Numbered from the stretch's first letter, positions 1-61,289 are shown. The stretch is DNA of 61,289 bases from a bacterium GBS-1 (GCA_001443005.1 LEKQ01000002.1:1-61289); one strand, 5' to 3'. The notes: a model not told the origin generated them from the letters alone. Program-made: numbers and translations.

Positions 1-3214
<3,214 letters not shown>

Positions 3215-3270
3215 TTCTTGTCTCTCCCTATTCAGTCGCTAAGGTGCAGGCCGGAGATTTTTGAATAAAA

Positions 3271-3397
3271 GGTCCTTTGGTGGTTATAGCGGAGGGGAAA
3301 CACCCGGTTTCCATTCCGAACCCGGAAGTTAAGCCCTCCAGCGCCGATGGTACTGCTCGGGTGACCGGGCGGGAGAGTAGGTCGCTGCCAAGGGGCC
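3271..3397 (+). rRNA. rrf: 5S ribosomal RNA
   Basis: It shows the typical GGTGGTTATAGCGGAGGGGA start, the CCGAACCCGGAAGTTAAGCC loop and GGGAGAGTAGGTCGCTGCCA near the end. The terminal helix pairs 3271-3280 with 3388-3397 including G-U pairs; the mature ends are probably a few bases inside. It is co-transcribed with 23S, 57 bases downstream. Confidence 0.94.
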
Positions 3398-3422
3398 TTT
3401 TAATTTTTTATAGATTTTTAAA

Positions 3423-3462
3423 TAGCTGGGGCTTCTTGAGAAACCTCAAGAAGCCCCAGCTA
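3423..3462. terminator. Bidirectional intrinsic terminator after the rRNA operon
   Basis: A perfect 18-bp stem (3423-3440 with 3445-3462) closes an AAAC loop. It lies between the plus-strand rRNA operon and the convergent cyclase-family gene ending at 3467. T-rich sequence follows on both strands, so it can end transcripts from either side. Confidence 0.85.
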
Positions 3463-3466
3463 ACTT

Positions 3467-4315
3467 TTATTGTGGAACTATGGCGAATACCCTGGCTGGG
3501 AAGCCAGAACCTCCCTTGGGCTTTGGTGCGGTTACGACAACTAAGGCTCCGTACTCGGGAACCTGATCTAAGTTAGTTAAAAGCTCTATCTGGTAGCAGT
3601 TTCTTCCTAAGACGTAGCTCTCTAAGGAGTAATCCCCCCTGGATGTAGCAATGCCAGGGTCGGTGTCCGTAGTTTCATGTCCTATGGCGGTTACCTTCCT
3701 TTCCTCAAAGAGATACTTTAGGACCTCTAAGCTCCACCCAGGGTAGTGGGCCACTCCCTTGTCATCCTTGTTTTGCATAGCTGCCATGTCGGGCCATCTC
3801 TTTGACCAATCGGTCCTTAGGGCTACAAAAGCTCCCTCAGGTATCGGACCATACTTCTTTTCCCAGGCCTTAACATCATCCATCGTAACCTGATAATCTG
3901 GATTTTTAGCCACCTTTTCATGGATATCTATCACAACTAAGGGGAGGAGCATCTCTCTAACGTCTATCTGGTCGATGCTCCTTAGGCCTTTGTGGAAGTG
4001 GCATGGCGGATCCATGTGTGTTCCCCACTGCCCTACGTGAGAGAAGTATTCAGCGAAAAATCCATATCCCATCTTTGCTTCTACACCTTCTCCTTTAGCA
4101 TACCAGTAGAGGATCTCTCTCTTGGCCTCTGGGAAGCCCGGCCAGTGGGGTATCTTCTCGTCGAAAGCGTGGGTCAGGTCCACGAACTTAGCTTTCTTTA
4201 TCACGTTGAAGTATAAGTCGTAGAAGCTCTTTGGCTTCTCCTGAGACAAAGCTAATTCTACTGAGGCCAAGAGCCCTAACACTAGGATAATCGAGATAAT
4301 CCACCCTCGTTTCAT
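3467..4315 (-). CDS. Exported cyclase-family (kynurenine formamidase-like) metal hydrolase
   Basis: A 282-residue protein of the cyclase family (PF04199), metal-dependent hydrolases related to kynurenine formamidase and isatin hydrolase. The family motif HxGTHxDxPxHF is present as HVGQWGTHMDPPCHFH around residues 93-108, supplying His/Asp metal ligands. Further conserved His and Asp occur in GHETTDTD. Residues 1-24 form a signal peptide with a hydrophobic core, so the enzyme acts outside the cytoplasm, unlike tryptophan-pathway formamidases. A strong AAGGAGGTGATC precedes the ATG. It is a single-gene unit divergent from miaB. Substrate is unknown. Confidence 0.85.
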   Translation of the reverse strand: MKRGWIISIILVLGLLASVELALSQEKPKSFYDLYFNVIKKAKFVDLTHAFDEKIPHWPGFPEAKREILYWYAKGEGVEAKMGYGFFAEYFSHVGQWGTHMDPPCHFHKGLRSIDQIDVREMLLPLVVIDIHEKVAKNPDYQVTMDDVKAWEKKYGPIPEGAFVALRTDWSKRWPDMAAMQNKDDKGVAHYPGWSLEVLKYLFEERKVTAIGHETTDTDPGIATSRGDYSLESYVLGRNCYQIELLTNLDQVPEYGALVVVTAPKPKGGSGFPARVFAIVPQ

Positions 4316-4376
4316 TTAAGATCACCTCCTTAAGTTCAAAGTTTAAATGAGCCTTTTTTCCTTATCAAGAGGGGGA

Positions 4377-4406
4377 TTGATTTTTTGTGATAAAATTTAT
4401 TATAGT
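4377..4406 (+). promoter_or_regulatory. Predicted sigma70-type promoter of miaB
   Basis: TTGATT (4377-4382) and TATAGT (4401-4406) are separated by 18 bases, about 30 bases upstream of the TTG start of miaB. Confidence 0.5.
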
Positions 4407-4434
4407 CTTTTTCTAAAGGGGGGTTTTTTATCTC

Positions 4435-5757
4435 TTGAGGTTCGAAACCTTTCACATTATCACCTATGGTTGTCAGATGAATTTAGCTGATAGCGAGAGG
4501 ATAAGGGGTGCCCTTTTAAGCTGGGGGCTAAAGGAAGTGGATAGTGAAGAAGAGGCAGATTTACTCTTTTTGAACACCTGCGTTGTTAGGGATAAGTCCG
4601 AGAAGAAGGTTTACGGTAAGCTTGGTAAGGTAAACAGGTTCTGGAAGGTGAAGAAAAGGCCTCTCGTTGCTCTATGCGGTTGCATGGCTCAAAAGGAGGG
4701 GAGGAAGCTTTTAGATAAGTTCCCTTTCGTGGTTATGGTTATAGGGCCTTCTGCCATTCCCCGGATCTTTGAAGCTCTTCAAAGGGTTCAAAGGGGAGAG
4801 AGGGTGATGTTTCTCGATGACGAGAAGCTTATGGAGCTGGACAAGCTTCCGGCTTCAAGGTGCTCCTCCTTTAAGGCCTGGGTTCCAATAACCTATGGTT
4901 GTGACCGCTTTTGCACTTATTGCATCGTTCCCTTCACGAGGGGTAGGGAAAGGAGCAGGCATCCAGACGCCGTTTTAAGGGAGGTAGAGGAGCTTGCATC
5001 CTTGGGGTATAAGGAGATAACGCTTCTGGGGCAAAGTGTTGACTCTTATGGTAAGGACCTGCCCTTCAAGTATACCCTTGCGGATCTCCTTAGGGATATA
5101 GAAAAGATAGATGGTATAAGATGGGTTAGGTTTACGACCTCTCACCCTCTTGATTTTTCCGATGAGCTCATCGAGGCGATAAGGGAGTGCTCGAAGGTTT
5201 GTGAGCACTTTCACATTCCCGTTCAATCAGGCTCAACCAGGATACTGGCGAGGATGGGAAGGGGTTATACTCGTGAGGATTACCTTAGATTGATAAACAA
5301 GCTTAAGGAGATATTTCCTCAGCCAGATTCAAGCTACACGAGCGACATTATAGTGGGCTTTCCCGGTGAGACCGAGGATGACTTTCAAGAAAGCATGAGG
5401 TTGGTCGAGGAAGTTAGGTTTGATGTCGTTTACACCGCTATATACTCCCCTCGACCGGGAACCCTCGCTGCTACCTTTCCAGATCAGGTTCCAGAGGAGA
5501 TTAAGAGTGAGAGAATAAATCGCTTAAACGCTCTGGTTGCTAGGGTCGCTAGGGATATTCATAGGGAGCTTGAGGGAAGGGTCTATGAGGTCTTGGTAGA
5601 TGGGTTTGCTCCTAAGGGGGATATGCTTCAGGGAAGGACGAGGGCCAATAGAATAGTTATATTCAATGGAGATAGGTCTCTCATCGGGAGCTTCGTGAAG
5701 ATTAAGATAGTTAAGGGAGAGACCTGGGCGCTTTTGGGAGAGCTAATCAAGGACTAA
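4435..5757 (+). CDS. miaB: tRNA-2-methylthio-N6-dimethylallyladenosine synthase MiaB
   Basis: A 440-residue radical-SAM methylthiotransferase that adds a methylthio group to i6A37 of tRNAs reading UNN codons. The N-terminal UPF0004 domain carries the auxiliary-cluster cysteines (C13, C49, C83). The radical SAM motif CDRFCTYC gives C156, C160 and C163. A TRAM RNA-binding domain occupies roughly the last 65 residues. The start is TTG at 4435 after AAAGGGGGG; it immediately precedes the family-typical FHIITYGCQMN. Its last bases overlap the end of the convergent MOSC gene, so no separate terminator fits between them. MiaB rather than MtaB or RimO is preferred from the motif spelling and length. 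Confidence 0.93.
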   Translation: MRFETFHIITYGCQMNLADSERIRGALLSWGLKEVDSEEEADLLFLNTCVVRDKSEKKVYGKLGKVNRFWKVKKRPLVALCGCMAQKEGRKLLDKFPFVVMVIGPSAIPRIFEALQRVQRGERVMFLDDEKLMELDKLPASRCSSFKAWVPITYGCDRFCTYCIVPFTRGRERSRHPDAVLREVEELASLGYKEITLLGQSVDSYGKDLPFKYTLADLLRDIEKIDGIRWVRFTTSHPLDFSDELIEAIRECSKVCEHFHIPVQSGSTRILARMGRGYTREDYLRLINKLKEIFPQPDSSYTSDIIVGFPGETEDDFQESMRLVEEVRFDVVYTAIYSPRPGTLAATFPDQVPEEIKSERINRLNALVARVARDIHRELEGRVYEVLVDGFAPKGDMLQGRTRANRIVIFNGDRSLIGSFVKIKIVKGETWALLGELIKD

Positions 5758-6167
5758 ATGATCTCTATGCTATCGCCTCGCTTAATCTTTCCTCCCCTTA
5801 AGACCTTTGCGAATATCCCCTTTGAGGGCATTATGCATCTTCCCATCTCTAGATATATTGAGCACTTAGAGTGACAGATCTTTCCTATCGAAGTCACTTC
5901 CAGCACTGCTTCCCTTCCTATCCTTAGCCTGCTTCCGATTTTTATATCGGAGCTCCTTATCCCCTCGAAGGTTATATTTTCAGCGAAGTCTCCGGGCTTT
6001 TTCCCGAAGCTTCTTACGTCTTCTATGTTTAAAAGGCTCACCTCTCTTGAACTTCCGGCGTGGGCATCGCTTAACACGCCCACGCCTTCCACTAAGGTTA
6101 TCTCATCTACGGGCCTTTTAGGTTTTCCCTTTTCTTCAGAAATGTTAACCGAGAGAACCGTTCCCAT
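5754..6167 (-). CDS. MOSC-domain protein
   Basis: A 137-residue stand-alone MOSC domain, a fold found at the C-terminus of molybdenum-cofactor sulfurases and in proteins thought to handle persulfide sulfur. Diagnostic segments are the central DAHAGSSREVSLL and GKICHSKCSIY with GRCIMPSKGIFAKV, which hold the conserved cysteines. It is the last gene of the isc-like operon and its start overlaps the end of nifU by 23 bases. It could pass NifS-derived sulfur to a pterin cofactor; the AOR gene at 42.1 kb would be one client, but that link is inference. Confidence 0.8.
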   Translation of the reverse strand: MGTVLSVNISEEKGKPKRPVDEITLVEGVGVLSDAHAGSSREVSLLNIEDVRSFGKKPGDFAENITFEGIRSSDIKIGSRLRIGREAVLEVTSIGKICHSKCSIYLEMGRCIMPSKGIFAKVLRGGKIKRGDSIEII

Positions 6168-6537
6168 CTTTTCCTCTCCTTCTGTAATAGTCCTCTATGG
6201 CTGCCTTTATTCCCTCTTCCGCGAGTAAAGAGCAGTGAAGCTTATGAGGTGGAAGACCACCTAAGGCCTCTGCTACATCTTTGTTGGTCACCTTTAAAGC
6301 CTCCTCAAGCGTTTTTCCCTTCACCATTTCCGTTACCATGGATGAGGTTGCTATAGCTGCTGCGCAGCCGAAGGTTTCAAATTTTATATCCTCTATTCTT
6401 CCATCCTTAACCTTTATGTATATTTTCATTACGTCTCCGCATACTGGGTTTCCGACCTTCCCAATGCCATCGGCATCCTCTATTCTCCCCACATTCCTTG
6501 GATTCATGAACAACTCCATCACCTTTTCTGTATACAT
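6145..6537 (-). CDS. nifU: NifU/IscU-type Fe-S cluster scaffold protein
   Basis: A 130-residue IscU-like protein on which Fe-S clusters are assembled before transfer. The three ligand cysteines are present: C33 in NPVCGDV, C58 in ETFGCAAA and C102 in HKLHCS. It lacks the Nfu C-terminal domain of full nitrogen-fixation NifU. It follows nifS by 12 bases and precedes the MOSC gene. The ATG has a G-rich ribosome-binding site. The symbol reflects common usage for this small form. Confidence 0.92.
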   Translation of the reverse strand: MYTEKVMELFMNPRNVGRIEDADGIGKVGNPVCGDVMKIYIKVKDGRIEDIKFETFGCAAAIATSSMVTEMVKGKTLEEALKVTNKDVAEALGGLPPHKLHCSLLAEEGIKAAIEDYYRRRGKDGNGSLG

Positions 6538-6549
6538 CTTTAACCCCCC

Positions 6550-7722
6550 TTAAACGTCTTTCTTACCATAGGGTGATATCCTTCTAAGTTCGCTAACCAT
6601 TTTTTCCAAGTTTTCTATAACATAATCTATATCCTCTTCTGTGTTGTCCTTGCCAAGGGTTAACCTTAGGGATCCATGGGCAACCTCATGAGGTATGCCC
6701 ATCGCTAGAAGAACGTGACTTGGTTCGAGCTTAGCGCTTGAGCAAGCCGATCCAGTTGAGGCCCCTATTCCTACCGCATCGAGCCTCAGGATCAGTGATT
6801 CACCCTCTATATATTTGAAGCAGAAGCTCGCGTGGAAGGGAAGACGGTTGTATCTATGACCGGTCAGGATCGTTTCTGGTATTCTGTCAAGTATGCCATC
6901 TATGAGCTTATCTCTAAGCTTTTTAACCCTCTCTTCATCTTTGTTTTCAATCCTTCTTTTAGCCAAGGAAGCCGCAGCTCCCAGCCCGACTATCCCTGCA
7001 ACGTTCTCTGTCCCAGATCTTAAGCCTCTTTCCTGTCCTCCCCCGTGAATCAGAGGAGTTGGTTTGAGCCCCTTTCTTATATACAGGGCACCTACCCCCT
7101 TTGGTCCATACATCTTATGAGCGGATATGGTTAGCATATCTATACTTAGCTCTTTCACGTTCACCGGAATATGTCCGACTGCCTGGACTCCATCTACGTG
7201 GAGAGCCACTCCCCTTTCCCTGCATATTTTGCCTATCTCCTCTATAGGTTGTAGCGTTCCTACCTCGTTGTTTCCGAACATTATCGATACTAGTATCGTG
7301 TCGTCTCTTAATGCTCTTCTCAGGTCTTCTGGGTTAACGCTCCCATATTGATCGACTGGGAGGTATGTGATTTCAAATCCCAGTTTCTTCTCTAGCCATT
7401 CGCAGACCTCCAACACGGCGTGGTGCTCAACCGCAGAGGTTATGATATGTTTTCCTTTGTCCATCATAGCGAAGGCCATTCCCTTTATTGCCAGGTTGTT
7501 AGATTCGCTTCCTCCACCGGTAAAGACTATCTCCGATGGGTCTGCTGAAATAAGCTCCGCTACCAAGATCCTTGCCTCCTCTATCGCCTTTCTTGTCCTT
7601 CTTCCCCAAGCGTGAAGGCTGTTTGGATTACCGAAATCTTCCTTTAAAAATGGGAGCATCGCTTCAAGGACTTCTGTAGCGACCGGTGTGGTCGCCGAAT
7701 GGTCTAAGTAAACCCTCCTCAT
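6550..7722 (-). CDS. nifS: Cysteine desulfurase (NifS/IscS family)
   Basis: A 390-residue PLP-dependent class V aminotransferase-fold enzyme that converts cysteine to alanine and an enzyme-bound persulfide. The PLP lysine is K203 in SAHKMYGPKG. The persulfide cysteine is C327 in STGSACSSA, on a flexible loop typical of the NifS/IscS subgroup. VEHHAVLE carries the conserved His near residue 100. It lies between the Rrf2 regulator (17 bases upstream) and nifU, the usual minimal ISC module. Confidence 0.95.
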   Translation of the reverse strand: MRRVYLDHSATTPVATEVLEAMLPFLKEDFGNPNSLHAWGRRTRKAIEEARILVAELISADPSEIVFTGGGSESNNLAIKGMAFAMMDKGKHIITSAVEHHAVLEVCEWLEKKLGFEITYLPVDQYGSVNPEDLRRALRDDTILVSIMFGNNEVGTLQPIEEIGKICRERGVALHVDGVQAVGHIPVNVKELSIDMLTISAHKMYGPKGVGALYIRKGLKPTPLIHGGGQERGLRSGTENVAGIVGLGAAASLAKRRIENKDEERVKKLRDKLIDGILDRIPETILTGHRYNRLPFHASFCFKYIEGESLILRLDAVGIGASTGSACSSAKLEPSHVLLAMGIPHEVAHGSLRLTLGKDNTEEDIDYVIENLEKMVSELRRISPYGKKDV

Positions 7723-7739
7723 ATCTCATCCCCTCGCTT

Positions 7740-8147
7740 TCACCTTTTTAATAGGTCCTCTAAGGTCTTGCTTTCGAGGGCCTCCCACAGGATTTCGTTC
7801 ATCTCCTTCCATAATGGTCTTGTTTCGCAAAAGGGTGAGCGCTTGCATATCGATGGGTCGTCTACGCATGGGGTGATGAACGAACCCCCCTCGAGCGCCT
7901 TGATTATCTCAGATATCTTTATCTTCGATGGCTCTCTTGATAGAGAAAAACCCCCTTTTTTCCCGCGACTGCTTATAACGAGCCCGCTTGCTAGAAGCCT
8001 TAACATGATGTTTTCAAGATATCTGAGCGGTATGTTCTGTCTTAGCGATATTTCCCTGGCAGATAAAAGCCCCCCGCTTTCATTTTTCGCAAGCTCGATC
8101 ATCGCTCGAAGACCGTATCTACTTATGGTTGAAAGCCTTATTCCCAT
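7740..8147 (-). CDS. iscR: Rrf2-family Fe-S-responsive regulator (IscR-like)
   Basis: A 135-residue winged-helix regulator of the Rrf2 family. The N-terminal helix-turn-helix (about residues 10-60) is followed by three cysteines, C94, C101 and C107, whose spacing resembles the cluster-binding cysteines of IscR. It is the first gene of the iscR-nifS-nifU-MOSC operon, so feedback control of Fe-S assembly by cluster status is likely. IscR orthology rather than another Rrf2 member is an inference from context and cysteines. Confidence 0.83.
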   Translation of the reverse strand: MGIRLSTISRYGLRAMIELAKNESGGLLSAREISLRQNIPLRYLENIMLRLLASGLVISSRGKKGGFSLSREPSKIKISEIIKALEGGSFITPCVDDPSICKRSPFCETRPLWKEMNEILWEALESKTLEDLLKR

Positions 8148-8173
8148 AGCTATACACCTCTTTCATCATAAAT

Positions 8174-8200
8174 ATTATAATAATAGTGGTAAAAAGTCAA
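8174..8200 (-). promoter_or_regulatory. Predicted promoter of the isc-like operon
   Basis: On the minus strand TTGACT (8200-8195) and TATAAT (8179-8174) are separated by 15 bases, shorter than ideal, which is common at promoters remodelled by a regulator. It lies about 27 bases upstream of the iscR-like ATG. I could not make out a clean IscR palindrome. Confidence 0.45.
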
Positions 8201-8223
8201 GGGGGCAATAGTGGGGAAAAAGG

Positions 8224-8255
8224 GAGCCCTAAGCCCCCGCAGGGGCTTAGGGCTC
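8224..8255 (-). terminator. Intrinsic terminator of the uxaB-uxaA-eda operon
   Basis: A 14-bp perfect stem (8224-8237 with 8242-8255) with a four-base loop. On the minus strand it is followed by CCCTTTTTCCCC, a short U-tract. It lies 24 bases beyond the eda stop and upstream of the isc promoter, so it insulates the two operons. Confidence 0.75.
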
Positions 8256-8278
8256 TATGCTTAGAGTGAGGGGAGGTG

Positions 8279-8884
8279 CTACCTTTTACACTGTCTTATC
8301 TTTTCCAAGAATAGCTTGGCGTTTTCCCTGGGGTTTCCTTTGGTCAGGTGGGTTCCCACTCCTATGGCAAAGGCACCTGCGTTAAACCACTCCTCTACGT
8401 TTTCCAAACTCACTCCGCCCGTTGGCATGGCCTTGAACTCTGGGAAGGGTCCCTTCATGCTCTTTATGAACACTGGCTTGAGGACATCTCCGGGGAATAT
8501 CTTAACCACGTCGCATCCCATGCTCTTCGCCTTGACGTATTCCGTTGGTGTCATTATCCCTGGCATATAAGGAACGCCAGCTTTCTTGCAAACCTCGCAT
8601 ATTTCTTCCGAAAGGTGAGGGCTAACTATATATTTCGCTCCCGCTTCGATCGCCCTTTCGCACTGCTCGGCAGTTAGAACGGTACCCGCTCCTATCAATG
8701 CATCTTTGAGCTCCTTTGATAGCTCAGAGATGGCTTTCTCAGCGTCGGGAACGGTGAAGGTCACCTCTATAACCCTTATACCAGCCTCATAAAGCTCCCT
8801 CGCGATCTGCAAGCACTTCTCCAGTGAGTCAGCCCTTAAGATAGCCACTATACCTTCCTCTCTTATCCTTTCGAGCACCATCAT
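8279..8884 (-). CDS. eda: KDPG/KHG aldolase
   Basis: A 201-residue class I aldolase that cleaves 2-keto-3-deoxy-6-phosphogluconate to pyruvate and glyceraldehyde-3-phosphate. The general base is E40 in VIEVTFTVP and the Schiff-base lysine is K128 in DVVKIFPGD. GIMTPTEY and PTGGV are phosphate-loop signatures of the family. Its start overlaps the uxaA stop by four bases (ATGA), implying translational coupling. A KDG kinase needed to connect altronate dehydratase to this step is not in the window. Confidence 0.93.
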   Translation of the reverse strand: MMVLERIREEGIVAILRADSLEKCLQIARELYEAGIRVIEVTFTVPDAEKAISELSKELKDALIGAGTVLTAEQCERAIEAGAKYIVSPHLSEEICEVCKKAGVPYMPGIMTPTEYVKAKSMGCDVVKIFPGDVLKPVFIKSMKGPFPEFKAMPTGGVSLENVEEWFNAGAFAIGVGTHLTKGNPRENAKLFLEKIRQCKR

Positions 8885-10335
8885 AGTATCACCCCATCCT
8901 TAAAGATTGCTATTTCTTGAAAACCCCTTAGCTCACCCTTGGTCCTCTTACCACTCGATACGTTCATTACGAGCTCTATAAGCTCGCTTAAGGCTTCTTC
9001 TATCTCTTTTCCTTCTATTATCTCTCCCGCGTTAAAGTCTATCCAGTTGGGCTTCCTCCTTGCAAGCTCACTGTTAGTTGATATCTTTATGGTTGGAACG
9101 ACTGCCTCAAAGGGGGTTCCCCTTCCTGTGGTGAAGAGGATCATCGTAGCTCCGCTACCCACTAAAGCCGTTGTCGATACAAGGTCGTTGCCCGGTCCGA
9201 AGACGATGTTCACTCCGCTTCTTTTCGCTTCCTCTCCATACCATAGAACATCGGTTACCCTGCCGTTTCCGCTCTTTTTGACAGCTCCTAAGGACTTCTC
9301 CTTTAATGTGGTTATCCCTCCCTTTATGTTTCCCGGAGAGGGGTTCTCATAGACTGGCTGGTTATACTTTGTATAGTAGCTTCTAAACCAGTTTATGACG
9401 TTTATGAACTCCTCTATCCTAGAGATTATCTCCTCTTCCGCTCCGAATATCTCCGGTATCTCAGACATAAGAACTGTTCCACCATTGAAGGTTATATAGT
9501 CGGAGAGCTTTCCCACCAAGGGGTTTGCCGTTATACCCGAAAGAGAATCGCTTCCTCCACACTTAACCCCGATAATCAGTGAGCTTAAAGGGCACTCCTC
9601 TCTTTCAGCACGAGCTTTCTCTGCGAGCTCATATAGAGCTCCCTTTAAAGCTTCCTCCTCATCCCTTACTCCTTGAAGCATCAAGAAGCCGATATTCTCC
9701 TGATTTTTAAGCTCTTCTCTTAGATAATCTAACTGAAGGTTTTCGCATCCCAATCCAACTATTAGGACTCCGCCTGCATTTGGGTTTCTGGCTAGTCCGC
9801 ACAAGATTCTCTTAGTCATATCAAGGTCTCCACCAAGTTGGGAGCAGCCATAGGGGTGGGATAATATTTTAACGTCATCTATCCACTCAGGCCTCCTTAT
9901 GGTTTGAGTGAATTTCCTTAAGACGCCGTTTACGCATCCTACGGTAGGTATAATCCATATCTCGTTTCTTATTCCGGCCTTTCCATTCTTCCTCTTAAAC
10001 CCCCAGAGTTTCCTTTCGGGGAGCCTTATATTAACTTCCTTTGCTTTTCTATCCTTCCACTCCGGCTTCCAATCGGGTTTAAGTAAAGTCTTGACGTTGT
10101 GCGTATGAACCCAGTCTCCTACTTTTATCTCTTCCGTTGCTTCCCCTATTATGCTATCGTATTTGATGATTCTCTCTCCCTTTTTAATCTCCCTTATTGA
10201 GAACTTGTGCCCCTTAGGAAGGTCCCCTGCTATCTTTATCTTAAGGCCGTCTAATTCAACGATCTCATCTTTGCTTAAGTTTTCTAACGCCACTGCCACG
10301 TTATCCTTTTCTCCAAGCCTTATGTATTTCTTCAA
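8881..10335 (-). CDS. uxaA: Altronate dehydratase
   Basis: About 484 residues from the chosen start. It converts D-altronate to 2-keto-3-deoxygluconate. The N-terminal SAF domain (about residues 1-90, with VGDWVHTHN) is followed by the UxaA catalytic region, with PTVGCVNG, SHPYGCSQLGGD and KCGGSDSLSG supplying conserved Cys/His residues. A longer ATG frame begins at 10368 but overlaps uxaB by 68 bases and has no ribosome-binding site. TTG at 10335 gives MKKYIRLGEKDNVAVAL, the usual family N-terminus, with GGGAGG upstream. It lies between uxaB and eda in one operon. Confidence 0.9.
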   Translation of the reverse strand: MKKYIRLGEKDNVAVALENLSKDEIVELDGLKIKIAGDLPKGHKFSIREIKKGERIIKYDSIIGEATEEIKVGDWVHTHNVKTLLKPDWKPEWKDRKAKEVNIRLPERKLWGFKRKNGKAGIRNEIWIIPTVGCVNGVLRKFTQTIRRPEWIDDVKILSHPYGCSQLGGDLDMTKRILCGLARNPNAGGVLIVGLGCENLQLDYLREELKNQENIGFLMLQGVRDEEEALKGALYELAEKARAEREECPLSSLIIGVKCGGSDSLSGITANPLVGKLSDYITFNGGTVLMSEIPEIFGAEEEIISRIEEFINVINWFRSYYTKYNQPVYENPSPGNIKGGITTLKEKSLGAVKKSGNGRVTDVLWYGEEAKRSGVNIVFGPGNDLVSTTALVGSGATMILFTTGRGTPFEAVVPTIKISTNSELARRKPNWIDFNAGEIIEGKEIEEALSELIELVMNVSSGKRTKGELRGFQEIAIFKDGVIL

Positions 10336-11602
10336 CTGCCGAAAGCACCTCCCTTTTAAGCTTATCATTAAGGTTTGGGAAGAAGCTCTCTATTATGCTT
10401 TCCTTATCCAAGCCCTTAAGCTCTTTGAAGTCCGATAGCTCGAAGGGACCACCAGGTAGGTCTTTAACTCCGTTACAGCTATATAGCTCAATCATATGGG
10501 CTATGGCCTCGGTGAGCCTTTGGGGGAGTTTTCCGAACTTGAAGTAGTAATCCTCAAGCGTTGGCCTTATCCTCGTGTTCACCTTGCTTATGGAGTTTAA
10601 GGCTATTGTTCTAAGGCTGTGCTTAAGTGCCGGGTTCCTAAACCTCTCTAAGACCTCCTCCGCATACTTATGGGTATCCTCGGACTCTGATAAAGCTGGG
10701 ACTATCTCCTCGTGCACGAGCTCCCTTAACCACTTACCAAAGGTTGGATGCTCGACGAAATCCCTGACGTATTCTATGCCGTTTATTAGGCCCACCGGCA
10801 CCATGGAGGTGTGAGCCCCGTTTAAAACTCTTACCTTTCTCTCCCTGTAAAACTTGAGGTTATCCGTCAATATGACGTTTAGACCTGCCTTGTTGAAGGG
10901 GAGAATCTCCAAGATTGAGGGATCCCCCTGGATCACAAAAAGGTGGAATATCTCTCCGCTCGTTAGGTTTTGATCCCTTTCGCCTATCTTTCTAAAGACC
11001 TCCTCTGCGACATCCTGGGGGAAACCTGGAACTATCCTATCAACGAGGGTGTTGTAAAACTTGCACTCCTCGAGGTAGAAGAAAAAGGCTTGAGGGTATG
11101 CCCAGTCGGTCGCGTGTTTAATCACGCACTCCTTTAGCTTCTTTCCGTTATCCTCTATGAGCTCAAGGGGAAGTATATAGAGGGGAGGAAGGCCAAGCTT
11201 AAACCTCTCGTATAATATCTCGGTCAGCATAGATGGAAAGCTCTCCGCCTTTTCCAGCTTCTTGTAAAATATCCCAGCTTCGGTTGTGTTGGACACAACC
11301 ACCTTAAGCTCCGGTATTCTTCCGGCTTCAATTAGCTTTTTATAATCCTCAAAGGGGTTCACGCCATCCCTTATCACTTCTACCCTATCTATGATCTCCC
11401 TATACTCTCCGTTTACGTATCCCCTTAAGAGGACATGGTATCTTCCCTTCGATTTGAGGATCTCCTTCACCCTGCCCTGGGGAATGGGCTGGACGAGGAA
11501 GATCTTGTTCTTTGCACCCGTTGCCTCGTTTATCCTTTGGACCATCCAGTCGAAGAAAGCCCTTAAGAAATTACCTTCGCCGAACTGTAGGATCGTGATC
11601 AT
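10301..11602 (-). CDS. uxaB: Tagaturonate reductase (altronate oxidoreductase)
   Basis: A 433-residue NAD-dependent member of the mannitol dehydrogenase family that interconverts tagaturonate and altronate in galacturonate breakdown. It opens with the Rossmann-type ILQFGEGNFLRAF and carries NGAHTSMVP, a family signature. It is the first gene of uxaB-uxaA-eda. The ATG has GGAGG a few bases upstream. Fructuronate reductase is a possible alternative, but the neighbouring altronate dehydratase favours UxaB. The uronate isomerase UxaC is absent from this window. Confidence 0.88.
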   Translation of the reverse strand: MITILQFGEGNFLRAFFDWMVQRINEATGAKNKIFLVQPIPQGRVKEILKSKGRYHVLLRGYVNGEYREIIDRVEVIRDGVNPFEDYKKLIEAGRIPELKVVVSNTTEAGIFYKKLEKAESFPSMLTEILYERFKLGLPPLYILPLELIEDNGKKLKECVIKHATDWAYPQAFFFYLEECKFYNTLVDRIVPGFPQDVAEEVFRKIGERDQNLTSGEIFHLFVIQGDPSILEILPFNKAGLNVILTDNLKFYRERKVRVLNGAHTSMVPVGLINGIEYVRDFVEHPTFGKWLRELVHEEIVPALSESEDTHKYAEEVLERFRNPALKHSLRTIALNSISKVNTRIRPTLEDYYFKFGKLPQRLTEAIAHMIELYSCNGVKDLPGGPFELSDFKELKGLDKESIIESFFPNLNDKLKREVLSAVEEIHKAWRKG

Positions 11603-11648
11603 ACCCTTAACCTCCTTGTTTTAATTTTATGAAAGGTCCTTTCTTAAT

Positions 11649-11690
11649 AATGGTCCATGTATATGATACCATTTTTCTTCATTATGTCAA
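11649..11690 (-). promoter_or_regulatory. uxaB operon promoter with overlapping operator
   Basis: On the minus strand TTGACA (11690-11685) and TATCAT (11668-11663) are 16 bases apart. The -10 is embedded in ATGGTATCAT, and an inverted copy, AATGGT...ACCATT (11649-11654 and 11668-11673), spans the start region. TGGTAT-type half-sites recur at two other promoters of this locus, pointing to repression by the GntR-family protein encoded next door. Operator identity is inferred. Confidence 0.6.
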
Positions 11691-11728
11691 TCGCTAAAGG
11701 TTTTGGAGTTATGCCTTGAAGATAAATG

Positions 11729-11751
11729 TGGTATACTGAAGATGGTATAAT
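11729..11751 (+). promoter_or_regulatory. GntR-regulator promoter with tandem TGGTATA sites
   Basis: TGGTATAC at 11729-11736 and TGGTATAAT at 11743-11751 form a direct repeat with 14-base spacing. The second includes a perfect -10 TATAAT (11746-11751), though no good -35 is visible. The sites suggest autoregulation. Confidence 0.5.
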
Positions 11752-11793
11752 TATTTAGAAATGAGCTTTTCTTACGTTAAGGAGGCTGTGATA

Positions 11794-12546
11794 ATGTTTA
11801 ATGAGATCCAGAAGTTCCGAACCTCAGTGGAGATAATAAATCAGATAATATCCTCCATATCTAAGGGGCAGCTTCGACCAGGGTCTCCTTTGCCCTCGGA
11901 GAGGGAGCTTGCCAAAATGTTTAACGTGAGCAGGGTTGTGGTTCGCGAGGCCATCTCAGGTTTATCTCTCCTCGGGATAGTTCAAAAGAGGTGGGGAAGA
12001 GGTAATTTTATCTCGGAGGATATAAACCTCTCTCTGATTCACAACTCGATAAAGCATATGGTTGTCCTTAAAGAGCAGGAGATATTGGATGTTATCGAGG
12101 CTCGGATGGCGGTTGAAAGCGAGCTCGCTTCCCTCGCTGCCAAAAGGAGAACGGAGGAGGATTTGTTTCGCCTGAAGGGTGCGCTTGATAGCTATCTTCG
12201 ATGCACGAGGGGAAGCTTGAAAAAATTGGAGTTAGATTTGGCCTTTCACGCCACCATAGCTAATGTGGGAAGGAGCAAGATTCTTGAGGGGTTGCAAAAG
12301 GTCCTAAGCGAGAAGTGTTATAGCGTGATGCGGTTTGGCGCTTGGCTTAACGATATAGTTAAGGATGCTGAGGCCGATCACATTCGCATCTACGAGGCGA
12401 TAAGCGATGGGGATGAGGTAAGGGCGCGGGACTCTATGAGGAGCCACTTGATGAAGCTCGTGGATAAGGTCCTCTTCTGTCTGAAGAATATAGATGATTT
12501 AAATGGGGGTGTGGGGGAGATTTCAGCGGAGACCTCAAAGCAGTAG
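11794..12546 (+). CDS. GntR-family (FadR subfamily) transcriptional regulator
   Basis: About 250 residues. The N-terminal winged helix-turn-helix has the GntR signature PLPSERELAKMFNVSRVVVREA (split here as PLPSEREL and NVSRVVVREAI). It is followed by an all-helical FCD ligand-binding domain with FHATIAN and conserved His residues, which usually binds an organic acid through a metal. A frame opens at ATG 11761, but AAGGAGG at 11779-11785 correctly positions ATG 11794. It lies between the uxa operon and the dehydrogenase/LarA operon, and likely represses both. Ligand is unknown; a hexuronate or hydroxyacid is plausible. Confidence 0.88.
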   Translation: MFNEIQKFRTSVEIINQIISSISKGQLRPGSPLPSERELAKMFNVSRVVVREAISGLSLLGIVQKRWGRGNFISEDINLSLIHNSIKHMVVLKEQEILDVIEARMAVESELASLAAKRRTEEDLFRLKGALDSYLRCTRGSLKKLELDLAFHATIANVGRSKILEGLQKVLSEKCYSVMRFGAWLNDIVKDAEADHIRIYEAISDGDEVRARDSMRSHLMKLVDKVLFCLKNIDDLNGGVGEISAETSKQ

Positions 12547-12575
12547 GGAAAAGCTTTCCCCAGAGAGCTTAATCC

Positions 12576-12630
12576 TTGACGCGGGAAATTATTATGGTGT
12601 ATCATAAAAATGGTTATACCATTATACCAG
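12576..12630 (+). promoter_or_regulatory. Promoter and operators of the dehydrogenase-larA operon
   Basis: TTGACG (12576-12581) and TATCAT (12600-12605) are 18 bases apart. ATGGTGTATCAT overlaps the -10, and TGGTTATACCA (12611-12621), a dyad, plus TTATACCAG lie just downstream. The half-sites match those at the uxaB and regulator promoters. Confidence 0.6.
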
Positions 12631-12649
12631 TTAAATGGGGGGTAGGGGG

Positions 12650-13600
12650 ATGAAGAGGGTCGTGGTTGCTGCAAGAACCTTTGGTAAGTATTCGCAGGAT
12701 CCCGTTGACCTTCTTAAGAGGCATGGCTTTGATGTGATAAGGTGCGAGGAGAGGGACCTCCCGATTGCCTTGAAGGAAGCCGATGCCTTGATAGTTGGAA
12801 CGCCGAAGGTTACCGCCGAGATGCTTGAGGGGTCGAAGGTTAGGATTATAGCGAAGCACGGCGTTGGCGTAGATAACATAGATTTGAAAACTGCAACCCG
12901 TTTGGGCATACCCGTTACGATCACGCAGGGCGCAAACACCGAGGCCGTTGCGGAGCTCACGATAGGCTTCATTTTCGCCTTGGCGAGGGGGTTGATTTCA
13001 GCCCATCTTAAGCTCTTTCAGAGGAGGGAGTGGTCCAGCGTCGTTGGAGTGGAGGTTAAAGGAAAGACTTTAGGCCTGCTTGGTTTTGGAGCTATAGCGA
13101 GGGAGGTAAACAGACGGGCTTTATGCCTTGGCATGAGAACCATAACCTATGACCCCTATGTTCCTCAAGATGAGATGAGAAAAAGGGGTGCCGAGCCGGT
13201 TGATTTTAAGGAGCTTTTCAAAGGATCAGACTTTCTTTCAATTCACGTTCCATTAAGTGAGGAGACGCGGCACCTTGTGGGAGAGACGGAGTTAAAGCTG
13301 ATGAAAAGGACGGCCTTTCTGATAAATACGGCTAGAGGTGGCATAGTCGATGAGGGCGCTTTAGCGAAAGCATTGAAAGAGGGGTGGATAGCTGGTGCGG
13401 CGGTGGATGTTTTTGAGGAAGAACCTCCTCCTGAGGATTCGCCCCTCTTTGATTGTGATAGCCTGATAACCACGCCTCATATCGGCGCCCACTCCATAGA
13501 GGCCGTATATCGTATGAACATGATGGCAGCGCAGTCGGTCATAGACTTCTTTGAGGGAAGGGTTCCAGCTAATGTTATTAATAGGGAGGTTTTAAAATGA
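12650..13600 (+). CDS. D-2-hydroxyacid dehydrogenase (SerA/PGDH-like family)
   Basis: About 316 residues from ATG 12650, chosen because GGGGGGTAGGGGG precedes it; an in-frame ATG 15 bases earlier lies inside that G-rich site. NAD-binding GFGAIA is near residues 145-150. Catalytic residues of the family are visible: R229 in NTARGGIVDEG, Glu in FEEEPPPEDSPL and H277 in TPHIGAHS. It lacks the ACT/regulatory tail of biosynthetic SerA. It is coupled to the larA homologue by a four-base overlap, so a catabolic role, oxidising a D-2-hydroxyacid to a 2-oxoacid, is more likely than serine synthesis. Confidence 0.88.
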   Translation: MKRVVVAARTFGKYSQDPVDLLKRHGFDVIRCEERDLPIALKEADALIVGTPKVTAEMLEGSKVRIIAKHGVGVDNIDLKTATRLGIPVTITQGANTEAVAELTIGFIFALARGLISAHLKLFQRREWSSVVGVEVKGKTLGLLGFGAIAREVNRRALCLGMRTITYDPYVPQDEMRKRGAEPVDFKELFKGSDFLSIHVPLSEETRHLVGETELKLMKRTAFLINTARGGIVDEGALAKALKEGWIAGAAVDVFEEEPPPEDSPLFDCDSLITTPHIGAHSIEAVYRMNMMAAQSVIDFFEGRVPANVINREVLK

Positions 13601-14835
13601 AATTAGAGTATTATGATTTCGCTCGAGGGGAAGTTCCCGATGATAGGGTTAAGGCCTTGCTTGAGCCACCTCACATTCATGGCAAAAGCTTAAAGGATTT
13701 CGAGGCAAGCTTAAGGGTCCTTCTGGAAGAGAAGCTTGTTCCCAAGCTTGAGGGCGTTAAGAGAGTTCTCATTTTAGTCGATGATATAACTAGGCAGACC
13801 CCTGTTTCTTGGATACTTCCTACGACCCTTGCCTTGCTTAACCGCTGTGGCGTAAGGGATGAGTCCATAACCATGCTTGTTGCTACGGGAACTCATCGCC
13901 CTATGACCTTGAATGAGCAGGTTAGAAAGTATGGGGAGTTAGCCTTAAAGAGGCTTAAGGTTATCTTTCATAACTATAAGAGCGATGTGGTTAAGGTGGG
14001 AGTTACGTCCAAGGGGACGCCGGTTGTCGTAAACAAGCTCGTTTTAGAGCATGACCTTATCATGGGCATAGGTATGGTTGTTCCTCACAGGGTCGCTGGC
14101 TTCAGCGGTGGCGGTAAGATAGTCCAGCCTGGCATATCAGGAGAGGAGACGACGGGAGAAACTCACTGGTTGAGCGCTCAGTTTGAGGGGAAGGATATTC
14201 TTGGTAAGATCTTTAACCCCGTCAGGGATGAAATTGAGATGGTGGCTAAGATGGCGGGTTTAAGCTTCATAATAAACGTCGTTTCCGATAGGAATGGTAA
14301 GCCCATAGGGGTCTTCGCTGGAGACCCCTTACCCACCTTCAAAGAGGCAGCGGAATTTGCTAAGGAGGTCTACGGTGTGAGGGCTCCGAGGGCGAAGATA
14401 GTTATCACCGATTCTTATCCAGCGGATATAGAGCTCTGGCAGGCTGCGAAGGGGGTTTACTCAGCTGATCTTATCCTTGAGGATGGTGGCGTAGTTATAC
14501 TGGTTACACCCTGTCCTGAGGGGGTTGGAGTGGAGTTCGGGGATCTTATAGTTGAGCATGGCTATAGAGGGTACGAGGAGGTTAAGGATTTGGTCAGTTC
14601 TGGAAGGCTTAAGAACCTGATAGTTGCAGCTCACCTGGTTCATGTTGGTAGGGTGATAAGGGATAAGGGGAGAGGAGTTCTGCTTTCTCCTGGTATAAGC
14701 GATGAGGTTTCAAGGAAGCTTGGCTTTATACCCGCTCGAAGCCTAAATGAGGCCATCGAAATCGCTCAGGGGCTTGTTGGTCGCGGGGAGATGGTCATCT
14801 GTAGGTGTGGTGGGGAGATACTTCCGATGATTTAA
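13597..14835 (+). CDS. larA: LarA-family nickel-pincer 2-hydroxyacid racemase/epimerase
   Basis: A 412-residue homologue of lactate racemase LarA (DUF2088 family). Family residues align well. DDITRQTP (D63, R66) matches the substrate site. GTHRPMT holds a catalytic His at 100. HRVAGFSGGGKIVQPG gives H164 and K174, with the same 10-residue spacing as H174 and the pincer-bearing K184 of Lactobacillus LarA. H190 lies 16 residues further, as does the nickel ligand H200. It probably inverts a hydroxyl carbon through the nickel-pincer nucleotide. The adjacent dehydrogenase suggests racemisation feeds oxidation. LarB, LarC and LarE, needed for the cofactor, are not in the window. Substrate is uncertain. 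Confidence 0.85.
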   Translation: MKLEYYDFARGEVPDDRVKALLEPPHIHGKSLKDFEASLRVLLEEKLVPKLEGVKRVLILVDDITRQTPVSWILPTTLALLNRCGVRDESITMLVATGTHRPMTLNEQVRKYGELALKRLKVIFHNYKSDVVKVGVTSKGTPVVVNKLVLEHDLIMGIGMVVPHRVAGFSGGGKIVQPGISGEETTGETHWLSAQFEGKDILGKIFNPVRDEIEMVAKMAGLSFIINVVSDRNGKPIGVFAGDPLPTFKEAAEFAKEVYGVRAPRAKIVITDSYPADIELWQAAKGVYSADLILEDGGVVILVTPCPEGVGVEFGDLIVEHGYRGYEEVKDLVSSGRLKNLIVAAHLVHVGRVIRDKGRGVLLSPGISDEVSRKLGFIPARSLNEAIEIAQGLVGRGEMVICRCGGEILPMI

Positions 14836-14953
14836 ATTATCCTCAACCATGTGGAGCGAAGGAGCTCAACATTAGCGGTTTTACTCTTGGAAGCGAAAGG
14901 AAATCCAGGCAGATTTATAGCGGTGTCTTAAGGAAATTTTTACAAAAGTTGTC

Positions 14954-14982
14954 TTGAAAAGTTAAAGCGGATATGGTATCTT
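14954..14982 (+). promoter_or_regulatory. Predicted promoter of the pseudopilin genes
   Basis: TTGAAA (14954-14959) and TATCTT (14977-14982) are 17 bases apart, about 30 bases before the GTG start at 15014. The preceding stretch from 14836 holds nothing else that I can recognise. Confidence 0.45.
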
Positions 14983-15013
14983 CTTACAAAGATTCTATTT
15001 GTGGGGGTTGGAA

Positions 15014-15616
15014 GTGCGCAGGGGTTTAACCTTGCTTGAGCTTTTAGTGGTGATATTTATAATTTTGATCTTGTTAGCTATCCTTTATCCGAGCTTGTAT
15101 AAAGCTATCCTTAAGAGCAAGGTTTCAAGGGTTATGGCTGACATTCATGCGATAAAGTCTGCTGTTTTAATGTATTATGCTGATACCGGTCGCTTTCCAC
15201 CGGATGATGATTGCTATACCGTTCACGGCATTCCCTATCACGGTGTTGACCTTCTAGAAAACAGGGCTCAGGTTACTGGTTGGAATGGACCCTACCTCGA
15301 TAAGTGGCCTAAGAATCCTTTCTGCGTCAGGGACCCGGTTAATAGAGAATCCGGCTATCAGTGGGAGGGAACTTGGGAGTCACCAGGCTATCTCTATCCC
15401 ACGGGTGAGCACGGTTATAACTTCGGTGAGGGGTATGAGCCTTGTATAGAGATAGGTATACTTGACCTTGATTTGGAGGGGAGGAAGTTCGTTCAAACTC
15501 TGCTGGATAAGGCTTTGGATGATGGGAACCCTAACACGGGCAACTTCAGGGTTAGAGACCCCTTACCTACTAGCGGTTGGTACTGGTCTTATTATAGGGT
15601 AACTATAAAGAAGTAA
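15014..15616 (+). CDS. Type IV pilin-like pseudopilin (GspG-like)
   Basis: About 200 residues. The class III prepilin signal RRG-LTLLELLVV places the peptidase site after Gly and Glu at mature position 5, followed by a hydrophobic helix of about 20 residues. The globular part contains DIHAIKSAVLMYYADTGRFP and GWNGPYLDKWPKNPF, features of GspG-type major pseudopilins. The frame extends to TTG 14999, but GTG 15014 fits both the short leader and the G-rich site upstream. No secretion ATPase, platform or prepilin peptidase gene is nearby, so the apparatus must be encoded elsewhere. Confidence 0.85.
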   Translation: MRRGLTLLELLVVIFIILILLAILYPSLYKAILKSKVSRVMADIHAIKSAVLMYYADTGRFPPDDDCYTVHGIPYHGVDLLENRAQVTGWNGPYLDKWPKNPFCVRDPVNRESGYQWEGTWESPGYLYPTGEHGYNFGEGYEPCIEIGILDLDLEGRKFVQTLLDKALDDGNPNTGNFRVRDPLPTSGWYWSYYRVTIKK

Positions 15617-15646
15617 GTGAGTCTTTATAAAGTGGAGGTGATATAG

Positions 15647-16126
15647 GTGAGGAAGAAGGGTTTCACTCTCGTTGAGCTTTTAGTGGTCATAGCCATAATA
15701 GGGATACTCGTGGCAATAATCACTCCTAATGCCTTTAAGGCTCTTGAAAGGGCGAAGATAGCGCGCTGTGAGGCAGACCTTCACGCTATTAAAAGCGGTT
15801 GCTTAAGCTATTACACCGATACTGGGCTTTGGCCATCTAACTTGGATGAGCTTATGACATCGAGCGTGACGGGTTGGGATGGGCCTTATCTTGAGAAGAA
15901 GCCTGATAGATCTCCTTGGGGAAGCTATGATATAACAACCACCAAGCCTTCTGGTTTTTATACAACTGAGAACTTCTCCGTTTACATAAGCGTTTCCGAT
16001 GTTCCTCTTGAATCGGCAAGGAGAATCGACATCGATCTTGATGGCGTTGAGGGTAATACCTCAGGTGCGGTTCAATACGCTACCACGGCCACCACTACGC
16101 TTTATTACGGTGTAGCTCAGCAGTAA
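15647..16126 (+). CDS. Type IV pilin-like pseudopilin (GspG-like)
   Basis: A 159-residue paralogue of the preceding gene. The prepilin signal is RKKG-FTLVELLVVIAIIGI with Glu5. The body shares DLHAIKSGCLSYYTDTGLWP and TGWDGPYLEKKPDRSPWGSY with its neighbour, then diverges into a Thr-rich C-terminus. GTG start after GGAGGTGAT. The two genes are separated by 30 bases and form one transcription unit ending at the palindromic terminator, probably a pair of pseudopilins for one type II-like fibre. Confidence 0.88.
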   Translation: MRKKGFTLVELLVVIAIIGILVAIITPNAFKALERAKIARCEADLHAIKSGCLSYYTDTGLWPSNLDELMTSSVTGWDGPYLEKKPDRSPWGSYDITTTKPSGFYTTENFSVYISVSDVPLESARRIDIDLDGVEGNTSGAVQYATTATTTLYYGVAQQ

Positions 16127-16146
16127 ATTCTGAGGTAAAGGCTTTG

Positions 16147-16180
16147 TTGGGGTCAGAGGTTTTAAAACCTCTGACCCCAA
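16147..16180. terminator. Bidirectional terminator, perfect 34-bp palindrome
   Basis: The two 17-base halves, meeting at TTTT/AAAA, are exact reverse complements. It lies between the pseudopilin genes (plus) and the RNR gene ending at 16186 (minus). AAAATTTTTATT follows on the plus strand. It likely ends both convergent units. Confidence 0.75.
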
Positions 16181-16185
16181 AATTT

Positions 16186-18003
16186 TTATTCCCTCTGTAT
16201 CTCGCAGCTACAGGAAAGGACCTGCTTTCTTTTGGCTCTGTTTCTATATACCGTTATCCCCTTGCACCCCATCTCCCAGGCGAGGAGGAAGACCTCCTTG
16301 ACCTCTTCCTTTGAGGATTCTTCCTTGAGGTTTACCGTTTTGGATACTGATGCATCTACATATCTTTGGGCTGCGGCTAACATGGCCACGTGGGCTTCGG
16401 GAGGTATCTCTAAGGCTGTTTTAATCTGTCCTTTTTCTTCCTCGCTTAACCCCTTTAGCGATGGGTCCTCTAACCTTAAGCTTTTTTCCTCGCCATCTAT
16501 CTCAATTCTCCTTATGTAGCTTCGGCTGTATATGGGCTCTATGCCTGATGAGGTTTCGGCTATTAGGGATATGGTTCCCGTGGGGGCTACTGTCAAGACC
16601 CGGGAGTTAAATGTGCCTCTTGAGGTTTCATCGGTGAGCTTTTCCCAATCTATTCCTCTTTCCCTCCAGAACTCTTTAACCTCGGCGTCCCTTTCCTCTT
16701 CCCATGCTATGGGGAGTTTCTTTTTGAGCTTGTAGATGGATAGGTCAAAGAGGGGGAAGCTCCCGAACCTTAAGAATAGCTCGTTCGAGCTTTTTCTAGC
16801 GTTGTAGTAGATAAAGGATAGTATCTTCTTTATGAGCTTAGTTGCCTCCTCGGAGTCGTAGCTTATCTTAAGCTTAACCAGGGCGTGAGCGAAGCCCATT
16901 ATCCCTAAGCCGATGGGTCTTGCGCTTCTCGCATACTTATCTATCTGGGGTAGAGGGTAGAAGCTCATGTCTATTACAGCGTTTAGCGCCCTAACCGCTA
17001 CCCTTACCGTTTGAGCGAGCTCATCCCAGAGGATATCATCGCTCAGACAGAACTTCGCTATGTCTATGGAGCCCAGGTTACATGAGCCCCAAGGATGAAG
17101 GGGTTCCTCACCGCAAGGGTTGGTCGCTTCTATCTTTGAGAGGCCGGGCAGATCGTTAAATAGGTTTATCCTATCTATAAATATCAGGCCAGGGTCTCCG
17201 GTTTCCCAGGCCGATTTAGCCATCTCGTCGAACAGCTCGTCGGCGTAAATCCTCCCCCAGCTTTTTCCATCCCTTGGGTTTATAAGCTCCCATACCTCTT
17301 TATTTGTGACCGCCTTCATGAAGGATGAATCCACCTTAACTGATAGATTGAAGTTTCTGAAGGAGCTTTCATCCCGCTTGGCCCTTATGAAACTCAGTAT
17401 GTCGGGGTGGCTTGCGCTTAATATTCCCATGTTCGCTCCTCTTCTTCTGTAGCCTGACTTTATGACCTCCGTGTTGAGGTTGAATAGCCTCATGAACTCA
17501 AGCGGTCCTGACGCTGCTCCCTCAACCTCCTTGACCCTATCTCCTGCGGGCCTTAACGGGGAGAAATCGATTCCTACTCCTCCTCCAGTTTTGAATATCA
17601 ATCCTTGCGCCCTTAAAGCCTCATATATCTCCTCTAAGCTATCTCCTATAGGTATTACGAAGCAGGCCGCTCCCGACTCCCCTTCTATCCTGCTTTTATA
17701 GATCTCCTTGTAGTCGTCCATGGTGGGGTTAGCCTTGTATAGAAGCTCTCCCTTGCCTCTTAGAAAGGTTCCTATGCCTGCGTTAAAGAGAAGGGGAGAG
17801 TTTCCCAAGAAGAGCTTCTCTCTAAACAGGTTGAAGAACTTCTCCTCCCAAGCTCTTGCTTCCTTCTCGCTTTCCCTCATGATGGCTTCAGCGCTGGCAA
17901 GCCACCTTGCTACCCTTCGTGATAGCTCCTCGTAGCTTCTTTCCCCCGGGAAGTAATACCTCTTGCCCTTAAGGATTACCTCAGAGATGCTACCGTAGCT
18001 CAT
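16186..18003 (-). CDS. nrdJ: Adenosylcobalamin-dependent (class II) ribonucleotide reductase
   Basis: A 605-residue class II RNR that reduces ribonucleotides using B12 and needs no oxygen. SGAACFV places the first redox Cys near 114. The catalytic loop ATNPCGEEPL carries N295, C297 and E299. SCNLGSI follows, and APTGTIS is the usual phosphate-binding segment. The C-terminal CSCE supplies the redox-shuttle cysteines. It starts directly in the catalytic region, without an ATP-cone, and is short for the family. Its start overlaps the beta-propeller gene by 14 bases, with GGAGG inside that gene. Cobalamin import or synthesis is implied. Confidence 0.94.
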   Translation of the reverse strand: MSYGSISEVILKGKRYYFPGERSYEELSRRVARWLASAEAIMRESEKEARAWEEKFFNLFREKLFLGNSPLLFNAGIGTFLRGKGELLYKANPTMDDYKEIYKSRIEGESGAACFVIPIGDSLEEIYEALRAQGLIFKTGGGVGIDFSPLRPAGDRVKEVEGAASGPLEFMRLFNLNTEVIKSGYRRRGANMGILSASHPDILSFIRAKRDESSFRNFNLSVKVDSSFMKAVTNKEVWELINPRDGKSWGRIYADELFDEMAKSAWETGDPGLIFIDRINLFNDLPGLSKIEATNPCGEEPLHPWGSCNLGSIDIAKFCLSDDILWDELAQTVRVAVRALNAVIDMSFYPLPQIDKYARSARPIGLGIMGFAHALVKLKISYDSEEATKLIKKILSFIYYNARKSSNELFLRFGSFPLFDLSIYKLKKKLPIAWEEERDAEVKEFWRERGIDWEKLTDETSRGTFNSRVLTVAPTGTISLIAETSSGIEPIYSRSYIRRIEIDGEEKSLRLEDPSLKGLSEEEKGQIKTALEIPPEAHVAMLAAAQRYVDASVSKTVNLKEESSKEEVKEVFLLAWEMGCKGITVYRNRAKRKQVLSCSCEIQRE

Positions 18004-20068
18004 CCCAGACCTCCTTTAGCTTTCTTGCGCTCATGTATCTTTCAAATCCTCTTTCCCCCTGATATATGCTTCTTCCTTCAAGCCACATTATCCTGTCCTT
18101 CGCACTGGGTGAGGAGTTGAAGTAGTTCTCCGACGATAGGACCAGCCAATCATCGAGAGAAAAGAAGAGGAAGGAAAACCACGGTCTTAGGTTCCTTGAG
18201 GAGAGCACGTAGACTTCGCCCGTTTCAAGGATAACCAATATCCTTTCCCCCTTCATCTTGGCGAATACGAGCGAGCCGTTCAAATCGTGATATATCATCG
18301 GTCTTTTTCTCCTTGTTGAGTATAGCCAAAGCGTTCCGTTCGCTCGAGCTATTAATATTCTATCCTCATCCACCTTTTCTAATCCAATTATATCGTTCAT
18401 CCCCTCAAAGATCTTCTCTTTTCCGTTTTCATCAAACAGGCTGAAGCCTTCCTCCCCTACGATCGCCATATTTTCTCCTATAAAGGTGACCTTTTTAATT
18501 TTGCCTACTTTTTCGCTATATATAGCTTTATCCCTTTCCTCCCTAAGGTCAAGGAGGAGTATGCCGTAATCGTCGGGTGAGGTTAGGGCTATAAGATTTC
18601 CACTTTCGCTTAAGACCGCTTCTTTGTAAGGTATCTTTAAGTTTTTTATGACCCTGCTTTTAAGGTCATAGACTGCTATTTCGTTTTTATTAAGCAATAT
18701 CAGTGAGGATAGCCCCTCCGAAAGGAGGAAGGTTTTATTCCTAAGATCGAGGAGTCTTTCTCCGCTCTTTAGGCTGTATAACCCTTCATCGGTTAGAATT
18801 ACTCCTTCCCTCTTTAAAAGGTGAGCTTTCCTTGGAGCTTCCTTAAGCTTTATCCTTTCACCCTTCCATTTTAGGTAAGGTGGCTCCCAGAAGAAGAGCT
18901 CGTTTCCCTCGACTATCCTCCCCCTTTCCTTGATTTCCTGAGACTCTTCGCTCCTTAAATCATAGCAGATATAGCTATCTTCTTTTTCCTCCATATATAG
19001 TTTGCCGTTTAAGAGGATCGCCCTTCCGGTGAAGAATATCTCCGGGGAGAAGGTTGTAAGGTTCCAGACCAGCGCGAAATTCTCTCCTATCTCAACGAGC
19101 TTTTCTCCTTCTAAATCCGCCATCCTTGGTTTCAGGAGATTTGCGTATCTTAGCTTAAGTTCTCCATCGTTTAACTTAAGCTCCTCGTCATCCCAGATTA
19201 AAACGCCTTTTGAGGTCAACCTTACCTTGCATTTTTGCAGATCCTCTATTTTTCTTTCGAGGATATACTCCCCTTCCTTTAACTTAAACAAGTATCCCCT
19301 TCCCTTTGAGGATAGAAGGAGCAGGTTTTCACCCCTCATCATCGCTTTATCTACCTTCTCCTCTAACTTTATCTCGTGAAGCTGTGAAAGATCCCCGAAG
19401 TTCACGATCTTGATCCTTTTCCCCTCTATGATTAGGCCTCTATCGCCAAAGCTCCTTAACCTTTCTTTAACCTTTCCTATTTCCGAGATGAGCTTTCCAT
19501 CAGAAGCTTGATAGGCTAAAAGCTCTCCACCTTTAAGTAGGACGAATAGGACCTCTTCGCTTTCCGAAAGGGATAGCTCCTTAACGAAGTCTGGAAGGTT
19601 GCTTATCTTGGATAGACTCCTTTCGCTTTTGATATCGTAAATTTCTATCTCCTCCTCCGATGTCATATAGGCGATCTTCCCCCTTGCGTAGGTCAGGGGT
19701 AGGGATGGAGCCCTTCTTAAGCTGATCCTTAGGTGCCATTTTCCTATATTTACTCTCTCCCAGATCTCTACTTTACCTTTCCTGATCACCAAGAGGTTTT
19801 TGTCATCGAGGAAGCCTAAGCTTTCCACCTCATCCCTATCCTCGGAGTATATCCTTCCATCGAGGTAGGGAGGCTTTGTTGCTCTTATCTCTATGAAGTT
19901 TCCAGCGTGCAAGGTGGCAAGAAGTTCCCCTTTGGGGGAGAGGTCAGCTTCCAGAACCTCGTGAAGGGGGTAGTTTATGAGCATCTCCATCGATAAGGTG
20001 AGCGAGCTCAAGGCCATAATCAAGGCTAAAGATAAGCTTAATGACCTTAAGATACTCAAGACTCTCAT
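17990..20068 (-). CDS. Exported beta-propeller (WD40-like) protein
   Basis: A 692-residue protein with an N-terminal signal sequence (hydrophobic residues about 5-25) and no further membrane span. Repeated short beta-strand units with weakly conserved WD40-like patterns run through the protein (for example EIEIYDIKSERSLSKI and EIAVYDLKSRVIKNL), probably forming one or two propellers. The tail DDWLVLSSENYFNSSPSAKD matches the EGYYNASP motif known at the end of WD40 regions in caspase-type proteins, but no protease domain is present. It is 6 bases downstream of the DUF2284 gene and overlaps nrdJ. Function unknown. Confidence 0.7.
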   Translation of the reverse strand: MRVLSILRSLSLSLALIMALSSLTLSMEMLINYPLHEVLEADLSPKGELLATLHAGNFIEIRATKPPYLDGRIYSEDRDEVESLGFLDDKNLLVIRKGKVEIWERVNIGKWHLRISLRRAPSLPLTYARGKIAYMTSEEEIEIYDIKSERSLSKISNLPDFVKELSLSESEEVLFVLLKGGELLAYQASDGKLISEIGKVKERLRSFGDRGLIIEGKRIKIVNFGDLSQLHEIKLEEKVDKAMMRGENLLLLSSKGRGYLFKLKEGEYILERKIEDLQKCKVRLTSKGVLIWDDEELKLNDGELKLRYANLLKPRMADLEGEKLVEIGENFALVWNLTTFSPEIFFTGRAILLNGKLYMEEKEDSYICYDLRSEESQEIKERGRIVEGNELFFWEPPYLKWKGERIKLKEAPRKAHLLKREGVILTDEGLYSLKSGERLLDLRNKTFLLSEGLSSLILLNKNEIAVYDLKSRVIKNLKIPYKEAVLSESGNLIALTSPDDYGILLLDLREERDKAIYSEKVGKIKKVTFIGENMAIVGEEGFSLFDENGKEKIFEGMNDIIGLEKVDEDRILIARANGTLWLYSTRRKRPMIYHDLNGSLVFAKMKGERILVILETGEVYVLSSRNLRPWFSFLFFSLDDWLVLSSENYFNSSPSAKDRIMWLEGRSIYQGERGFERYMSARKLKEVWDELR

Positions 20069-20074
20069 CCTCGA

Positions 20075-20587
20075 TCACTCTATTAGAACTAGCCCGTAGT
20101 AGTTAGCCTTACAACTTCGGTCCTTTACCACATCTATTGGGAAGCCGAACTTTCGAACCGTGGCGTAAACGTCGATTCCGCAGGCTTCCATAGAAGGGCG
20201 GGCTTTCTCAGGGTGACGGCATGGGTATTCAAGCGGGCATGGATCGCAAAGCTCGCAGGGCCCAGAAGGCATGGTGAAGGCCTTGTAGTATCCTAGAAGG
20301 AAGAGCTCCCTTTCGAGCTCCGCGCAGATTTCCCTTAGGCTTCTCCAACCCTCGGGTTGCCAAAGCAGAATGGCTATGCGATAGGAGTCGAGGATCTTTC
20401 TCGTTTGGGATGGTTCAGGGGTATAGGGAGGACAGGTTAAGCATAGACCATATCCGTCACAGCCATACTGGCATTTCAAGCGAACCCATTCCTCGATTGC
20501 AACCTCTTTCGGGTCTATCAGCTTGAAGTCCTTAACCCTTCCTCTAAGTAGATTCTCAAGTAACTTTCTTAACTCTTCATCTTTCAT
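20075..20587 (-). CDS. DUF2284 cysteine-rich metal-binding protein
   Basis: About 170 residues from ATG 20587, which has GGAGGGAAG upstream; the frame extends to 20659 without a comparable site. Cysteines cluster as LKCQYGCDGYGLCLTCPPYTP and SGPCELCDPCPLEYPCRHP, with CGID later, the pattern of DUF2284 predicted metal or Fe-S proteins that are common in anaerobes. It heads the operon with the beta-propeller protein and nrdJ and diverges from the MoaD-like gene. Biochemical role is unknown. Confidence 0.8.
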   Translation of the reverse strand: MKDEELRKLLENLLRGRVKDFKLIDPKEVAIEEWVRLKCQYGCDGYGLCLTCPPYTPEPSQTRKILDSYRIAILLWQPEGWRSLREICAELERELFLLGYYKAFTMPSGPCELCDPCPLEYPCRHPEKARPSMEACGIDVYATVRKFGFPIDVVKDRSCKANYYGLVLIE

Positions 20588-20651
20588 TTTTCTTCCCTCC
20601 AGTGGCATTTTAACGATAAATATAATATCATATTGTTGGGGTGAGGAAAGC

Positions 20652-20867
20652 ATGACCATAAGGGTTTTAAACTATATATACGATGATAAAAGGGAGCTTA
20701 CGATCGAGGCCGATGCTCCCTTGAGGGTGAGGGATATATTGAATCGCGCTTCTATACCCCTTGATCTCTTTGGAATGGCCATAGCTGGGGGCAAGGTTCT
20801 GCTACTTGATGACCTTGTTCCCCCGGGAAGCGAGGTTAGGTTAATCCCTCCGGTAGGAGGGGGCTAG
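20652..20867 (+). CDS. MoaD/ThiS-like ubiquitin-fold sulfur carrier
   Basis: A 71-residue protein with the beta-grasp pattern of MoaD/ThiS: a first strand pair, PLRVRDILNRASIP, then GMAIAGGKVLLLDDLVPPGSEVRLIPPVGGG. The C-terminal glycines are the site adenylated and thiocarboxylated in sulfur carriers; here the end is GGG rather than the usual GG. ATG 20652 lies after GAGGAAAG. In AOR-containing anaerobes such carriers often serve tungstopterin synthesis, so it may support the enzyme at 42.1 kb; this is inference. Its stop overlaps the convergent polyferredoxin gene by four bases. Confidence 0.8.
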   Translation: MTIRVLNYIYDDKRELTIEADAPLRVRDILNRASIPLDLFGMAIAGGKVLLLDDLVPPGSEVRLIPPVGGG

Positions 20868-22093
20868 GGGAATAGTTTTATAGCTGATTTCCTGCACGTG
20901 TATTTGCACTCCAAGCAGGCTATGCATTCGCCATTGTCTATTATCGGTTTCTTGGAATCGGGCCTGCATTCTATCGCTCCCACGGGGCAGACCCCTTCCT
21001 TAGTACATAGACCGCACTCAACGCAGGAGCTCTCATCGAGCTTTATCTTAAAGTATGATAACTTTCCCGCTATCTTGAGTATCGCTCCTAAGGGGCATAC
21101 ATATCTGCAGAAAGGCCTGCTTATAAATATGGATAGAAGAAGCAGCAAGGCTAATATCCATAGGCTTAAGCTGCTTCCGCTGAGGTTAAAGAGGGTCTTG
21201 AAGGGTTCATGTTTTGAAAAGGCGTTGGATGAGCTCACCCAAGATAGGTATCCGAAGTATATTAGGACGAGGAATTTAAGCCATTTTAAAGGTCTATCGA
21301 TGCTTCGAGGTAGACCATGGTAGCACCTTAAAGGGCTTTCCTTTCTATGGATTAGCTCCTGAACCGCTCCGAGGGGGCATATCCATCCGCAAAACGCCCT
21401 TCCCACGATGAAGGTTAAAACCACGGGTATCGTGAATAATATAAGGGCTGTTCCGAAGAGGGTTTGGCCTCCGGAAATTAGGTAAAAGGGCGTTCCTACG
21501 GGTTCGGGACATCCCCCGAGGTAAAACCCTAAGATAATAGCGCTTAGGAAAAGCAAGGGTGTCCTATAGCTGGTCAGCTTTAGTAAGAAAGCTCCTACTC
21601 CTACACCGAAGAAACCGTACCATAGGATTAGATTTGTGGATGTCAAAGTGTTTTCCGGATTTTGAGCCTCTTTGACCTCAGGTGTGGGGGGTGGTGTTTC
21701 CTTCTGAGGAGGCGTCGGAACCCCTGCCTCGGAGGTAGTGACTTTCCCTTTAGCCTCTACAGTTATCAATCCCACTTTAGGGCAGTTTCTCTCGACGCGG
21801 ACCGTAGCATCTCCAGCTTCGTTGAATTGAACCTTAAACTCAAGGACATCTGGGGTTCCCTTCTTCCATGTGCCAGGGTCGACGATCTTTCCACGAGTCA
21901 CAATTATCTTCGTCTCCTCTATGGGTAGTATGCAGCTTCTGTGGGTTAGGTATCTCTCTAAGCGGAAGCTCACAACCTCGCCAACCTTAGCCTCGAAGCT
22001 ATTTGGTGTTATCCTAAGGTCGCATGCCAAGCTTACCCCTGATATAAACGCTATTAAGGCTATTGCAACTGAAATTATACGTAATTTTTTCAT
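20864..22093 (-). CDS. NapH/CcoG-like membrane polyferredoxin with N-terminal periplasmic domain
   Basis: A 409-residue protein in three parts. Residues 1-24 form a signal sequence, and about 25-125 form a beta-rich exported domain with a Pro/Thr linker (TPPPTPEVKE). About 150-330 hold four to five membrane helices, with GRAFCGWICPLGAVQE and RPFCRYVCPLGAI as the NapH/NosR-type CxxxCP motifs. The C-terminus has two ferredoxin [4Fe-4S] sites (CVECGLCTKEGVCPVG and CIACLECKYTCRKS). It likely moves electrons across or along the membrane; partners are not evident. The start overlaps the cupin stop (ATGA), so the two are coupled. Confidence 0.82.
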   Translation of the reverse strand: MKKLRIISVAIALIAFISGVSLACDLRITPNSFEAKVGEVVSFRLERYLTHRSCILPIEETKIIVTRGKIVDPGTWKKGTPDVLEFKVQFNEAGDATVRVERNCPKVGLITVEAKGKVTTSEAGVPTPPQKETPPPTPEVKEAQNPENTLTSTNLILWYGFFGVGVGAFLLKLTSYRTPLLFLSAIILGFYLGGCPEPVGTPFYLISGGQTLFGTALILFTIPVVLTFIVGRAFCGWICPLGAVQELIHRKESPLRCYHGLPRSIDRPLKWLKFLVLIYFGYLSWVSSSNAFSKHEPFKTLFNLSGSSLSLWILALLLLLSIFISRPFCRYVCPLGAILKIAGKLSYFKIKLDESSCVECGLCTKEGVCPVGAIECRPDSKKPIIDNGECIACLECKYTCRKSAIKLFP

Positions 22094-22410
22094 TCTCTTA
22101 TCATTATAAGTAACATCTTGAAACTGCTTTCTGCTTTAAGCGCATGTGGTTCGTTGGCTGGCATGATCACCGCGTCTCCAGCTTCAACCTTAAGCTTCCT
22201 TCCTGCGATCGTTATGTTCGCTACTCCCTCTAAGGCGAGAACCATGGCGTCATAAGGTGCGGTGTGCTCGCTTAAGCCTTGTCCCTCATCGAAGGCGAAA
22301 AGCGTTACCGTGCCCGTGTTTTTGTCGATGAGGGTTTTACTCACGATGGCTCCCCTTTGATAGTCTATTAGCTCAACCATCCTCGCCTTTTCTTTTAGCA
22401 AATCTTTCAT
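22090..22410 (-). CDS. Small single-domain cupin protein
   Basis: About 106 residues from ATG 22410, which has GGGAGG 6 bases upstream; an in-frame ATG at 22425 lies within the site itself. The two cupin motifs are visible as SEHTAPYDAMVLALEG and PANEPHALKAE. The first lacks the full HxH and keeps only one His, so metal binding may be reduced. It is translationally coupled to the polyferredoxin and starts just after the tmRNA 3' end. Such cupins often sense or bind small molecules; no specific role is known. Confidence 0.8.
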   Translation of the reverse strand: MKDLLKEKARMVELIDYQRGAIVSKTLIDKNTGTVTLFAFDEGQGLSEHTAPYDAMVLALEGVANITIAGRKLKVEAGDAVIMPANEPHALKAESSFKMLLIMIRE

Positions 22411-22432
22411 CTTTTTCCCTCCCATAAAAAAA

Positions 22433-22785
22433 TGGTGGAGGCGGCGGGATTCGAACCCGCGTCCGACACATAGTGATGCCGGAGCAGCTACGAGCGTAGC
22501 CCTTGTTTTTTCTTCCCCAAGAGGGCTCCCAAGGGCAGGATCCCTCTTAAGAGAGCCCCAAACCTTTCTCCCTGAAAGGCGGGGCGACCTTTCGAGGGAA
22601 TAGCCGCTAGCCTTTCACCCCTTTAACCTTAGCGGCGTCGGGCTAAAGGGATGGGCTGCTTCATTTAAGCAGCCATTGCGTAACCGTAGTCGGCATTTAT
22701 TTTTTCTTCCCGTTGTTTTACGAGGTTACGGGACCTCGGCTCGCTCTCCGCGCACGCCCATGTGCCGTCGAAACCGCTCGCCCCC
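22433..22785 (-). ncRNA. ssrA: Transfer-messenger RNA (tmRNA)
   Basis: On the minus strand the 5' end GGGGGCGAGCGGTTTCGACG and the 3' end GGTTCGAATCCCGCCGCCTC followed by CACCA form the tRNA-Ala-like part. The acceptor stem pairs seven bases with a G-U at the third pair, the alanine identity signal. The internal reading frame (22694-22665) encodes the tag ADYGYAMAA and stops with TAA. A run of seven T follows the CCA and may end transcription. smpB ends 2 bases upstream, so both parts of the ribosome-rescue system are co-encoded. Confidence 0.96.
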
Positions 22786-22786
22786 A

Positions 22787-23233
22787 CTACTTATACTTCA
22801 AAGCTCTTTCGATCTCTCGCCTTAAGTCCCTTTCAGCTATCTCTCTTCTCTTGTCATGAAGCTTTCTACCCTTGGCTAAGGCTAACTCAACCTTAGCCCT
22901 CCCCCTATCATTTATATATATCTTCAAAGGTATAAGTGTCAAGCCCCTTTCGTTTACCTTTCCCATAAGCCTGATGATCTCCTTCTTATGAAGAAGTAGC
23001 TTCCTAGGTCTAAGCGGGTCGTGATTGAAGTAAGACGCCTTATCATAAGGGGAGATATGCATATCGTATAGCCATAGCTCCCCATCCTTCACCTTGGCAT
23101 AGCTGTCCTTTAGGTTCACCTTTCCTTCCCTTATCGACTTTATCTCGCTTCCCTGAAGGACTATCCCGGCCTCATAGGTCTCGAGTATATCGTAATCGTG
23201 CTTCGCTTTCCTGTTTTGAGCTATCACTTTCAT
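22787..23233 (-). CDS. smpB: SsrA-binding protein SmpB
   Basis: A 148-residue tmRNA partner. [20 protein letters not shown] and [16 protein letters not shown] are the beta-barrel RNA-binding segments. The C-terminal [20 protein letters not shown] is the tail that enters the ribosomal mRNA path. It is transcribed with ssrA from a near-consensus promoter upstream. Confidence 0.96.
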
Positions 23234-23242
23234 GGTTTATAA

Positions 23243-23271
23243 ATTATAGCACAAAATTTGTGGAAAGTCAA
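23243..23271 (-). promoter_or_regulatory. Strong sigma70-type promoter of smpB-ssrA
   Basis: On the minus strand TTGACT (23271-23266) and a perfect TATAAT (23248-23243) are separated by 17 bases, about ten bases before the smpB ATG, so the leader is very short. Confidence 0.7.
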
Positions 23272-23310
23272 AAAACGTTATGTTATAATGAGTTTGGGAG
23301 GTAATTAAAG

Positions 23311-23835
23311 ATGGAAAGCCACGTATTCTTTTGTGATGCTTATCTGGATATAGAAACGACGGGGTTAGATCCAGCCTGCTCGGATATCACCGTTCTGGGT
23401 CTATATCTAGAAGGCCAGAAGGGGGGGAGGATAGTTCAGCTTATTGGGGATGCGATAAATTATCTTAACCTGAGTCGCTTTTTAAATGGTGTTAAGAATA
23501 TTTACACCTTTAACGGTTCTAACTTTGATCTTCCCTTCATTAAGGAGAAGCTTGGTATAGACCTGCGGATCTTCTTTAACCATTGTGATCTAATGTATGT
23601 TTGTCGAGGGCTCGGGCTTTACGGAGGACTAAAGGTGGTGGAGAAGAAGCTCGGTATAAGAAGGAGATTGGTAGATATAGATGGTAGGGTTGCCGTGTTT
23701 CTCTGGAGAGAGTATAAAAGCTCGGGGGACTTAAACTGCTTAAGGATACTCTTGGAGTATAACAGGGAGGACGTATATAACCTCAAGATTTTGAGAAAGA
23801 AGTTGGAGGAAATTTTTAGAGAGAGAAGCTTGTAG
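23311..23835 (+). CDS. RNase H-fold 3'-5' exonuclease-like protein (YprB type)
   Basis: A 174-residue DnaQ/RNase H-fold protein. The DEDD acidic residues appear as YLDIETTGLDP, TFNGSNFDLPFI and YNREDVYNL, the last with the Tyr/Asp spacing of DEDDy-type nucleases. It matches the YprB RNase H-like domain, here without the TPR or Cas4-like additions of larger homologues. ATG after GGGAGGTAATT; a TATAAT lies at 23284-23289. It is a single gene divergent from smpB. Substrate unknown. Confidence 0.78.
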   Translation: MESHVFFCDAYLDIETTGLDPACSDITVLGLYLEGQKGGRIVQLIGDAINYLNLSRFLNGVKNIYTFNGSNFDLPFIKEKLGIDLRIFFNHCDLMYVCRGLGLYGGLKVVEKKLGIRRRLVDIDGRVAVFLWREYKSSGDLNCLRILLEYNREDVYNLKILRKKLEEIFRERSL

Positions 23836-23922
23836 TATTAGCTTTAGGCCATGATTTTTAAGCTTTCGTCTTTTTAATTATAGAATATAATTTAATAAAG
23901 ACGAACAAAGGGGGTGTTTTTA

Positions 23923-25287
23923 ATGTCCTTAGCGTTTATTGTGGTGATGGTTTATCTCGCTGCAGTGGTCCTCGTGAGCACCTATTATACCAGGTTTATC
24001 AAGACATCTGAGGATTTCACGGTTGCGGGTAGAACTTTGCCTGGCTTGATTCTCGCTGGCACCTTCGTTGCCACCTGGATGGGTTCCGGGACCGTCGTTG
24101 GAGGGACCAACTCCTTGGCCTATAGACATGGTCCCTGGGTTGCCATAATCTTTGGTATGGCCGCGCCGATCGGCATAGTTATGCTTTACTTTCTCTCTAA
24201 GAAGATACACGAGCTTAAGATGCAGACCGTTCCCGATATCCTCGAGTATAGGTATGGTGAAGCGGCAAGGATCATAGGAAGCCTCATAATCATGCTGGCC
24301 TATGTTGGTATAACCTCCTATCAGTATAGCGGTGTTGGCTTCGTTTTAAACGCTACTCTGGGAATACCGACTAAGGTAGGCATCCTGATAGGGGCCATCG
24401 TCGTCATAGGGTCCGCCGTCCTCGGAGGGCTCTACTCGGTAGCTTACACCGACTTCATGAGCGCCTGTATCATGCTTTTGGGTTTGTCCATAGGTATTCC
24501 CTATGCTATAAGCTCCGCTGGTGGTTGGTCGACGATAGCCTCGAAGCTTCCGCCAGAGCACCTTAAGCTCGGAGGGTTAAGCGCGCTATCCATAATGGGT
24601 TATTTCTTCCCGCTTTTCTTCCTTATCCTAGGTGATCAAAACATGTATCAGAGGTTCTTCGCCGCGAAGGACCCTAAGGCTGCGAAGTGGGGGGCCATAG
24701 GCTGGTTCTTCGGCGTTTTAGTCGTTATGCCCCTCGTTGCCTTTGGCGCTACTGCCTCAAGGGCACTATTCCCCAACATCAACCCAGGTATGGCTCTAAT
24801 AAAGCTCTCTTCCGATGTGATGCCTCAGATACTTGGTGCCTTCTGTCTTGCCGCCATATCGGCCTTCATAATCACCACCGGAAACTCATACCTTCTATCC
24901 AGTGCAGTTAACTTAGGGTGGGATATATACGCCCGAGTTATAAATCGAAGTGCGACCGATAAACATCGTCTGGCTGTGACTCGATGGGGAGTTGTAGTTT
25001 TAGGCATATTGGCCTATGTGCTTATAACCTACTTCCCAACGGTCTTAGCGGTTCAGATGTATGCCTATACGATGTACGGTGCTTCGATAACGCCTGCCCT
25101 GCTTGCTGCTGTTTTGTATCCCAATATTAAGCCTGCGGCTGGCGTATCGAGCATGCTCGTAGGTGCTGTAGCAACGCTGGCTTGGGAGCTTTCCGGTAAG
25201 CCCTACGGTTTGGCAAGCGTCATAATTGCAGCTCCCTTGGCAATAGTCACGCTGATTTTGGTTAACGCCTTGGCTCCGAAAAGGTGA
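23923..25287 (+). CDS. Sodium:solute symporter (SSS family)
   Basis: About 454 residues with some 13 membrane helices. ATWMGSGTVVGGTNSLAYRHG near the N-terminus and the later segment NMYQRFFAAKDPKAAKWGA are SSS signatures, the former in the Na+/substrate region. The frame opens at GTG 23914, but AAAGGGGGTG correctly positions ATG 23923. It is 16 bases upstream of the M24 gene and probably imports that enzyme's substrate. SSS substrates cannot be read from sequence; amino acids, proline or short organic acids are typical. Confidence 0.88.
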   Translation: MSLAFIVVMVYLAAVVLVSTYYTRFIKTSEDFTVAGRTLPGLILAGTFVATWMGSGTVVGGTNSLAYRHGPWVAIIFGMAAPIGIVMLYFLSKKIHELKMQTVPDILEYRYGEAARIIGSLIIMLAYVGITSYQYSGVGFVLNATLGIPTKVGILIGAIVVIGSAVLGGLYSVAYTDFMSACIMLLGLSIGIPYAISSAGGWSTIASKLPPEHLKLGGLSALSIMGYFFPLFFLILGDQNMYQRFFAAKDPKAAKWGAIGWFFGVLVVMPLVAFGATASRALFPNINPGMALIKLSSDVMPQILGAFCLAAISAFIITTGNSYLLSSAVNLGWDIYARVINRSATDKHRLAVTRWGVVVLGILAYVLITYFPTVLAVQMYAYTMYGASITPALLAAVLYPNIKPAAGVSSMLVGAVATLAWELSGKPYGLASVIIAAPLAIVTLILVNALAPKR

Positions 25288-25303
25288 AAGGGGTGATGTG
25301 GTT

Positions 25304-26440
25304 TTGAAGGGGATATCTCGGAGAGTTAGTAGGTTAAGGGAGTACCTTTTAAACAGCGGGCTTGATTTCGCCCTGATACTCAATCCTTTAAATCAATATT
25401 ACTACACCGGGTTCTACGCCTTAATATATAGTCGCCCTATCCTCTTCCTTATATCTCAGGATGAGACTCACTTGATCGTTCCATGCCTTGAGGAGCTTCA
25501 CGCGAAGGAGGACGCTAAGGTAGACCATATTCACGTTTACTATGAGCATCCTGAGAAGGCTCAAGAGGGGATAGATCCTCTTAAGATGGTTAGGGATATC
25601 ATAGCTAAGAGGGGATGGAGAAGAGGAGGTATCGAGAGGGATTCCCTCCCATTGAGCTTTTGGGAGCTCTTAAGCGATGCTGGAGTTAAGGAGCTTAGGG
25701 ATGTCGGCGGCTTCGTCTTAAGGGAGAGACTTGTTAAGGATGATGAGGAGCTTGACTTGATAAGGAAGGCTGGAAAGATCGTTAGCGTAGGTGTAGTGGA
25801 GAGCATGAAGGCTATAAGGGAAGATATAACGGAGATAGAAATAGATGGGGTGGGTAGCTTAGCCCTTTTAAAGAGCGCGGCTGAGGAGCTTCCGGGAAGG
25901 AGGCTTGAGCTCTTCGTTATGTCTCCATCGGGAAGGGAAAGAAGCGCCCTGCCTCACGTCTTTTCCATATCTAGGAAGCTTAAAAAGGGAGACATAATCA
26001 TACACAGCCGTCAGGTTGCCCTTGATGGTTATAGGGCGGAGTGTGAGAGGACGGTTTTCTTAGGTGATCCCACGCCTAAGGATAGAGAGTACTTTAAGGT
26101 GATGCTTGAGGCTCAGAGGGCGGCGATCGAAGCAGTTAGGGCTGGGGTAAGGTGCAAGGATGTAGATAACGCTGCGCGAAGCATCATAGCCAAAGCCGGC
26201 TTAGCTGAGTTTGCTATTCATAGGACGGGACACGGTTTAGGTTTAAGTGCTCATGAGGGACCTTATCTCAGGTTCGATTCGGATGACCTTCTTGAGGAGG
26301 GCATGGTTGTGAGCATCGAGCCCGGCTTCTACATTCCGGGTGTGGGTGGCTTTAGGCATTCCGACACAGTCATAGTTACCTCCAAGGGGCCTGAGCTCAT
26401 AACCTCGGCTCCGGCAGAGCTTGAGGAGTGCATAGTTTAA
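25304..26440 (+). CDS. M24-family (creatinase/Xaa-Pro peptidase-fold) protein with altered metal site
   Basis: About 378 residues: a creatinase N-terminal domain (1-135) and a pita-bread M24 domain. Of the five usual metal ligands only the His in HRTGHGLGL and the Glu in SIEPGFY remain. The first Asp aligns with His/Ser in IIIHSRQ, the second with Glu in AECERTVFLG, and the last Glu with Ser in FRHSDTV. The ERT spelling matches creatinase, which works without metal. A C-N hydrolase such as an amidinohydrolase or ectoine hydrolase-like enzyme is therefore more likely than a dipeptidase. TTG 25304 is preferred over GTG 25298 from spacing to AAAGGGGTGA. It is coupled to the symporter. Confidence 0.75.
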   Translation: MKGISRRVSRLREYLLNSGLDFALILNPLNQYYYTGFYALIYSRPILFLISQDETHLIVPCLEELHAKEDAKVDHIHVYYEHPEKAQEGIDPLKMVRDIIAKRGWRRGGIERDSLPLSFWELLSDAGVKELRDVGGFVLRERLVKDDEELDLIRKAGKIVSVGVVESMKAIREDITEIEIDGVGSLALLKSAAEELPGRRLELFVMSPSGRERSALPHVFSISRKLKKGDIIIHSRQVALDGYRAECERTVFLGDPTPKDREYFKVMLEAQRAAIEAVRAGVRCKDVDNAARSIIAKAGLAEFAIHRTGHGLGLSAHEGPYLRFDSDDLLEEGMVVSIEPGFYIPGVGGFRHSDTVIVTSKGPELITSAPAELEECIV

Positions 26441-26447
26441 GAGAATA

Positions 26448-26474
26448 AAAGGGGGGTAGGAAATACCCCCCTTT
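26448..26474 (+). terminator. Intrinsic terminator after the symporter/M24 pair
   Basis: An 11-bp stem (26448-26458 with 26464-26474) with a five-base loop, starting 7 bases after the stop and ending in TTT, followed by AAACTTTTT. Confidence 0.65.
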
Positions 26475-26536
26475 AAACTTTTTAAGCCCATATACTGTTA
26501 AGCGACCGCCCTTTTGTAGACCGGACTTCTTAACGC

Positions 26537-26565
26537 TTGACATAGATACCTCTAGGGGCTATAAT
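26537..26565 (+). promoter_or_regulatory. Full-consensus sigma70 promoter of the DUF4198 gene
   Basis: TTGACA (26537-26542) and TATAAT (26560-26565) are exactly 17 bases apart, a perfect consensus. It overlaps an in-frame ATG at 26564, ruling that out as the start. The gene should be strongly expressed. Confidence 0.8.
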
Positions 26566-26608
26566 GCTACTATATGATAAAAACGTGTTACTAAGGAGGG
26601 ATTGGTCG

Positions 26609-27436
26609 ATGAGAAGGTATGGGTTTGCTTTGCTTTTGCTGGTGCTTTTGCTTCTTTCTTCCCCTTGCTTTGCCCACTTTCAGCTTATAATCCCGTCTAA
26701 GGTATTCGTTGAGGGCTCTCCAGAGAAGGTGGAGTTTTTCATGCCCTTCACTCATCCTATGGAAGGTGGGCCGATAATGGATGTAGATAAGCCTGTGGAG
26801 TTCGGATTCTTCTTCGGTGGAGAAAGAAAGATCCTTAACGATGCCGTTAATGTGATTGAGCTTGGGGCTTTCCCATCGTGGCATCCTGAACACGCGAAGC
26901 ATAAGGATAAGAAGGCTCGCGCCTATAAAGCTCAGGTTTTGGTGGATAAGCCCGGAGATTACATATTTTACGTCATCCCTCAGCCCTACTTTGAGGCTGA
27001 AGAAGGGCGCTTCATATGGCAGATGGCCAAGGTCGTGGTTAACGCCTTTGGAGCTGAAGAGGGTTGGGATAGTCCCGTTGGGCTTGAAGCTGAGATAATA
27101 CCCCTCGTTAAGCCTTACGCCCTTTGGGTAGGTAATGAGTTCAAGGGGAAGGTGATGATCGGTGGAAAGCCTGCTTCTGGAGTTTGCGTTGAGGTTGAAT
27201 ACTACAACGAGGATGGTAAAGTTAAGGGGTTGCCCTCGGATGCCTTCATAACTCAGGTGGTTAAGACCGATGAAAACGGCGTCTTTTCCTACGTTATACC
27301 CTGGGCGGGTTGGTGGGGCTTTTCCGCTATAGGTGAGGGAGGAGAAAGGGAGCACCAAGGTAAGAAATACCCCGTTGAGCTCGATGCAGTTATCTGGGTT
27401 AAGGCCTTTCCATTGCCTGAGGGGGTAAAAAGGTGA
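26609..27436 (+). CDS. Exported DUF4198 protein (NikK-like)
   Basis: About 275 residues. A signal peptide (1-23) ends in CFA, so His is the first mature residue (HFQLIIPSK), a feature of the nickel/cobalt-related DUF4198 family, where the exposed N-terminal His can bind metal. Two beta-rich regions follow; the second (PYALWVGNEFKGKVMIGGKP, then KTDENGVFSYVIP) resembles a carboxypeptidase-regulatory fold. The start is set by AAGGAGG at 26592-26598 and by the promoter. It stands alone, but a Ni/Co ECF transporter lies at 36 kb. A role in metal capture is family-based inference. Confidence 0.78.
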   Translation: MRRYGFALLLLVLLLLSSPCFAHFQLIIPSKVFVEGSPEKVEFFMPFTHPMEGGPIMDVDKPVEFGFFFGGERKILNDAVNVIELGAFPSWHPEHAKHKDKKARAYKAQVLVDKPGDYIFYVIPQPYFEAEEGRFIWQMAKVVVNAFGAEEGWDSPVGLEAEIIPLVKPYALWVGNEFKGKVMIGGKPASGVCVEVEYYNEDGKVKGLPSDAFITQVVKTDENGVFSYVIPWAGWWGFSAIGEGGEREHQGKKYPVELDAVIWVKAFPLPEGVKR

Positions 27437-27462
27437 GGCTAAAGCAAGGCTTTAGCCTCACC
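27432..27462 (-). terminator. Intrinsic terminator of the kinase-pdxA2 operon
   Basis: A 14-bp perfect stem (27432-27445 with 27449-27462) and three-base loop. On the minus strand it is followed by TTTTTACC. It begins inside the last codons of the plus-strand DUF4198 gene and may also terminate that gene weakly. Confidence 0.65.
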
Positions 27463-27467
27463 ATGAT

Positions 27468-28493
27468 TCATATATAGTCGTTTATCTCCTTCCAGAAGGG
27501 GGCGAGGCGTACCGCCAACCTGATAGATTCAAGCATGCTTCGCTCGCTTGCTATCCCTTTACCCGCTATATCAAAGGCTGTTCCATGATCGACTGATGTG
27601 CGGACCACCGGTAGCCCTACCGTTATGTTAACCCCCTCGTCGAAATAGAGGGTCTTAAAGGGGATGTGCCCCTGGTCGTGATACATAACCACGATGAAGT
27701 TGAATTCTCCTCTTTTAGCCTTGGGAAAGAGGGCATCTGCCGGCCATGGGCCGCTCACGTTTATACCCATCTCCTTAGCTAAATCGATCGCTGGCTTTAT
27801 TATTCTGATTTCCTCGTCTCCGAATAATCCTTCTTCACCTGCATGAGGATTAAGTCCAGCGACGGCTATGGGCTTAGATGTCAAGTTTAGCGCCTTAGCT
27901 AGCGCATGGGAGATCTTGATTTTTTCCAATACCTCTTCCACGCTTATCCTCTTAGGGACGTCTTTAAAGGCGATGTGTGTAGTGACGTGCGTGACGAAAA
28001 GATTATCGCAGGCTAAAACCATGGCGTATCTTTCCCTTTCAAAGAGCTCAGCTAGTAATTCCGTATGCCCTGAGAAGTTATAGCCGGCGAGGTTAATAGC
28101 CTTCTTGTTTATCGGAGCCGTGACGATAGCATCTATTTCCCCTTTCTTGGCCAACTCGCTTGCTCTCACTATATAGCTAACGGCGGCAGCCCCAGCTATA
28201 GCTTGAAGCTTCCCCTTCTCTATCCTCTCAAGGGATGGAGACGGGTCTATGACATTTACGGTGGGGTATCCGAAGATCGCTTCCTTTACGCTTTCTATCT
28301 CCCTTATCGTAAGCTCGACCTTTGAAGAGTATAAAGTCTTCATCTCCTCCCTTAGGATCCTTGGGCTACCTATCACAACGGGTTTGGAGATCTCGTGAAT
28401 CTCCCTATAGTTAAGCGCCTTTAATATTATCTCCGGGCCTATTCCCGCTGGGTCCCCCATCGTTATGCCAATTATGGGTGGTTTCCTACTCAT
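27468..28493 (-). CDS. pdxA2: PdxA2-type 4-phospho-D-threonate/erythronate dehydrogenase
   Basis: A 341-residue PdxA-family NAD-dependent metal enzyme. ITMGDPAGIGPEI, FSGHTELLAELF with the metal His, NPHAGEEGLFG and YHDQGHIPFK carry the conserved ligands. It is coupled (ATGA) to a DUF1537 kinase. Kinase plus PdxA2 is the established pair for D-threonate/D-erythronate breakdown to a triose phosphate. PLP synthesis here is covered by pdxS/pdxT at 45 kb, so a biosynthetic PdxA role is unlikely. Which acid sugar is used cannot be told from sequence. Confidence 0.85.
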   Translation of the reverse strand: MSRKPPIIGITMGDPAGIGPEIILKALNYREIHEISKPVVIGSPRILREEMKTLYSSKVELTIREIESVKEAIFGYPTVNVIDPSPSLERIEKGKLQAIAGAAAVSYIVRASELAKKGEIDAIVTAPINKKAINLAGYNFSGHTELLAELFERERYAMVLACDNLFVTHVTTHIAFKDVPKRISVEEVLEKIKISHALAKALNLTSKPIAVAGLNPHAGEEGLFGDEEIRIIKPAIDLAKEMGINVSGPWPADALFPKAKRGEFNFIVVMYHDQGHIPFKTLYFDEGVNITVGLPVVRTSVDHGTAFDIAGKGIASERSMLESIRLAVRLAPFWKEINDYI

Positions 28494-29743
28494 ATCAGCA
28501 TCGCCTCCATCTTCCTAACGGCTTCCACCAAGCTCTCTCTTCTACCGAAGCCCCCAGCCTTAGTTATAACTGGATACCCATTGAATCTTCCTCCAACTAT
28601 TCTGACTATAGGTATTCCGGGAGAGACCTCAGAGAGTAGGTCTAAGCCTCTCCCTTCAAGCATGCCTATTATCGCCGTAGCGGTATCGCCTCCCGTAAGT
28701 ATAAATCCCCTTACCGGTTTCATCTCAAGAAGGACCTCCGTTGCCTTAGATAGGGCTGAGGAAATCATAGAGGTTAGATCCTCTCTTATCTTATCTCTTA
28801 AGTTCTCACTTGGTGTGGTTACAATCACTCCCTCTAATCCCTCGAGCTTTGTTAATTCCAGTAGCTCTCTTCTCAGTGACTCCCTCCAGGAGGATTCATC
28901 AGTTATGTATCCTATTGGGTCTATGATTATCATCTTCCAGCCGGGAAGCTGAGAAACCAGATCTATCTGTTCTCTAGATTTAGGGTTAATTGAGCCGCAG
29001 ACCAAGACCGTTATTCGATCGCTTCTCTTTTTATATAAGCTCCGCCAGATCTTAGCTACCGCTGAAGCTAAGCCAGCGGAGCCGACGTAAAAGAGCTTTA
29101 GTCCGGAGCCCTCTCCACCCATGGCGATGTTCATTAGATCCCCTTCGTTCAGCGCATCTGCTAAGACCAGCTTGAAGCCCTCGCTTGCCCTTTCCCTGAG
29201 AAAGTTGGAAATGGCCTCTTTACCCTGACTCACCAAGATTATCGGAAGGTGAGCCACCTTTAGGCGGCTTTGCCTCGATAGCAAGGTTACGATGTTGCTT
29301 TCCTTAACAGGGAAAGTGGGGTCATTGGCGAAAGGTGTTCGCGACACTATCTCATCATTCACAAGGAGAAACCCTCCTACGACTATCCTTCCGTTTGCTG
29401 GAAAGGCTGGGGTCATTATCGACATCTCGAAGTCGAAGGCATCCATAACCGCATCTATCTCGTAGCCTATATTTCCCCTCAGCGTGGAATCGACCTTCTT
29501 GTAGATGTTTTTAACGCCCATATCCCTAAGCAGGCTTGCGTATTCCTTAACGATATCATAAGCGTCCTTCGGCTTTAATCTCCTCGACTCGGTGTTTAAT
29601 ACCACCACATCCACATCCTCAAGCGAATCCCTACTTATATCGCGTCTATCGAGGAAAATCCTCGTCTTAAGCCCAGCGTTTGAGAACTGGACCCCGGTAT
29701 CTCCCGCTCCCGTTAGGTCATCGGCGATAACGCCAAAGAGCAA
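28490..29743 (-). CDS. Four-carbon acid sugar kinase (DUF1537 family)
   Basis: About 417 residues. The N-terminal domain opens with FGVIADDLTGAGDTGVQF, the hallmark of acid-sugar kinases (DtnK, DenK, OtnK). The C-terminal nucleotide-binding domain has FILTGGDTATAI and GIPIVRIVGG. It phosphorylates a 4-carbon (or similar) aldonate for oxidation by the coupled PdxA2. GTG 29752 is possible, but TTG 29743 lies 8 bases from the AAGGGGGGG site and removes three atypical residues. No class II aldolase or isomerase of the four-carbon pathway is adjacent. Confidence 0.87.
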   Translation of the reverse strand: MLFGVIADDLTGAGDTGVQFSNAGLKTRIFLDRRDISRDSLEDVDVVVLNTESRRLKPKDAYDIVKEYASLLRDMGVKNIYKKVDSTLRGNIGYEIDAVMDAFDFEMSIMTPAFPANGRIVVGGFLLVNDEIVSRTPFANDPTFPVKESNIVTLLSRQSRLKVAHLPIILVSQGKEAISNFLRERASEGFKLVLADALNEGDLMNIAMGGEGSGLKLFYVGSAGLASAVAKIWRSLYKKRSDRITVLVCGSINPKSREQIDLVSQLPGWKMIIIDPIGYITDESSWRESLRRELLELTKLEGLEGVIVTTPSENLRDKIREDLTSMISSALSKATEVLLEMKPVRGFILTGGDTATAIIGMLEGRGLDLLSEVSPGIPIVRIVGGRFNGYPVITKAGGFGRRESLVEAVRKMEAMLI

Positions 29744-29792
29744 CCGAATCACCCCCCCTTAAGGGTGATTAGCTTGCCGCTTTATTCTTAAG

Positions 29793-30764
29793 TTATCTCA
29801 TTCTCCATACCTTAAGGCTTCCGTCTTCGCTACCTGAAGCAAGGTATCTTCCGTCGGGGGAGAAGGCGAGGGCACTTACCTCATCCTTAAGGGCTTGAAA
29901 TCTTTTCACCATTCTTCTTTCCCTTATGCTCCAGAGGGTTATAACACCGTCTGGGTCTCCTGAGGCTATCAAGCTCCCATCAGGGTGCAGAGCGAGAGCC
30001 ACTATCGGCGCTTCGTTCTCATCCTCAAAGGAGACCACCCCGCCTTTGGTCACTAGATCCCATACCTTGATCTCTCCCATGTCATCACCAGATATGCAGT
30101 ATCTTCCGTCGGGGGAGAATATCATTGAGAGAATTATTCCCTTGTGCCTAAGTGAGATGGTCGCCTTGCTCTGTAAGCTCTTTATATCCCATATCTTTAC
30201 GGTTTTATCCATACCGCTTCCCGAAAGGGCATGTCTTTCATCTGGAAGAAAGGCTAACGCTGCTCCCAGGGCTCCCCCTCTATGCCCTTTGAGCTCTCCT
30301 ATCTTTCTTCCGCTATCAACGTCCCATAGCCTTACGGTCCCATCCTGATAGTCCATAGTCAAGGCAAGATCTCCACTCCTCGATATGGCAACGCAGGTGA
30401 CGGATCCTCCGTGCCCTCTTAGGGTCTTTAGCTCCTGTCCCGTTTTCATGTGCCATATCCTGGCGGTTCTATCGGTGCTTCCATATATCATGAACCTTCC
30501 ATCCCCTGAGAAGGATATATAGTTTATCCTGCTTCCTGAGGATATCCTGTATATCTCCTTTCCCTCTTCGACATCCCAAAACCTTATGTCTCCCGTTTTA
30601 TCTCCCGATACAGCATGCCTCCCTTGAGGGAAAAAGGCTATGGCGGTGATTCCTCCTTTGTGCCCCTTAAGGAGGATAAACTCCTCCTTCGCGCTAAGCT
30701 GATGGGAAAGAAACATAACCCCTATCGCGATAAGGATCAGTGTTAAAACCCTTTTATTCCTCAT
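29793..30764 (-). CDS. Exported seven-bladed WD40 protein
   Basis: A 323-residue protein: signal peptide (about 1-25), then seven well-kept WD40 repeats, each ending in a W-D/W-R type strand (FWDVEEGKEI, IWHMKTGQEL, LWDVDSGRKI, IWDIKSLQSK, VWDLVTKGG, LWSIRERRM, VWRMR). This is one complete propeller with no catalytic domain. Export of a canonical WD40 propeller is uncommon in bacteria. It lies about 40 bases upstream of the DUF1537 kinase on the same strand, with its own GAGGGG site; co-transcription is possible but a functional link is not evident. Confidence 0.85.
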   Translation of the reverse strand: MRNKRVLTLILIAIGVMFLSHQLSAKEEFILLKGHKGGITAIAFFPQGRHAVSGDKTGDIRFWDVEEGKEIYRISSGSRINYISFSGDGRFMIYGSTDRTARIWHMKTGQELKTLRGHGGSVTCVAISRSGDLALTMDYQDGTVRLWDVDSGRKIGELKGHRGGALGAALAFLPDERHALSGSGMDKTVKIWDIKSLQSKATISLRHKGIILSMIFSPDGRYCISGDDMGEIKVWDLVTKGGVVSFEDENEAPIVALALHPDGSLIASGDPDGVITLWSIRERRMVKRFQALKDEVSALAFSPDGRYLASGSEDGSLKVWRMR

Positions 30765-30875
30765 GGACTCACCCCTCTTCTATTATCTCACAACCGATTA
30801 AGGAATGGTTGAGTGTAGTAAAATAAAGAAGGGATGGGACGACAAGCTCAAACTACATTACGAAAGCGCTTATAC

Positions 30876-31456
30876 ATGACATTGTCGATATTTTCGCTTG
30901 CGCTTCTTAACCCTTTTAGCGCTTCAGCCTTCGAGCTTCTCCTTGTGGATGGGGATAAATTTACGCCGGGCTTCGGTGTCTCATCCTACTTTCCTTTAAG
31001 GGACCTTTGCGAGACCTTAGGTTTTCCCATAACTTTAGACCGGTCGAAAGGGGTTGTAGAGGCGCATATCCCCTTCAAGGTTAAGGTACATCTTTCCTCG
31101 TTTCCAAAGCTATCTTTTGTCTAAGGAGGTAGAGGTACTTAAGGCTAAAGGGCTTAGCGAACCTTTAGCCAGGGAAAAAGCCCTGGAGCTTGTAGCTCCC
31201 CCGGGAAAGAGCGAGCATCAGCTTGGGCTAGCGGTGGACCTCCTTTCTAGATCCTTTCTTGGGAAGGGTCTTTTAGAGGGTTTCTCTGAGACGCCCGAGG
31301 GAAGATGGCTTTCAGCATGAGCCTTGGCATCTGAGATACGTAGGAAGGATACACGCCTGGGCGATGCGAAATCTTAACCTATGCCTTGAAGAGTATCTGG
31401 AGCTCCTTGAGAGGGAAGGGAGCTTAACCCTCGATGTTCCAGGCCTTGGGTTTTAA
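30876..31456 (+). pseudogene. Degraded VanY-type D,D-carboxypeptidase
   Basis: Three reading frames together spell parts of a peptidoglycan D-alanyl-D-alanine carboxypeptidase. Frame one (from ATG 30876) has a signal peptide and a copper-amine-oxidase-N-like segment (FPLRDLCETLGFPITLDRSK), stopping at 31124. Frame two (31117-31320) has SEHQLGLAVDL, the metal-binding motif of VanY. Frame three (about 31300-31456) has HEPWHLRYVG and an LEEYLELLE tail. About 25-30 residues between ETPEGRW and the EPWH motif are missing, so both frameshifts and an internal deletion are present. The gene is dead unless the assembly is wrong. Confidence 0.75.
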
Positions 31457-31583
31457 GATCCTTTTCGTTAAGGGCTTTGGTGGAGCCACGGAGCTTTACT
31501 GGTTATCGGATAGGTGGAGGCTCCTTGAGTTTTCCCCCGATAATAGGGGCAACCTTGTGCTGATCTTGAAAAGCGAGCGATAG
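31434..31583 (+). CDS. Small unknown ORF of 49 residues
   Basis: ATG 31434 to TAG 31583, overlapping the end of the VanY remnant. The product starts MFQALGFKILFVKGFGGATE and continues with a Trp-rich middle (YWLSDRWRLLEF). The ribosome-binding site is weak (GGGAG about 13 bases upstream). It could be a further relic of the same decay zone. I do not recognise it. Confidence 0.25.
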   Translation: MFQALGFKILFVKGFGGATELYWLSDRWRLLEFSPDNRGNLVLILKSER

Positions 31584-31795
31584 ACTGGTTAATGCCCTTG
31601 ACCTAATCACGCCTTTATGATAGTTTAGAGGAGAGGCGTAATGAAGACCGGGTGTCTCACCTTAGCGGTTGGGGGCAAGGAGTGCGGGCGTTTCATATGA
31701 AAAGTAGCTTTCTAGCGGCTGCCGATGGGGCTTTAGATGGTGTGCTTTTGGGGTTTTCCCATTGGCAGAGGAGCTCACGATGAGGGGGTGATCCC
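31584..31795 (+). other. Gene-poor stretch with two tiny coupled ORFs
   Basis: ATG 31641 has a fair site (GAGGAGAGG) and encodes 19 residues, overlapping ATG 31697 (28 residues, to 31783) by ATGA. Neither resembles a family I know. They could be relics of a longer frame-shifted gene or a short leader; no other feature is visible here. Confidence 0.3.
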
Positions 31796-32891
31796 ATGGG
31801 TTATGAGCCGCTTGTTTCTATTATCACTCTTGCCTATAACATCGAGCCCTACATCGCGGAGTGTATAGAGTCTGTGCTTTGTCAGACCTATCCAAACTGG
31901 GAGATGATAATAGTGGATGACGCTTCAACAGATGGCACTCCTTTAATAGTAGAGAAATATGCTAAGAGAGACAGGAGAATAAAGCTTATAAGGAACGTTC
32001 AGAATAATGGGCCGCTATACCTAGATGTTAATTACAACACAGCCTTAAAGGAGGCACAGGGCGATTGGATAGCCTGCCTAGATGGGGACGATGTATTTAC
32101 TAAGAGATCCCTTGAGCATAGGATTAGGGCCTTAGGGGAGCTTTCCCCGCAGGAGAGGGAAGATATCGCTTTAGTTTACGGAAACTGTGTATATATCTGG
32201 ATGGACTCAGGAGCTTTAGAGTTTTTCCCTAATAGCTGTGAGGGGTTTAGGGATTCCTTGTATAACGATCCCTTAGGTAGTGCGCTTAAGCTTTTCTTGC
32301 AAGGGGGTAAATTTCATCCCCGTTGGTTCGGTGATGATTAATAAAGAAAAGCTCCTACGCATCGGTGGCTTCGTTCAGAGGCCTCGGGAGATAATGGCAG
32401 ATGATTTTCCCACTTGGACCTATTTATCGCTTTGGGGTAAGTTTTTGTTCTTGGATAGGGTCCTATATTTTTGGAGGAGACATAGGAGTTCCACGACGAT
32501 GACTAGGGGTCAAGATGTGGCTAAAGGTTTTATCAAGTTTTGTGAGATGTTTTATCATGAGAATAGGGGGCTTATCGCTAAACTGGGTTTAGACTGCTTT
32601 CAGATAGAGAGATGTCTAGCTATTAACGCTAAGGGAGAGTTGGCAAAGATGTTGATCCTGCAGGGGGAATACGATGAGGCAAAGGCCCTCATAGAGACGA
32701 TTAATCCCGATTGTTATGGCTTGGGGTCGACGCCTTTTTTATATAAGGCAAGGTATAATGCTCTTAAATTGTTTACTACCTTTAGGTTGCCGCCGAAGCT
32801 TTTGAATATATTGATTTGTTTTAAGCGTAAGGTTTATAATAAATCAATGGGTAAGTACTATCCCTTCTTCTTTAAGGATATGGATCTTTAA
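31796..32891 (+). pseudogene. Glycosyltransferase family 2, interrupted by a frameshift
   Basis: ATG 31796, after GGGGGTGATCC, begins a GT2 enzyme: VSIITLAYN, a DD in IIVDDAST and the DGDD metal motif in ACLDGDDVF. The frame stops at 32341. Continuation as NFIPVGSVMINKEKLLRIGGF, the usual GT2 follow-on, is in another frame that runs to 32891. The switch falls near the GGGGG run at 32303-32307, so one base has been gained or lost there. Joined, the protein would be about 364 residues. It may be a real mutation, phase variation at a short homopolymer, or an assembly error. The C-terminal part has a TPR-like helical look. Confidence 0.75.
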
Positions 32892-32895
32892 GCGT

Positions 32896-33184
32896 GTGCC
32901 AAAGGCGGCTGTGGTGGGTGCTATCGGTAGAAGGAGAAAGATCTTGAAGGATGTTTTGGAGAGCAAGGGCTCGAAGGTGATCTGTTTTGTCGATAATATT
33001 TGTTCGGAGAGGGAATATGATGGTGTTCCTAATTTATCGCTGATCCCCGACCCCGAGGGAGATCAATATTTGCCAAGAGATGTTCCCCTAATCGATTCGA
33101 TTCCTTTGAGCCCGATAGCAGAAACTTCAATAAACTGAGGGAGAGGGTTAGAGAGCTCATCGACAGTAAGGTGCGGTCTAGATG
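32896..33184 (+). pseudogene. Truncated Rossmann-like sugar or polysaccharide gene
   Basis: The GTG frame (32896-33138) encodes PKAAVVGAIGRRRKILKDVL and GSKVICFVDN...DGVPNLSLIP. This resembles the N-terminal Rossmann-type domain seen in sugar acetyltransferases and SAM-dependent polysaccharide enzymes (GA.GRRIL...VVGFVDN...GVPV). Near 33105 a second frame takes over, giving RFDSFEPDSRNFNKLRERVR and ending at 33184, overlapping the GT4 start. The catalytic part is absent, so this is a deleted remnant. Confidence 0.5.
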
Positions 33185-34420
33185 AGTAGGTTGATGTTTA
33201 TCTTTCGGGGTTTAGGGGTAGGAGGGGTTGAGAGCGTTATCGTTAATCTTTGTAAGGGGCTTTCTAACCACGAGAGGTATGTTCTACTTCTCCATGACGA
33301 TGTAAGATGCCCCGTGCAGGCGAAGACGATATCGATAAACTCCAGGTTTGAGTTCGTGCATGTGTTGTTTAAGATAAAAAGGATAAAGAGGGAGATAAAC
33401 CCTCACTACGTCATAAGCGCTAACGAGCCCTTTAATCTTTTTAATGTTTTAACCAAAGTGAGCGGTCAGAGGACGATACTTTCATTCCACGGTCATAAGA
33501 CTAAGTTTCTTTCCTCGAGCGAGGGGTTGGTGAGGGGTATTTTATGGCGCTGCTACCAAGCCCTGCGCTGCTGGTATTATAAGTTTATCTTTAAGAGGCT
33601 TTACAATAAGGCTGACCTTCTCGTTGCGGTATCAAGGGGCGTGGCTAAGGATTTGGTGGACAACTTTGGCGCTGATCCAAGCAAAGTAAGGGTCATCTAT
33701 AACCCCTTTCTCATAGAGGATATAGAGTTCCTCTCTCAGGAGTCCCTTGGGGAGTACGAACCTATCTTCAACTTTCCTGTGATCATAACCGTTGGGCGTC
33801 TTGCAAGGTCGAAGGGGCAATGGCATCTTTTAAGGGTTTTCAGGCCTTTAAAGGATAGGTATCCCTCTCTTAAGCTCGTGATACTTGGGGAGGGTAAGCT
33901 TAAAGGTTATCTGGTTGATCTCTCCTCGAGGCTTGGCCTGAAAACCCACGTTTGGGATAGGGACGCTTTGACCGACGATTATGACGTCTATTTCCTCGGC
34001 TTTCAGAGGAATCCCTTTAAGTTCCTTTCAAGATCGAAGCTCTTTGTCCTTCCCTCCTTGGGGGAGGGTCTATCTAATGCTTTAATTGAAGCTATGGCTT
34101 CTAGCCTTCCCGTTATTTCGGCCGACTGTAGGAGTGGGCCAAGGGAGATCTTGGCACCGGATACGGATTTAGATAAGCAGGCTGAGGGTGTGGAGTTTGC
34201 GCCCTATGGCGTTTTGATGCCTCCCTTCGATGGAAAGCTTAGATCCGCGAATGATCCACTTGATGATGTGGAGCTCATGTGGGTTAGCGTGCTTGATAGG
34301 CTTTTGACGGATGAGGAGTTAAGGAAGAGCTATTCCCTAAGGGCTAGGCAGAGGGCTTTAGATTTCAGCCTGGAAAGGATAGTTAAGGAGTGGGAGAGGG
34401 TTTTTTCGATGCCATATTGA
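33182..34420 (+). CDS. Glycosyltransferase family 4
   Basis: A 412-residue GT-B enzyme and the only intact gene of this glycan cluster. The N-terminal GLGVGGVESVIVNLCKGL is the GT4 acceptor-side signature. The C-terminal nucleotide-sugar domain has ITVGRLARSKGQWHLL, the PSLGEGLSNALIEAMASSLP segment with the EX7E motif, and VISADCRSGPREIL. It starts at ATG 33182, overlapping the relic upstream. It likely adds a hexose to a surface glycan; sugar specificity is unknown. Confidence 0.88.
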   Translation: MSRLMFIFRGLGVGGVESVIVNLCKGLSNHERYVLLLHDDVRCPVQAKTISINSRFEFVHVLFKIKRIKREINPHYVISANEPFNLFNVLTKVSGQRTILSFHGHKTKFLSSSEGLVRGILWRCYQALRCWYYKFIFKRLYNKADLLVAVSRGVAKDLVDNFGADPSKVRVIYNPFLIEDIEFLSQESLGEYEPIFNFPVIITVGRLARSKGQWHLLRVFRPLKDRYPSLKLVILGEGKLKGYLVDLSSRLGLKTHVWDRDALTDDYDVYFLGFQRNPFKFLSRSKLFVLPSLGEGLSNALIEAMASSLPVISADCRSGPREILAPDTDLDKQAEGVEFAPYGVLMPPFDGKLRSANDPLDDVELMWVSVLDRLLTDEELRKSYSLRARQRALDFSLERIVKEWERVFSMPY

Positions 34421-34589
34421 TATTTTAGCTTTTCCTTTAGCTCCTCGGTACCTGCTTCTCTTAACCCAAGCTCGGGCTGACCTCTGTCACAGAGTTGTGA
34501 CATCGAAGTCGTCACTGACAAATGTGTTAAGCTGCTTGTAATCCCTCGCTTTAACGACTATATTGGCGTTGTAAGGGAGGTGAAAGACC
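34421..34589 (-). other. Intergenic region with a possible decayed minus-strand ORF
   Basis: On the minus strand ATG 34591 to TGA 34487 encodes 34 residues including NANIVVKARDYKQLNTFVSD. With a one-base shift it continues as GQPELGLREAGTEELKEKLK. The composition looks protein-like but no family is recognised. It fits the gene decay seen upstream. Confidence 0.3.
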
Positions 34590-35042
34590 ATGTCGGTTCG
34601 CTTAGGCTTTAGCTTGGCGTTGGGGTTCGTCTTTCTTCTTATGATGTTTGGTCCTTCTTCTGGTGCATTGGCGCAACCCGATATCTCTCAATGCAACTGG
34701 CATTCCTTCCGTCCTGGTGGGGCCACTGGTCAACCCGGTGGGTATCTCCCCTATGACCCGGGAAAGGAGATTATCAGGACCGGTTACTACATGATTTACG
34801 TGGGTCCAGCCGGTAAAAGCGGCACCAGTGTACCGCCTAGTACGTGGCAGGCCTATGGTCCCTATCGTCTGGAGTCGGGTTTTAGATATGCTTTGGATAT
34901 AATACCTGATGGTGTTAGCTTGTATAAAGAAGCGCCTATACTTCTTCAGTTTTCGAAGCCGGGGAATTGGGCCGTAGTATACGTTCTTAATAGGAGGCAT
35001 GATCAGTTTTACGCCGTGTGCATCTTAAGAAAGGAGCCCTAA
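34590..35042 (+). CDS. Small exported protein of unknown function
   Basis: A 150-residue protein with a clear signal peptide (about 1-29, ending SGALA). The mature part is rich in Gly, Pro and Tyr (FRPGGATGQPGGYLPYDPG) with several beta strands and two cysteines (QCNWH and AVCIL) that could form a disulfide. ATG after GGAGGTGAAAG. No family recognised. The downstream inverted repeat may end its transcript. Confidence 0.6.
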   Translation: MSVRLGFSLALGFVFLLMMFGPSSGALAQPDISQCNWHSFRPGGATGQPGGYLPYDPGKEIIRTGYYMIYVGPAGKSGTSVPPSTWQAYGPYRLESGFRYALDIIPDGVSLYKEAPILLQFSKPGNWAVVYVLNRRHDQFYAVCILRKEP

Positions 35043-35054
35043 CGTAAGGGAGTG

Positions 35055-35095
35055 TCGTCTGATGGCTTCCTCACGAAATGGGGGCCATCAGACGA
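35055..35095. repeat. 12-bp inverted repeat with 17-base loop
   Basis: Bases 35055-35066 and 35084-35095 are exact reverse complements. It lies between two plus-strand genes and is not followed by a T-run, so it could be a weak terminator, an attenuator or a protein-binding site. Confidence 0.5.
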
Positions 35096-35117
35096 AGGAG
35101 ATTAGGGGGGTGTAAGC

Positions 35118-35828
35118 TTGAGCGAAGGAGCGCATTGCCCCCAGTGCGGTACGGCTCTAAAGGAGGCCGATGTGTTCTGCAACAAGTGCGGCTATCACTT
35201 TGTTGAGGAAGGGAAGCAGGATAAACCTCCGAGCCTCTCTTGGGAAAGAAAGGTGAACCTCTTTATCGATAGGCACGTTTTCAAGAGCTTTCTCCTGGCG
35301 TTATGGATAGGAGCGAGCGCTATTTTCTTATTTTTACTAATCCTGGGTTTGGTAGAGGGTAGCTTAAGCTGGGAGGTTTTTCGCACCATCTTGCTTATTA
35401 CCTTGGCCGTGTCCGGTGTGATACTTGCTTTCTATCCCGTTGCCTTGCTTATCCTGGGAGGTTGGAGCTACCACTATAGGTTTAGAGTCGATGAGAATGG
35501 AATTCTGCTTGAGACCGCACCGAGGCAGCGCAAGTGGAACACCTTCTTGAACTTCCTGACCTTTATCAGCGGTATTTTGAAGAGAAAGCCCGGAATGATG
35601 GGCGCAGCTATCTTAGCCCAAAGCAGGCAGAGGGAGCTTTACAGGTGGGAGGATGTCCGCCTCATTAAGCCTGATCCACGGGGGCACGCGATCGTCTTAA
35701 AGCTTTACGGCGGTCGAACCTCGGTCCTTTGGTGCCCACCTGAGAGGTATGAGGAGATCCTGCAGGCGATTTTACGTTGGCGCGAAATCATAGAGCCGCG
35801 GAAGAGAAAAAGGTCGAAAAGGTCTTGA
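35118..35828 (+). CDS. Zinc-ribbon membrane protein
   Basis: A 236-residue protein. The N-terminal zinc ribbon (CPQCG...CNKCGYHF, residues about 7-28) is followed by two membrane helices (about 55-80 and 90-115). A beta-rich cytoplasmic part follows that looks like a PH-type domain (YRFRVDENGILLETAP and ELYRWEDVRLI), ending in a basic tail. TTG 35118 start, well placed after AGGGGGGTG. Comparable proteins are widespread and uncharacterised. Confidence 0.65.
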   Translation: MSEGAHCPQCGTALKEADVFCNKCGYHFVEEGKQDKPPSLSWERKVNLFIDRHVFKSFLLALWIGASAIFLFLLILGLVEGSLSWEVFRTILLITLAVSGVILAFYPVALLILGGWSYHYRFRVDENGILLETAPRQRKWNTFLNFLTFISGILKRKPGMMGAAILAQSRQRELYRWEDVRLIKPDPRGHAIVLKLYGGRTSVLWCPPERYEEILQAILRWREIIEPRKRKRSKRS

Positions 35829-35882
35829 AAGGAAGACCTATCTCATAGTTGTCGCAAGCCTTTTCCACCTCTCCGGTAGCCC

Positions 35883-35911
35883 TTGACAATCTTTCTTGAG
35901 TGGAGTATGAT
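35883..35911 (+). promoter_or_regulatory. Near-consensus promoter of the Ni/Co transporter operon
   Basis: TTGACA (35883-35888) and TATGAT (35906-35911) are 17 bases apart. GTATGA at 35905-35910 overlaps the -10 and TGATAC lies at 35932-35937. The pair loosely resembles a NikR dyad (GTATGA/TCATAC) but the spacing is about 21, not 16, so NikR control is only a possibility. Confidence 0.65.
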
Positions 35912-35953
35912 AGCACCAGATGAGCAAAAAGTGATACGGAGAGGTGGGTTCCT

Positions 35954-37087
35954 CTGCATATATCTGAGGGTGTTTTAACCCCTTCTTTACTAGCTGGGGG
36001 AGCTTTATTAACTTTGGGTGGAACCTATGTGGGTTTGAGGAGATTAAGCGATAGGGATCTTCCAAAGGTGGGCATATTGTCTTCTGCCTTCTTCGTCGCA
36101 TCTTTGATTCATGTTCCCCTTGGGCCCACGAGCGTTCACCTCGTCTTAAACGGCATAAACGGTCTTATTTTAGGGTGGGCAGCATTTCCCTCCCTGCTTG
36201 TTGCCCTTTTCCTTCAGGCTCTCTTCTTTCAGTTTGGAGGGTTAACGACGCTTGGCGTTAACACCTTTAACATGGCATTCCCCGCTGTGCTCGTGGGTTT
36301 GCTTTTAAGGAGGGTTATCGCGTCCCCGAGCAAGGGGATGGCTCTCGTTGGCGGCTTCCTCGCTGGTTTTCTTGCCGTTGCACTATCAGGCCTGCTTGTG
36401 GCCTTGACCTTAGCGATGGTGGGAAAGGGTTTTTTTGCTCTGGCTAAGATGGTGTTTTTAGCTCATCTACCTGTGATGATCATCGAGGGGGTGATAACCT
36501 CTATGGTGGTTTTATTCTTAAAGAGGGTTAATCCTCGATTATTGATCTCGCTCTTTCTTTTTTTCAGCCTCCTTGTCTTCACCGATACCTCCTTCGCTCA
36601 CAGGGTAAAGACCTTCGCCTATTGGGGCGATGACGGGACGGTTCACACCGAAACCTACTTCACCGATGGGACGAGGGTCAAGGGCGCGAAGGTTATGGTT
36701 TACGATAACCTCAAGGGGGATCTCCTTTTGGAGGGAAAGACCGATGAGGGTGGTAAGTTTTCCTTTAAGCCCCCTTACCAGACGGACCTTAAAATCGTGG
36801 TTGAGGCTGATATGGGGCATCTCTCTCAGGTTCTCCTTAGTTCTTCAAGTAAACCATCATCTGAGATTAAGGGTGAGGTTAAGCTCTCAGGAGGGGAGGA
36901 TCTTTCAAGGTTGATCGATGATAAGCTTAAACCAGTGATGGAAAGCTTAACGAGGATAGAGGAGAGGCTCTCTCGTCCATCTATGATTGAGATCTTCGGT
37001 GGCATAGGCTATATATTGGGCATATTTGGCATCTTGGCCATGGTTATGTCAAGAAGGGCGAATAAGGATGAGGGTGGCCTTAAGTAA
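35954..37087 (+). CDS. cbiM: CbiM/NikM-NikL fusion, substrate-specific component of a Ni/Co ECF transporter
   Basis: About 378 residues. The N-terminal part is a CbiM/NikM S-component with several helices and GPTSVHLVLNG as the conserved His segment. After a second signal-like helix (about 195-215), an exported NikL-like domain begins AHRVKTFAYWGDDGTVH and ends in a C-terminal membrane anchor. The obvious initiators (TTG 36014) omit the essential N-terminus. Reading upstream in frame gives LHISEGVLTPSLLAGGALLT with CTG at 35954, preceded by GGAGAGGTGGG six bases away; no ATG, GTG or TTG exists between it and the stop at 35921. CbiM needs Met-His at its extreme N-terminus to bind metal, which CTG initiation provides. 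Confidence 0.82.
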   Translation: MHISEGVLTPSLLAGGALLTLGGTYVGLRRLSDRDLPKVGILSSAFFVASLIHVPLGPTSVHLVLNGINGLILGWAAFPSLLVALFLQALFFQFGGLTTLGVNTFNMAFPAVLVGLLLRRVIASPSKGMALVGGFLAGFLAVALSGLLVALTLAMVGKGFFALAKMVFLAHLPVMIIEGVITSMVVLFLKRVNPRLLISLFLFFSLLVFTDTSFAHRVKTFAYWGDDGTVHTETYFTDGTRVKGAKVMVYDNLKGDLLLEGKTDEGGKFSFKPPYQTDLKIVVEADMGHLSQVLLSSSSKPSSEIKGEVKLSGGEDLSRLIDDKLKPVMESLTRIEERLSRPSMIEIFGGIGYILGIFGILAMVMSRRANKDEGGLK

Positions 37088-37793
37088 GCTTGATGTGAGG
37101 GTTAAGCTGCTTTTTCTTCTTTTTTTCTCCATAGTGATCGCCGTAAGCTCAAGGCTGCTTTTCATCTTAGCAGGTCTTCTTTTTACCCTTCTTCTTACCC
37201 TTCTCTTTCACCCATCTCCAGCTAAGCTCCTCCGTAGAATGCTTGTGCCTCAAGAGTTTCTTGCGCTTGCCCTTTTTCTGCTTCCCTTCACCGTCGATGG
37301 TAGGCCCCTCTTCACCCTCGGTCCCTTCGCCTTGACGCAAGAGGGTTTGGATTTTGCGCTTTTGCTTTTCCTTCGCTCCTCTACCATAATTTGGGCAAGT
37401 GCCCTATTTCTATCTTCTACTGACCCCTTGGAGATAGTTTACGCTTTAGCTGGGCTCGGTATTCCGCAAAAGCTCTTAAGGATAGCCTTCTTCGCCCTAA
37501 GGTATATAAGCGTGATAGATTTAGAGTATAATAAGCTTAGAAAGGCTATGAAGGCTCGAGGGTTTAAGCCGAGGACTGATCTTCACACCTACAAAAGCTA
37601 CGCCTATCTTTTGGGTATGGTCTTGGTGAGGAGCTATGAGAGGGCGGAGAGGGTTTATAAAGCTATGCTGGCGCGGGGGTTCAGTGGTTCCTTTCCAGTT
37701 TATAGGAGCTTTTCTTTATCACCGCTGGATTTTTACTTTATCACTTCAGCTTTTGCCTTTCTCTTCGCTATCTCTCTTTTATCATGGAGGTAG
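37068..37793 (+). CDS. cbiQ: ECF transporter transmembrane component CbiQ/NikQ
   Basis: About 241 residues with five to six helices. The coupling motifs to the ATPase are visible as KAMKARGFKP and KAMLARGFSG, the two Ala-Arg-Gly boxes of T-components. ATG 37068 overlaps the end of cbiM; the frame reaches an earlier ATG at 37026 inside cbiM, without a ribosome-binding site. It links the S-component to the CbiO ATPase at the membrane. Confidence 0.87.
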   Translation: MRVALSKLDVRVKLLFLLFFSIVIAVSSRLLFILAGLLFTLLLTLLFHPSPAKLLRRMLVPQEFLALALFLLPFTVDGRPLFTLGPFALTQEGLDFALLLFLRSSTIIWASALFLSSTDPLEIVYALAGLGIPQKLLRIAFFALRYISVIDLEYNKLRKAMKARGFKPRTDLHTYKSYAYLLGMVLVRSYERAERVYKAMLARGFSGSFPVYRSFSLSPLDFYFITSAFAFLFAISLLSWR

Positions 37794-37817
37794 CCTTTAG
37801 CCTTGGGAGAAAGCTTA

Positions 37818-38462
37818 GTGGAGCTTAGGGATATTGAGTTCTCCTATGGGGATAGGCCTATATTAAAGGGGATAAGTCTAATACTTTTGAAGGGTGAGAA
37901 GATAGGCTTAACTGGTCCTGTGGGAGCTGGTAAGACGACCTTAGCTGAGATAGTTATGGGCTTCGTTAAGCCGACGCGGGGTAAGGTTATCTTCAAGGGT
38001 AGGGAGATGGTTAGTGAGGAGGACTTTCACGAGCTGAGGAGGGCTATCGGGTACGTCTTTCAGGATGCCGATGATCAGCTTTTCTGCCCCACAGTGTTTG
38101 AGGATATAGCCTTCGGCCCTTTAAACTTGGGCTTAAGAGGTAGGGACCTTGAGGATCGGGTTAACGCGATTTTGAGCCTGCTTAACATAAGTTACCTTAA
38201 GGATAGGGTGACCTATAAGCTTTCGGGAGGAGAGAAAAGATTAGTTTCTATAGGGGCGGTCTTGGCGATGGAGCCCGAGGGGTTAATCCTCGATGAGCCC
38301 TTAAATGGCCTTGATGAGCGATTTTCGGCTAGGGTTGAGGAGATAATAATGGGATTGAATAAGACTATGATCATCATATCCCATGATTTATCTTTTTTAA
38401 GGAGGGTTGCTCGGAGGATATTTAAGCTTGAGGGCGGAAGATTGGAAGAGCTTCATATATGA
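37818..38462 (+). CDS. cbiO: ECF transporter ATPase CbiO/NikO
   Basis: About 215 residues. Walker A GPVGAGKTT, Q-loop VFQDADDQLF, signature LSGGEKR, Walker B LILDEP and the switch His in IISHDLS are all present. GTG 37818 gives the usual short N-terminus (ELRDIEFSYG) with GGGAGAAA upstream; TTG 37803 is an alternative. A single ATPase suggests a homodimer. Together with cbiM and cbiQ it makes a complete nickel or cobalt importer. Confidence 0.88.
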   Translation: MELRDIEFSYGDRPILKGISLILLKGEKIGLTGPVGAGKTTLAEIVMGFVKPTRGKVIFKGREMVSEEDFHELRRAIGYVFQDADDQLFCPTVFEDIAFGPLNLGLRGRDLEDRVNAILSLLNISYLKDRVTYKLSGGEKRLVSIGAVLAMEPEGLILDEPLNGLDERFSARVEEIIMGLNKTMIIISHDLSFLRRVARRIFKLEGGRLEELHI

Positions 38463-39372
38463 CCTTCCTAAGGATTTTAACCCATCTTCCTTTATAATGG
38501 ACTTTCTTCGTGAGAATGAAATTCTATCCGTCAAGAGGATCTCCTTTAAGAGCCCCTTTAGGAGCCCTTTTAAGGTTAATAACACGGTCTATGTGGAGCT
38601 CTTTGAACCCCACCTTAAGAGCGTTGATGCCTTTCTCCTTTTCGTCCATGGCTTTGGGTTAACCAAGCGTAAGAAGGCCCTTTACTCCTTTCTTCCTGAA
38701 AGGCTCGCCCGTTTGGGCTTAAGGTCTGCCTTCATAACCCTTCCTTACCATCTTGAGAGGACGCCTCCAGGAAAGTCAAGCTCAGCCTGGTTCAGGGATT
38801 TCAACGATGTGGAGACGGCTGCCTTCTTTCATCAAGCGGTTTTGGATATAAGGTCGGCGGTAAGGCTTCTTAAGTGTGATGATACGCCTTTTATAGCTGG
38901 CATAAGCTTGGGTGCTATGATTTCGGTTATAGCTCTGGCCGTTGAGGAAGGCCTTAAAGGGGGCTTTCTGATATTGGGGGGAGGGAACCTCGAGAGGATA
39001 GTTTGGAGAAGTCTCTTTAGGTTATTCGCTAACGAAGAGGGTTGTGGAAGGAGGGAGTGCCATAGGCTCTATAGGAGGTATCCCGATTACCTCAGGGAGG
39101 TTGAGTCTAAGGGCTCTTGGAGGGATGTGGATCTGCCGAAGATATGCTTTCTCTTTGATCCCTTAACCTTCGCGCCGTTCGTTAGGGGCAAGAAGGTGGT
39201 CATGATAAACTCCCTCTTCGATGCAATCATACCTTTAGCGTCTGCCCTTGAGCTCTGGAAAGCTTTGGGAAAGCCCGAGATACACTGGTTGCCCTCAACT
39301 CATGGTTTAACCGTTCTATGGGGAAGGAAGATAGCCAGGATAATCTTTGATAAAATTAAAATTGGGAGGTGA
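38428..39372 (+). CDS. Alpha/beta hydrolase
   Basis: About 314 residues. LLFVHGFGLTKRK carries the oxyanion HG motif, GISLGAMIS the nucleophile elbow with Ser, NSLFDAIIP the likely acidic residue and STHGLTV the His, in the expected order. A cap region between strands 6 and 7 is rich in Arg and Tyr. The frame opens inside cbiO at TTG 38407; TTG 38428 lies 11 bases after GGAGG and is preferred, though the start is uncertain. It overlaps the transporter operon but has no known metal role. Esterase or peptidase activity cannot be specified. Confidence 0.75.
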   Translation: MRAEDWKSFIYDLPKDFNPSSFIMDFLRENEILSVKRISFKSPFRSPFKVNNTVYVELFEPHLKSVDAFLLFVHGFGLTKRKKALYSFLPERLARLGLRSAFITLPYHLERTPPGKSSSAWFRDFNDVETAAFFHQAVLDIRSAVRLLKCDDTPFIAGISLGAMISVIALAVEEGLKGGFLILGGGNLERIVWRSLFRLFANEEGCGRRECHRLYRRYPDYLREVESKGSWRDVDLPKICFLFDPLTFAPFVRGKKVVMINSLFDAIIPLASALELWKALGKPEIHWLPSTHGLTVLWGRKIARIIFDKIKIGR

Positions 39373-39378
39373 TTTAAG

Positions 39379-39951
39379 GTGAAGGAGGTAGTTTTTGCTA
39401 TATTGTTGCCTTTCCTCTTTTCCGGGGTTTGCTGGGCTTTGGGGGAGAAGGTCCTTCTCGTGGTAGCGGATAACTACAGGGATGAGGAGTTTGAGGCATC
39501 CTATAGCGCGGTTAAGGAGGCTGGTCTGACGCCGGTTATAGCCTCGAAGTCCAAAGGGACCCTTAAGGGGATGCTTGGGGGCAAGACCCAAGCTGAGCTT
39601 GCGTTAAAGGATGTGGACCCATCTTCCTACAAGGCGGTTATATTCGTTGGTGGAGTTGGAGCGAGCGTCTTCTGGGATGATCCCGATGCTCACAGGATAG
39701 CTAAGGAGGTTTACTCTAAAGGAAAACCCATTTGTGCCATATGCATAGCGCCGGTCACTCTGGCTAAGGCAGGTCTGCTTAAGGGTGTTAAGGCGACCTC
39801 TTGGCCGAGCGTCGCCCAGGATCTTAGGAATAATGGTGCAATTTACGTGGATTCTCCCGTGATTGAGGATAAGGGGATAATAACTGCTAACGGTCCTCAG
39901 GCTGCAATTAAGTTCAAGGAGGCGATAGTTAAGAAGCTTAAGGGGATTTAG
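39379..39951 (+). CDS. Exported DJ-1/PfpI-family protein
   Basis: A 190-residue DJ-1/PfpI protein with a signal peptide (1-20, CWA), unusual for a family that is mainly cytoplasmic. VLLVVADNYRDEEFEASY holds the conserved Glu, VGGVGASVFWDD the sheet segment and ICAICIAPVTLAKAG the nucleophilic Cys, where the usual next residue His is Ile. GTG start after GGGAGGTGATTT. Deglycase or chaperone functions of the family are debated and would need to work outside the cytoplasm here. Confidence 0.82.
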   Translation: MKEVVFAILLPFLFSGVCWALGEKVLLVVADNYRDEEFEASYSAVKEAGLTPVIASKSKGTLKGMLGGKTQAELALKDVDPSSYKAVIFVGGVGASVFWDDPDAHRIAKEVYSKGKPICAICIAPVTLAKAGLLKGVKATSWPSVAQDLRNNGAIYVDSPVIEDKGIITANGPQAAIKFKEAIVKKLKGI

Positions 39952-40106
39952 CTTTCATCTCCGTTATCTGGCTTAACGTTTATGTCGAGCGATATAAAGA
40001 AGGGCTCTAAAAGGGCCTTGTGTAAGGTCTCTTTATCGATGCTCATATCCTCATCGTCATATTCTCCCTTGTATAGGGTGAATATGTAGTTTGAAGGCTT
40101 CAGCAT
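39948..40106 (-). CDS. Small 52-residue protein coupled to the AAA ATPase
   Basis: ATG 40106 overlaps the stop of the AAA ATPase (ATGCTGA) and has GGGAGGT nine bases upstream. The product reads MLKPSNYIFTLYKGEYDDED then a helix MSIDKETLHKALLEPFF and an acidic end. It is the last gene of the operon and its stop overlaps the convergent DJ-1 gene by three bases. The good translation signals and tight coupling argue that it is real. No family recognised; it may be a partner of the ATPase. Confidence 0.65.
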   Translation of the reverse strand: MLKPSNYIFTLYKGEYDDEDMSIDKETLHKALLEPFFISLDINVKPDNGDES

Positions 40107-41515
40107 GAACTTTTACCTCCCAGCTCATTCTTAAGTAAGGGACTAAGTTTCTTTATGCCCACAGCCGTTATATCCTTCTCCTTTCTCGAAAGGAGGATTA
40201 AGATTATCTTCTCAACCGCTCTTTCAAGGCCATCCAGGGTGTATCCTCCTTTTATCGTCTGTCTATCTTTAAGCAGATCTATCAGGGTTTCCGCTGTTTC
40301 CCTATCCCTTAAGGGCTCAAGCCCCTTTCTGTACTGAGGCTTAATCTTCATTATGACCTTGGGCAGTATGTAACCTACGAGTATCGTCATCATCTCCTCT
40401 AAATTAAAGGGTGGGACTTCGTATATCTCTAAGTTGCTTTTTATGGCTGGGTGGTCAAACCTTTTCGTTAGCTTGCTTCCTATGAGGAACACGGGCGCTT
40501 TCCCTAAGAGGAGCCTGGTTCCCGTATATTCATCCCTAAGCTCCTGGCGATAGTAAGGGTCAGTTATCTGAAGCAGGAACCTCTGGGCCCTTTTACCCGG
40601 CGTCTCTATGTCCTCGAATATCATGCAGGGGTTTATTACGCCGCAGGATACCACCCCCTTAAAGAGAAGCCCCTCTTCCTTTTCGCTACCCAAAAGATTA
40701 TCGATGTGAGGAGGGGATAGGGATATGGAGAAGAAGGGCCATCCGCTTGACTTAAGCAAGAGGTTTATAAGGGTGCTCTTTCCCGTGCCTCGAGGCCCGA
40801 TTAAGGCTATCGTCCTTCCATCTCCAGAGAAGGCGCTGAGCCTCAAGAGTATATCTCTTGCAATTCTCTCCCTCACCTCGTTTAGGAGCGCCTTCCTCTT
40901 TAGCCTGCTTATTATCTCCTCGGTATCTCTTTCAAGCTCAAACTCAACCAGATAAGGGTAAGAGAGAACGCTCCTTATCTTTGGCTCATCGTAATCAGCG
41001 CCGAATCCTAGTAGGAAAGAGTTATTTGTTGATAGATAACGTCTTATCTTTTCCACGGCTTCGTGATCTGCCAGCGAGAAGAACTCCATCAACTTAACCA
41101 TCTCTCCGGGAGTGGTCTTCAAAAAGAAGCTCGAGTTTATCCCTCTTGATATCAGTCTTCTTAATATCATTCCCCTAAAGGGGTGATATTTCAAAACGAG
41201 ATAGAGGGTAAGAATCTTATCGGCCTCAACCGCCAAGGATAGGTTATCTTCATCCTCCTCTTCATCCATGCTCTCTATCTCGCTTGTAGGAAAGGCGTAG
41301 CTTATGAGGGGGAGTATGTCTGACGGGAAGATATCACCCCCCATCTTTTCCTTAAGCTCCTTCATGTATATATCTATCCTTCTATAGGATCCCCTGTTGA
41401 CGAAGGGTATCGACTCTATTTCCTCCCTTATCTTATCCAGTATCTCCTTAGCTCCTGGATAGGCGTTAGATATATACTCTTCGGTTTTAATTCCAGCCTT
41501 TATCAGTTCTATCAA
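40100..41515 (-). CDS. Lon-like AAA ATPase without protease domain
   Basis: A 471-residue protein. The N-terminal half is helical with an acidic loop (EDEEED-like, near 83-90). An AAA domain follows with Walker A GPRGTGKST (about 239-247), Walker B CMIFEDIE and sensor-1 FLIGSK. A Lon-like helical segment ends it (GYTLDGLERAVEKII). No Ser-Lys protease follows, so it is not a full Lon. The start is TTG 41515 after GGAGG. It is downstream of the AOR and class II aldolase genes and coupled to a 52-residue protein. A cofactor-insertion chaperone, like MoxR or RavA types, is one idea; not proven. Confidence 0.7.
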   Translation of the reverse strand: MIELIKAGIKTEEYISNAYPGAKEILDKIREEIESIPFVNRGSYRRIDIYMKELKEKMGGDIFPSDILPLISYAFPTSEIESMDEEEDEDNLSLAVEADKILTLYLVLKYHPFRGMILRRLISRGINSSFFLKTTPGEMVKLMEFFSLADHEAVEKIRRYLSTNNSFLLGFGADYDEPKIRSVLSYPYLVEFELERDTEEIISRLKRKALLNEVRERIARDILLRLSAFSGDGRTIALIGPRGTGKSTLINLLLKSSGWPFFSISLSPPHIDNLLGSEKEEGLLFKGVVSCGVINPCMIFEDIETPGKRAQRFLLQITDPYYRQELRDEYTGTRLLLGKAPVFLIGSKLTKRFDHPAIKSNLEIYEVPPFNLEEMMTILVGYILPKVIMKIKPQYRKGLEPLRDRETAETLIDLLKDRQTIKGGYTLDGLERAVEKIILILLSRKEKDITAVGIKKLSPLLKNELGGKSSC

Positions 41516-41530
41516 TATATTTCGCCTCCT

Positions 41531-42139
41531 TCACCACTTCTTAAGTCTCTCAGGTTGAAACTTCTTTATATCCTCTCCCGCTCCTATAATGGCCATGGCT
41601 ATCTTCGCTGAATTCTCCAAGGCGCTGCAGTAGTAGAAGGCTTCCTCAAGCGTATCTCCGACGGAGAAGGCGCCATGCCCCCTAACCATCACCACATGAT
41701 AGTCTCTTAGATATTGGGGTATGGTTTCGGCCATCTCCTTAGAGCCCGATGCGAACTCAAAGCTCAAGACCGGTACCCTCTTAATGTGGTATGCTCCTTC
41801 CACATCCACAGGAATTATCTCATCATAAAGCAAAGACAGGGCGGTAGCGCATATGAGGTGGGCGTGAGCTATGGCTAAGGCTTCCGTCCTTCTATATATC
41901 TCCCTGTGGATTGAGAACTCGGTTGAGGCTATCGCCATCATGCCGTCGTCCTCATCTATCTTAAGCTCAACAAGGTCCCCTGCGGTTAAGAAGCCTAACA
42001 TAGAACCCCTGCGAGTTATTATCATCCTTTTTCCAACGCGGACGCTTAAATTCCCGCTATGGGAGTTTTGTAAGCCCGCTACATACATAGCCCACCCTAT
42101 CTTTTTAAACTCCCTTATTATATCCCTACCTATGGCCAT
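41531..42139 (-). CDS. Class II aldolase (fuculose-phosphate aldolase/adducin family)
   Basis: A 202-residue zinc aldolase. SGNLSVRVG is the phosphate-binding segment, HAHLICATA gives two zinc His ligands and VRGHGAFSVG the third. The acid/base Glu of family members aligns near STEFSIHREIY. It likely cleaves a sugar phosphate to DHAP and an aldehyde. It overlaps the AOR gene by ten bases, suggesting that the aldehyde from this aldolase is oxidised by the AOR. Substrate unknown; methylthioribulose-1-phosphate or fuculose-1-phosphate are possible types. Confidence 0.85.
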   Translation of the reverse strand: MAIGRDIIREFKKIGWAMYVAGLQNSHSGNLSVRVGKRMIITRRGSMLGFLTAGDLVELKIDEDDGMMAIASTEFSIHREIYRRTEALAIAHAHLICATALSLLYDEIIPVDVEGAYHIKRVPVLSFEFASGSKEMAETIPQYLRDYHVVMVRGHGAFSVGDTLEEAFYYCSALENSAKIAMAIIGAGEDIKKFQPERLKKW

Positions 42140-43860
42140 CTTAGATCATCTCCGAAAAGCTCCGCTATCTTATCCCTCTTTGGGATCCCATCCTCGCTCC
42201 ATTCCCTATATTCGTAATACTCTTTGAGCATTTCGTCAAGGGGTATTTCTCTCCTGAAGCGCTCAGGTAGGGTATCATCCTTACTTGAGAACCCGTATCT
42301 TTGATTTATCAACCTCTCTAAGTTAAAGATTCTTTCGCCGGCCTTCTCTAAATCCGAGGCTGTCCAATCCTCACCAGTGATTGCGCTTAAGGCTCTTGCC
42401 CAGTGGTGAAGCGACGTTGAAAGGAGGGCGAACCTGCATATTATAAGGGAGTCAGCTACCGCTCCCGCATCCTGAGCCTTCGCCACGTGAGCTCCCTTTC
42501 CAGTGAAGCTTAACCTGTTTACCCTCCTTGGAACTCCATATATCTCAAAGGATACGGAGAAGCCTCCCCTTAGGTGGCAAGCTCCTCTGTTAGATGTAGC
42601 GTATCCAAGCCCCATACCGAAAGCCCCCCTTGGGTCGTAGGCGGGTATCTCAAGCCCCTTGACGTGTAGGGCAAACTCCTCACCGCCGACCATGCTCGAA
42701 GCTTCCTTAACCCCTAAGGATAGCGTGCTTCCCTTACCTCTCCTTAAGGCTATATCTTCAACGAGCTCCATGATCCCCCTTTTTTCCCCAAAGCTGACGC
42801 CGAAATCCTCGATACCCTTTTCCTTAAGCTCCATGGCGAAGGCCAAAACCGACCCCAGGGATATGGTATCAACCCCTAGAAGATTGGCTTTCTCGTTTAG
42901 GGCGATTATAAAGGGCAGGTCATCTATCATCAGATTTGCCCCTAAGGCCCAGAGCGTTTCAAACTCTGGACCGGTGATCTCCCTACCTTCAAGCTCGCAG
43001 ACCCTTTCACAAGAGATCGGGCAGTTTAAACAACCCCTTTTCCTCTTTAAAAATCTCCTTTTTAGCTCCTCTCCACCTATTTTATCCGCTCTGCTGAAAC
43101 TTCTCTTTTGGAAGTTCTTGGTTCCCAAAGTTTCAAAGGAGTTTATAACCCTCATCATTCCCGCCGTTCCAAGGTTTGGCAAGAGCTGAGACGTTAACGG
43201 GTGGGTGTTAATGAGCTTGTTTATCTCGTAAATCGCGTTTGATACCTTCTCCCTATCGAAGGCTTCGGTTTTTCCCTCTCCGCTTACGACTATAGCCTTT
43301 ACCCCTCTTTCCCCGAAGAGGGCTCCTGCTCCTCCCCTTCCAAAGGCTCTTCTCCCATCTTCCATTACGTTTGCGAACCTGACGCCCCTTTCCCCAGCCG
43401 GCCCTATCGAGATGACCGAGACCTTGTTTCCGTGAAATTCCTTAAGCTTTATAGTGGTGCTTAAGGTATCTAAACCCCATAGCTCTGATGCTTTCTCTAA
43501 CCTTACCTCTTTATCGCTGATGTATAAGTAAATGGGTTCGCTTGATCTCCCCTTGATGACTAGAGCGTCGTATCCTGTCCTCTTCAAAAAGGTGCCGAAG
43601 CTCCCTCCGGCGTTGGAGTCGAAAATGGTCCCTGAAAGGGGAGATCTCCCGCTTAGGCTAACCCTTCCCGTCATGGGAAATGGGGTGGCGTTAAGCGGAC
43701 CCGTAGCTATAACTATGGGCTCATCCTCCATGTTTTCCTTAAAAAGAAAGGCTCCTAAGCCTCTGCCTCCTATGAACCTGTCTCTTACCTCTTTAGGGAT
43801 TTCCCTCTCACTGAAGATCCCCTTTGAGAGGTTTATATATAAAGCTTTTGAATCTCTCAC
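42130..43860 (-). CDS. aor: Aldehyde:ferredoxin oxidoreductase (tungsten family)
   Basis: A 576-residue AOR-family enzyme oxidising aldehydes to acids with ferredoxin. The N-terminal domain has GPLNATPFPMTGR and GYDALVIKGRS. The [4Fe-4S] cysteines are CLNCPISC and a later one in DSLIICRF, beside the pterin-binding AQDAGAVADS. VMEDGRRAFGRGGAGALFG is another family segment. GTG 43860 start. It is the first gene of an operon with the class II aldolase, the AAA ATPase and a small protein. Tungstopterin is expected; the MOSC and MoaD-like genes elsewhere in the window may contribute. Confidence 0.92.
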   Translation of the reverse strand: MRDSKALYINLSKGIFSEREIPKEVRDRFIGGRGLGAFLFKENMEDEPIVIATGPLNATPFPMTGRVSLSGRSPLSGTIFDSNAGGSFGTFLKRTGYDALVIKGRSSEPIYLYISDKEVRLEKASELWGLDTLSTTIKLKEFHGNKVSVISIGPAGERGVRFANVMEDGRRAFGRGGAGALFGERGVKAIVVSGEGKTEAFDREKVSNAIYEINKLINTHPLTSQLLPNLGTAGMMRVINSFETLGTKNFQKRSFSRADKIGGEELKRRFLKRKRGCLNCPISCERVCELEGREITGPEFETLWALGANLMIDDLPFIIALNEKANLLGVDTISLGSVLAFAMELKEKGIEDFGVSFGEKRGIMELVEDIALRRGKGSTLSLGVKEASSMVGGEEFALHVKGLEIPAYDPRGAFGMGLGYATSNRGACHLRGGFSVSFEIYGVPRRVNRLSFTGKGAHVAKAQDAGAVADSLIICRFALLSTSLHHWARALSAITGEDWTASDLEKAGERIFNLERLINQRYGFSSKDDTLPERFRREIPLDEMLKEYYEYREWSEDGIPKRDKIAELFGDDLRWP

Positions 43861-43870
43861 GCTTTCACCC

Positions 43871-45304
43871 CTAATATATTATCCTTATATCCATGCTTAG
43901 TTGATCTCTCTGGATGAGCAAAACCTCCTTCCATGGAGGTATGGCAAGCGTGGTGATCGCGAAACTCTTCCTTAGATCCTCATCCTCAGGAAAGGCTGCT
44001 TCGATGAGCTCCTCCAGGCTCTTTATTATCTTTCTCACCTCGTTTAGGCTGAGATAGGCTATAGGAAAGGGGGAGCTCTTAAGCAGGTTATCTAAGTGGC
44101 TTGGTATGCTTATATTGTAGGATAAGCTGCTTGGAGAGACCAAGCCTATTAAGATCTCGCTTTCCCTCGTTCCTATGAAGCTATCGGTTTCGGGAAGCTC
44201 CATGGAGTAGGTAACGCTCCATCCGGGGTGGCTCATGGGCTTGATGAGGCTTTCCAGGTTGGCCACCTCCAGGATCCTTTGGAAGAGGGGCTGCAACCTA
44301 TCTCCCTTCATGTCGCTCAGGTAGTAAAGGTATACGCCGGGTAAGCTCTTGCCGAGGATCTTCGTCTCTCCACCTATAAGGAGGTATAGCCTTCCTGAAA
44401 GAAAGGTGGCGAGCTCCTCCTCGCTTGCGGAGAGGCTCTGACTTATGCTGCTAAGGTAGCTTTCGAAGGTCTCCTTTGGGACTACCTCCTTAATCGATGA
44501 GATTATCGCCTTGCCGTCAAGCTGAGAGGCTAGTAAAAAGATCACCTCTCCCTTACCCGGTATAGTTGCGGATAGGGTGCGACTGAGGTTCGGTAAGGTT
44601 TTGGCTATCTTGGGTCCCTCTATAAGGCGAAGCCTTAGCGTAAAGGCGTTTCCCTCGTCCCTTCCAACCGCCTCCATCGAGAGCTCGGGTGCCTTAAGGT
44701 AGGCGTAGATACCGCTCTTCTCATGCTTTGGGATAAATGCCTCTTTCTTTCCCATAACCTTCTTCACAGGGAGCCTAAGGGATCTCAGAATCGCGTTAAG
44801 GTCATCCCTTTCGCCCAATATGACGTAGCTTTCGCCCGTGTAAGCGTAAATGCTTTCTCCTAAGATCTCCATCTTGTATAGCATTCCCTTGCTTTCAAGG
44901 TTTAACTTTAGGGCCTTCGCTATGTCCATGGGTTTGTAGGTCGTCCTTAATAGGATAAAGGACCTGGAAGTGTTGCCTCCTTCCGTTAAATGCGTGAAGC
45001 TAGGAGTGCGGAAGTAGACCAAAAGAGAGCACTCGCTAAGGAAGCTTTTGACGCTTGATGCGAAAATATCAAGACTTATAAGGTCCTCCTCCTTAAGCTC
45101 TCCCGACTTTAGCATCACATCCTTAAGCCAGGCGCTACTAATTATCTTAGACATAAGCGAAACATCATTTATCTCGATATATAGTAAGCCTTCTTTCTCT
45201 CCTGGGTTGGGAAAGAGAAGAAGCGGGTCTTCAACTTTGGCCTGTGCGGGAAGGGAATGATATAGAACTAGCGCTAAAAAAAACGCTAAAAGCAACCTTT
45301 TCAT
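43871..45304 (-). CDS. Large exported protein of unknown function (DUF3352-like)
   Basis: About 477 residues with a signal peptide (ending PAQA) and no other membrane span. The rest alternates beta strands and helices, with few cysteines and an architecture resembling the DUF3352 group of exported bacterial proteins (segments such as LLIGGETKILGKSLP and SSSLSYNISIPS). ATG 45304 follows AAAGGGGGTGG; the frame extends to GTG 45313. It ends ten bases before the AOR start on the same strand, so it may be the operon head. I cannot assign a function. Confidence 0.6.
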   Translation of the reverse strand: MKRLLLAFFLALVLYHSLPAQAKVEDPLLLFPNPGEKEGLLYIEINDVSLMSKIISSAWLKDVMLKSGELKEEDLISLDIFASSVKSFLSECSLLVYFRTPSFTHLTEGGNTSRSFILLRTTYKPMDIAKALKLNLESKGMLYKMEILGESIYAYTGESYVILGERDDLNAILRSLRLPVKKVMGKKEAFIPKHEKSGIYAYLKAPELSMEAVGRDEGNAFTLRLRLIEGPKIAKTLPNLSRTLSATIPGKGEVIFLLASQLDGKAIISSIKEVVPKETFESYLSSISQSLSASEEELATFLSGRLYLLIGGETKILGKSLPGVYLYYLSDMKGDRLQPLFQRILEVANLESLIKPMSHPGWSVTYSMELPETDSFIGTRESEILIGLVSPSSLSYNISIPSHLDNLLKSSPFPIAYLSLNEVRKIIKSLEELIEAAFPEDEDLRKSFAITTLAIPPWKEVLLIQRDQLSMDIRIIY

Positions 45305-45406
45305 CGCTTCCACCCCCTTTGGACTGATTATAACACAAAGGTTCTGAAATCGTGTGCTATAATCTCGGTTTAAGGGATAATATTGTAGGCTGGAGGTGGT
45401 GTGAGG

Positions 45407-46411
45407 ATGAAGCTTGGCTTGATAGAGGAGAAGGGTACAGAGAGGCTAAAGAGGGGCTTCGCTAAGATGGTTAAGGGTGGGGTGATAATGGATGTTACCA
45501 ACGCTGAGCAGGCCAGGATAGCCGAGGAGGCGGGAGCTGTCGCGGTTATGGCCCTTGAGAGGGTCCCTGCTGATATAAGAAGCGCGGGCGGAGTTGCGAG
45601 GATGGCTGACCCCGAGAAGATAAGGGAGATAATGGATGCGGTAACTATCCCTGTGATGGCCAAGGCGAGGATAGGTCACTTCGCTGAGGCTCAGGCTTTA
45701 GAGGCCTTGGGGGTTGATATGATAGATGAGAGTGAGGTTCTAACTCCTGCAGACCCTTACTTTCACATAGATAAGAGGGCTTTTAAGGTTCCCTTCGTTT
45801 GCGGTGCGAGGAACCTGGGAGAGGCTGTTAGGAGGATATGGGAAGGTGCGGCTATGATAAGGACGAAAGGAGAGGCGGGAACGGGAAACATAGTTGAGGC
45901 GGTGAAGCACGTTCGGCTGATGAACGAGAACATACGCCTTATAAGGAGGATGACCGATGAACAGCTTTGGGGTGTGGCCAAAACCTTCGCTGAGCCTTAC
46001 TTGAGACTAGCTTTGGAAGTCAAGGAGATAAGCGGTTTGGATAAAAGGGTTCTTGATAACGAGCCCCTTTTCGGAGAGTATACCTACGAGGAGATAGTTG
46101 AGGGGCTTTACGGCATACTTCTTGAGATAAAGGAGCTTGGACGTCTTCCTGTGGTTAACTTCGCCGCGGGAGGAGTTGCCACGCCTGCCGATGCCGCCTT
46201 AATGATGCAGATGGGGGTGGATGGAGTATTTGTGGGAAGCGGGATATTCAAGAGCTCCAACCCTGAGAAGATGGCAAGGGCGATAGTTGATGCGGTTAAT
46301 CACTACGATGAGCCGGGTGCTTTAGCCTATTTAAGCAGGTCTTTAGGGGAGCCTATGAGAGGCCTGGAGATCGAAAGGTTAGCCTTGAGGATGGAGGAAA
46401 GGGGCATATGA
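45407..46411 (+). CDS. pdxS: Pyridoxal 5'-phosphate synthase subunit PdxS
   Basis: About 334 residues; it condenses ribose-5-phosphate, glyceraldehyde-3-phosphate and ammonia to [23 protein letters not shown] and [11 protein letters not shown] open the barrel, with the Schiff-base lysines in MAKARIGHF and [10 protein letters not shown]. Family members are usually about 295 residues. The extra length is one insertion of roughly 40 residues (around 200-245) between DEQLWGVAK and [10 protein letters not shown], like that known in archaeal PdxS. ATG 45407 is chosen over GTG 45401 by spacing to GGAGG. It is coupled to pdxT. Confidence 0.95.
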
Positions 46412-46995
46412 GGATAGGGGTTTTGGGCCTTCAGGGGGCAGTCAGTGAGCACATTGAGGCCCTTCAAAGGGCTATGCGAGAGCTTAACCTTGAGGGTGAG
46501 GTCTTCGCCTTAAAAAGAAGGGAGGATCTTGATGGTTTAAGCGGGCTCATTATCCCTGGTGGGGAGAGCACCACCATATTTAAGCTTCTTTCAAGGAATG
46601 GGCTTTTTGAGACTTTGAGGGAGCTCATACTCGATGGCTTGCCGGTTATGGGAACCTGTGCTGGGTTGATAATGCTGGCTAAGGAGATAGAGGGAGGCAT
46701 AGAAGGGCAGAGGAGCTTTCAGGTTTTGGACATCAGGGTTGGCAGGAACGCTTATGGTCGTCAGGTAGATAGCTTTGAAGCATGTGTTAAGCTCTCCTTT
46801 GACGAGAGGCCCTTTAAAGGGGTGTTCATAAGGGCTCCGAGGATATTGGGCCTTTGGGGGGAGGTTAAGCCGATCGCTTTCCTTGGGGATGAGGTGGTAG
46901 GCGTTGAGGCGGGAAAGGTTCTGGGTCTAACTTTTCATCCCGAGCTAACCGATGATTTGACTCTTCATAGATATTTCCTTAGAAGGTTGATATAA
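46408..46995 (+). CDS. pdxT: PLP synthase glutaminase subunit PdxT
   Basis: A 195-residue class I-type glutaminase supplying ammonia to Pdx[10 protein letters not shown] and PGGESTT are PdxT signatures. The catalytic triad is Cys in GTCAGLI and His-Glu in TFHPEL. It overlaps pdxS by four bases (ATGA). The pair makes PLP independently of DXP, which bears on the role of the PdxA-family gene at 27.5 kb. Confidence 0.95.
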
Positions 46996-47066
46996 TTTTG
47001 GTTGTAAGGATCTTTTGTGTCTTACCTGGTGGCTTGAGACCCTTTATCGAAGGGAGGTGAACCCCC

Positions 47067-48275
47067 TTGGCTGATTTTTTTCAGAACGGTGTGATAACGA
47101 CCCTTCATAGGCTGAGGCGCGATAACGAGCTTACCCTCGTTCAGGAACTTATGGAGTTTAAACCCTATAACTCCATAGCTTTAGTCTTACCTGCTTTGTA
47201 CTCGGAGTTTGAGGGACCGGCCATGTCTAAGATAATAAATGAGCTTTCCACCGCAAAGTATATAGACTTAGTAGTTCTTTCCCTCGATAGGGCGACTGAA
47301 GATGAATTTAGGCAGGTTAAGAAGCTCTTATCTACCCTCCCTCAAGAGGTGGTCATCATATGGAACGATGGCCCGAGGATGCAGGAGCTCTATAAAGCCC
47401 TCTGGGATGAGTTTGAGCCGTGGAGTAGAGGCAAGGGTATGGCCATATGGATGGGCTATGGATACGTTCTTGCCACGAAGAAATATCACGTAATAGCATC
47501 TCACGATTGCGATATACTGACCTATAAGGTAGATATGCTAACTCGGTTGGTCTACCCGATAGCTAATCCAAGGCTGAACTTCGATTTCGCTAAAGGTTAC
47601 TATGCCCGCTTTACCGATAAGCTTCACGGGAGAGTGATGAGGATATTTTTAACCCCTCTCTTGAGAGCTCTCATGACGATCGTTGGGAGAGTGGATTTCT
47701 TAGTTTACCTCGATAGCTTTAGGTATGCCTTGTCTGGTGAGTATGCCATGACCGCTGAGCTTGCCATGAGGCTTAGGATCCCGTCGGATTGGGGGCTTGA
47801 GATAGGCCTGCTTGCTGAGGTTTATAGGCTTTGCACCCTGGGAACCATATGTCAGGTGGATATAGCCGACGTCTTCGATCATAAGCACCAACCTTTAGAT
47901 CCAAGCAATCCCCAGGGGGGGCTTTTAAAGATGGCGGTCGATATAGCTAAGATGCTCTTTAGGAGCTTGGCGTCTAGGGGATTGGTCTTTTCCGATGGTT
48001 TCTTTAAGACCCTTAAGGCTACTTACTTCGCCGAGGCCATAAACATGATAAGGAGATATCATAACGATGCCATGATAAACTCTTTGGCCTATGATATGCA
48101 TGCGGAGGTCGTCATGGTTAATCACTTCTCTAAGGCTATAGATATAGCGGGTGAGGAGATCTTGAGGGATCCGATGTCCCTGCCTATAATACCTAGTTGG
48201 GTGAACGTCATTTCCGCTATGCCCGATTTCTTTGATAGACTTCTTGATGCCGTGGAGGAGGATAAGAAGGTCTAA
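47067..48275 (+). CDS. Glucosyl-3-phosphoglycerate synthase-like glycosyltransferase (GT81)
   Basis: A 402-residue GT-A enzyme resembling GpgS and mannosyl-3-phosphoglycerate-type synthases. SIALVLPALYSEFEGPAM, GKGMAIWMGYGY and SHDCDILTY (the DxD metal motif) match that family, and DWGLEIGLLAEVY is the acceptor-side segment. It would make the precursor of glucosylglycerate, a compatible solute used by thermophiles and nitrogen-limited bacteria. The phosphatase is not adjacent. TTG 47067 start, well placed after GGGAGGTGA. It is the first gene of the LPS run, joined to kdsD by TAATG overlap. Confidence 0.78.
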   Translation: MADFFQNGVITTLHRLRRDNELTLVQELMEFKPYNSIALVLPALYSEFEGPAMSKIINELSTAKYIDLVVLSLDRATEDEFRQVKKLLSTLPQEVVIIWNDGPRMQELYKALWDEFEPWSRGKGMAIWMGYGYVLATKKYHVIASHDCDILTYKVDMLTRLVYPIANPRLNFDFAKGYYARFTDKLHGRVMRIFLTPLLRALMTIVGRVDFLVYLDSFRYALSGEYAMTAELAMRLRIPSDWGLEIGLLAEVYRLCTLGTICQVDIADVFDHKHQPLDPSNPQGGLLKMAVDIAKMLFRSLASRGLVFSDGFFKTLKATYFAEAINMIRRYHNDAMINSLAYDMHAEVVMVNHFSKAIDIAGEEILRDPMSLPIIPSWVNVISAMPDFFDRLLDAVEEDKKV

Positions 48276-49246
48276 TGGATGAAAGAAAGCTGCTTGAGGA
48301 AGCTAAAAGGGTTCTTGAGGTTGAGGCTCAGGAGATATTGAGTCTAAAGGATAGGTTAGGTGATGAGATAGTTAGGGCTGCAAAGATAATACTCTCTTCT
48401 TCGGGGAGAACCGTGGTTATGGGGATGGGCAAGTCGGGGCTAATAGGTAGGAAGATATCCGCTACGTTGTCTTCGTTGGGTACGCCTTCCTTCTTCCTTC
48501 ACCCTGCTGAGGCGCTCCATGGAGACCTCGGGATGGTTAGAAAAGACGATGTAGTATTGATACTCTCCAATAGCGGTGAGACGAGAGAGGTCCTTTTAAC
48601 CCTTCCTTACTTCAAGAGGATCGGCTCAAAGATAATAGCCTTCACGGGCAAGCCTTCATCAACTTTGGGTAAGGAGGCTGACGTAGTCTTAAATACCTCA
48701 GTTGAGCGTGAGGCATGCCCTTTAGGGCTTGCTCCTACATCGAGCACGACGGTTATGCTTGCCTTGGGGGATGCTTTGGCGGTTGTTCTCGCGAGAATGA
48801 GGGGGTTAAGCAAGGAAGATTTTGCTCTCTTTCACCCTGATGGTAGCCTTGGGCGCAAGCTTCTTTTGAGGGTAGAGGATATAATGCATACCGGAAGGGA
48901 GATCCCCAGCGTCTTGGAGGAGACTATACTTAAGGATGCCCTCTTTGAGATGACGTCAAAGGGGTTTGGTACCATACTTGTGGAGAGAGGTGGTAGACTC
49001 GTTGGCATCTTGACCGATGGGGATTTAAGGAGGCACCTTGAGCGCTTCGGTTATGCCCTTCTTGATAAGAAGGTGGGGGAGGTCATGATAAGGAATCCTA
49101 AGAGGATATCACCTGTGAAGCTGGCTGCTGAGGCCTTGGCTTTAATGGAAAAGCATGAGATATCGGTTCTTCCCGTTGTGGATGAGGAGGATAGGATCTT
49201 GGGGATAGTTCACATTCATGACCTACTGAAGGCGGGGATAGCTTAA
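48275..49246 (+). CDS. kdsD: D-arabinose-5-phosphate isomerase (KdsD/KpsF)
   Basis: A 323-residue enzyme making arabinose-5-phosphate, the Kdo precursor. The SIS domain has MGMGKSGLIGRKISATLSS and SNSGETREVL, and HPAEALHGDLGM contains the conserved His. Two CBS domains follow from about residue 205 (ILTDGDLRRHLE in the first). It is immediately upstream of waaA, as expected for Kdo metabolism. KdsA, KdsB and KdsC are not in the window. Confidence 0.93.
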   Translation: MDERKLLEEAKRVLEVEAQEILSLKDRLGDEIVRAAKIILSSSGRTVVMGMGKSGLIGRKISATLSSLGTPSFFLHPAEALHGDLGMVRKDDVVLILSNSGETREVLLTLPYFKRIGSKIIAFTGKPSSTLGKEADVVLNTSVEREACPLGLAPTSSTTVMLALGDALAVVLARMRGLSKEDFALFHPDGSLGRKLLLRVEDIMHTGREIPSVLEETILKDALFEMTSKGFGTILVERGGRLVGILTDGDLRRHLERFGYALLDKKVGEVMIRNPKRISPVKLAAEALALMEKHEISVLPVVDEEDRILGIVHIHDLLKAGIA

Positions 49247-49248
49247 CG

Positions 49249-50466
49249 ATGCTGTTTTACTCCGTGCTCGGAAGCGCGCTTTTCTTCTCCCTCTATCCTT
49301 ACCTTCGGAGGCGCTACTCTGTGGGATTCGCTGAGAGGATGGGGAGGATATCTCTTCTTCCACCTCGAGGCAAGAGAGTTTGGATTCACGCCGTTTCAGT
49401 GGGAGAGGTTAAGGCTGCCTTTCCCCTTTTAAGGAGGATTAAGGAGGTTTGTCTCTCGGTCACGACGACCACAGCTTACTCCGTGGCCAAAGAGAGCGGC
49501 GTTGAGGATCTCTTCTTCTACCCTTGGGACCTTCCCTGGGTAGTAAATCGGGCGATCGACTGCATAAGCCCATCCCTCTATATAGTTATCGAAACGGAGC
49601 TTTGGCCCTTAATGATAACCACCCTCAAGAGAAGGGGAGTTAAGTTAGTATTAGCAAACGGGCGCATCTCCGATAGGTCCTATAGTGGTTATAGATTTTT
49701 CTCCCCCTTCTTTAAGAAGGTTTTATCCTCCTTTGACTTCATAGGGGCGATAAGTGAGAAGGATAAGGAGCGCTTCGTTAGGTTGGGTGCCAATCCTGAG
49801 AGGGTTAAGGTTATGGGAAACCTTAAGTATGACTCGGTCTTGGAGGGTATGGACCACTCTTGTGCTTCAAGGATGCGGGAGCTCCTCTCCCTCAAAGATG
49901 AGCCTCTCTGGGTTTGTGGTAGCACCCATGAGGGGGAGGAGGAGGTGATAGTGAGGGTCTATAAGAGGCTGCTTCGGGATTTCCCTGACCTTCGCTTAGC
50001 TTTAGTTCCCCGTCATCCCAATAGGGCCGGTGAGGTGGCTAAGGTTTTATCAGGGCATGGCTTGAGTTTCTCCTTAAGGAGCTTTAACCCGAAGGATAGG
50101 GTGGTTCTTTGGGACGTGATGGGTGAGCTTTTTAACCTTTACTCCGTCGCTACGGTGACCTTCTGCGGTGGTAGCCTCGTTCCTTTAGGTGGGCATAACC
50201 TGATAGAGCCTGCCTGCTGGGGTAAGCCTGTTTTTTACGGCCCTCATGTCGAGGACTTTATGGAGGAGAGCTCCCTCCTTGAGGGGTTGGGAGCTGGTTT
50301 CATGGTTAAGGATGAGGATGAGCTTTACGAGAAGGTCAGGCTTATATTAAGCGACAGCGCCCTGCGGGATAGGATCTATAAGAGCTTGAAGGATGCTTTT
50401 GGATCTTCCAGAGGCGTTGCCTCAAGATATTTAGAGATTTTAAATGATCTTATGGGGGGTGTTTGA
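49249..50466 (+). CDS. waaA: 3-deoxy-D-manno-octulosonic acid (Kdo) transferase
   Basis: A 405-residue GT30 enzyme that adds Kdo to lipid IVA at the inner membrane. An N-terminal anchor helix precedes IHAVSVGEVKAAFPLL, the ETELWP motif with the catalytic Glu nearby, LANGRISDRSY and MGNLKYDS. FCGGSLVPLGGHNLIEPA is the CMP-Kdo site. It confirms a lipopolysaccharide outer membrane. Two bases separate it from kdsD. Confidence 0.94.
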   Translation: MLFYSVLGSALFFSLYPYLRRRYSVGFAERMGRISLLPPRGKRVWIHAVSVGEVKAAFPLLRRIKEVCLSVTTTTAYSVAKESGVEDLFFYPWDLPWVVNRAIDCISPSLYIVIETELWPLMITTLKRRGVKLVLANGRISDRSYSGYRFFSPFFKKVLSSFDFIGAISEKDKERFVRLGANPERVKVMGNLKYDSVLEGMDHSCASRMRELLSLKDEPLWVCGSTHEGEEEVIVRVYKRLLRDFPDLRLALVPRHPNRAGEVAKVLSGHGLSFSLRSFNPKDRVVLWDVMGELFNLYSVATVTFCGGSLVPLGGHNLIEPACWGKPVFYGPHVEDFMEESSLLEGLGAGFMVKDEDELYEKVRLILSDSALRDRIYKSLKDAFGSSRGVASRYLEILNDLMGGV

Positions 50467-51637
50467 GATTAAGCCCTTTGTTTTCAAGACCTCAGGTAAG
50501 ATAGTTTTTGGGAGTGGGTCTTTGAAGAAGCTCTCCGAGGAACTTAAGGTCTTTCCTAAGGGGAAGGTTCTCATCGTTACCGATGAGAACCTCGCCAAAA
50601 GCGAGATCATCGAGAGCGTGATGAAGGAGGTTGAGAAATCTGGAAGGGAGCACGCTCTTTACGGTGAGGTCTCTCCTGAGCCCGCCGTTGAGCACGCCGA
50701 TAGAGCTGGGGAGATGGCTAAAGATTGCGCTCTAGTCATAGGTGTCGGTGGGGGTAGCTCTTTGGATGTTGCCAAGGGGGCGAGCGTCGTTGCCTCAAGC
50801 GGTGGGAAGGCTCGAGACTATATAGGTTTGGGTAAGGTTCCGAAGAAAGGCTTACCGATAGTTGCGATTCCTACTACTGCTGGGACCGGTAGCGAGGTTA
50901 CCCCTACCGCGGTCTTCATCTTCGATGAGAGAAAGAAGGGGGGAATAAACAGTCCTTACATAATACCCGACCTCGCGATATTGGATCCCATGCTCACGCT
51001 CTCCCTTCCACCATCCTTAACTGCTTCCACTGGGATGGATGCTTTGACCCATGCCCTTGAGTCTTACGTCGCTAAAGCTTCAACGCCGATGAGCGAGATA
51101 TTTTCCATTGAGGCCTTAAGGCTAATATCTCAAAACATAAGGATAGCTTACGCTGATCCTGATAACCTTGAGGCTCGGGAGGGCATGATGTTTGGAAGCC
51201 TTCTTGCGGGGATCGCTTTGGCTCACGCTGGCGTTGGGGCCTGTCACTCCATGTCCTATCCCTTGAGCTCCTTTTACGGTATAGGGCATGGTTTAGCTAA
51301 TGCGGTTTTGATCCCCCACGTTTCACTCTATAACGCCATAGCTGCTCCGAAGAAGTACGCCTTCGTTGCGTCCCTGTTGGGTGAGGATGTGGATGAGGTT
51401 TCTTCGAGGGAGGCGGCCTTCGCTATCTACGATGCTCTCTTGAAGCTGCTTTACGATCTCAACATTCCGGTTAACTTGGCTTCCCTTGGTGTCGCTGAGG
51501 AAGATCTTCCTCGCCTTGCTGCATCAGCACTGGAGGTAGACCGCCCGCTAACCAACAATCCTCGTAGGATAGGGTATGAGGAGATATACAACATTTACCA
51601 TAACGTTTATAACTTCGGTAGAGAGGAGGGGTACTGA
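50459..51637 (+). CDS. kdnB: Fe-dependent alcohol dehydrogenase, probable Kdo 8-oxidase (KdnB-like)
   Basis: About 392 residues. NAD-binding GVGGGSSLDVAKG, PTTAGTGSEVTPTAV and the iron ligands in GMDALTHALESY, HSMSYPLSSFYGIGHG are those of group III Fe-ADHs. The frame begins at ATG 50444 inside waaA; GTG 50459 gives MFEIKPFVFKTSGKIVFGSG, a better N-terminus. It is placed between waaA and the aminotransferase. In Shewanella, KdnB oxidises Kdo at C8 before KdnA transaminates it. The assignment rests on this gene order plus family; a general alcohol dehydrogenase is possible. Confidence 0.75.
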   Translation: MFEIKPFVFKTSGKIVFGSGSLKKLSEELKVFPKGKVLIVTDENLAKSEIIESVMKEVEKSGREHALYGEVSPEPAVEHADRAGEMAKDCALVIGVGGGSSLDVAKGASVVASSGGKARDYIGLGKVPKKGLPIVAIPTTAGTGSEVTPTAVFIFDERKKGGINSPYIIPDLAILDPMLTLSLPPSLTASTGMDALTHALESYVAKASTPMSEIFSIEALRLISQNIRIAYADPDNLEAREGMMFGSLLAGIALAHAGVGACHSMSYPLSSFYGIGHGLANAVLIPHVSLYNAIAAPKKYAFVASLLGEDVDEVSSREAAFAIYDALLKLLYDLNIPVNLASLGVAEEDLPRLAASALEVDRPLTNNPRRIGYEEIYNIYHNVYNFGREEGY

Positions 51638-52843
51638 ATGCCCGGTAGTGAGCTTTTCGGTAAGGAGGAGATAATAGAGGTAATAAAGGTTTTGGATAGG
51701 GGGATACTTCACAGGTACGCTGCTGAGCAGATGCTCGGTGTTTCAGCGGTCAGGGAGTTTGAGAAAAAGTTCGCGGAGTACATGGGTTCTAAGCATGCCC
51801 TCGGCGTTATGTCTGGGACGGCGGCGCTTAAGGTTGCCTTAGCTGCCTTGGGCATAGGCCCGGGCGATGAGGTTATAACGAGCTGTTTCACCTTTGTGGC
51901 TACGCCCGAGGCTATACTCGATGCCGGGGCGATACCTGTTTTCGTTAACATAGATGAGACCCTCAACCTTGACCCTGAGGACGTTGAGAGAAACATAACC
52001 GAGCGCACCAAGGCGGTGATAGCGGTTCACATGACCGGCGTTCAAGCCAAGATAGATAAGATAAAGGAGATAACCGATAAGCACGGCCTTTACTTGATAG
52101 AGGATAACGCTCAAGCCTGCGGTGCTACCTACAAGGGGAAGAAGCTCGGCACCTTCGGGCACTTCGGGACCTTCAGCTTCGACTTTTACAAGCCCATTAC
52201 CACCGGTGAGGGTGGAATGGTAATAACCGATGATAAGGATCTATTCTTTAAGGCCGATTGCTATCACGATCACGGGCACGTGCATGACATGAGCATTCCC
52301 AGGGCCCTTGAGAACCGCTACTGCATAGGCTTTAACTACAGAATGAACGAGCTTCAGGGAGCTTTGGGATTAGCTCAGATATCGAGGATGGATGAGGTTA
52401 TAAGGAGGCATAGGGAGAATAAGAGATATATAAAGGAGAGGATAATGGATATCAAAGGGTTATCCTTCAGAGAGATCCCCGATCCCGATGGAGAGATAGC
52501 GTCGACCTTAACCGTGTTTCTACCCTCTCCTAAGAAGGCCCTCGCTTTTAAAGAGGGGTTGTCGAAGAGGGGCATCAACGTGGCTCATCTTGGATCCAAT
52601 CGCTGGCACTTCGTTCCCAACTGGGAGCATATGAGGGAGTGGAAGAGCATGTTCGCTCACAGATGCCCCTTTGAGTGCAAGTTCAACGAGGCTTCCTTAA
52701 AGGATTACTCACCCGAAAGGTTCGCTCGCTCAACGGATATACTCGATAGAGCTTTAAGCTTGGATATAAGCGTTAAGATGGATAAGGAGAGATTGGATAA
52801 GATAGTTTCCTCCTTCAGGGAGGTAGCTAAGGAGGTCCTTTGA
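51638..52843 (+). CDS. kdnA: DegT-type PLP aminotransferase, probable 8-amino-Kdo synthase (KdnA-like)
   Basis: A 401-residue DegT/DnrJ/EryC1 aminotransferase. The PLP lysine is in SFDFYKPITTGEGG; LIEDNAQACGATYKG holds the PLP-binding Asp, and GFNYRMNELQGALGLAQ is family-typical. It starts MPGSELFGKEE, like KdnA proteins I recall. It abuts the Fe-ADH and the heptosyltransferase, so it probably converts 8-oxo-Kdo to Kdo8N. Other DegT enzymes make amino sugars for O-antigens, but those usually come with nucleotide-sugar dehydratases, none of which is here. Confidence 0.78.
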   Translation: MPGSELFGKEEIIEVIKVLDRGILHRYAAEQMLGVSAVREFEKKFAEYMGSKHALGVMSGTAALKVALAALGIGPGDEVITSCFTFVATPEAILDAGAIPVFVNIDETLNLDPEDVERNITERTKAVIAVHMTGVQAKIDKIKEITDKHGLYLIEDNAQACGATYKGKKLGTFGHFGTFSFDFYKPITTGEGGMVITDDKDLFFKADCYHDHGHVHDMSIPRALENRYCIGFNYRMNELQGALGLAQISRMDEVIRRHRENKRYIKERIMDIKGLSFREIPDPDGEIASTLTVFLPSPKKALAFKEGLSKRGINVAHLGSNRWHFVPNWEHMREWKSMFAHRCPFECKFNEASLKDYSPERFARSTDILDRALSLDISVKMDKERLDKIVSSFREVAKEVL

Positions 52844-53862
52844 GGGTTTTAGTTATTAAGATAGGCTCGATAGGGGATGTGGTTCACTCCCTTCCCACCC
52901 TCGAGGTCCTTTCACGCTTAAGCCCTAAGCCTGAGATTCACTGGGTGGTTGGGGAACTTGCTTTTCCCCTTCTTAACGGCGATCCGAGGATAGATAGGCT
53001 AATCCTTTTTAGGAAGGATAAGGTTAAAAGACACCTTAGATCGCTTAAGCTTGCTTCCTTCATCAGGGAGGTACGGGAGCTTTCGGTCTCTCTCCGGGAG
53101 GTGGAGTTTGAGCTATTGATCGACCTTCAGGGGGATTTAAAGAGCGCCCTTGTGTCTATGCTTTCGCGCTCGGAGGAGAGGATATCCTTCTGCGATGCCT
53201 CTGAGGGGAATCCGCTTTTTCTTAAGAAAGTCCCCTGTAGGAGGGAGAGCGTTCACGTGGTTGAAAGGTATCTTGATACGGTTAGGGTATCCTTCAGGGT
53301 AAAGGTGGATAAGGCTCCCTTTGCTAAGCCCTTCGTTTCGGAGGAGGCAAAAAATAGACTTAGCGAGCGCTTTGGATGGCTTTTAAAGGAAAGGATCGTT
53401 TCCTTAATCCCCTCCTCCACCTGGAGCTCGAGGATGTGGCTTGATGAGAGATGGGAGGGCCTATCTTTGAGGCTCGTTGATATGGGCTTTAAGCCCGTCA
53501 TAATAGGAGGAGCTGATGCTAAGCGTCTTAACCTTCCCGGAGCCGTTAACCTTGCTGGAGAGCTCTCCTTGGATGAAACCTGCGCCCTTTTGGAGAGGTG
53601 CTCTCTCTCGGTTGGAGTTGATACTGGTCCAACCCATTTGTCCGCCTCCCTTGGGATTCCTACGGTTGCCCTGTTTGGGCCAACTCCTTCTTGGAGGAAC
53701 TCTCCTTGGGGGCCCCGCGTCAAGGTCATTCATCATCTTGTAGATTGCGCTCCCTGTAGGAGGAGGAATTGTCCGAAAAAAGAGTGCATGAGATTGATAA
53801 GCGAGGAGGAAGTATTGAAGGTTATAGATGAGCTTTCTTCATTGGCTGTTCAAGAGGGTTAG
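52840..53862 (+). CDS. Heptosyltransferase-like glycosyltransferase family 9 (WaaC-type)
   Basis: A 340-residue GT9 enzyme. LVIKIGSIGDVVHSLPTL is the N-terminal signature of LPS heptosyltransferases. SLIPSSTWSSRMWLDERWE and VGVDTGPTHLSASLG with VALFGPTPSWRNSPWG form the sugar-nucleotide site. The position after Kdo processing suggests addition of the first core sugar to Kdo. Cysteines in VDCAPCRRRNCPKKECM near the end are common in this family. TTG 52840 overlaps the kdnA stop, after AAGGAGG. Confidence 0.88.
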   Translation: MRVLVIKIGSIGDVVHSLPTLEVLSRLSPKPEIHWVVGELAFPLLNGDPRIDRLILFRKDKVKRHLRSLKLASFIREVRELSVSLREVEFELLIDLQGDLKSALVSMLSRSEERISFCDASEGNPLFLKKVPCRRESVHVVERYLDTVRVSFRVKVDKAPFAKPFVSEEAKNRLSERFGWLLKERIVSLIPSSTWSSRMWLDERWEGLSLRLVDMGFKPVIIGGADAKRLNLPGAVNLAGELSLDETCALLERCSLSVGVDTGPTHLSASLGIPTVALFGPTPSWRNSPWGPRVKVIHHLVDCAPCRRRNCPKKECMRLISEEEVLKVIDELSSLAVQEG

Positions 53863-54691
53863 AGAGAGGGCTCTTAAGGCGAGCTTTAAGGAGAATCAGG
53901 AATATGGTAAGAGGCTTGGTAGGCTATTCTATTATCTTCCAATCTTTTTCGAGAGGAAGAGGATAGCTCTTGAGAACATATCCTTGGCCTTTGCTGGAGC
54001 CCTCAAGGATAAAAGGAGGGAGATACTAAAGGGTCTCTTTGAGCATCTTGGGATGAGCCTTCTTGAGGTCATAAGCCTTGAGAAGTTGGATGCCTCAGAT
54101 TTTCATCAAATTTTCCTATCACCTGAGGGATTGGAGAAACTAAAGGAGGGGGGGATAGTGGTCTCCGCTCACTTTGGCAACTGGGAGCTTTCCTTAGCTG
54201 CTCTTTCCTACGCGGGCTTTCCCGTAAACGTTATAGTTAGACCTCCGAGTGACCCTTTCTTCGCCGAGTATATAGACAAGATAAGAAGGAGGTTTGGTAC
54301 CAAGGTTATTCCGAAAGGAGCCTCTTTGAAGGAGGCCTTAAGATGCCTTGAAAGAAGAGAACTGCTCGTCGTAGTCGTTGATCAGGATGAAGGGAAGGAG
54401 GGCATATTCCTTCCCTTCATGGGAAGGATGGCTTCAACTCCTCGCGGAGCCTTTCTCCTCTCCCTGAAGTACGGTGTTCCTCTTATCCCATTGTTTTCTT
54501 GGCGTGAGGACGATGGTCATCACAAGGTGAAGGTTTTCCCACCCCTTTACCCTCAAGGCAAAAGTGAGCTCGATTTGGCAAGGATCGTGAACTTTCTGAT
54601 AGAGGAGATGGTTTGGACTTATCCCTCTCAGTGGCTCTGGATACACAGGCGCTGGAAGACCAAGCCTCCGGAAAGGGGAAAGCCATCTTGA
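53828..54691 (+). CDS. Lipid A late acyltransferase (HtrB/LpxL family)
   Basis: A 287-residue inner-membrane acyltransferase transferring a second fatty acid to Kdo-lipid A. SAHFGNWELSLAAL holds the HX4-(D/E) catalytic pair, and VVVVDQDEGKEGIFLPFMGR is the family continuation. PRGAFLLSLKYGVPLIPLF and YPSQWLWIHRRWKTKP are further conserved blocks. The N-terminus is short on hydrophobic anchor but has a basic amphipathic start. ATG 53828 overlaps the GT9 gene by 35 bases. Confidence 0.9.
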   Translation: MSFLHWLFKRVRERALKASFKENQEYGKRLGRLFYYLPIFFERKRIALENISLAFAGALKDKRREILKGLFEHLGMSLLEVISLEKLDASDFHQIFLSPEGLEKLKEGGIVVSAHFGNWELSLAALSYAGFPVNVIVRPPSDPFFAEYIDKIRRRFGTKVIPKGASLKEALRCLERRELLVVVVDQDEGKEGIFLPFMGRMASTPRGAFLLSLKYGVPLIPLFSWREDDGHHKVKVFPPLYPQGKSELDLARIVNFLIEEMVWTYPSQWLWIHRRWKTKPPERGKPS

Positions 54692-55770
54692 AGATACTGG
54701 TGGTGGAGTTAGCTCACATAGGTGATTTCGTGGCCTCAACCGGCGTTATCAGAGCGATCAAGGAGGCCTTTCGAGACTCGCTGCTTGTGGCTGTGGTTAC
54801 GAGGGATACCGAAGAGGTTGCTAGACTCTGTCCCTACGTTGATGAGGTTGAGGTTTATGACTATAAGGGCGAGCACAGGGGAGTAAAGGGCTGGCTTGAC
54901 ATATCAAGGAGGCTTAGGAGGTATGGTTTTGACATAGGGATAGCTACGAACTTCACCTTCAGGGAGGGTCTCTTACTTTATCTCGCTGGCTGTAAGGAGC
55001 GGGTTGGTTCACCCGGCAGGGGGAGAGGGATATTCTTGACCAAAAGGAGCGAGTATATCTCGCGAGGTGCCATGTTCGGTTTAGATCGTGAACTTGCCTT
55101 CCGTTCCATAACCGAGATACGCCTTAAGGTCCTTGAACCGTTGGGAATAAAGAGGGTAAGCTATCCTCGCTTGGAGGTACCCGAAGATCTTAAGGCGAAG
55201 GTTTACGATACCTTTCTTAGGGGTCTGGCGAGACCTATCTTCTCCTTTGGAACATCGGGTGACGGAACTTACAAACGCTGGGGGGTAAAGAGGTGGAAGA
55301 TATTGGGTGAGAGGTTGGTTTCCTCCTACGGTGGAAGCATAGTGCTAATAGGGGGTAAGGAAGAGAGAGAGCATAATGAAGCCATCTTTAAGCTTCTTCC
55401 CTTCTCCAGGGATACGACGGGAAAAACCACGGTCTCAGATTTCATCGCCATTCTCTCGCTTGTTGACCTTCACATAGGGGTTGATTCCGGTCCGCTTCAC
55501 GCTGCCTCCGCCCTCGGCAAAAGATGTGTGGGGCTCTTTGGGCCAGCGAACCCCTTCTGCTGGTCTCCCTTGTCTGAGAATGGGCTTGTAAGGTCCATAT
55601 ATAAGTTCTTACCCTGTTCCCCTTGCTACTATAAAAATCGCCCCTGTCTTTCCATCAGACCCTACGGGGTTCGCCCTTGCATGTCTTCCATATCCGTTGA
55701 CGATGTCTTAAGGGAGGTAAGTGAGCATATGAGCGCTATTAGCAGCGATGAGATGATGAGGAAGGAGTGA
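54688..55770 (+). CDS. Heptosyltransferase-like glycosyltransferase family 9 (WaaF-type)
   Basis: About 360 residues from TTG 54688, which overlaps the acyltransferase stop and has GGAAAGGGG upstream; the frame extends upstream inside that gene to ATG 54613. KILVVELAHIGDFVASTGVI and DLHIGVDSGPLHAASALG with VGLFGPANPFCWSPL mark GT9. A Cys-rich end (PCSPCYYKNRPCLS) is also seen in its paralogue at 52.8 kb. It is the last gene of the LPS run. Its 3' end overlaps the convergent flippase-like gene by 109 bases. Confidence 0.87.
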   Translation: MKILVVELAHIGDFVASTGVIRAIKEAFRDSLLVAVVTRDTEEVARLCPYVDEVEVYDYKGEHRGVKGWLDISRRLRRYGFDIGIATNFTFREGLLLYLAGCKERVGSPGRGRGIFLTKRSEYISRGAMFGLDRELAFRSITEIRLKVLEPLGIKRVSYPRLEVPEDLKAKVYDTFLRGLARPIFSFGTSGDGTYKRWGVKRWKILGERLVSSYGGSIVLIGGKEEREHNEAIFKLLPFSRDTTGKTTVSDFIAILSLVDLHIGVDSGPLHAASALGKRCVGLFGPANPFCWSPLSENGLVRSIYKFLPCSPCYYKNRPCLSIRPYGVRPCMSSISVDDVLREVSEHMSAISSDEMMRKE

Positions 55771-56552
55771 GCGAAGAAGGCTTCCTCTAATTTCGTTCCC
55801 GAGGCAACTATCCAGCCCATCTCGTAGTTTCCAAGCCCTAAGAAGCCCGATATCGGTATGATAAAGGAGCACTCCGCTCCTATCGCTCCCTTAAAGGCCG
55901 TGAGGAAGTCCACTCTACCTGACGACGTCAGTAAAGATGCTATTCCTATGACCTTTATCCCCCATATGAGGTAGGTTAAGCCCAAGCTCTTAAGCATCTC
56001 CTCCCTTTGGAATCTCTGCCACCCCCTTGAGTAGACCTCCCTGAGCTTCGGTACCGTTAAAAGGAGCTTTAAGCTTCTTTCGATGGTCTTGAAGCCGAAA
56101 AAGGTGAAGGCGAACTCGAAGGATATAAGGGCTAATCCCCAAAGGGGTTTAAAGGAGAGTAGAAGTAAGCTCATCAAGCATAGAGCATCTATTCCCCTAA
56201 CGAGGAGGAGGAGGCTACCGCTTAAGATGAAGCTCATTCCCTTCCTCTTAAGAAGCAAAGGGAAGGCAATCTCACCGAGCTTCGCCGGGAGGGTGTTAGC
56301 TAAGGCGGTGTGAAAGGCGACTATTCTTAAAAGTTCCCATCTTTCAAGTTCCCTCGGAAGTAGAACCCTCCATCTTTCGGCCTTAAGTACATATGTCGCG
56401 AAGTATAGGAGGAAAGCTGGAATTACCCCCCTTGCACCAACCGATCTCCAAAGCATCAGCGCTTCCTTAAGCGAGCTACTCTCAAGCAGGAGGTAAAGGG
56501 TAGCACCAGCTATTAAAGCCCCTAATGCTATGTATAGCGTCTTTCCTCGCAA
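55662..56552 (-). CDS. Flippase-like membrane protein (LPG synthase TM/UPF0104 family)
   Basis: A 296-residue protein with about eight hydrophobic helices. ERWRVLLP, FHTALANTLPAKLGEIAFPLL and the later GFLGLGNYEMGWIVASG are signatures of the AglD/lysylphosphatidylglycerol-synthase membrane domain. TTG 56552 lies after AAGGAGATAG within the end of the upstream GT2. Members help transfer or flip lipid-linked sugars. It is the last gene of the PAP2-ArnT-ArnC-like operon. The C-terminal 36 codons lie antisense to the heptosyltransferase gene. Confidence 0.75.
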   Translation of the reverse strand: MRGKTLYIALGALIAGATLYLLLESSSLKEALMLWRSVGARGVIPAFLLYFATYVLKAERWRVLLPRELERWELLRIVAFHTALANTLPAKLGEIAFPLLLKRKGMSFILSGSLLLLVRGIDALCLMSLLLLSFKPLWGLALISFEFAFTFFGFKTIERSLKLLLTVPKLREVYSRGWQRFQREEMLKSLGLTYLIWGIKVIGIASLLTSSGRVDFLTAFKGAIGAECSFIIPISGFLGLGNYEMGWIVASGTKLEEAFFAHSFLIISSLLIALICSLTSLKTSSTDMEDMQGRTP

Positions 56553-57487
56553 CTTACTATCTCCTTAATCAGATAGGGCCTTCGACCCTGAGATTCGTAA
56601 TAGGTTCTCATTATCATTTCTCCCAAGATCCCGGTTGATATTAGCTGAATGCCGGCTATCATTAAGAGTATCGCTAAAAGGAGCATCGGTCTCTTTGAGA
56701 GCTCAATCCCCTCGAATATCTTAAGCAGGGAAAGATATAGAGCTATGGCGAACCCGGCGAGGAAGCTTATTAAACCCAACCCTCCCAAAAGGTGTAAAGG
56801 CCTGGTCCTATATCTTAAGAGAAACTTAACGAGAAGCAGGTCTAAGAGTACCTTGGGTATCCTTTCGAGGCCATACTTCGACTTTCCTCTCTTCCTCGGG
56901 TGATGCCTCACCTCTACCTCAGTCACCTTGGCTCCGTTCATAGATGCTAAAGCTGGTATGAACCTGTGAAGCTCTCCATAAAGCTTGAGGTCCTCGAGAG
57001 CCTCTCTCCTATAGGCTTTAAGGGTGCAGCCGTAATCGTGCAGCTTAACCCCCGTTATCTTAGATATGATCCAGTTCGCTATCATTGAGGGAAGCTTTCT
57101 CTTCCAGAAAGGGTCCTTTCTTTCTCTTCTCCAGCCGCTTACAACATCATATCCTTCTTCTATCTTGCTTAGCAGTTTGGGTATATCCTCCGGGTCGTTT
57201 TGAAGATCTCCATCCATGGTTACGATTATGTCTCCTTCAGCTACTTCAAAGCCTGCCGAGAGGGCGAAGGTCTGCCCATAGTTTCTCCTTAGGATAACCC
57301 CCTTAACACTGCTATCGCTTAGCGCTATCTCCCTTATTATCTCTGTGCTTCCATCCTTGCTGCCGTCATCCACGAGGATGATCTCGTAATTCAATCCCTC
57401 TAAGGATCTTTTTAGCCTCTCGTAAAGCTCCCTTATGTTGTCTTTCTCGTTATATATTGGTATTACTATTGATATGAGCTCGCTCAT
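56528..57487 (-). CDS. Polyprenyl-phosphate glycosyltransferase (ArnC/DPM1-like GT2)
   Basis: A 319-residue GT2 enzyme. SIVIPIYNEKDNIRELYERL, ILVDDGSKDGSTEII and the metal site TMDGDLQNDPEDIP are as in ArnC and dolichyl-phosphate mannose synthases. RGKSKYGLERIPKVLLDLL is the interfacial helix, followed by two C-terminal membrane helices (about 232-255 and 265-290). It would make an undecaprenyl-phosphate sugar for the ArnT-like transferase it is coupled to (ATGA overlap). Sugar unknown. Confidence 0.88.
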   Translation of the reverse strand: MSELISIVIPIYNEKDNIRELYERLKRSLEGLNYEIILVDDGSKDGSTEIIREIALSDSSVKGVILRRNYGQTFALSAGFEVAEGDIIVTMDGDLQNDPEDIPKLLSKIEEGYDVVSGWRRERKDPFWKRKLPSMIANWIISKITGVKLHDYGCTLKAYRREALEDLKLYGELHRFIPALASMNGAKVTEVEVRHHPRKRGKSKYGLERIPKVLLDLLLVKFLLRYRTRPLHLLGGLGLISFLAGFAIALYLSLLKIFEGIELSKRPMLLLAILLMIAGIQLISTGILGEMIMRTYYESQGRRPYLIKEIVSCEERRYT

Positions 57488-58863
57488 TCTCTCTCAAATA
57501 TCCTTAGCTTCACCCACTTTCCATTGTAGAGTGAGAAGCCTTCCCTCTCAAAGATCTTCTTATACCCCTTTATGCTCTCCTCATAGCTTAAGATCCACTT
57601 CCCACCATCCTTTATCGGGATATCCTTCCCGTAGTAGAAGACGGTTGAGGGGGCTAGGGCATCCTTAGTTGCGTGAAGCTCAGGGCAGTTTTTCCTGGCG
57701 AAGAGCCCCGCTTGGTAGTGGGGGTAGAACTCCTTGAAGGGGTTTAAGATCAGTATCGCCAAAGATAGGGCGAATATCGCTGAAAGCGATATTCTTAAAT
57801 CCTTTATGTAGAAGCTCAACCCCCAGACGGCTAATATGCTAAGCCCACTTAAGAAGAGCTTCACTTTGAGCTCTCCAGGCAGGTTGCCCTTGAGGATGTA
57901 TAGGATGCCGAAGGGTATTAAGGCAAGCATGCCCCCTGATAGCCAGTCCCATAGGGACTCTCTTTCTCTCTCCATCATCATGGCGAGCGCTGGAAACAGG
58001 GGAAGTATGTAGTGGGGGAGCTTCGTTTGGGAGAAGGTGAACAGTAAGAAGACCGTCAGGAACCATATGTAAAATAGCGATTTATCCCTGCTCCAAGAGC
58101 TCAGGCTCTTGATAAACCTTCCCAAGTTGGGGATTACTCCCAAAAGGAGAATGGGTATGTAGTAATATAGGGGGCCTGTGTGCCCCTCAAGCCCGCTTTT
58201 GAGCCTCTCTATGTTCTCGTGAAGGAGGAAGTGCCTTACCATATCCTCCATGCCCTTAAGGTAGAGTATCCCAAACCAGCTTCCTCCCACAAGGGCTGAG
58301 ATGACACCAGAGAGTATTACCCCCTTTATCAGCCTTCTCTCATATATCAAGGAGTAGATAAGGAAGCTCACCCCCCAGATCAAAACCACGACTGGTCCCT
58401 TAGTGAGCATGCCCAGGCCCAAGGATACCCCTGCCCAAAGCCATCTCTCCCTCTGCCCGAGGAAAAAGGCAAGGGTGAGGAAGAAGACCATGCTTGAGTC
58501 CATCCTTCCGACCGAGGAAACCAGGATGGGCATAAGGCAAGAAAGGTATATTAAATGAGATTCAACCTTCCTTCTCTCATACCATATGTATAGCACGTAG
58601 GCAGTTAGGAGGGTGAAGATCACAGACCATATCCTCGCTCCCCATTCGCTTGGGCCAAAGAGCTTAAAGGTGACTCCCGTCAACCAGAACCAGAGGGGTG
58701 GCTTGGTGGGGAAAGGTTCCCCGTTGAAATTCGGTACAAGCCAATCACCGCTTTTTGCCATTCTCAGCGAGACGCTCGAGTACCAGGCCTCATCCATGTC
58801 AAGTATGGGATAGATTGAGATCGTTACTAATAACGCTATCGTTATCAAAGCTATCTTTCCCAT
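57484..58863 (-). CDS. ArnT/PMT-like glycosyltransferase (GT-C fold)
   Basis: A 459-residue membrane protein with about ten helices. The first periplasmic loop LDMDEAWYSSVSLRMAKSGD carries the catalytic Asp/Glu, and NGEPFPTKPPLWFWLTG is the ArnT signature. LGMLTKGPVV and SQTKLPHYILPLFPALA follow in the expected places. It moves a sugar from an undecaprenyl carrier onto an acceptor, lipid A in ArnT. Coupled to the ArnC-like gene; no aminoarabinose genes (ArnA, ArnB, ArnD) are here, so the donor may be a simple hexose. Confidence 0.88.
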   Translation of the reverse strand: MGKIALITIALLVTISIYPILDMDEAWYSSVSLRMAKSGDWLVPNFNGEPFPTKPPLWFWLTGVTFKLFGPSEWGARIWSVIFTLLTAYVLYIWYERRKVESHLIYLSCLMPILVSSVGRMDSSMVFFLTLAFFLGQRERWLWAGVSLGLGMLTKGPVVVLIWGVSFLIYSLIYERRLIKGVILSGVISALVGGSWFGILYLKGMEDMVRHFLLHENIERLKSGLEGHTGPLYYYIPILLLGVIPNLGRFIKSLSSWSRDKSLFYIWFLTVFLLFTFSQTKLPHYILPLFPALAMMMERERESLWDWLSGGMLALIPFGILYILKGNLPGELKVKLFLSGLSILAVWGLSFYIKDLRISLSAIFALSLAILILNPFKEFYPHYQAGLFARKNCPELHATKDALAPSTVFYYGKDIPIKDGGKWILSYEESIKGYKKIFEREGFSLYNGKWVKLRIFERE

Positions 58864-59510
58864 CCCTCTTCCTTCACTCCTTCCTTAGCTATCATCATGC
58901 CTAAGTACAGGGAAAATATAACATCTGAAGGCCAGTGGGACAAGCTCGCCATTCTGCTTAAGGCTGTCAGGATGGGAGGTATAAGAAAGGCAAATTTCCA
59001 CTTTCTCCTGATATTTAAATATAGTGAGAAGAAGGAACCTCCCGCTAGCGCTACATGTCCCGAGGGAAAGGACCAGTAATCGGAATCGCTTATCTTATCG
59101 TATCTCAGCCAATCGAACCTATCGCTCACCCTCGGCCTCCCCCTAGCGCTTCCAACCTTTATGATATCCGCTACCGCTCCGGATAACAACCCAGATATGA
59201 GTGCCTTCTTAAGAAGCTTTCCAGCTCCATTAAAACCTAAGGCATAGCTTGAGTAGCTCAGCGTCGTCAAGATGGGGATAAGAACCGTTCCATTTCCTAT
59301 CCTTTCTCCGATTTCCGTGAGAGGGGGATATCGATCTACCCTTAGATTCCCATCTATAAGGTATATAGAGAGGATCGCTATAACAACTAGCTTAAGCCAT
59401 CCTTTTTTATCTCTCAATAATGCTATTATTCTCCTCTTGACCCTCTTCCTCTCTTGGATTATAAGTATTAATGACAGTAGATAAAGGAGGGTTAAATATA
59501 GCTTCTCCAT
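58851..59510 (-). CDS. PAP2-superfamily membrane phosphatase (LpxE/PgpB-like)
   Basis: About 219 residues, six helices. The three phosphatase motifs are SARGRPRV (with a preceding Lys), the FPSGHVALAGGS active-site His and SRMASLSHWPSDV. It may remove a lipid A phosphate or recycle undecaprenyl pyrophosphate. ATG 59510 has no ribosome-binding site, but an extended -10 TGATATAAT ends 7 bases upstream, so the mRNA may be leaderless. A TTG frame extends to 59558 with no site either. It is the first gene of the operon, overlapping the ArnT-like gene by 13 bases. Confidence 0.83.
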   Translation of the reverse strand: MEKLYLTLLYLLSLILIIQERKRVKRRIIALLRDKKGWLKLVVIAILSIYLIDGNLRVDRYPPLTEIGERIGNGTVLIPILTTLSYSSYALGFNGAGKLLKKALISGLLSGAVADIIKVGSARGRPRVSDRFDWLRYDKISDSDYWSFPSGHVALAGGSFFSLYLNIRRKWKFAFLIPPILTALSRMASLSHWPSDVIFSLYLGMMIAKEGVKEEGWER

Positions 59511-59517
59511 GTTTAAG

Positions 59518-59526
59518 ATTATATCA
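59518..59526 (-). promoter_or_regulatory. Extended -10 promoter of the PAP2 operon (possibly leaderless)
   Basis: On the minus strand TGATATAAT (59526-59518) fits TGn-TATAAT, with no good -35. Only 7 bases separate it from ATG 59510, so transcription would begin at or near the start codon. Confidence 0.4.
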
Positions 59527-59551
59527 GAAAAACTTTTTAACAGATTACCTC

Positions 59552-59580
59552 TTGTCAATTTGGGGTTCTTTAATTATAAT
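59552..59580 (+). promoter_or_regulatory. Predicted promoter of the SLH porin gene
   Basis: TTGTCA (59552-59557) and TATAAT (59575-59580) are 17 bases apart. It predicts a leader of about 315 bases before the porin ATG. Confidence 0.55.
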
Positions 59581-59900
59581 AGAGGTAGCTTTAAGATGAT
59601 GGGTGTACCTTGAAAGTGAGAATAGGGGGTAAGAGCCTAACCTCCCTCTTTCTCTTCCGCTAAGCGGAAAGGAGGTGGAGCTTGATCTCTGCGAGCTTTA
59701 CAGGGGGAGAAAGTGTGGAAGGAGAAGGCTTAAAGGGCTTCTCCCTTGGCTAGGGCCTATGGGGAGGATCCTGAGTGGGGGTGATTCTTAAGGAGGAGGC
59801 AAGGAAACATGGGATACTTGCTTCCTACTCTTCGCTCAGGAGTTGGCTCCTTTAAGGCTCTTAAGGGAGGGCTAAACTTGTGAAAAAGGAGGGTGCGTGA
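59581..59900 (+). other. 320-base leader upstream of the SLH porin; possible degraded small gene
   Basis: Frame pieces look protein-like: LKVRIGGKSLTSLF from TTG 59610, LPLSGKEVELDLCELYRGRK in a second frame from about 59654, and VILKEEARKHGILASYSSL in a third near 59790. Together they could be the debris of a gene of about 90 codons. A small stem (TTCCGCTAAGCGGAA near 59655-59669) is visible. Alternatively it is a structured untranslated leader of the porin mRNA. I recognise no riboswitch class. Confidence 0.4.
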
Positions 59901-61289
59901 ATGAAGAAGTATGCTGTCATAGCCGTTTTAGTGGCTGTCTTAGCGGTTGCGCTTCCGGCTTTGGCTGCTAATCCCTTCGTCGATGTTCCTTTGAATCACT
60001 GGGCATATGATGCTGTTTCTAAGCTTTCTGCTGCGGGTATAATCGTCGGTTATCCTGATGGGACCTTCCAGGGAAGCAAACCCGTTACTCGTTATGAGTT
60101 CGCGATGGCTGTTGCTAGGGCTTTGGCTAAGGTTGATGAGACGAAGGCTTCCAAAGAAGATTTGGCGTTACTTAAGAAGCTCGTCGTTGAGTTCCAGGAT
60201 GAGCTTAACGCTCTTGGTGTGAAACTTGACAAGATAGACAAGCGCCTTGCTGCCGTTGAGAAGAACTTAAACAAGTTCGCCTTCAGTGGGCAGTTGAGGG
60301 TCGACTTCGTTTGGAACAATGGCGACTACTACGACGCTTTGCAAACTCCCAACCCTGAGGATGCTTTCATCCACAGGGCGCGTATCTGGGTCAGGAAGCA
60401 GGTAGATGATAACGTGTCCGTTGCCTTCCGCTTCGATGGTCACACTGGCACCGTTACTTGCGGCAGAGCTTGGGCTGATATCAAGTTCCCATGGGATGTT
60501 TACATGAAGCTTGGAAGAGTTGAGGATGACTGGGAGGGTGCTTTAGGCTTATACTTTGACAACGACGCTATTATAAGCGATCGTACCTATAATCCTGTCA
60601 TCATGTTCAAGAAGAAGGCGGACATGTTTGGTGGTCTAGTTTACTACGCTTACGATGATGCGACTGAGACGGCTGAGTACGGTGGCCGCCTTGATGCCTA
60701 CTTCAACGACAAGGTGAGAGTCGGTCTCCTTTACGTCGGTTGGGCTACTGATTCTACCAGGTTCCCGCTCGTTGACAATCCTTACCTTTATGGCGTTGAC
60801 TTCACCGTCAACTTCGCTAAGGGATTCAAGCTTTACGGCCAGTACTTCAACGAGGACTTAGGAGGAACATTCAACGGGGTTGACAACGCTTCGATCTACA
60901 AGTTGGGAGTTGCTATAGATCAGAGCGTCATCGGTTTCACCTCCTTAGTTGCTGAGTTCTTCCACGCCGATGAGGGTGCTTACGCTAACACTCGCATCTA
61001 CGGCGGAGCTCCTGGTGCTGGCAACGACTGGAACGGCGTTGGCGTCTTCGCGCAGGACTTCTTGGTGTATGGCTACAAGCAGGGAACCACTGACGTTATA
61101 TGGAACAGGTTCTTGCAGGATGACTTAGATCTTGTATTCATAAAGCTTGAGCAGAAGTGGACCGATAAGATAACGACGGTCGAGCGCTTCTACCTGGGTG
61201 ACTATGCGAATCTGCCTGATGTTACCGCCTTGTCCTTGGCCTTTAGGTACCAGTATACTCCTTCCACCACCTTCGAGTTCATTTACTCT
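59901..61289 (+). CDS. S-layer-homology outer-membrane porin (OmpM-like), 3' end outside window
   Basis: 463 codons are visible without a stop. A signal peptide (1-23, ending ALA) is followed by one SLH domain (about 25-78, NPFVDVPLNHWAYDAVSKLS and VTRYEFAMAVARAL), a coiled-coil stretch (about 80-115, LNALGVKLDKIDKRLAAVE) and a beta-barrel with alternating strands (for example FSGQLRVDFVWNN and RARIWVRKQ). In diderm Terrabacteria such proteins link the outer membrane to peptidoglycan-bound polymers and act as the main porin. The gene has AAGGAGGG before ATG 59901 and uses more C-ending codons than its neighbours, consistent with high expression. Confidence 0.9.
   Translation, partial: MKKYAVIAVLVAVLAVALPALAANPFVDVPLNHWAYDAVSKLSAAGIIVGYPDGTFQGSKPVTRYEFAMAVARALAKVDETKASKEDLALLKKLVVEFQDELNALGVKLDKIDKRLAAVEKNLNKFAFSGQLRVDFVWNNGDYYDALQTPNPEDAFIHRARIWVRKQVDDNVSVAFRFDGHTGTVTCGRAWADIKFPWDVYMKLGRVEDDWEGALGLYFDNDAIISDRTYNPVIMFKKKADMFGGLVYYAYDDATETAEYGGRLDAYFNDKVRVGLLYVGWATDSTRFPLVDNPYLYGVDFTVNFAKGFKLYGQYFNEDLGGTFNGVDNASIYKLGVAIDQSVIGFTSLVAEFFHADEGAYANTRIYGGAPGAGNDWNGVGVFAQDFLVYGYKQGTTDVIWNRFLQDDLDLVFIKLEQKWTDKITTVERFYLGDYANLPDVTALSLAFRYQYTPSTTFEFIYS

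Follow-up and report, generated by a model that had tools for sequence, protein, structure and literature searches.

What does a DegT-family aminotransferase do in an operon for the inner core of lipopolysaccharide (LPS)? The question is raised by a window of DNA (here, the whole analyzed stretch of 61,289 nucleotides) from a Synergistota genome (1.81 Mb, 98.5% complete), in which a DegT gene and an iron-type alcohol dehydrogenase (ADH) gene lie between the Kdo transferase gene waaA and a heptosyltransferase-like gene. Kdo is usually regarded as a near-universal LPS linker, and its 8-amino form, Kdo8N (8-amino-3,8-dideoxy-D-manno-octulosonate), as a Shewanella oddity. An earlier, sequence-only reading of the window proposed that the two genes are the KdnB/KdnA pair that makes Kdo8N in Shewanella, and that such a module is little described outside Proteobacteria. 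In line with the latter point, our literature search found papers that report Kdo8N from Shewanella and treat it as characteristic of that genus (PMC6357163, PMC3210612, PMC4052302), in one wording as “a hallmark of Shewanella species” (PMC6357163). The search turned up no report of Kdo8N in Synergistota, and neither enzyme assays nor LPS chemistry for the organisms treated here. The Kdo 8-oxidase of Shewanella is listed in one review as KdnB (cd08184; PMC5125639).

The gene pair lies in a closely packed LPS operon

The genes of the LPS run are listed in Table 1, and their family assignments agreed across the scans of the run. kdsD and waaA are separated by a 2-nt gap, waaA and the ADH gene overlap by 23 nt, the ADH stop codon and the DegT start codon abut as TGAATG, and overlaps of 4 nt and 35 nt join the DegT gene to the first GT9 gene and that gene to the acyltransferase gene. 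The gene order and junctions thus bear out the earlier description of a contiguous, nearly all overlapping run, except that the acyltransferase gene ends at 54691, past the end of 53862 that had been given for the run. The second GT9 gene probably starts later than the TTG at 54613. As the sequence-only reading had also held, family scans found no nucleotide-sugar synthesis genes among the scanned neighbors of the ADH-kdnA pair.

Table 1 Predicted genes of the LPS operon, with positions counted from the first nucleotide of the window
Gene and assignment	Position	Strand	Basis
kdsD, arabinose-5-phosphate isomerase, first step of Kdo synthesis	48275..49246	+	TIGR00393 342 bits (above cut-off); closest KdsD model 363 bits
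waaA, Kdo transferase to lipid IV(A); predicted Kdo8N transfer here	49249..50466	+	WaaA models up to 327 bits; adjoins ADH-kdnA in most Synergistota families
“Type A” iron-type (group III) ADH, predicted NAD-dependent Kdo 8-dehydrogenase, in the place of KdnB	50444..51637	+	PF00465/PF25137; best PDB match 8zrl, 260 bits
kdnA, DegT-family PLP aminotransferase, predicted 8-oxo-Kdo transaminase making Kdo8N	51638..52843	+	Best PDB match 5k8b, 310 bits; tree; signature residues
GT9 heptosyltransferase-like gene, core extension	52840..53862	+	Heptosyltransferase I model 144 bits (below cut-off of 185)
LpxL/HtrB-type late lipid A acyltransferase	53828..54691	+	TIGR02207 114 bits (below its cut-off)
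Second GT9 heptosyltransferase-like gene	54613..55770	+	Heptosyltransferase II model 96 bits (below its cut-off), match from residue 27

Several other features of the window were recorded. Just upstream of the operon, at 45401-46995, lie pdxS and pdxT, which encode PLP synthase and keep this proximity in related genomes. A gene at 47067-48275 resembles methanogen-type glucosyl-3-phosphoglycerate synthase (GpgS; 343 bits against a cut-off of 700) and overlaps kdsD by 1 nt; it is present in one relative (L037) and was not seen in another (L036). Its presence is suggestive of either a compatible solute or a glycosylated lipid. On the other strand, 3' of the operon, the only transferases are ArnC-like and ArnT-like, and these are grouped at 55662-59558 (minus strand) with a flippase-like LPG_synthase_TM protein and a PAP2 phosphatase, possibly as a separate lipid A decoration. 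Elsewhere, at 29793-30764 on the minus strand, a compact WD40-repeat protein scores highly against eukaryote-type propeller families.

The aminotransferase groups with KdnA

When compared with all PDB sequences, the window DegT protein matched Shewanella KdnA (5k8b) best, in a full-length alignment covering residues 1-383. The next-best match, perosamine synthase, reached 189 bits over the catalytic core only, and ArnB scored 151 bits. In a tree of 108 proteins built by a quick method, the window protein fell inside the KdnA family (SH-aLRT 91), apart from ArnB and WecE of E. coli and from its DegT paralogue in the same genome. Five residues (E91, D182, H212, H216, and N321 in the window numbering) are invariant in all 105 KdnA sequences, are mostly replaced in other DegT enzymes, and are all present in the window protein. 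R222 likewise matches all 105 KdnA sequences, and R33 of Shewanella KdnA is a leucine in the window protein. KdnA requires PLP, and the column of the PLP lysine, K186, is invariant. PDB match, full-length alignment, tree, and signature residues all agree that, as judged from sequence, the window DegT enzyme is a member of the KdnA family, as had been proposed; a placement with O-antigen amino-sugar enzymes, the outcome named beforehand as speaking against the proposal, was not seen. The five signature residues may be what reads 8-oxo-Kdo.

DegT enzymes mostly act on nucleotide sugars, and ArnC-like and ArnT-like transferases are encoded at 56528-58863 on the other strand. Both facts would fit an alternative in which the product of the pair is another amino sugar (a 4-amino sugar like Ara4N or perosamine, for instance) destined for the outer core or for lipid A decoration, and Kdo stays unmodified. 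We regard this as very unlikely, given the margin of the KdnA score over those of ArnB and perosamine synthase, the presence of all five KdnA residues, and the scanned neighborhood free of sugar-nucleotide genes; it would also leave a linked KdsB clade, described below, unexplained. ArnB, WecE, and perosamine synthase have the fold family and PLP lysine in common with the window KdnA, but they are without most of the KdnA-specific residues and stand elsewhere in the tree. An assignment of the window enzyme to any of these three types was rejected on scores, tree, residues, and gene context.

The dehydrogenase belongs to a different subgroup from KdnB

The dehydrogenase half of the proposed pair did not hold up as KdnB. 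The window ADH exceeds the cut-offs of both PF00465 and PF25137, and its best PDB matches are an NAD-dependent methanol dehydrogenase (8zrl), 1,3-propanediol dehydrogenase, and lactaldehyde reductase (260-225 bits), whereas Shewanella KdnB (5k8c) appears far down the list at 103 bits. It keeps the metal ligands D199, H203, H268, and H282, the NAD-site residue D47, and the GGGS motif. A careful tree unites KdnB with its relatives in a single clade (100/100) from which the window ADH is excluded, and forcing the window ADH into that clade cost 23.6 lnL, with a p-AU of 0.03 that is soft because the group was chosen post hoc. By scores and tree, the enzyme is a group III iron-type ADH nearest to ordinary NAD-type enzymes, and its identity as KdnB (cd08184) is ruled out. 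The sequence-only reading had named a tree placing the dehydrogenase with butanol-type dehydrogenases as an outcome that would speak against its proposal. Since the window ADH does not group with KdnB, this outcome formally applies. It removes the KdnB identity but does not sink the Kdo8N module, because that expectation assumed that only KdnB can oxidize Kdo.

The kdnA-linked ADHs of this kind, which we call type A, have conserved residues of their own (T155, G166, N169, L259, G279, and P368) that set them apart from paralogues. Two residues, N169 and D86, are common to type-A ADHs and KdnB and absent from the paralogues; no alignment column was common to paralogues and KdnB and missing from type A. 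A quick tree recovered type A as one clade (SH-aLRT 89), the careful tree split it, and an AU test did not reject a single clade (p 0.25). Compared with the group III enzymes FucO (lactaldehyde reductase), 1,3-propanediol dehydrogenase, and methanol dehydrogenase, the kdnA-linked ADHs are alike in metal ligands, NAD-site motif, and overall sequence, and differ in their own conserved residues and in their location in LPS operons.

Type-A dehydrogenases take the place of KdnB across Synergistota

The survey covered 188 Synergistota genomes, with kdnA counted on full-length-type matches. The set includes the complete genomes of two type strains, Thermanaerovibrio velox (G175; PMC3910556) and Thermanaerovibrio acidaminovorans (G173), the latter strictly anaerobic (PMC3035242). 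Both Thermanaerovibrio strains have the operon with a type-A ADH. kdnA is present in 93 of the 188 genomes. A type-A ADH gene lies 0-39 nt upstream of kdnA in 38 of these, and a KdnB-type enzyme, often adjoining kdnA, is found in 48 (141 bits for a Synergistota KdnB-type partner against 5k8c). No kdnA genome has a type-A partner together with KdnB, and the seven with neither include several incomplete assemblies. The order waaA-ADH-kdnA or kdsD-waaA-ADH-kdnA was found again in most Synergistota families. This recurrence and the close spacing of ADH and kdnA in 38 genomes argue that the arrangement is not due to chance. Across the phylum, then, type-A ADH stands in for KdnB as kdnA's partner. 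In the collection, scanned with a masked three-sequence alignment as the query, the type-A ADH-kdnA pair also occurs in three metagenome-assembled genomes (MAGs) labeled Proteobacteria (L112), Deltaproteobacteria (L117), and Desulfobacterales (L135).

These distributions bear on whether the ADH takes part at all. Group III is a broad family with many substrates, and the window genome carries four further Fe-ADH genes, so that Kdo8N might be made with another enzyme oxidizing Kdo and the type-A ADH a mere bystander. Such a role seems highly improbable for a gene that lies so close to kdnA in 38 genomes and is never the partner of kdnA where KdnB occurs; its product also has residues that the paralogues lack, two of them common to KdnB, and the same pairing recurs in MAGs of other phyla.

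Other arrangements were seen outside Synergistota. Many Bacteroidota (among L081-L107, which are mostly Bacteroidota, and L293 and L295) carry kdnA without an adjoining dehydrogenase, and in at least two of these genomes a KdnB-like gene lies beside kdsB instead. Kdo8N may be far more widespread than thought. In two Desulfobulbaceae (L123 and L128), the gene directly before kdnA resembles pantothenate synthetase, and neither a dehydrogenase nor a kdsB gene was detected in the vicinity.

A distinct KdsB clade accompanies kdnA

Nearly all Synergistota kdnA clusters, with either type of partner, include a CMP-Kdo synthetase gene whose product belongs to a distinct KdsB clade (tree support 99), here called KdsB*. 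Standard KdsB genes, found in kdsA-kdsD-waaA-kdsB clusters, fall outside this clade, and several genomes carry both clusters. In six families (f3-f6, f11, and f12) and part of a seventh (f10), kdsB*-kdsA-kdsD-waaA-ADH-kdnA form one operon. The window genome has a single KdsB above the family cut-off, and it lies inside the KdsB* clade; its gene is on a different contig (C11:22563-23243) from kdnA (C2), and neither kdsA nor kdsB* is linked to kdnA in this genome. We predict that the window KdsB* is a CMP-Kdo8N synthetase.

The clades differ at the residue of the QGDEP motif that corresponds to position 101 of the E. coli enzyme. This residue is Asp in all 60 KdsB* sequences, Glu in all 23 standard Synergistota KdsB sequences, and Gln in all five Shewanella-type kdnA-linked KdsB sequences. 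Two of the MAGs with a type-A ADH (L112 and L117) have the Gln101 type, as in Shewanella, and a Sulfurivirga genome has two copies, one of Glu type and one of Gln type, the latter linked to kdnA. Glu101 is retained in Bacteroidota with kdnA, including those with a KdnB-like gene beside kdsB. A genome of the Shewanella order (G248; L338 and L351) has a Shewanella-type KdsB with Gln101 and a second, divergent KdsB-like gene, and no kdnA was found in it. Owing to the Bacteroidota and this exception, residue 101 was rejected as a universal marker of Kdo8N: KdsB specificity is not readable from this residue alone, and we take it as a supporting clue rather than a rule.

Of the proposed KdnB/KdnA module, the Kdo8N product is well supported, as is KdnA; the pairing with KdnB is not, because a non-KdnB ADH replaces KdnB as the partner of kdnA and the KdsB clade accompanies both versions.

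A predicted pathway to Kdo8N

Taken together, these observations make it very likely that the type-A ADH and KdnA make Kdo8N for the LPS inner core. The best reading is that Kdo is converted to Kdo8N before activation and transfer, with an NAD-dependent dehydrogenase replacing KdnB in an anaerobic phylum. KdsD, KdsA, and KdsC would make free Kdo, and all three genes are present in the window genome, as is lpxC. To judge from its family, the ADH would then use NAD+ to turn the C8 hydroxyl group of Kdo into an aldehyde, and KdnA would transaminate this aldehyde to Kdo8N, probably with glutamate as the donor; this transamination would pull the unfavorable C8 oxidation forward. KdsB*, encoded elsewhere in the genome and its only KdsB, would activate Kdo8N as the CMP sugar, and the operon neighbor WaaA would transfer it to lipid IV(A).

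The order of these steps could be imagined differently. In the window both genes are placed after waaA, and they close the long operons, as might be expected if their substrate were CMP-Kdo or the Kdo of assembled LPS, and not free Kdo that has yet to be activated. The sequence of genes does not dictate that of reactions, however, and the existence of a separate KdsB clade is best understood if Kdo8N itself is what is activated. Free Kdo is also reportedly the substrate of the Shewanella pathway (Gattis et al. 2013), and we find action after activation scarcely credible. CMP-Kdo, moreover, is short-lived, with a half-life of 34 min at 25°C (PMC3149649).

The deep families retain KdsB* as their only KdsB, which suggests that they may have no ordinary Kdo in their LPS at all. 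This is our boldest inference, and it depends on KdsB* being specific. We lean, with some reserve, toward a wider picture in which a large part of Synergistota makes Kdo8N, the deep families, including that of the window, use it instead of Kdo throughout, C8 oxidation falls to a second NAD-linked ADH that was separately recruited, and activation falls to a second CMP-sugar synthetase that was separately specialized, giving an O2-independent version of a pathway that has been reported from Shewanella alone.

Comparison with known systems

Gattis et al. 2013 and Zachman-Brockmeyer 2016 are the primary papers on Kdo8N. Shewanella KdnB was reportedly first described as O2- and metal-dependent and later crystallized with tightly bound NAD, and its cofactor has been disputed. 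If our reading is right, the type-A ADH is a natural replacement enzyme for this very step, and an amino-bearing inner-core sugar is common across an entire anaerobic phylum, type strains of which can be obtained. The two distinct KdsB lineages paired with KdnA could then serve to pinpoint which residues determine the choice of Kdo or Kdo8N.

The KdnB-type clusters of other Synergistota, Desulfobacterota, and Bacteroidota all have KdnA in common with the window operon, and those of Synergistota also have KdsB*. They differ in their KdnB-type partner and, in Synergistota, usually stand apart from kdsA-kdsD-waaA. The Shewanella oneidensis pathway (KdnA, KdnB, and KdsB; 5k8b and 5k8c) is matched by the window system in a KdnA that is homologous over its full length with the same invariant residues, in a kdnA partner from the same dehydrogenase superfamily, and, in most relatives of the window, in a dedicated, linked KdsB. 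Unlike in S. oneidensis, the dehydrogenase comes from another subgroup, KdsB* forms its own lineage and has Asp at position 101 where the Shewanella type has Gln, and many relatives of the window have one operon that also holds kdsA, kdsD, and waaA. Relative to the Shewanella pathway, then, the comparison points to a pathway of the same kind in which two parts have changed: the dehydrogenase, which is a different one, and the CMP-sugar synthetase, which comes from another lineage.
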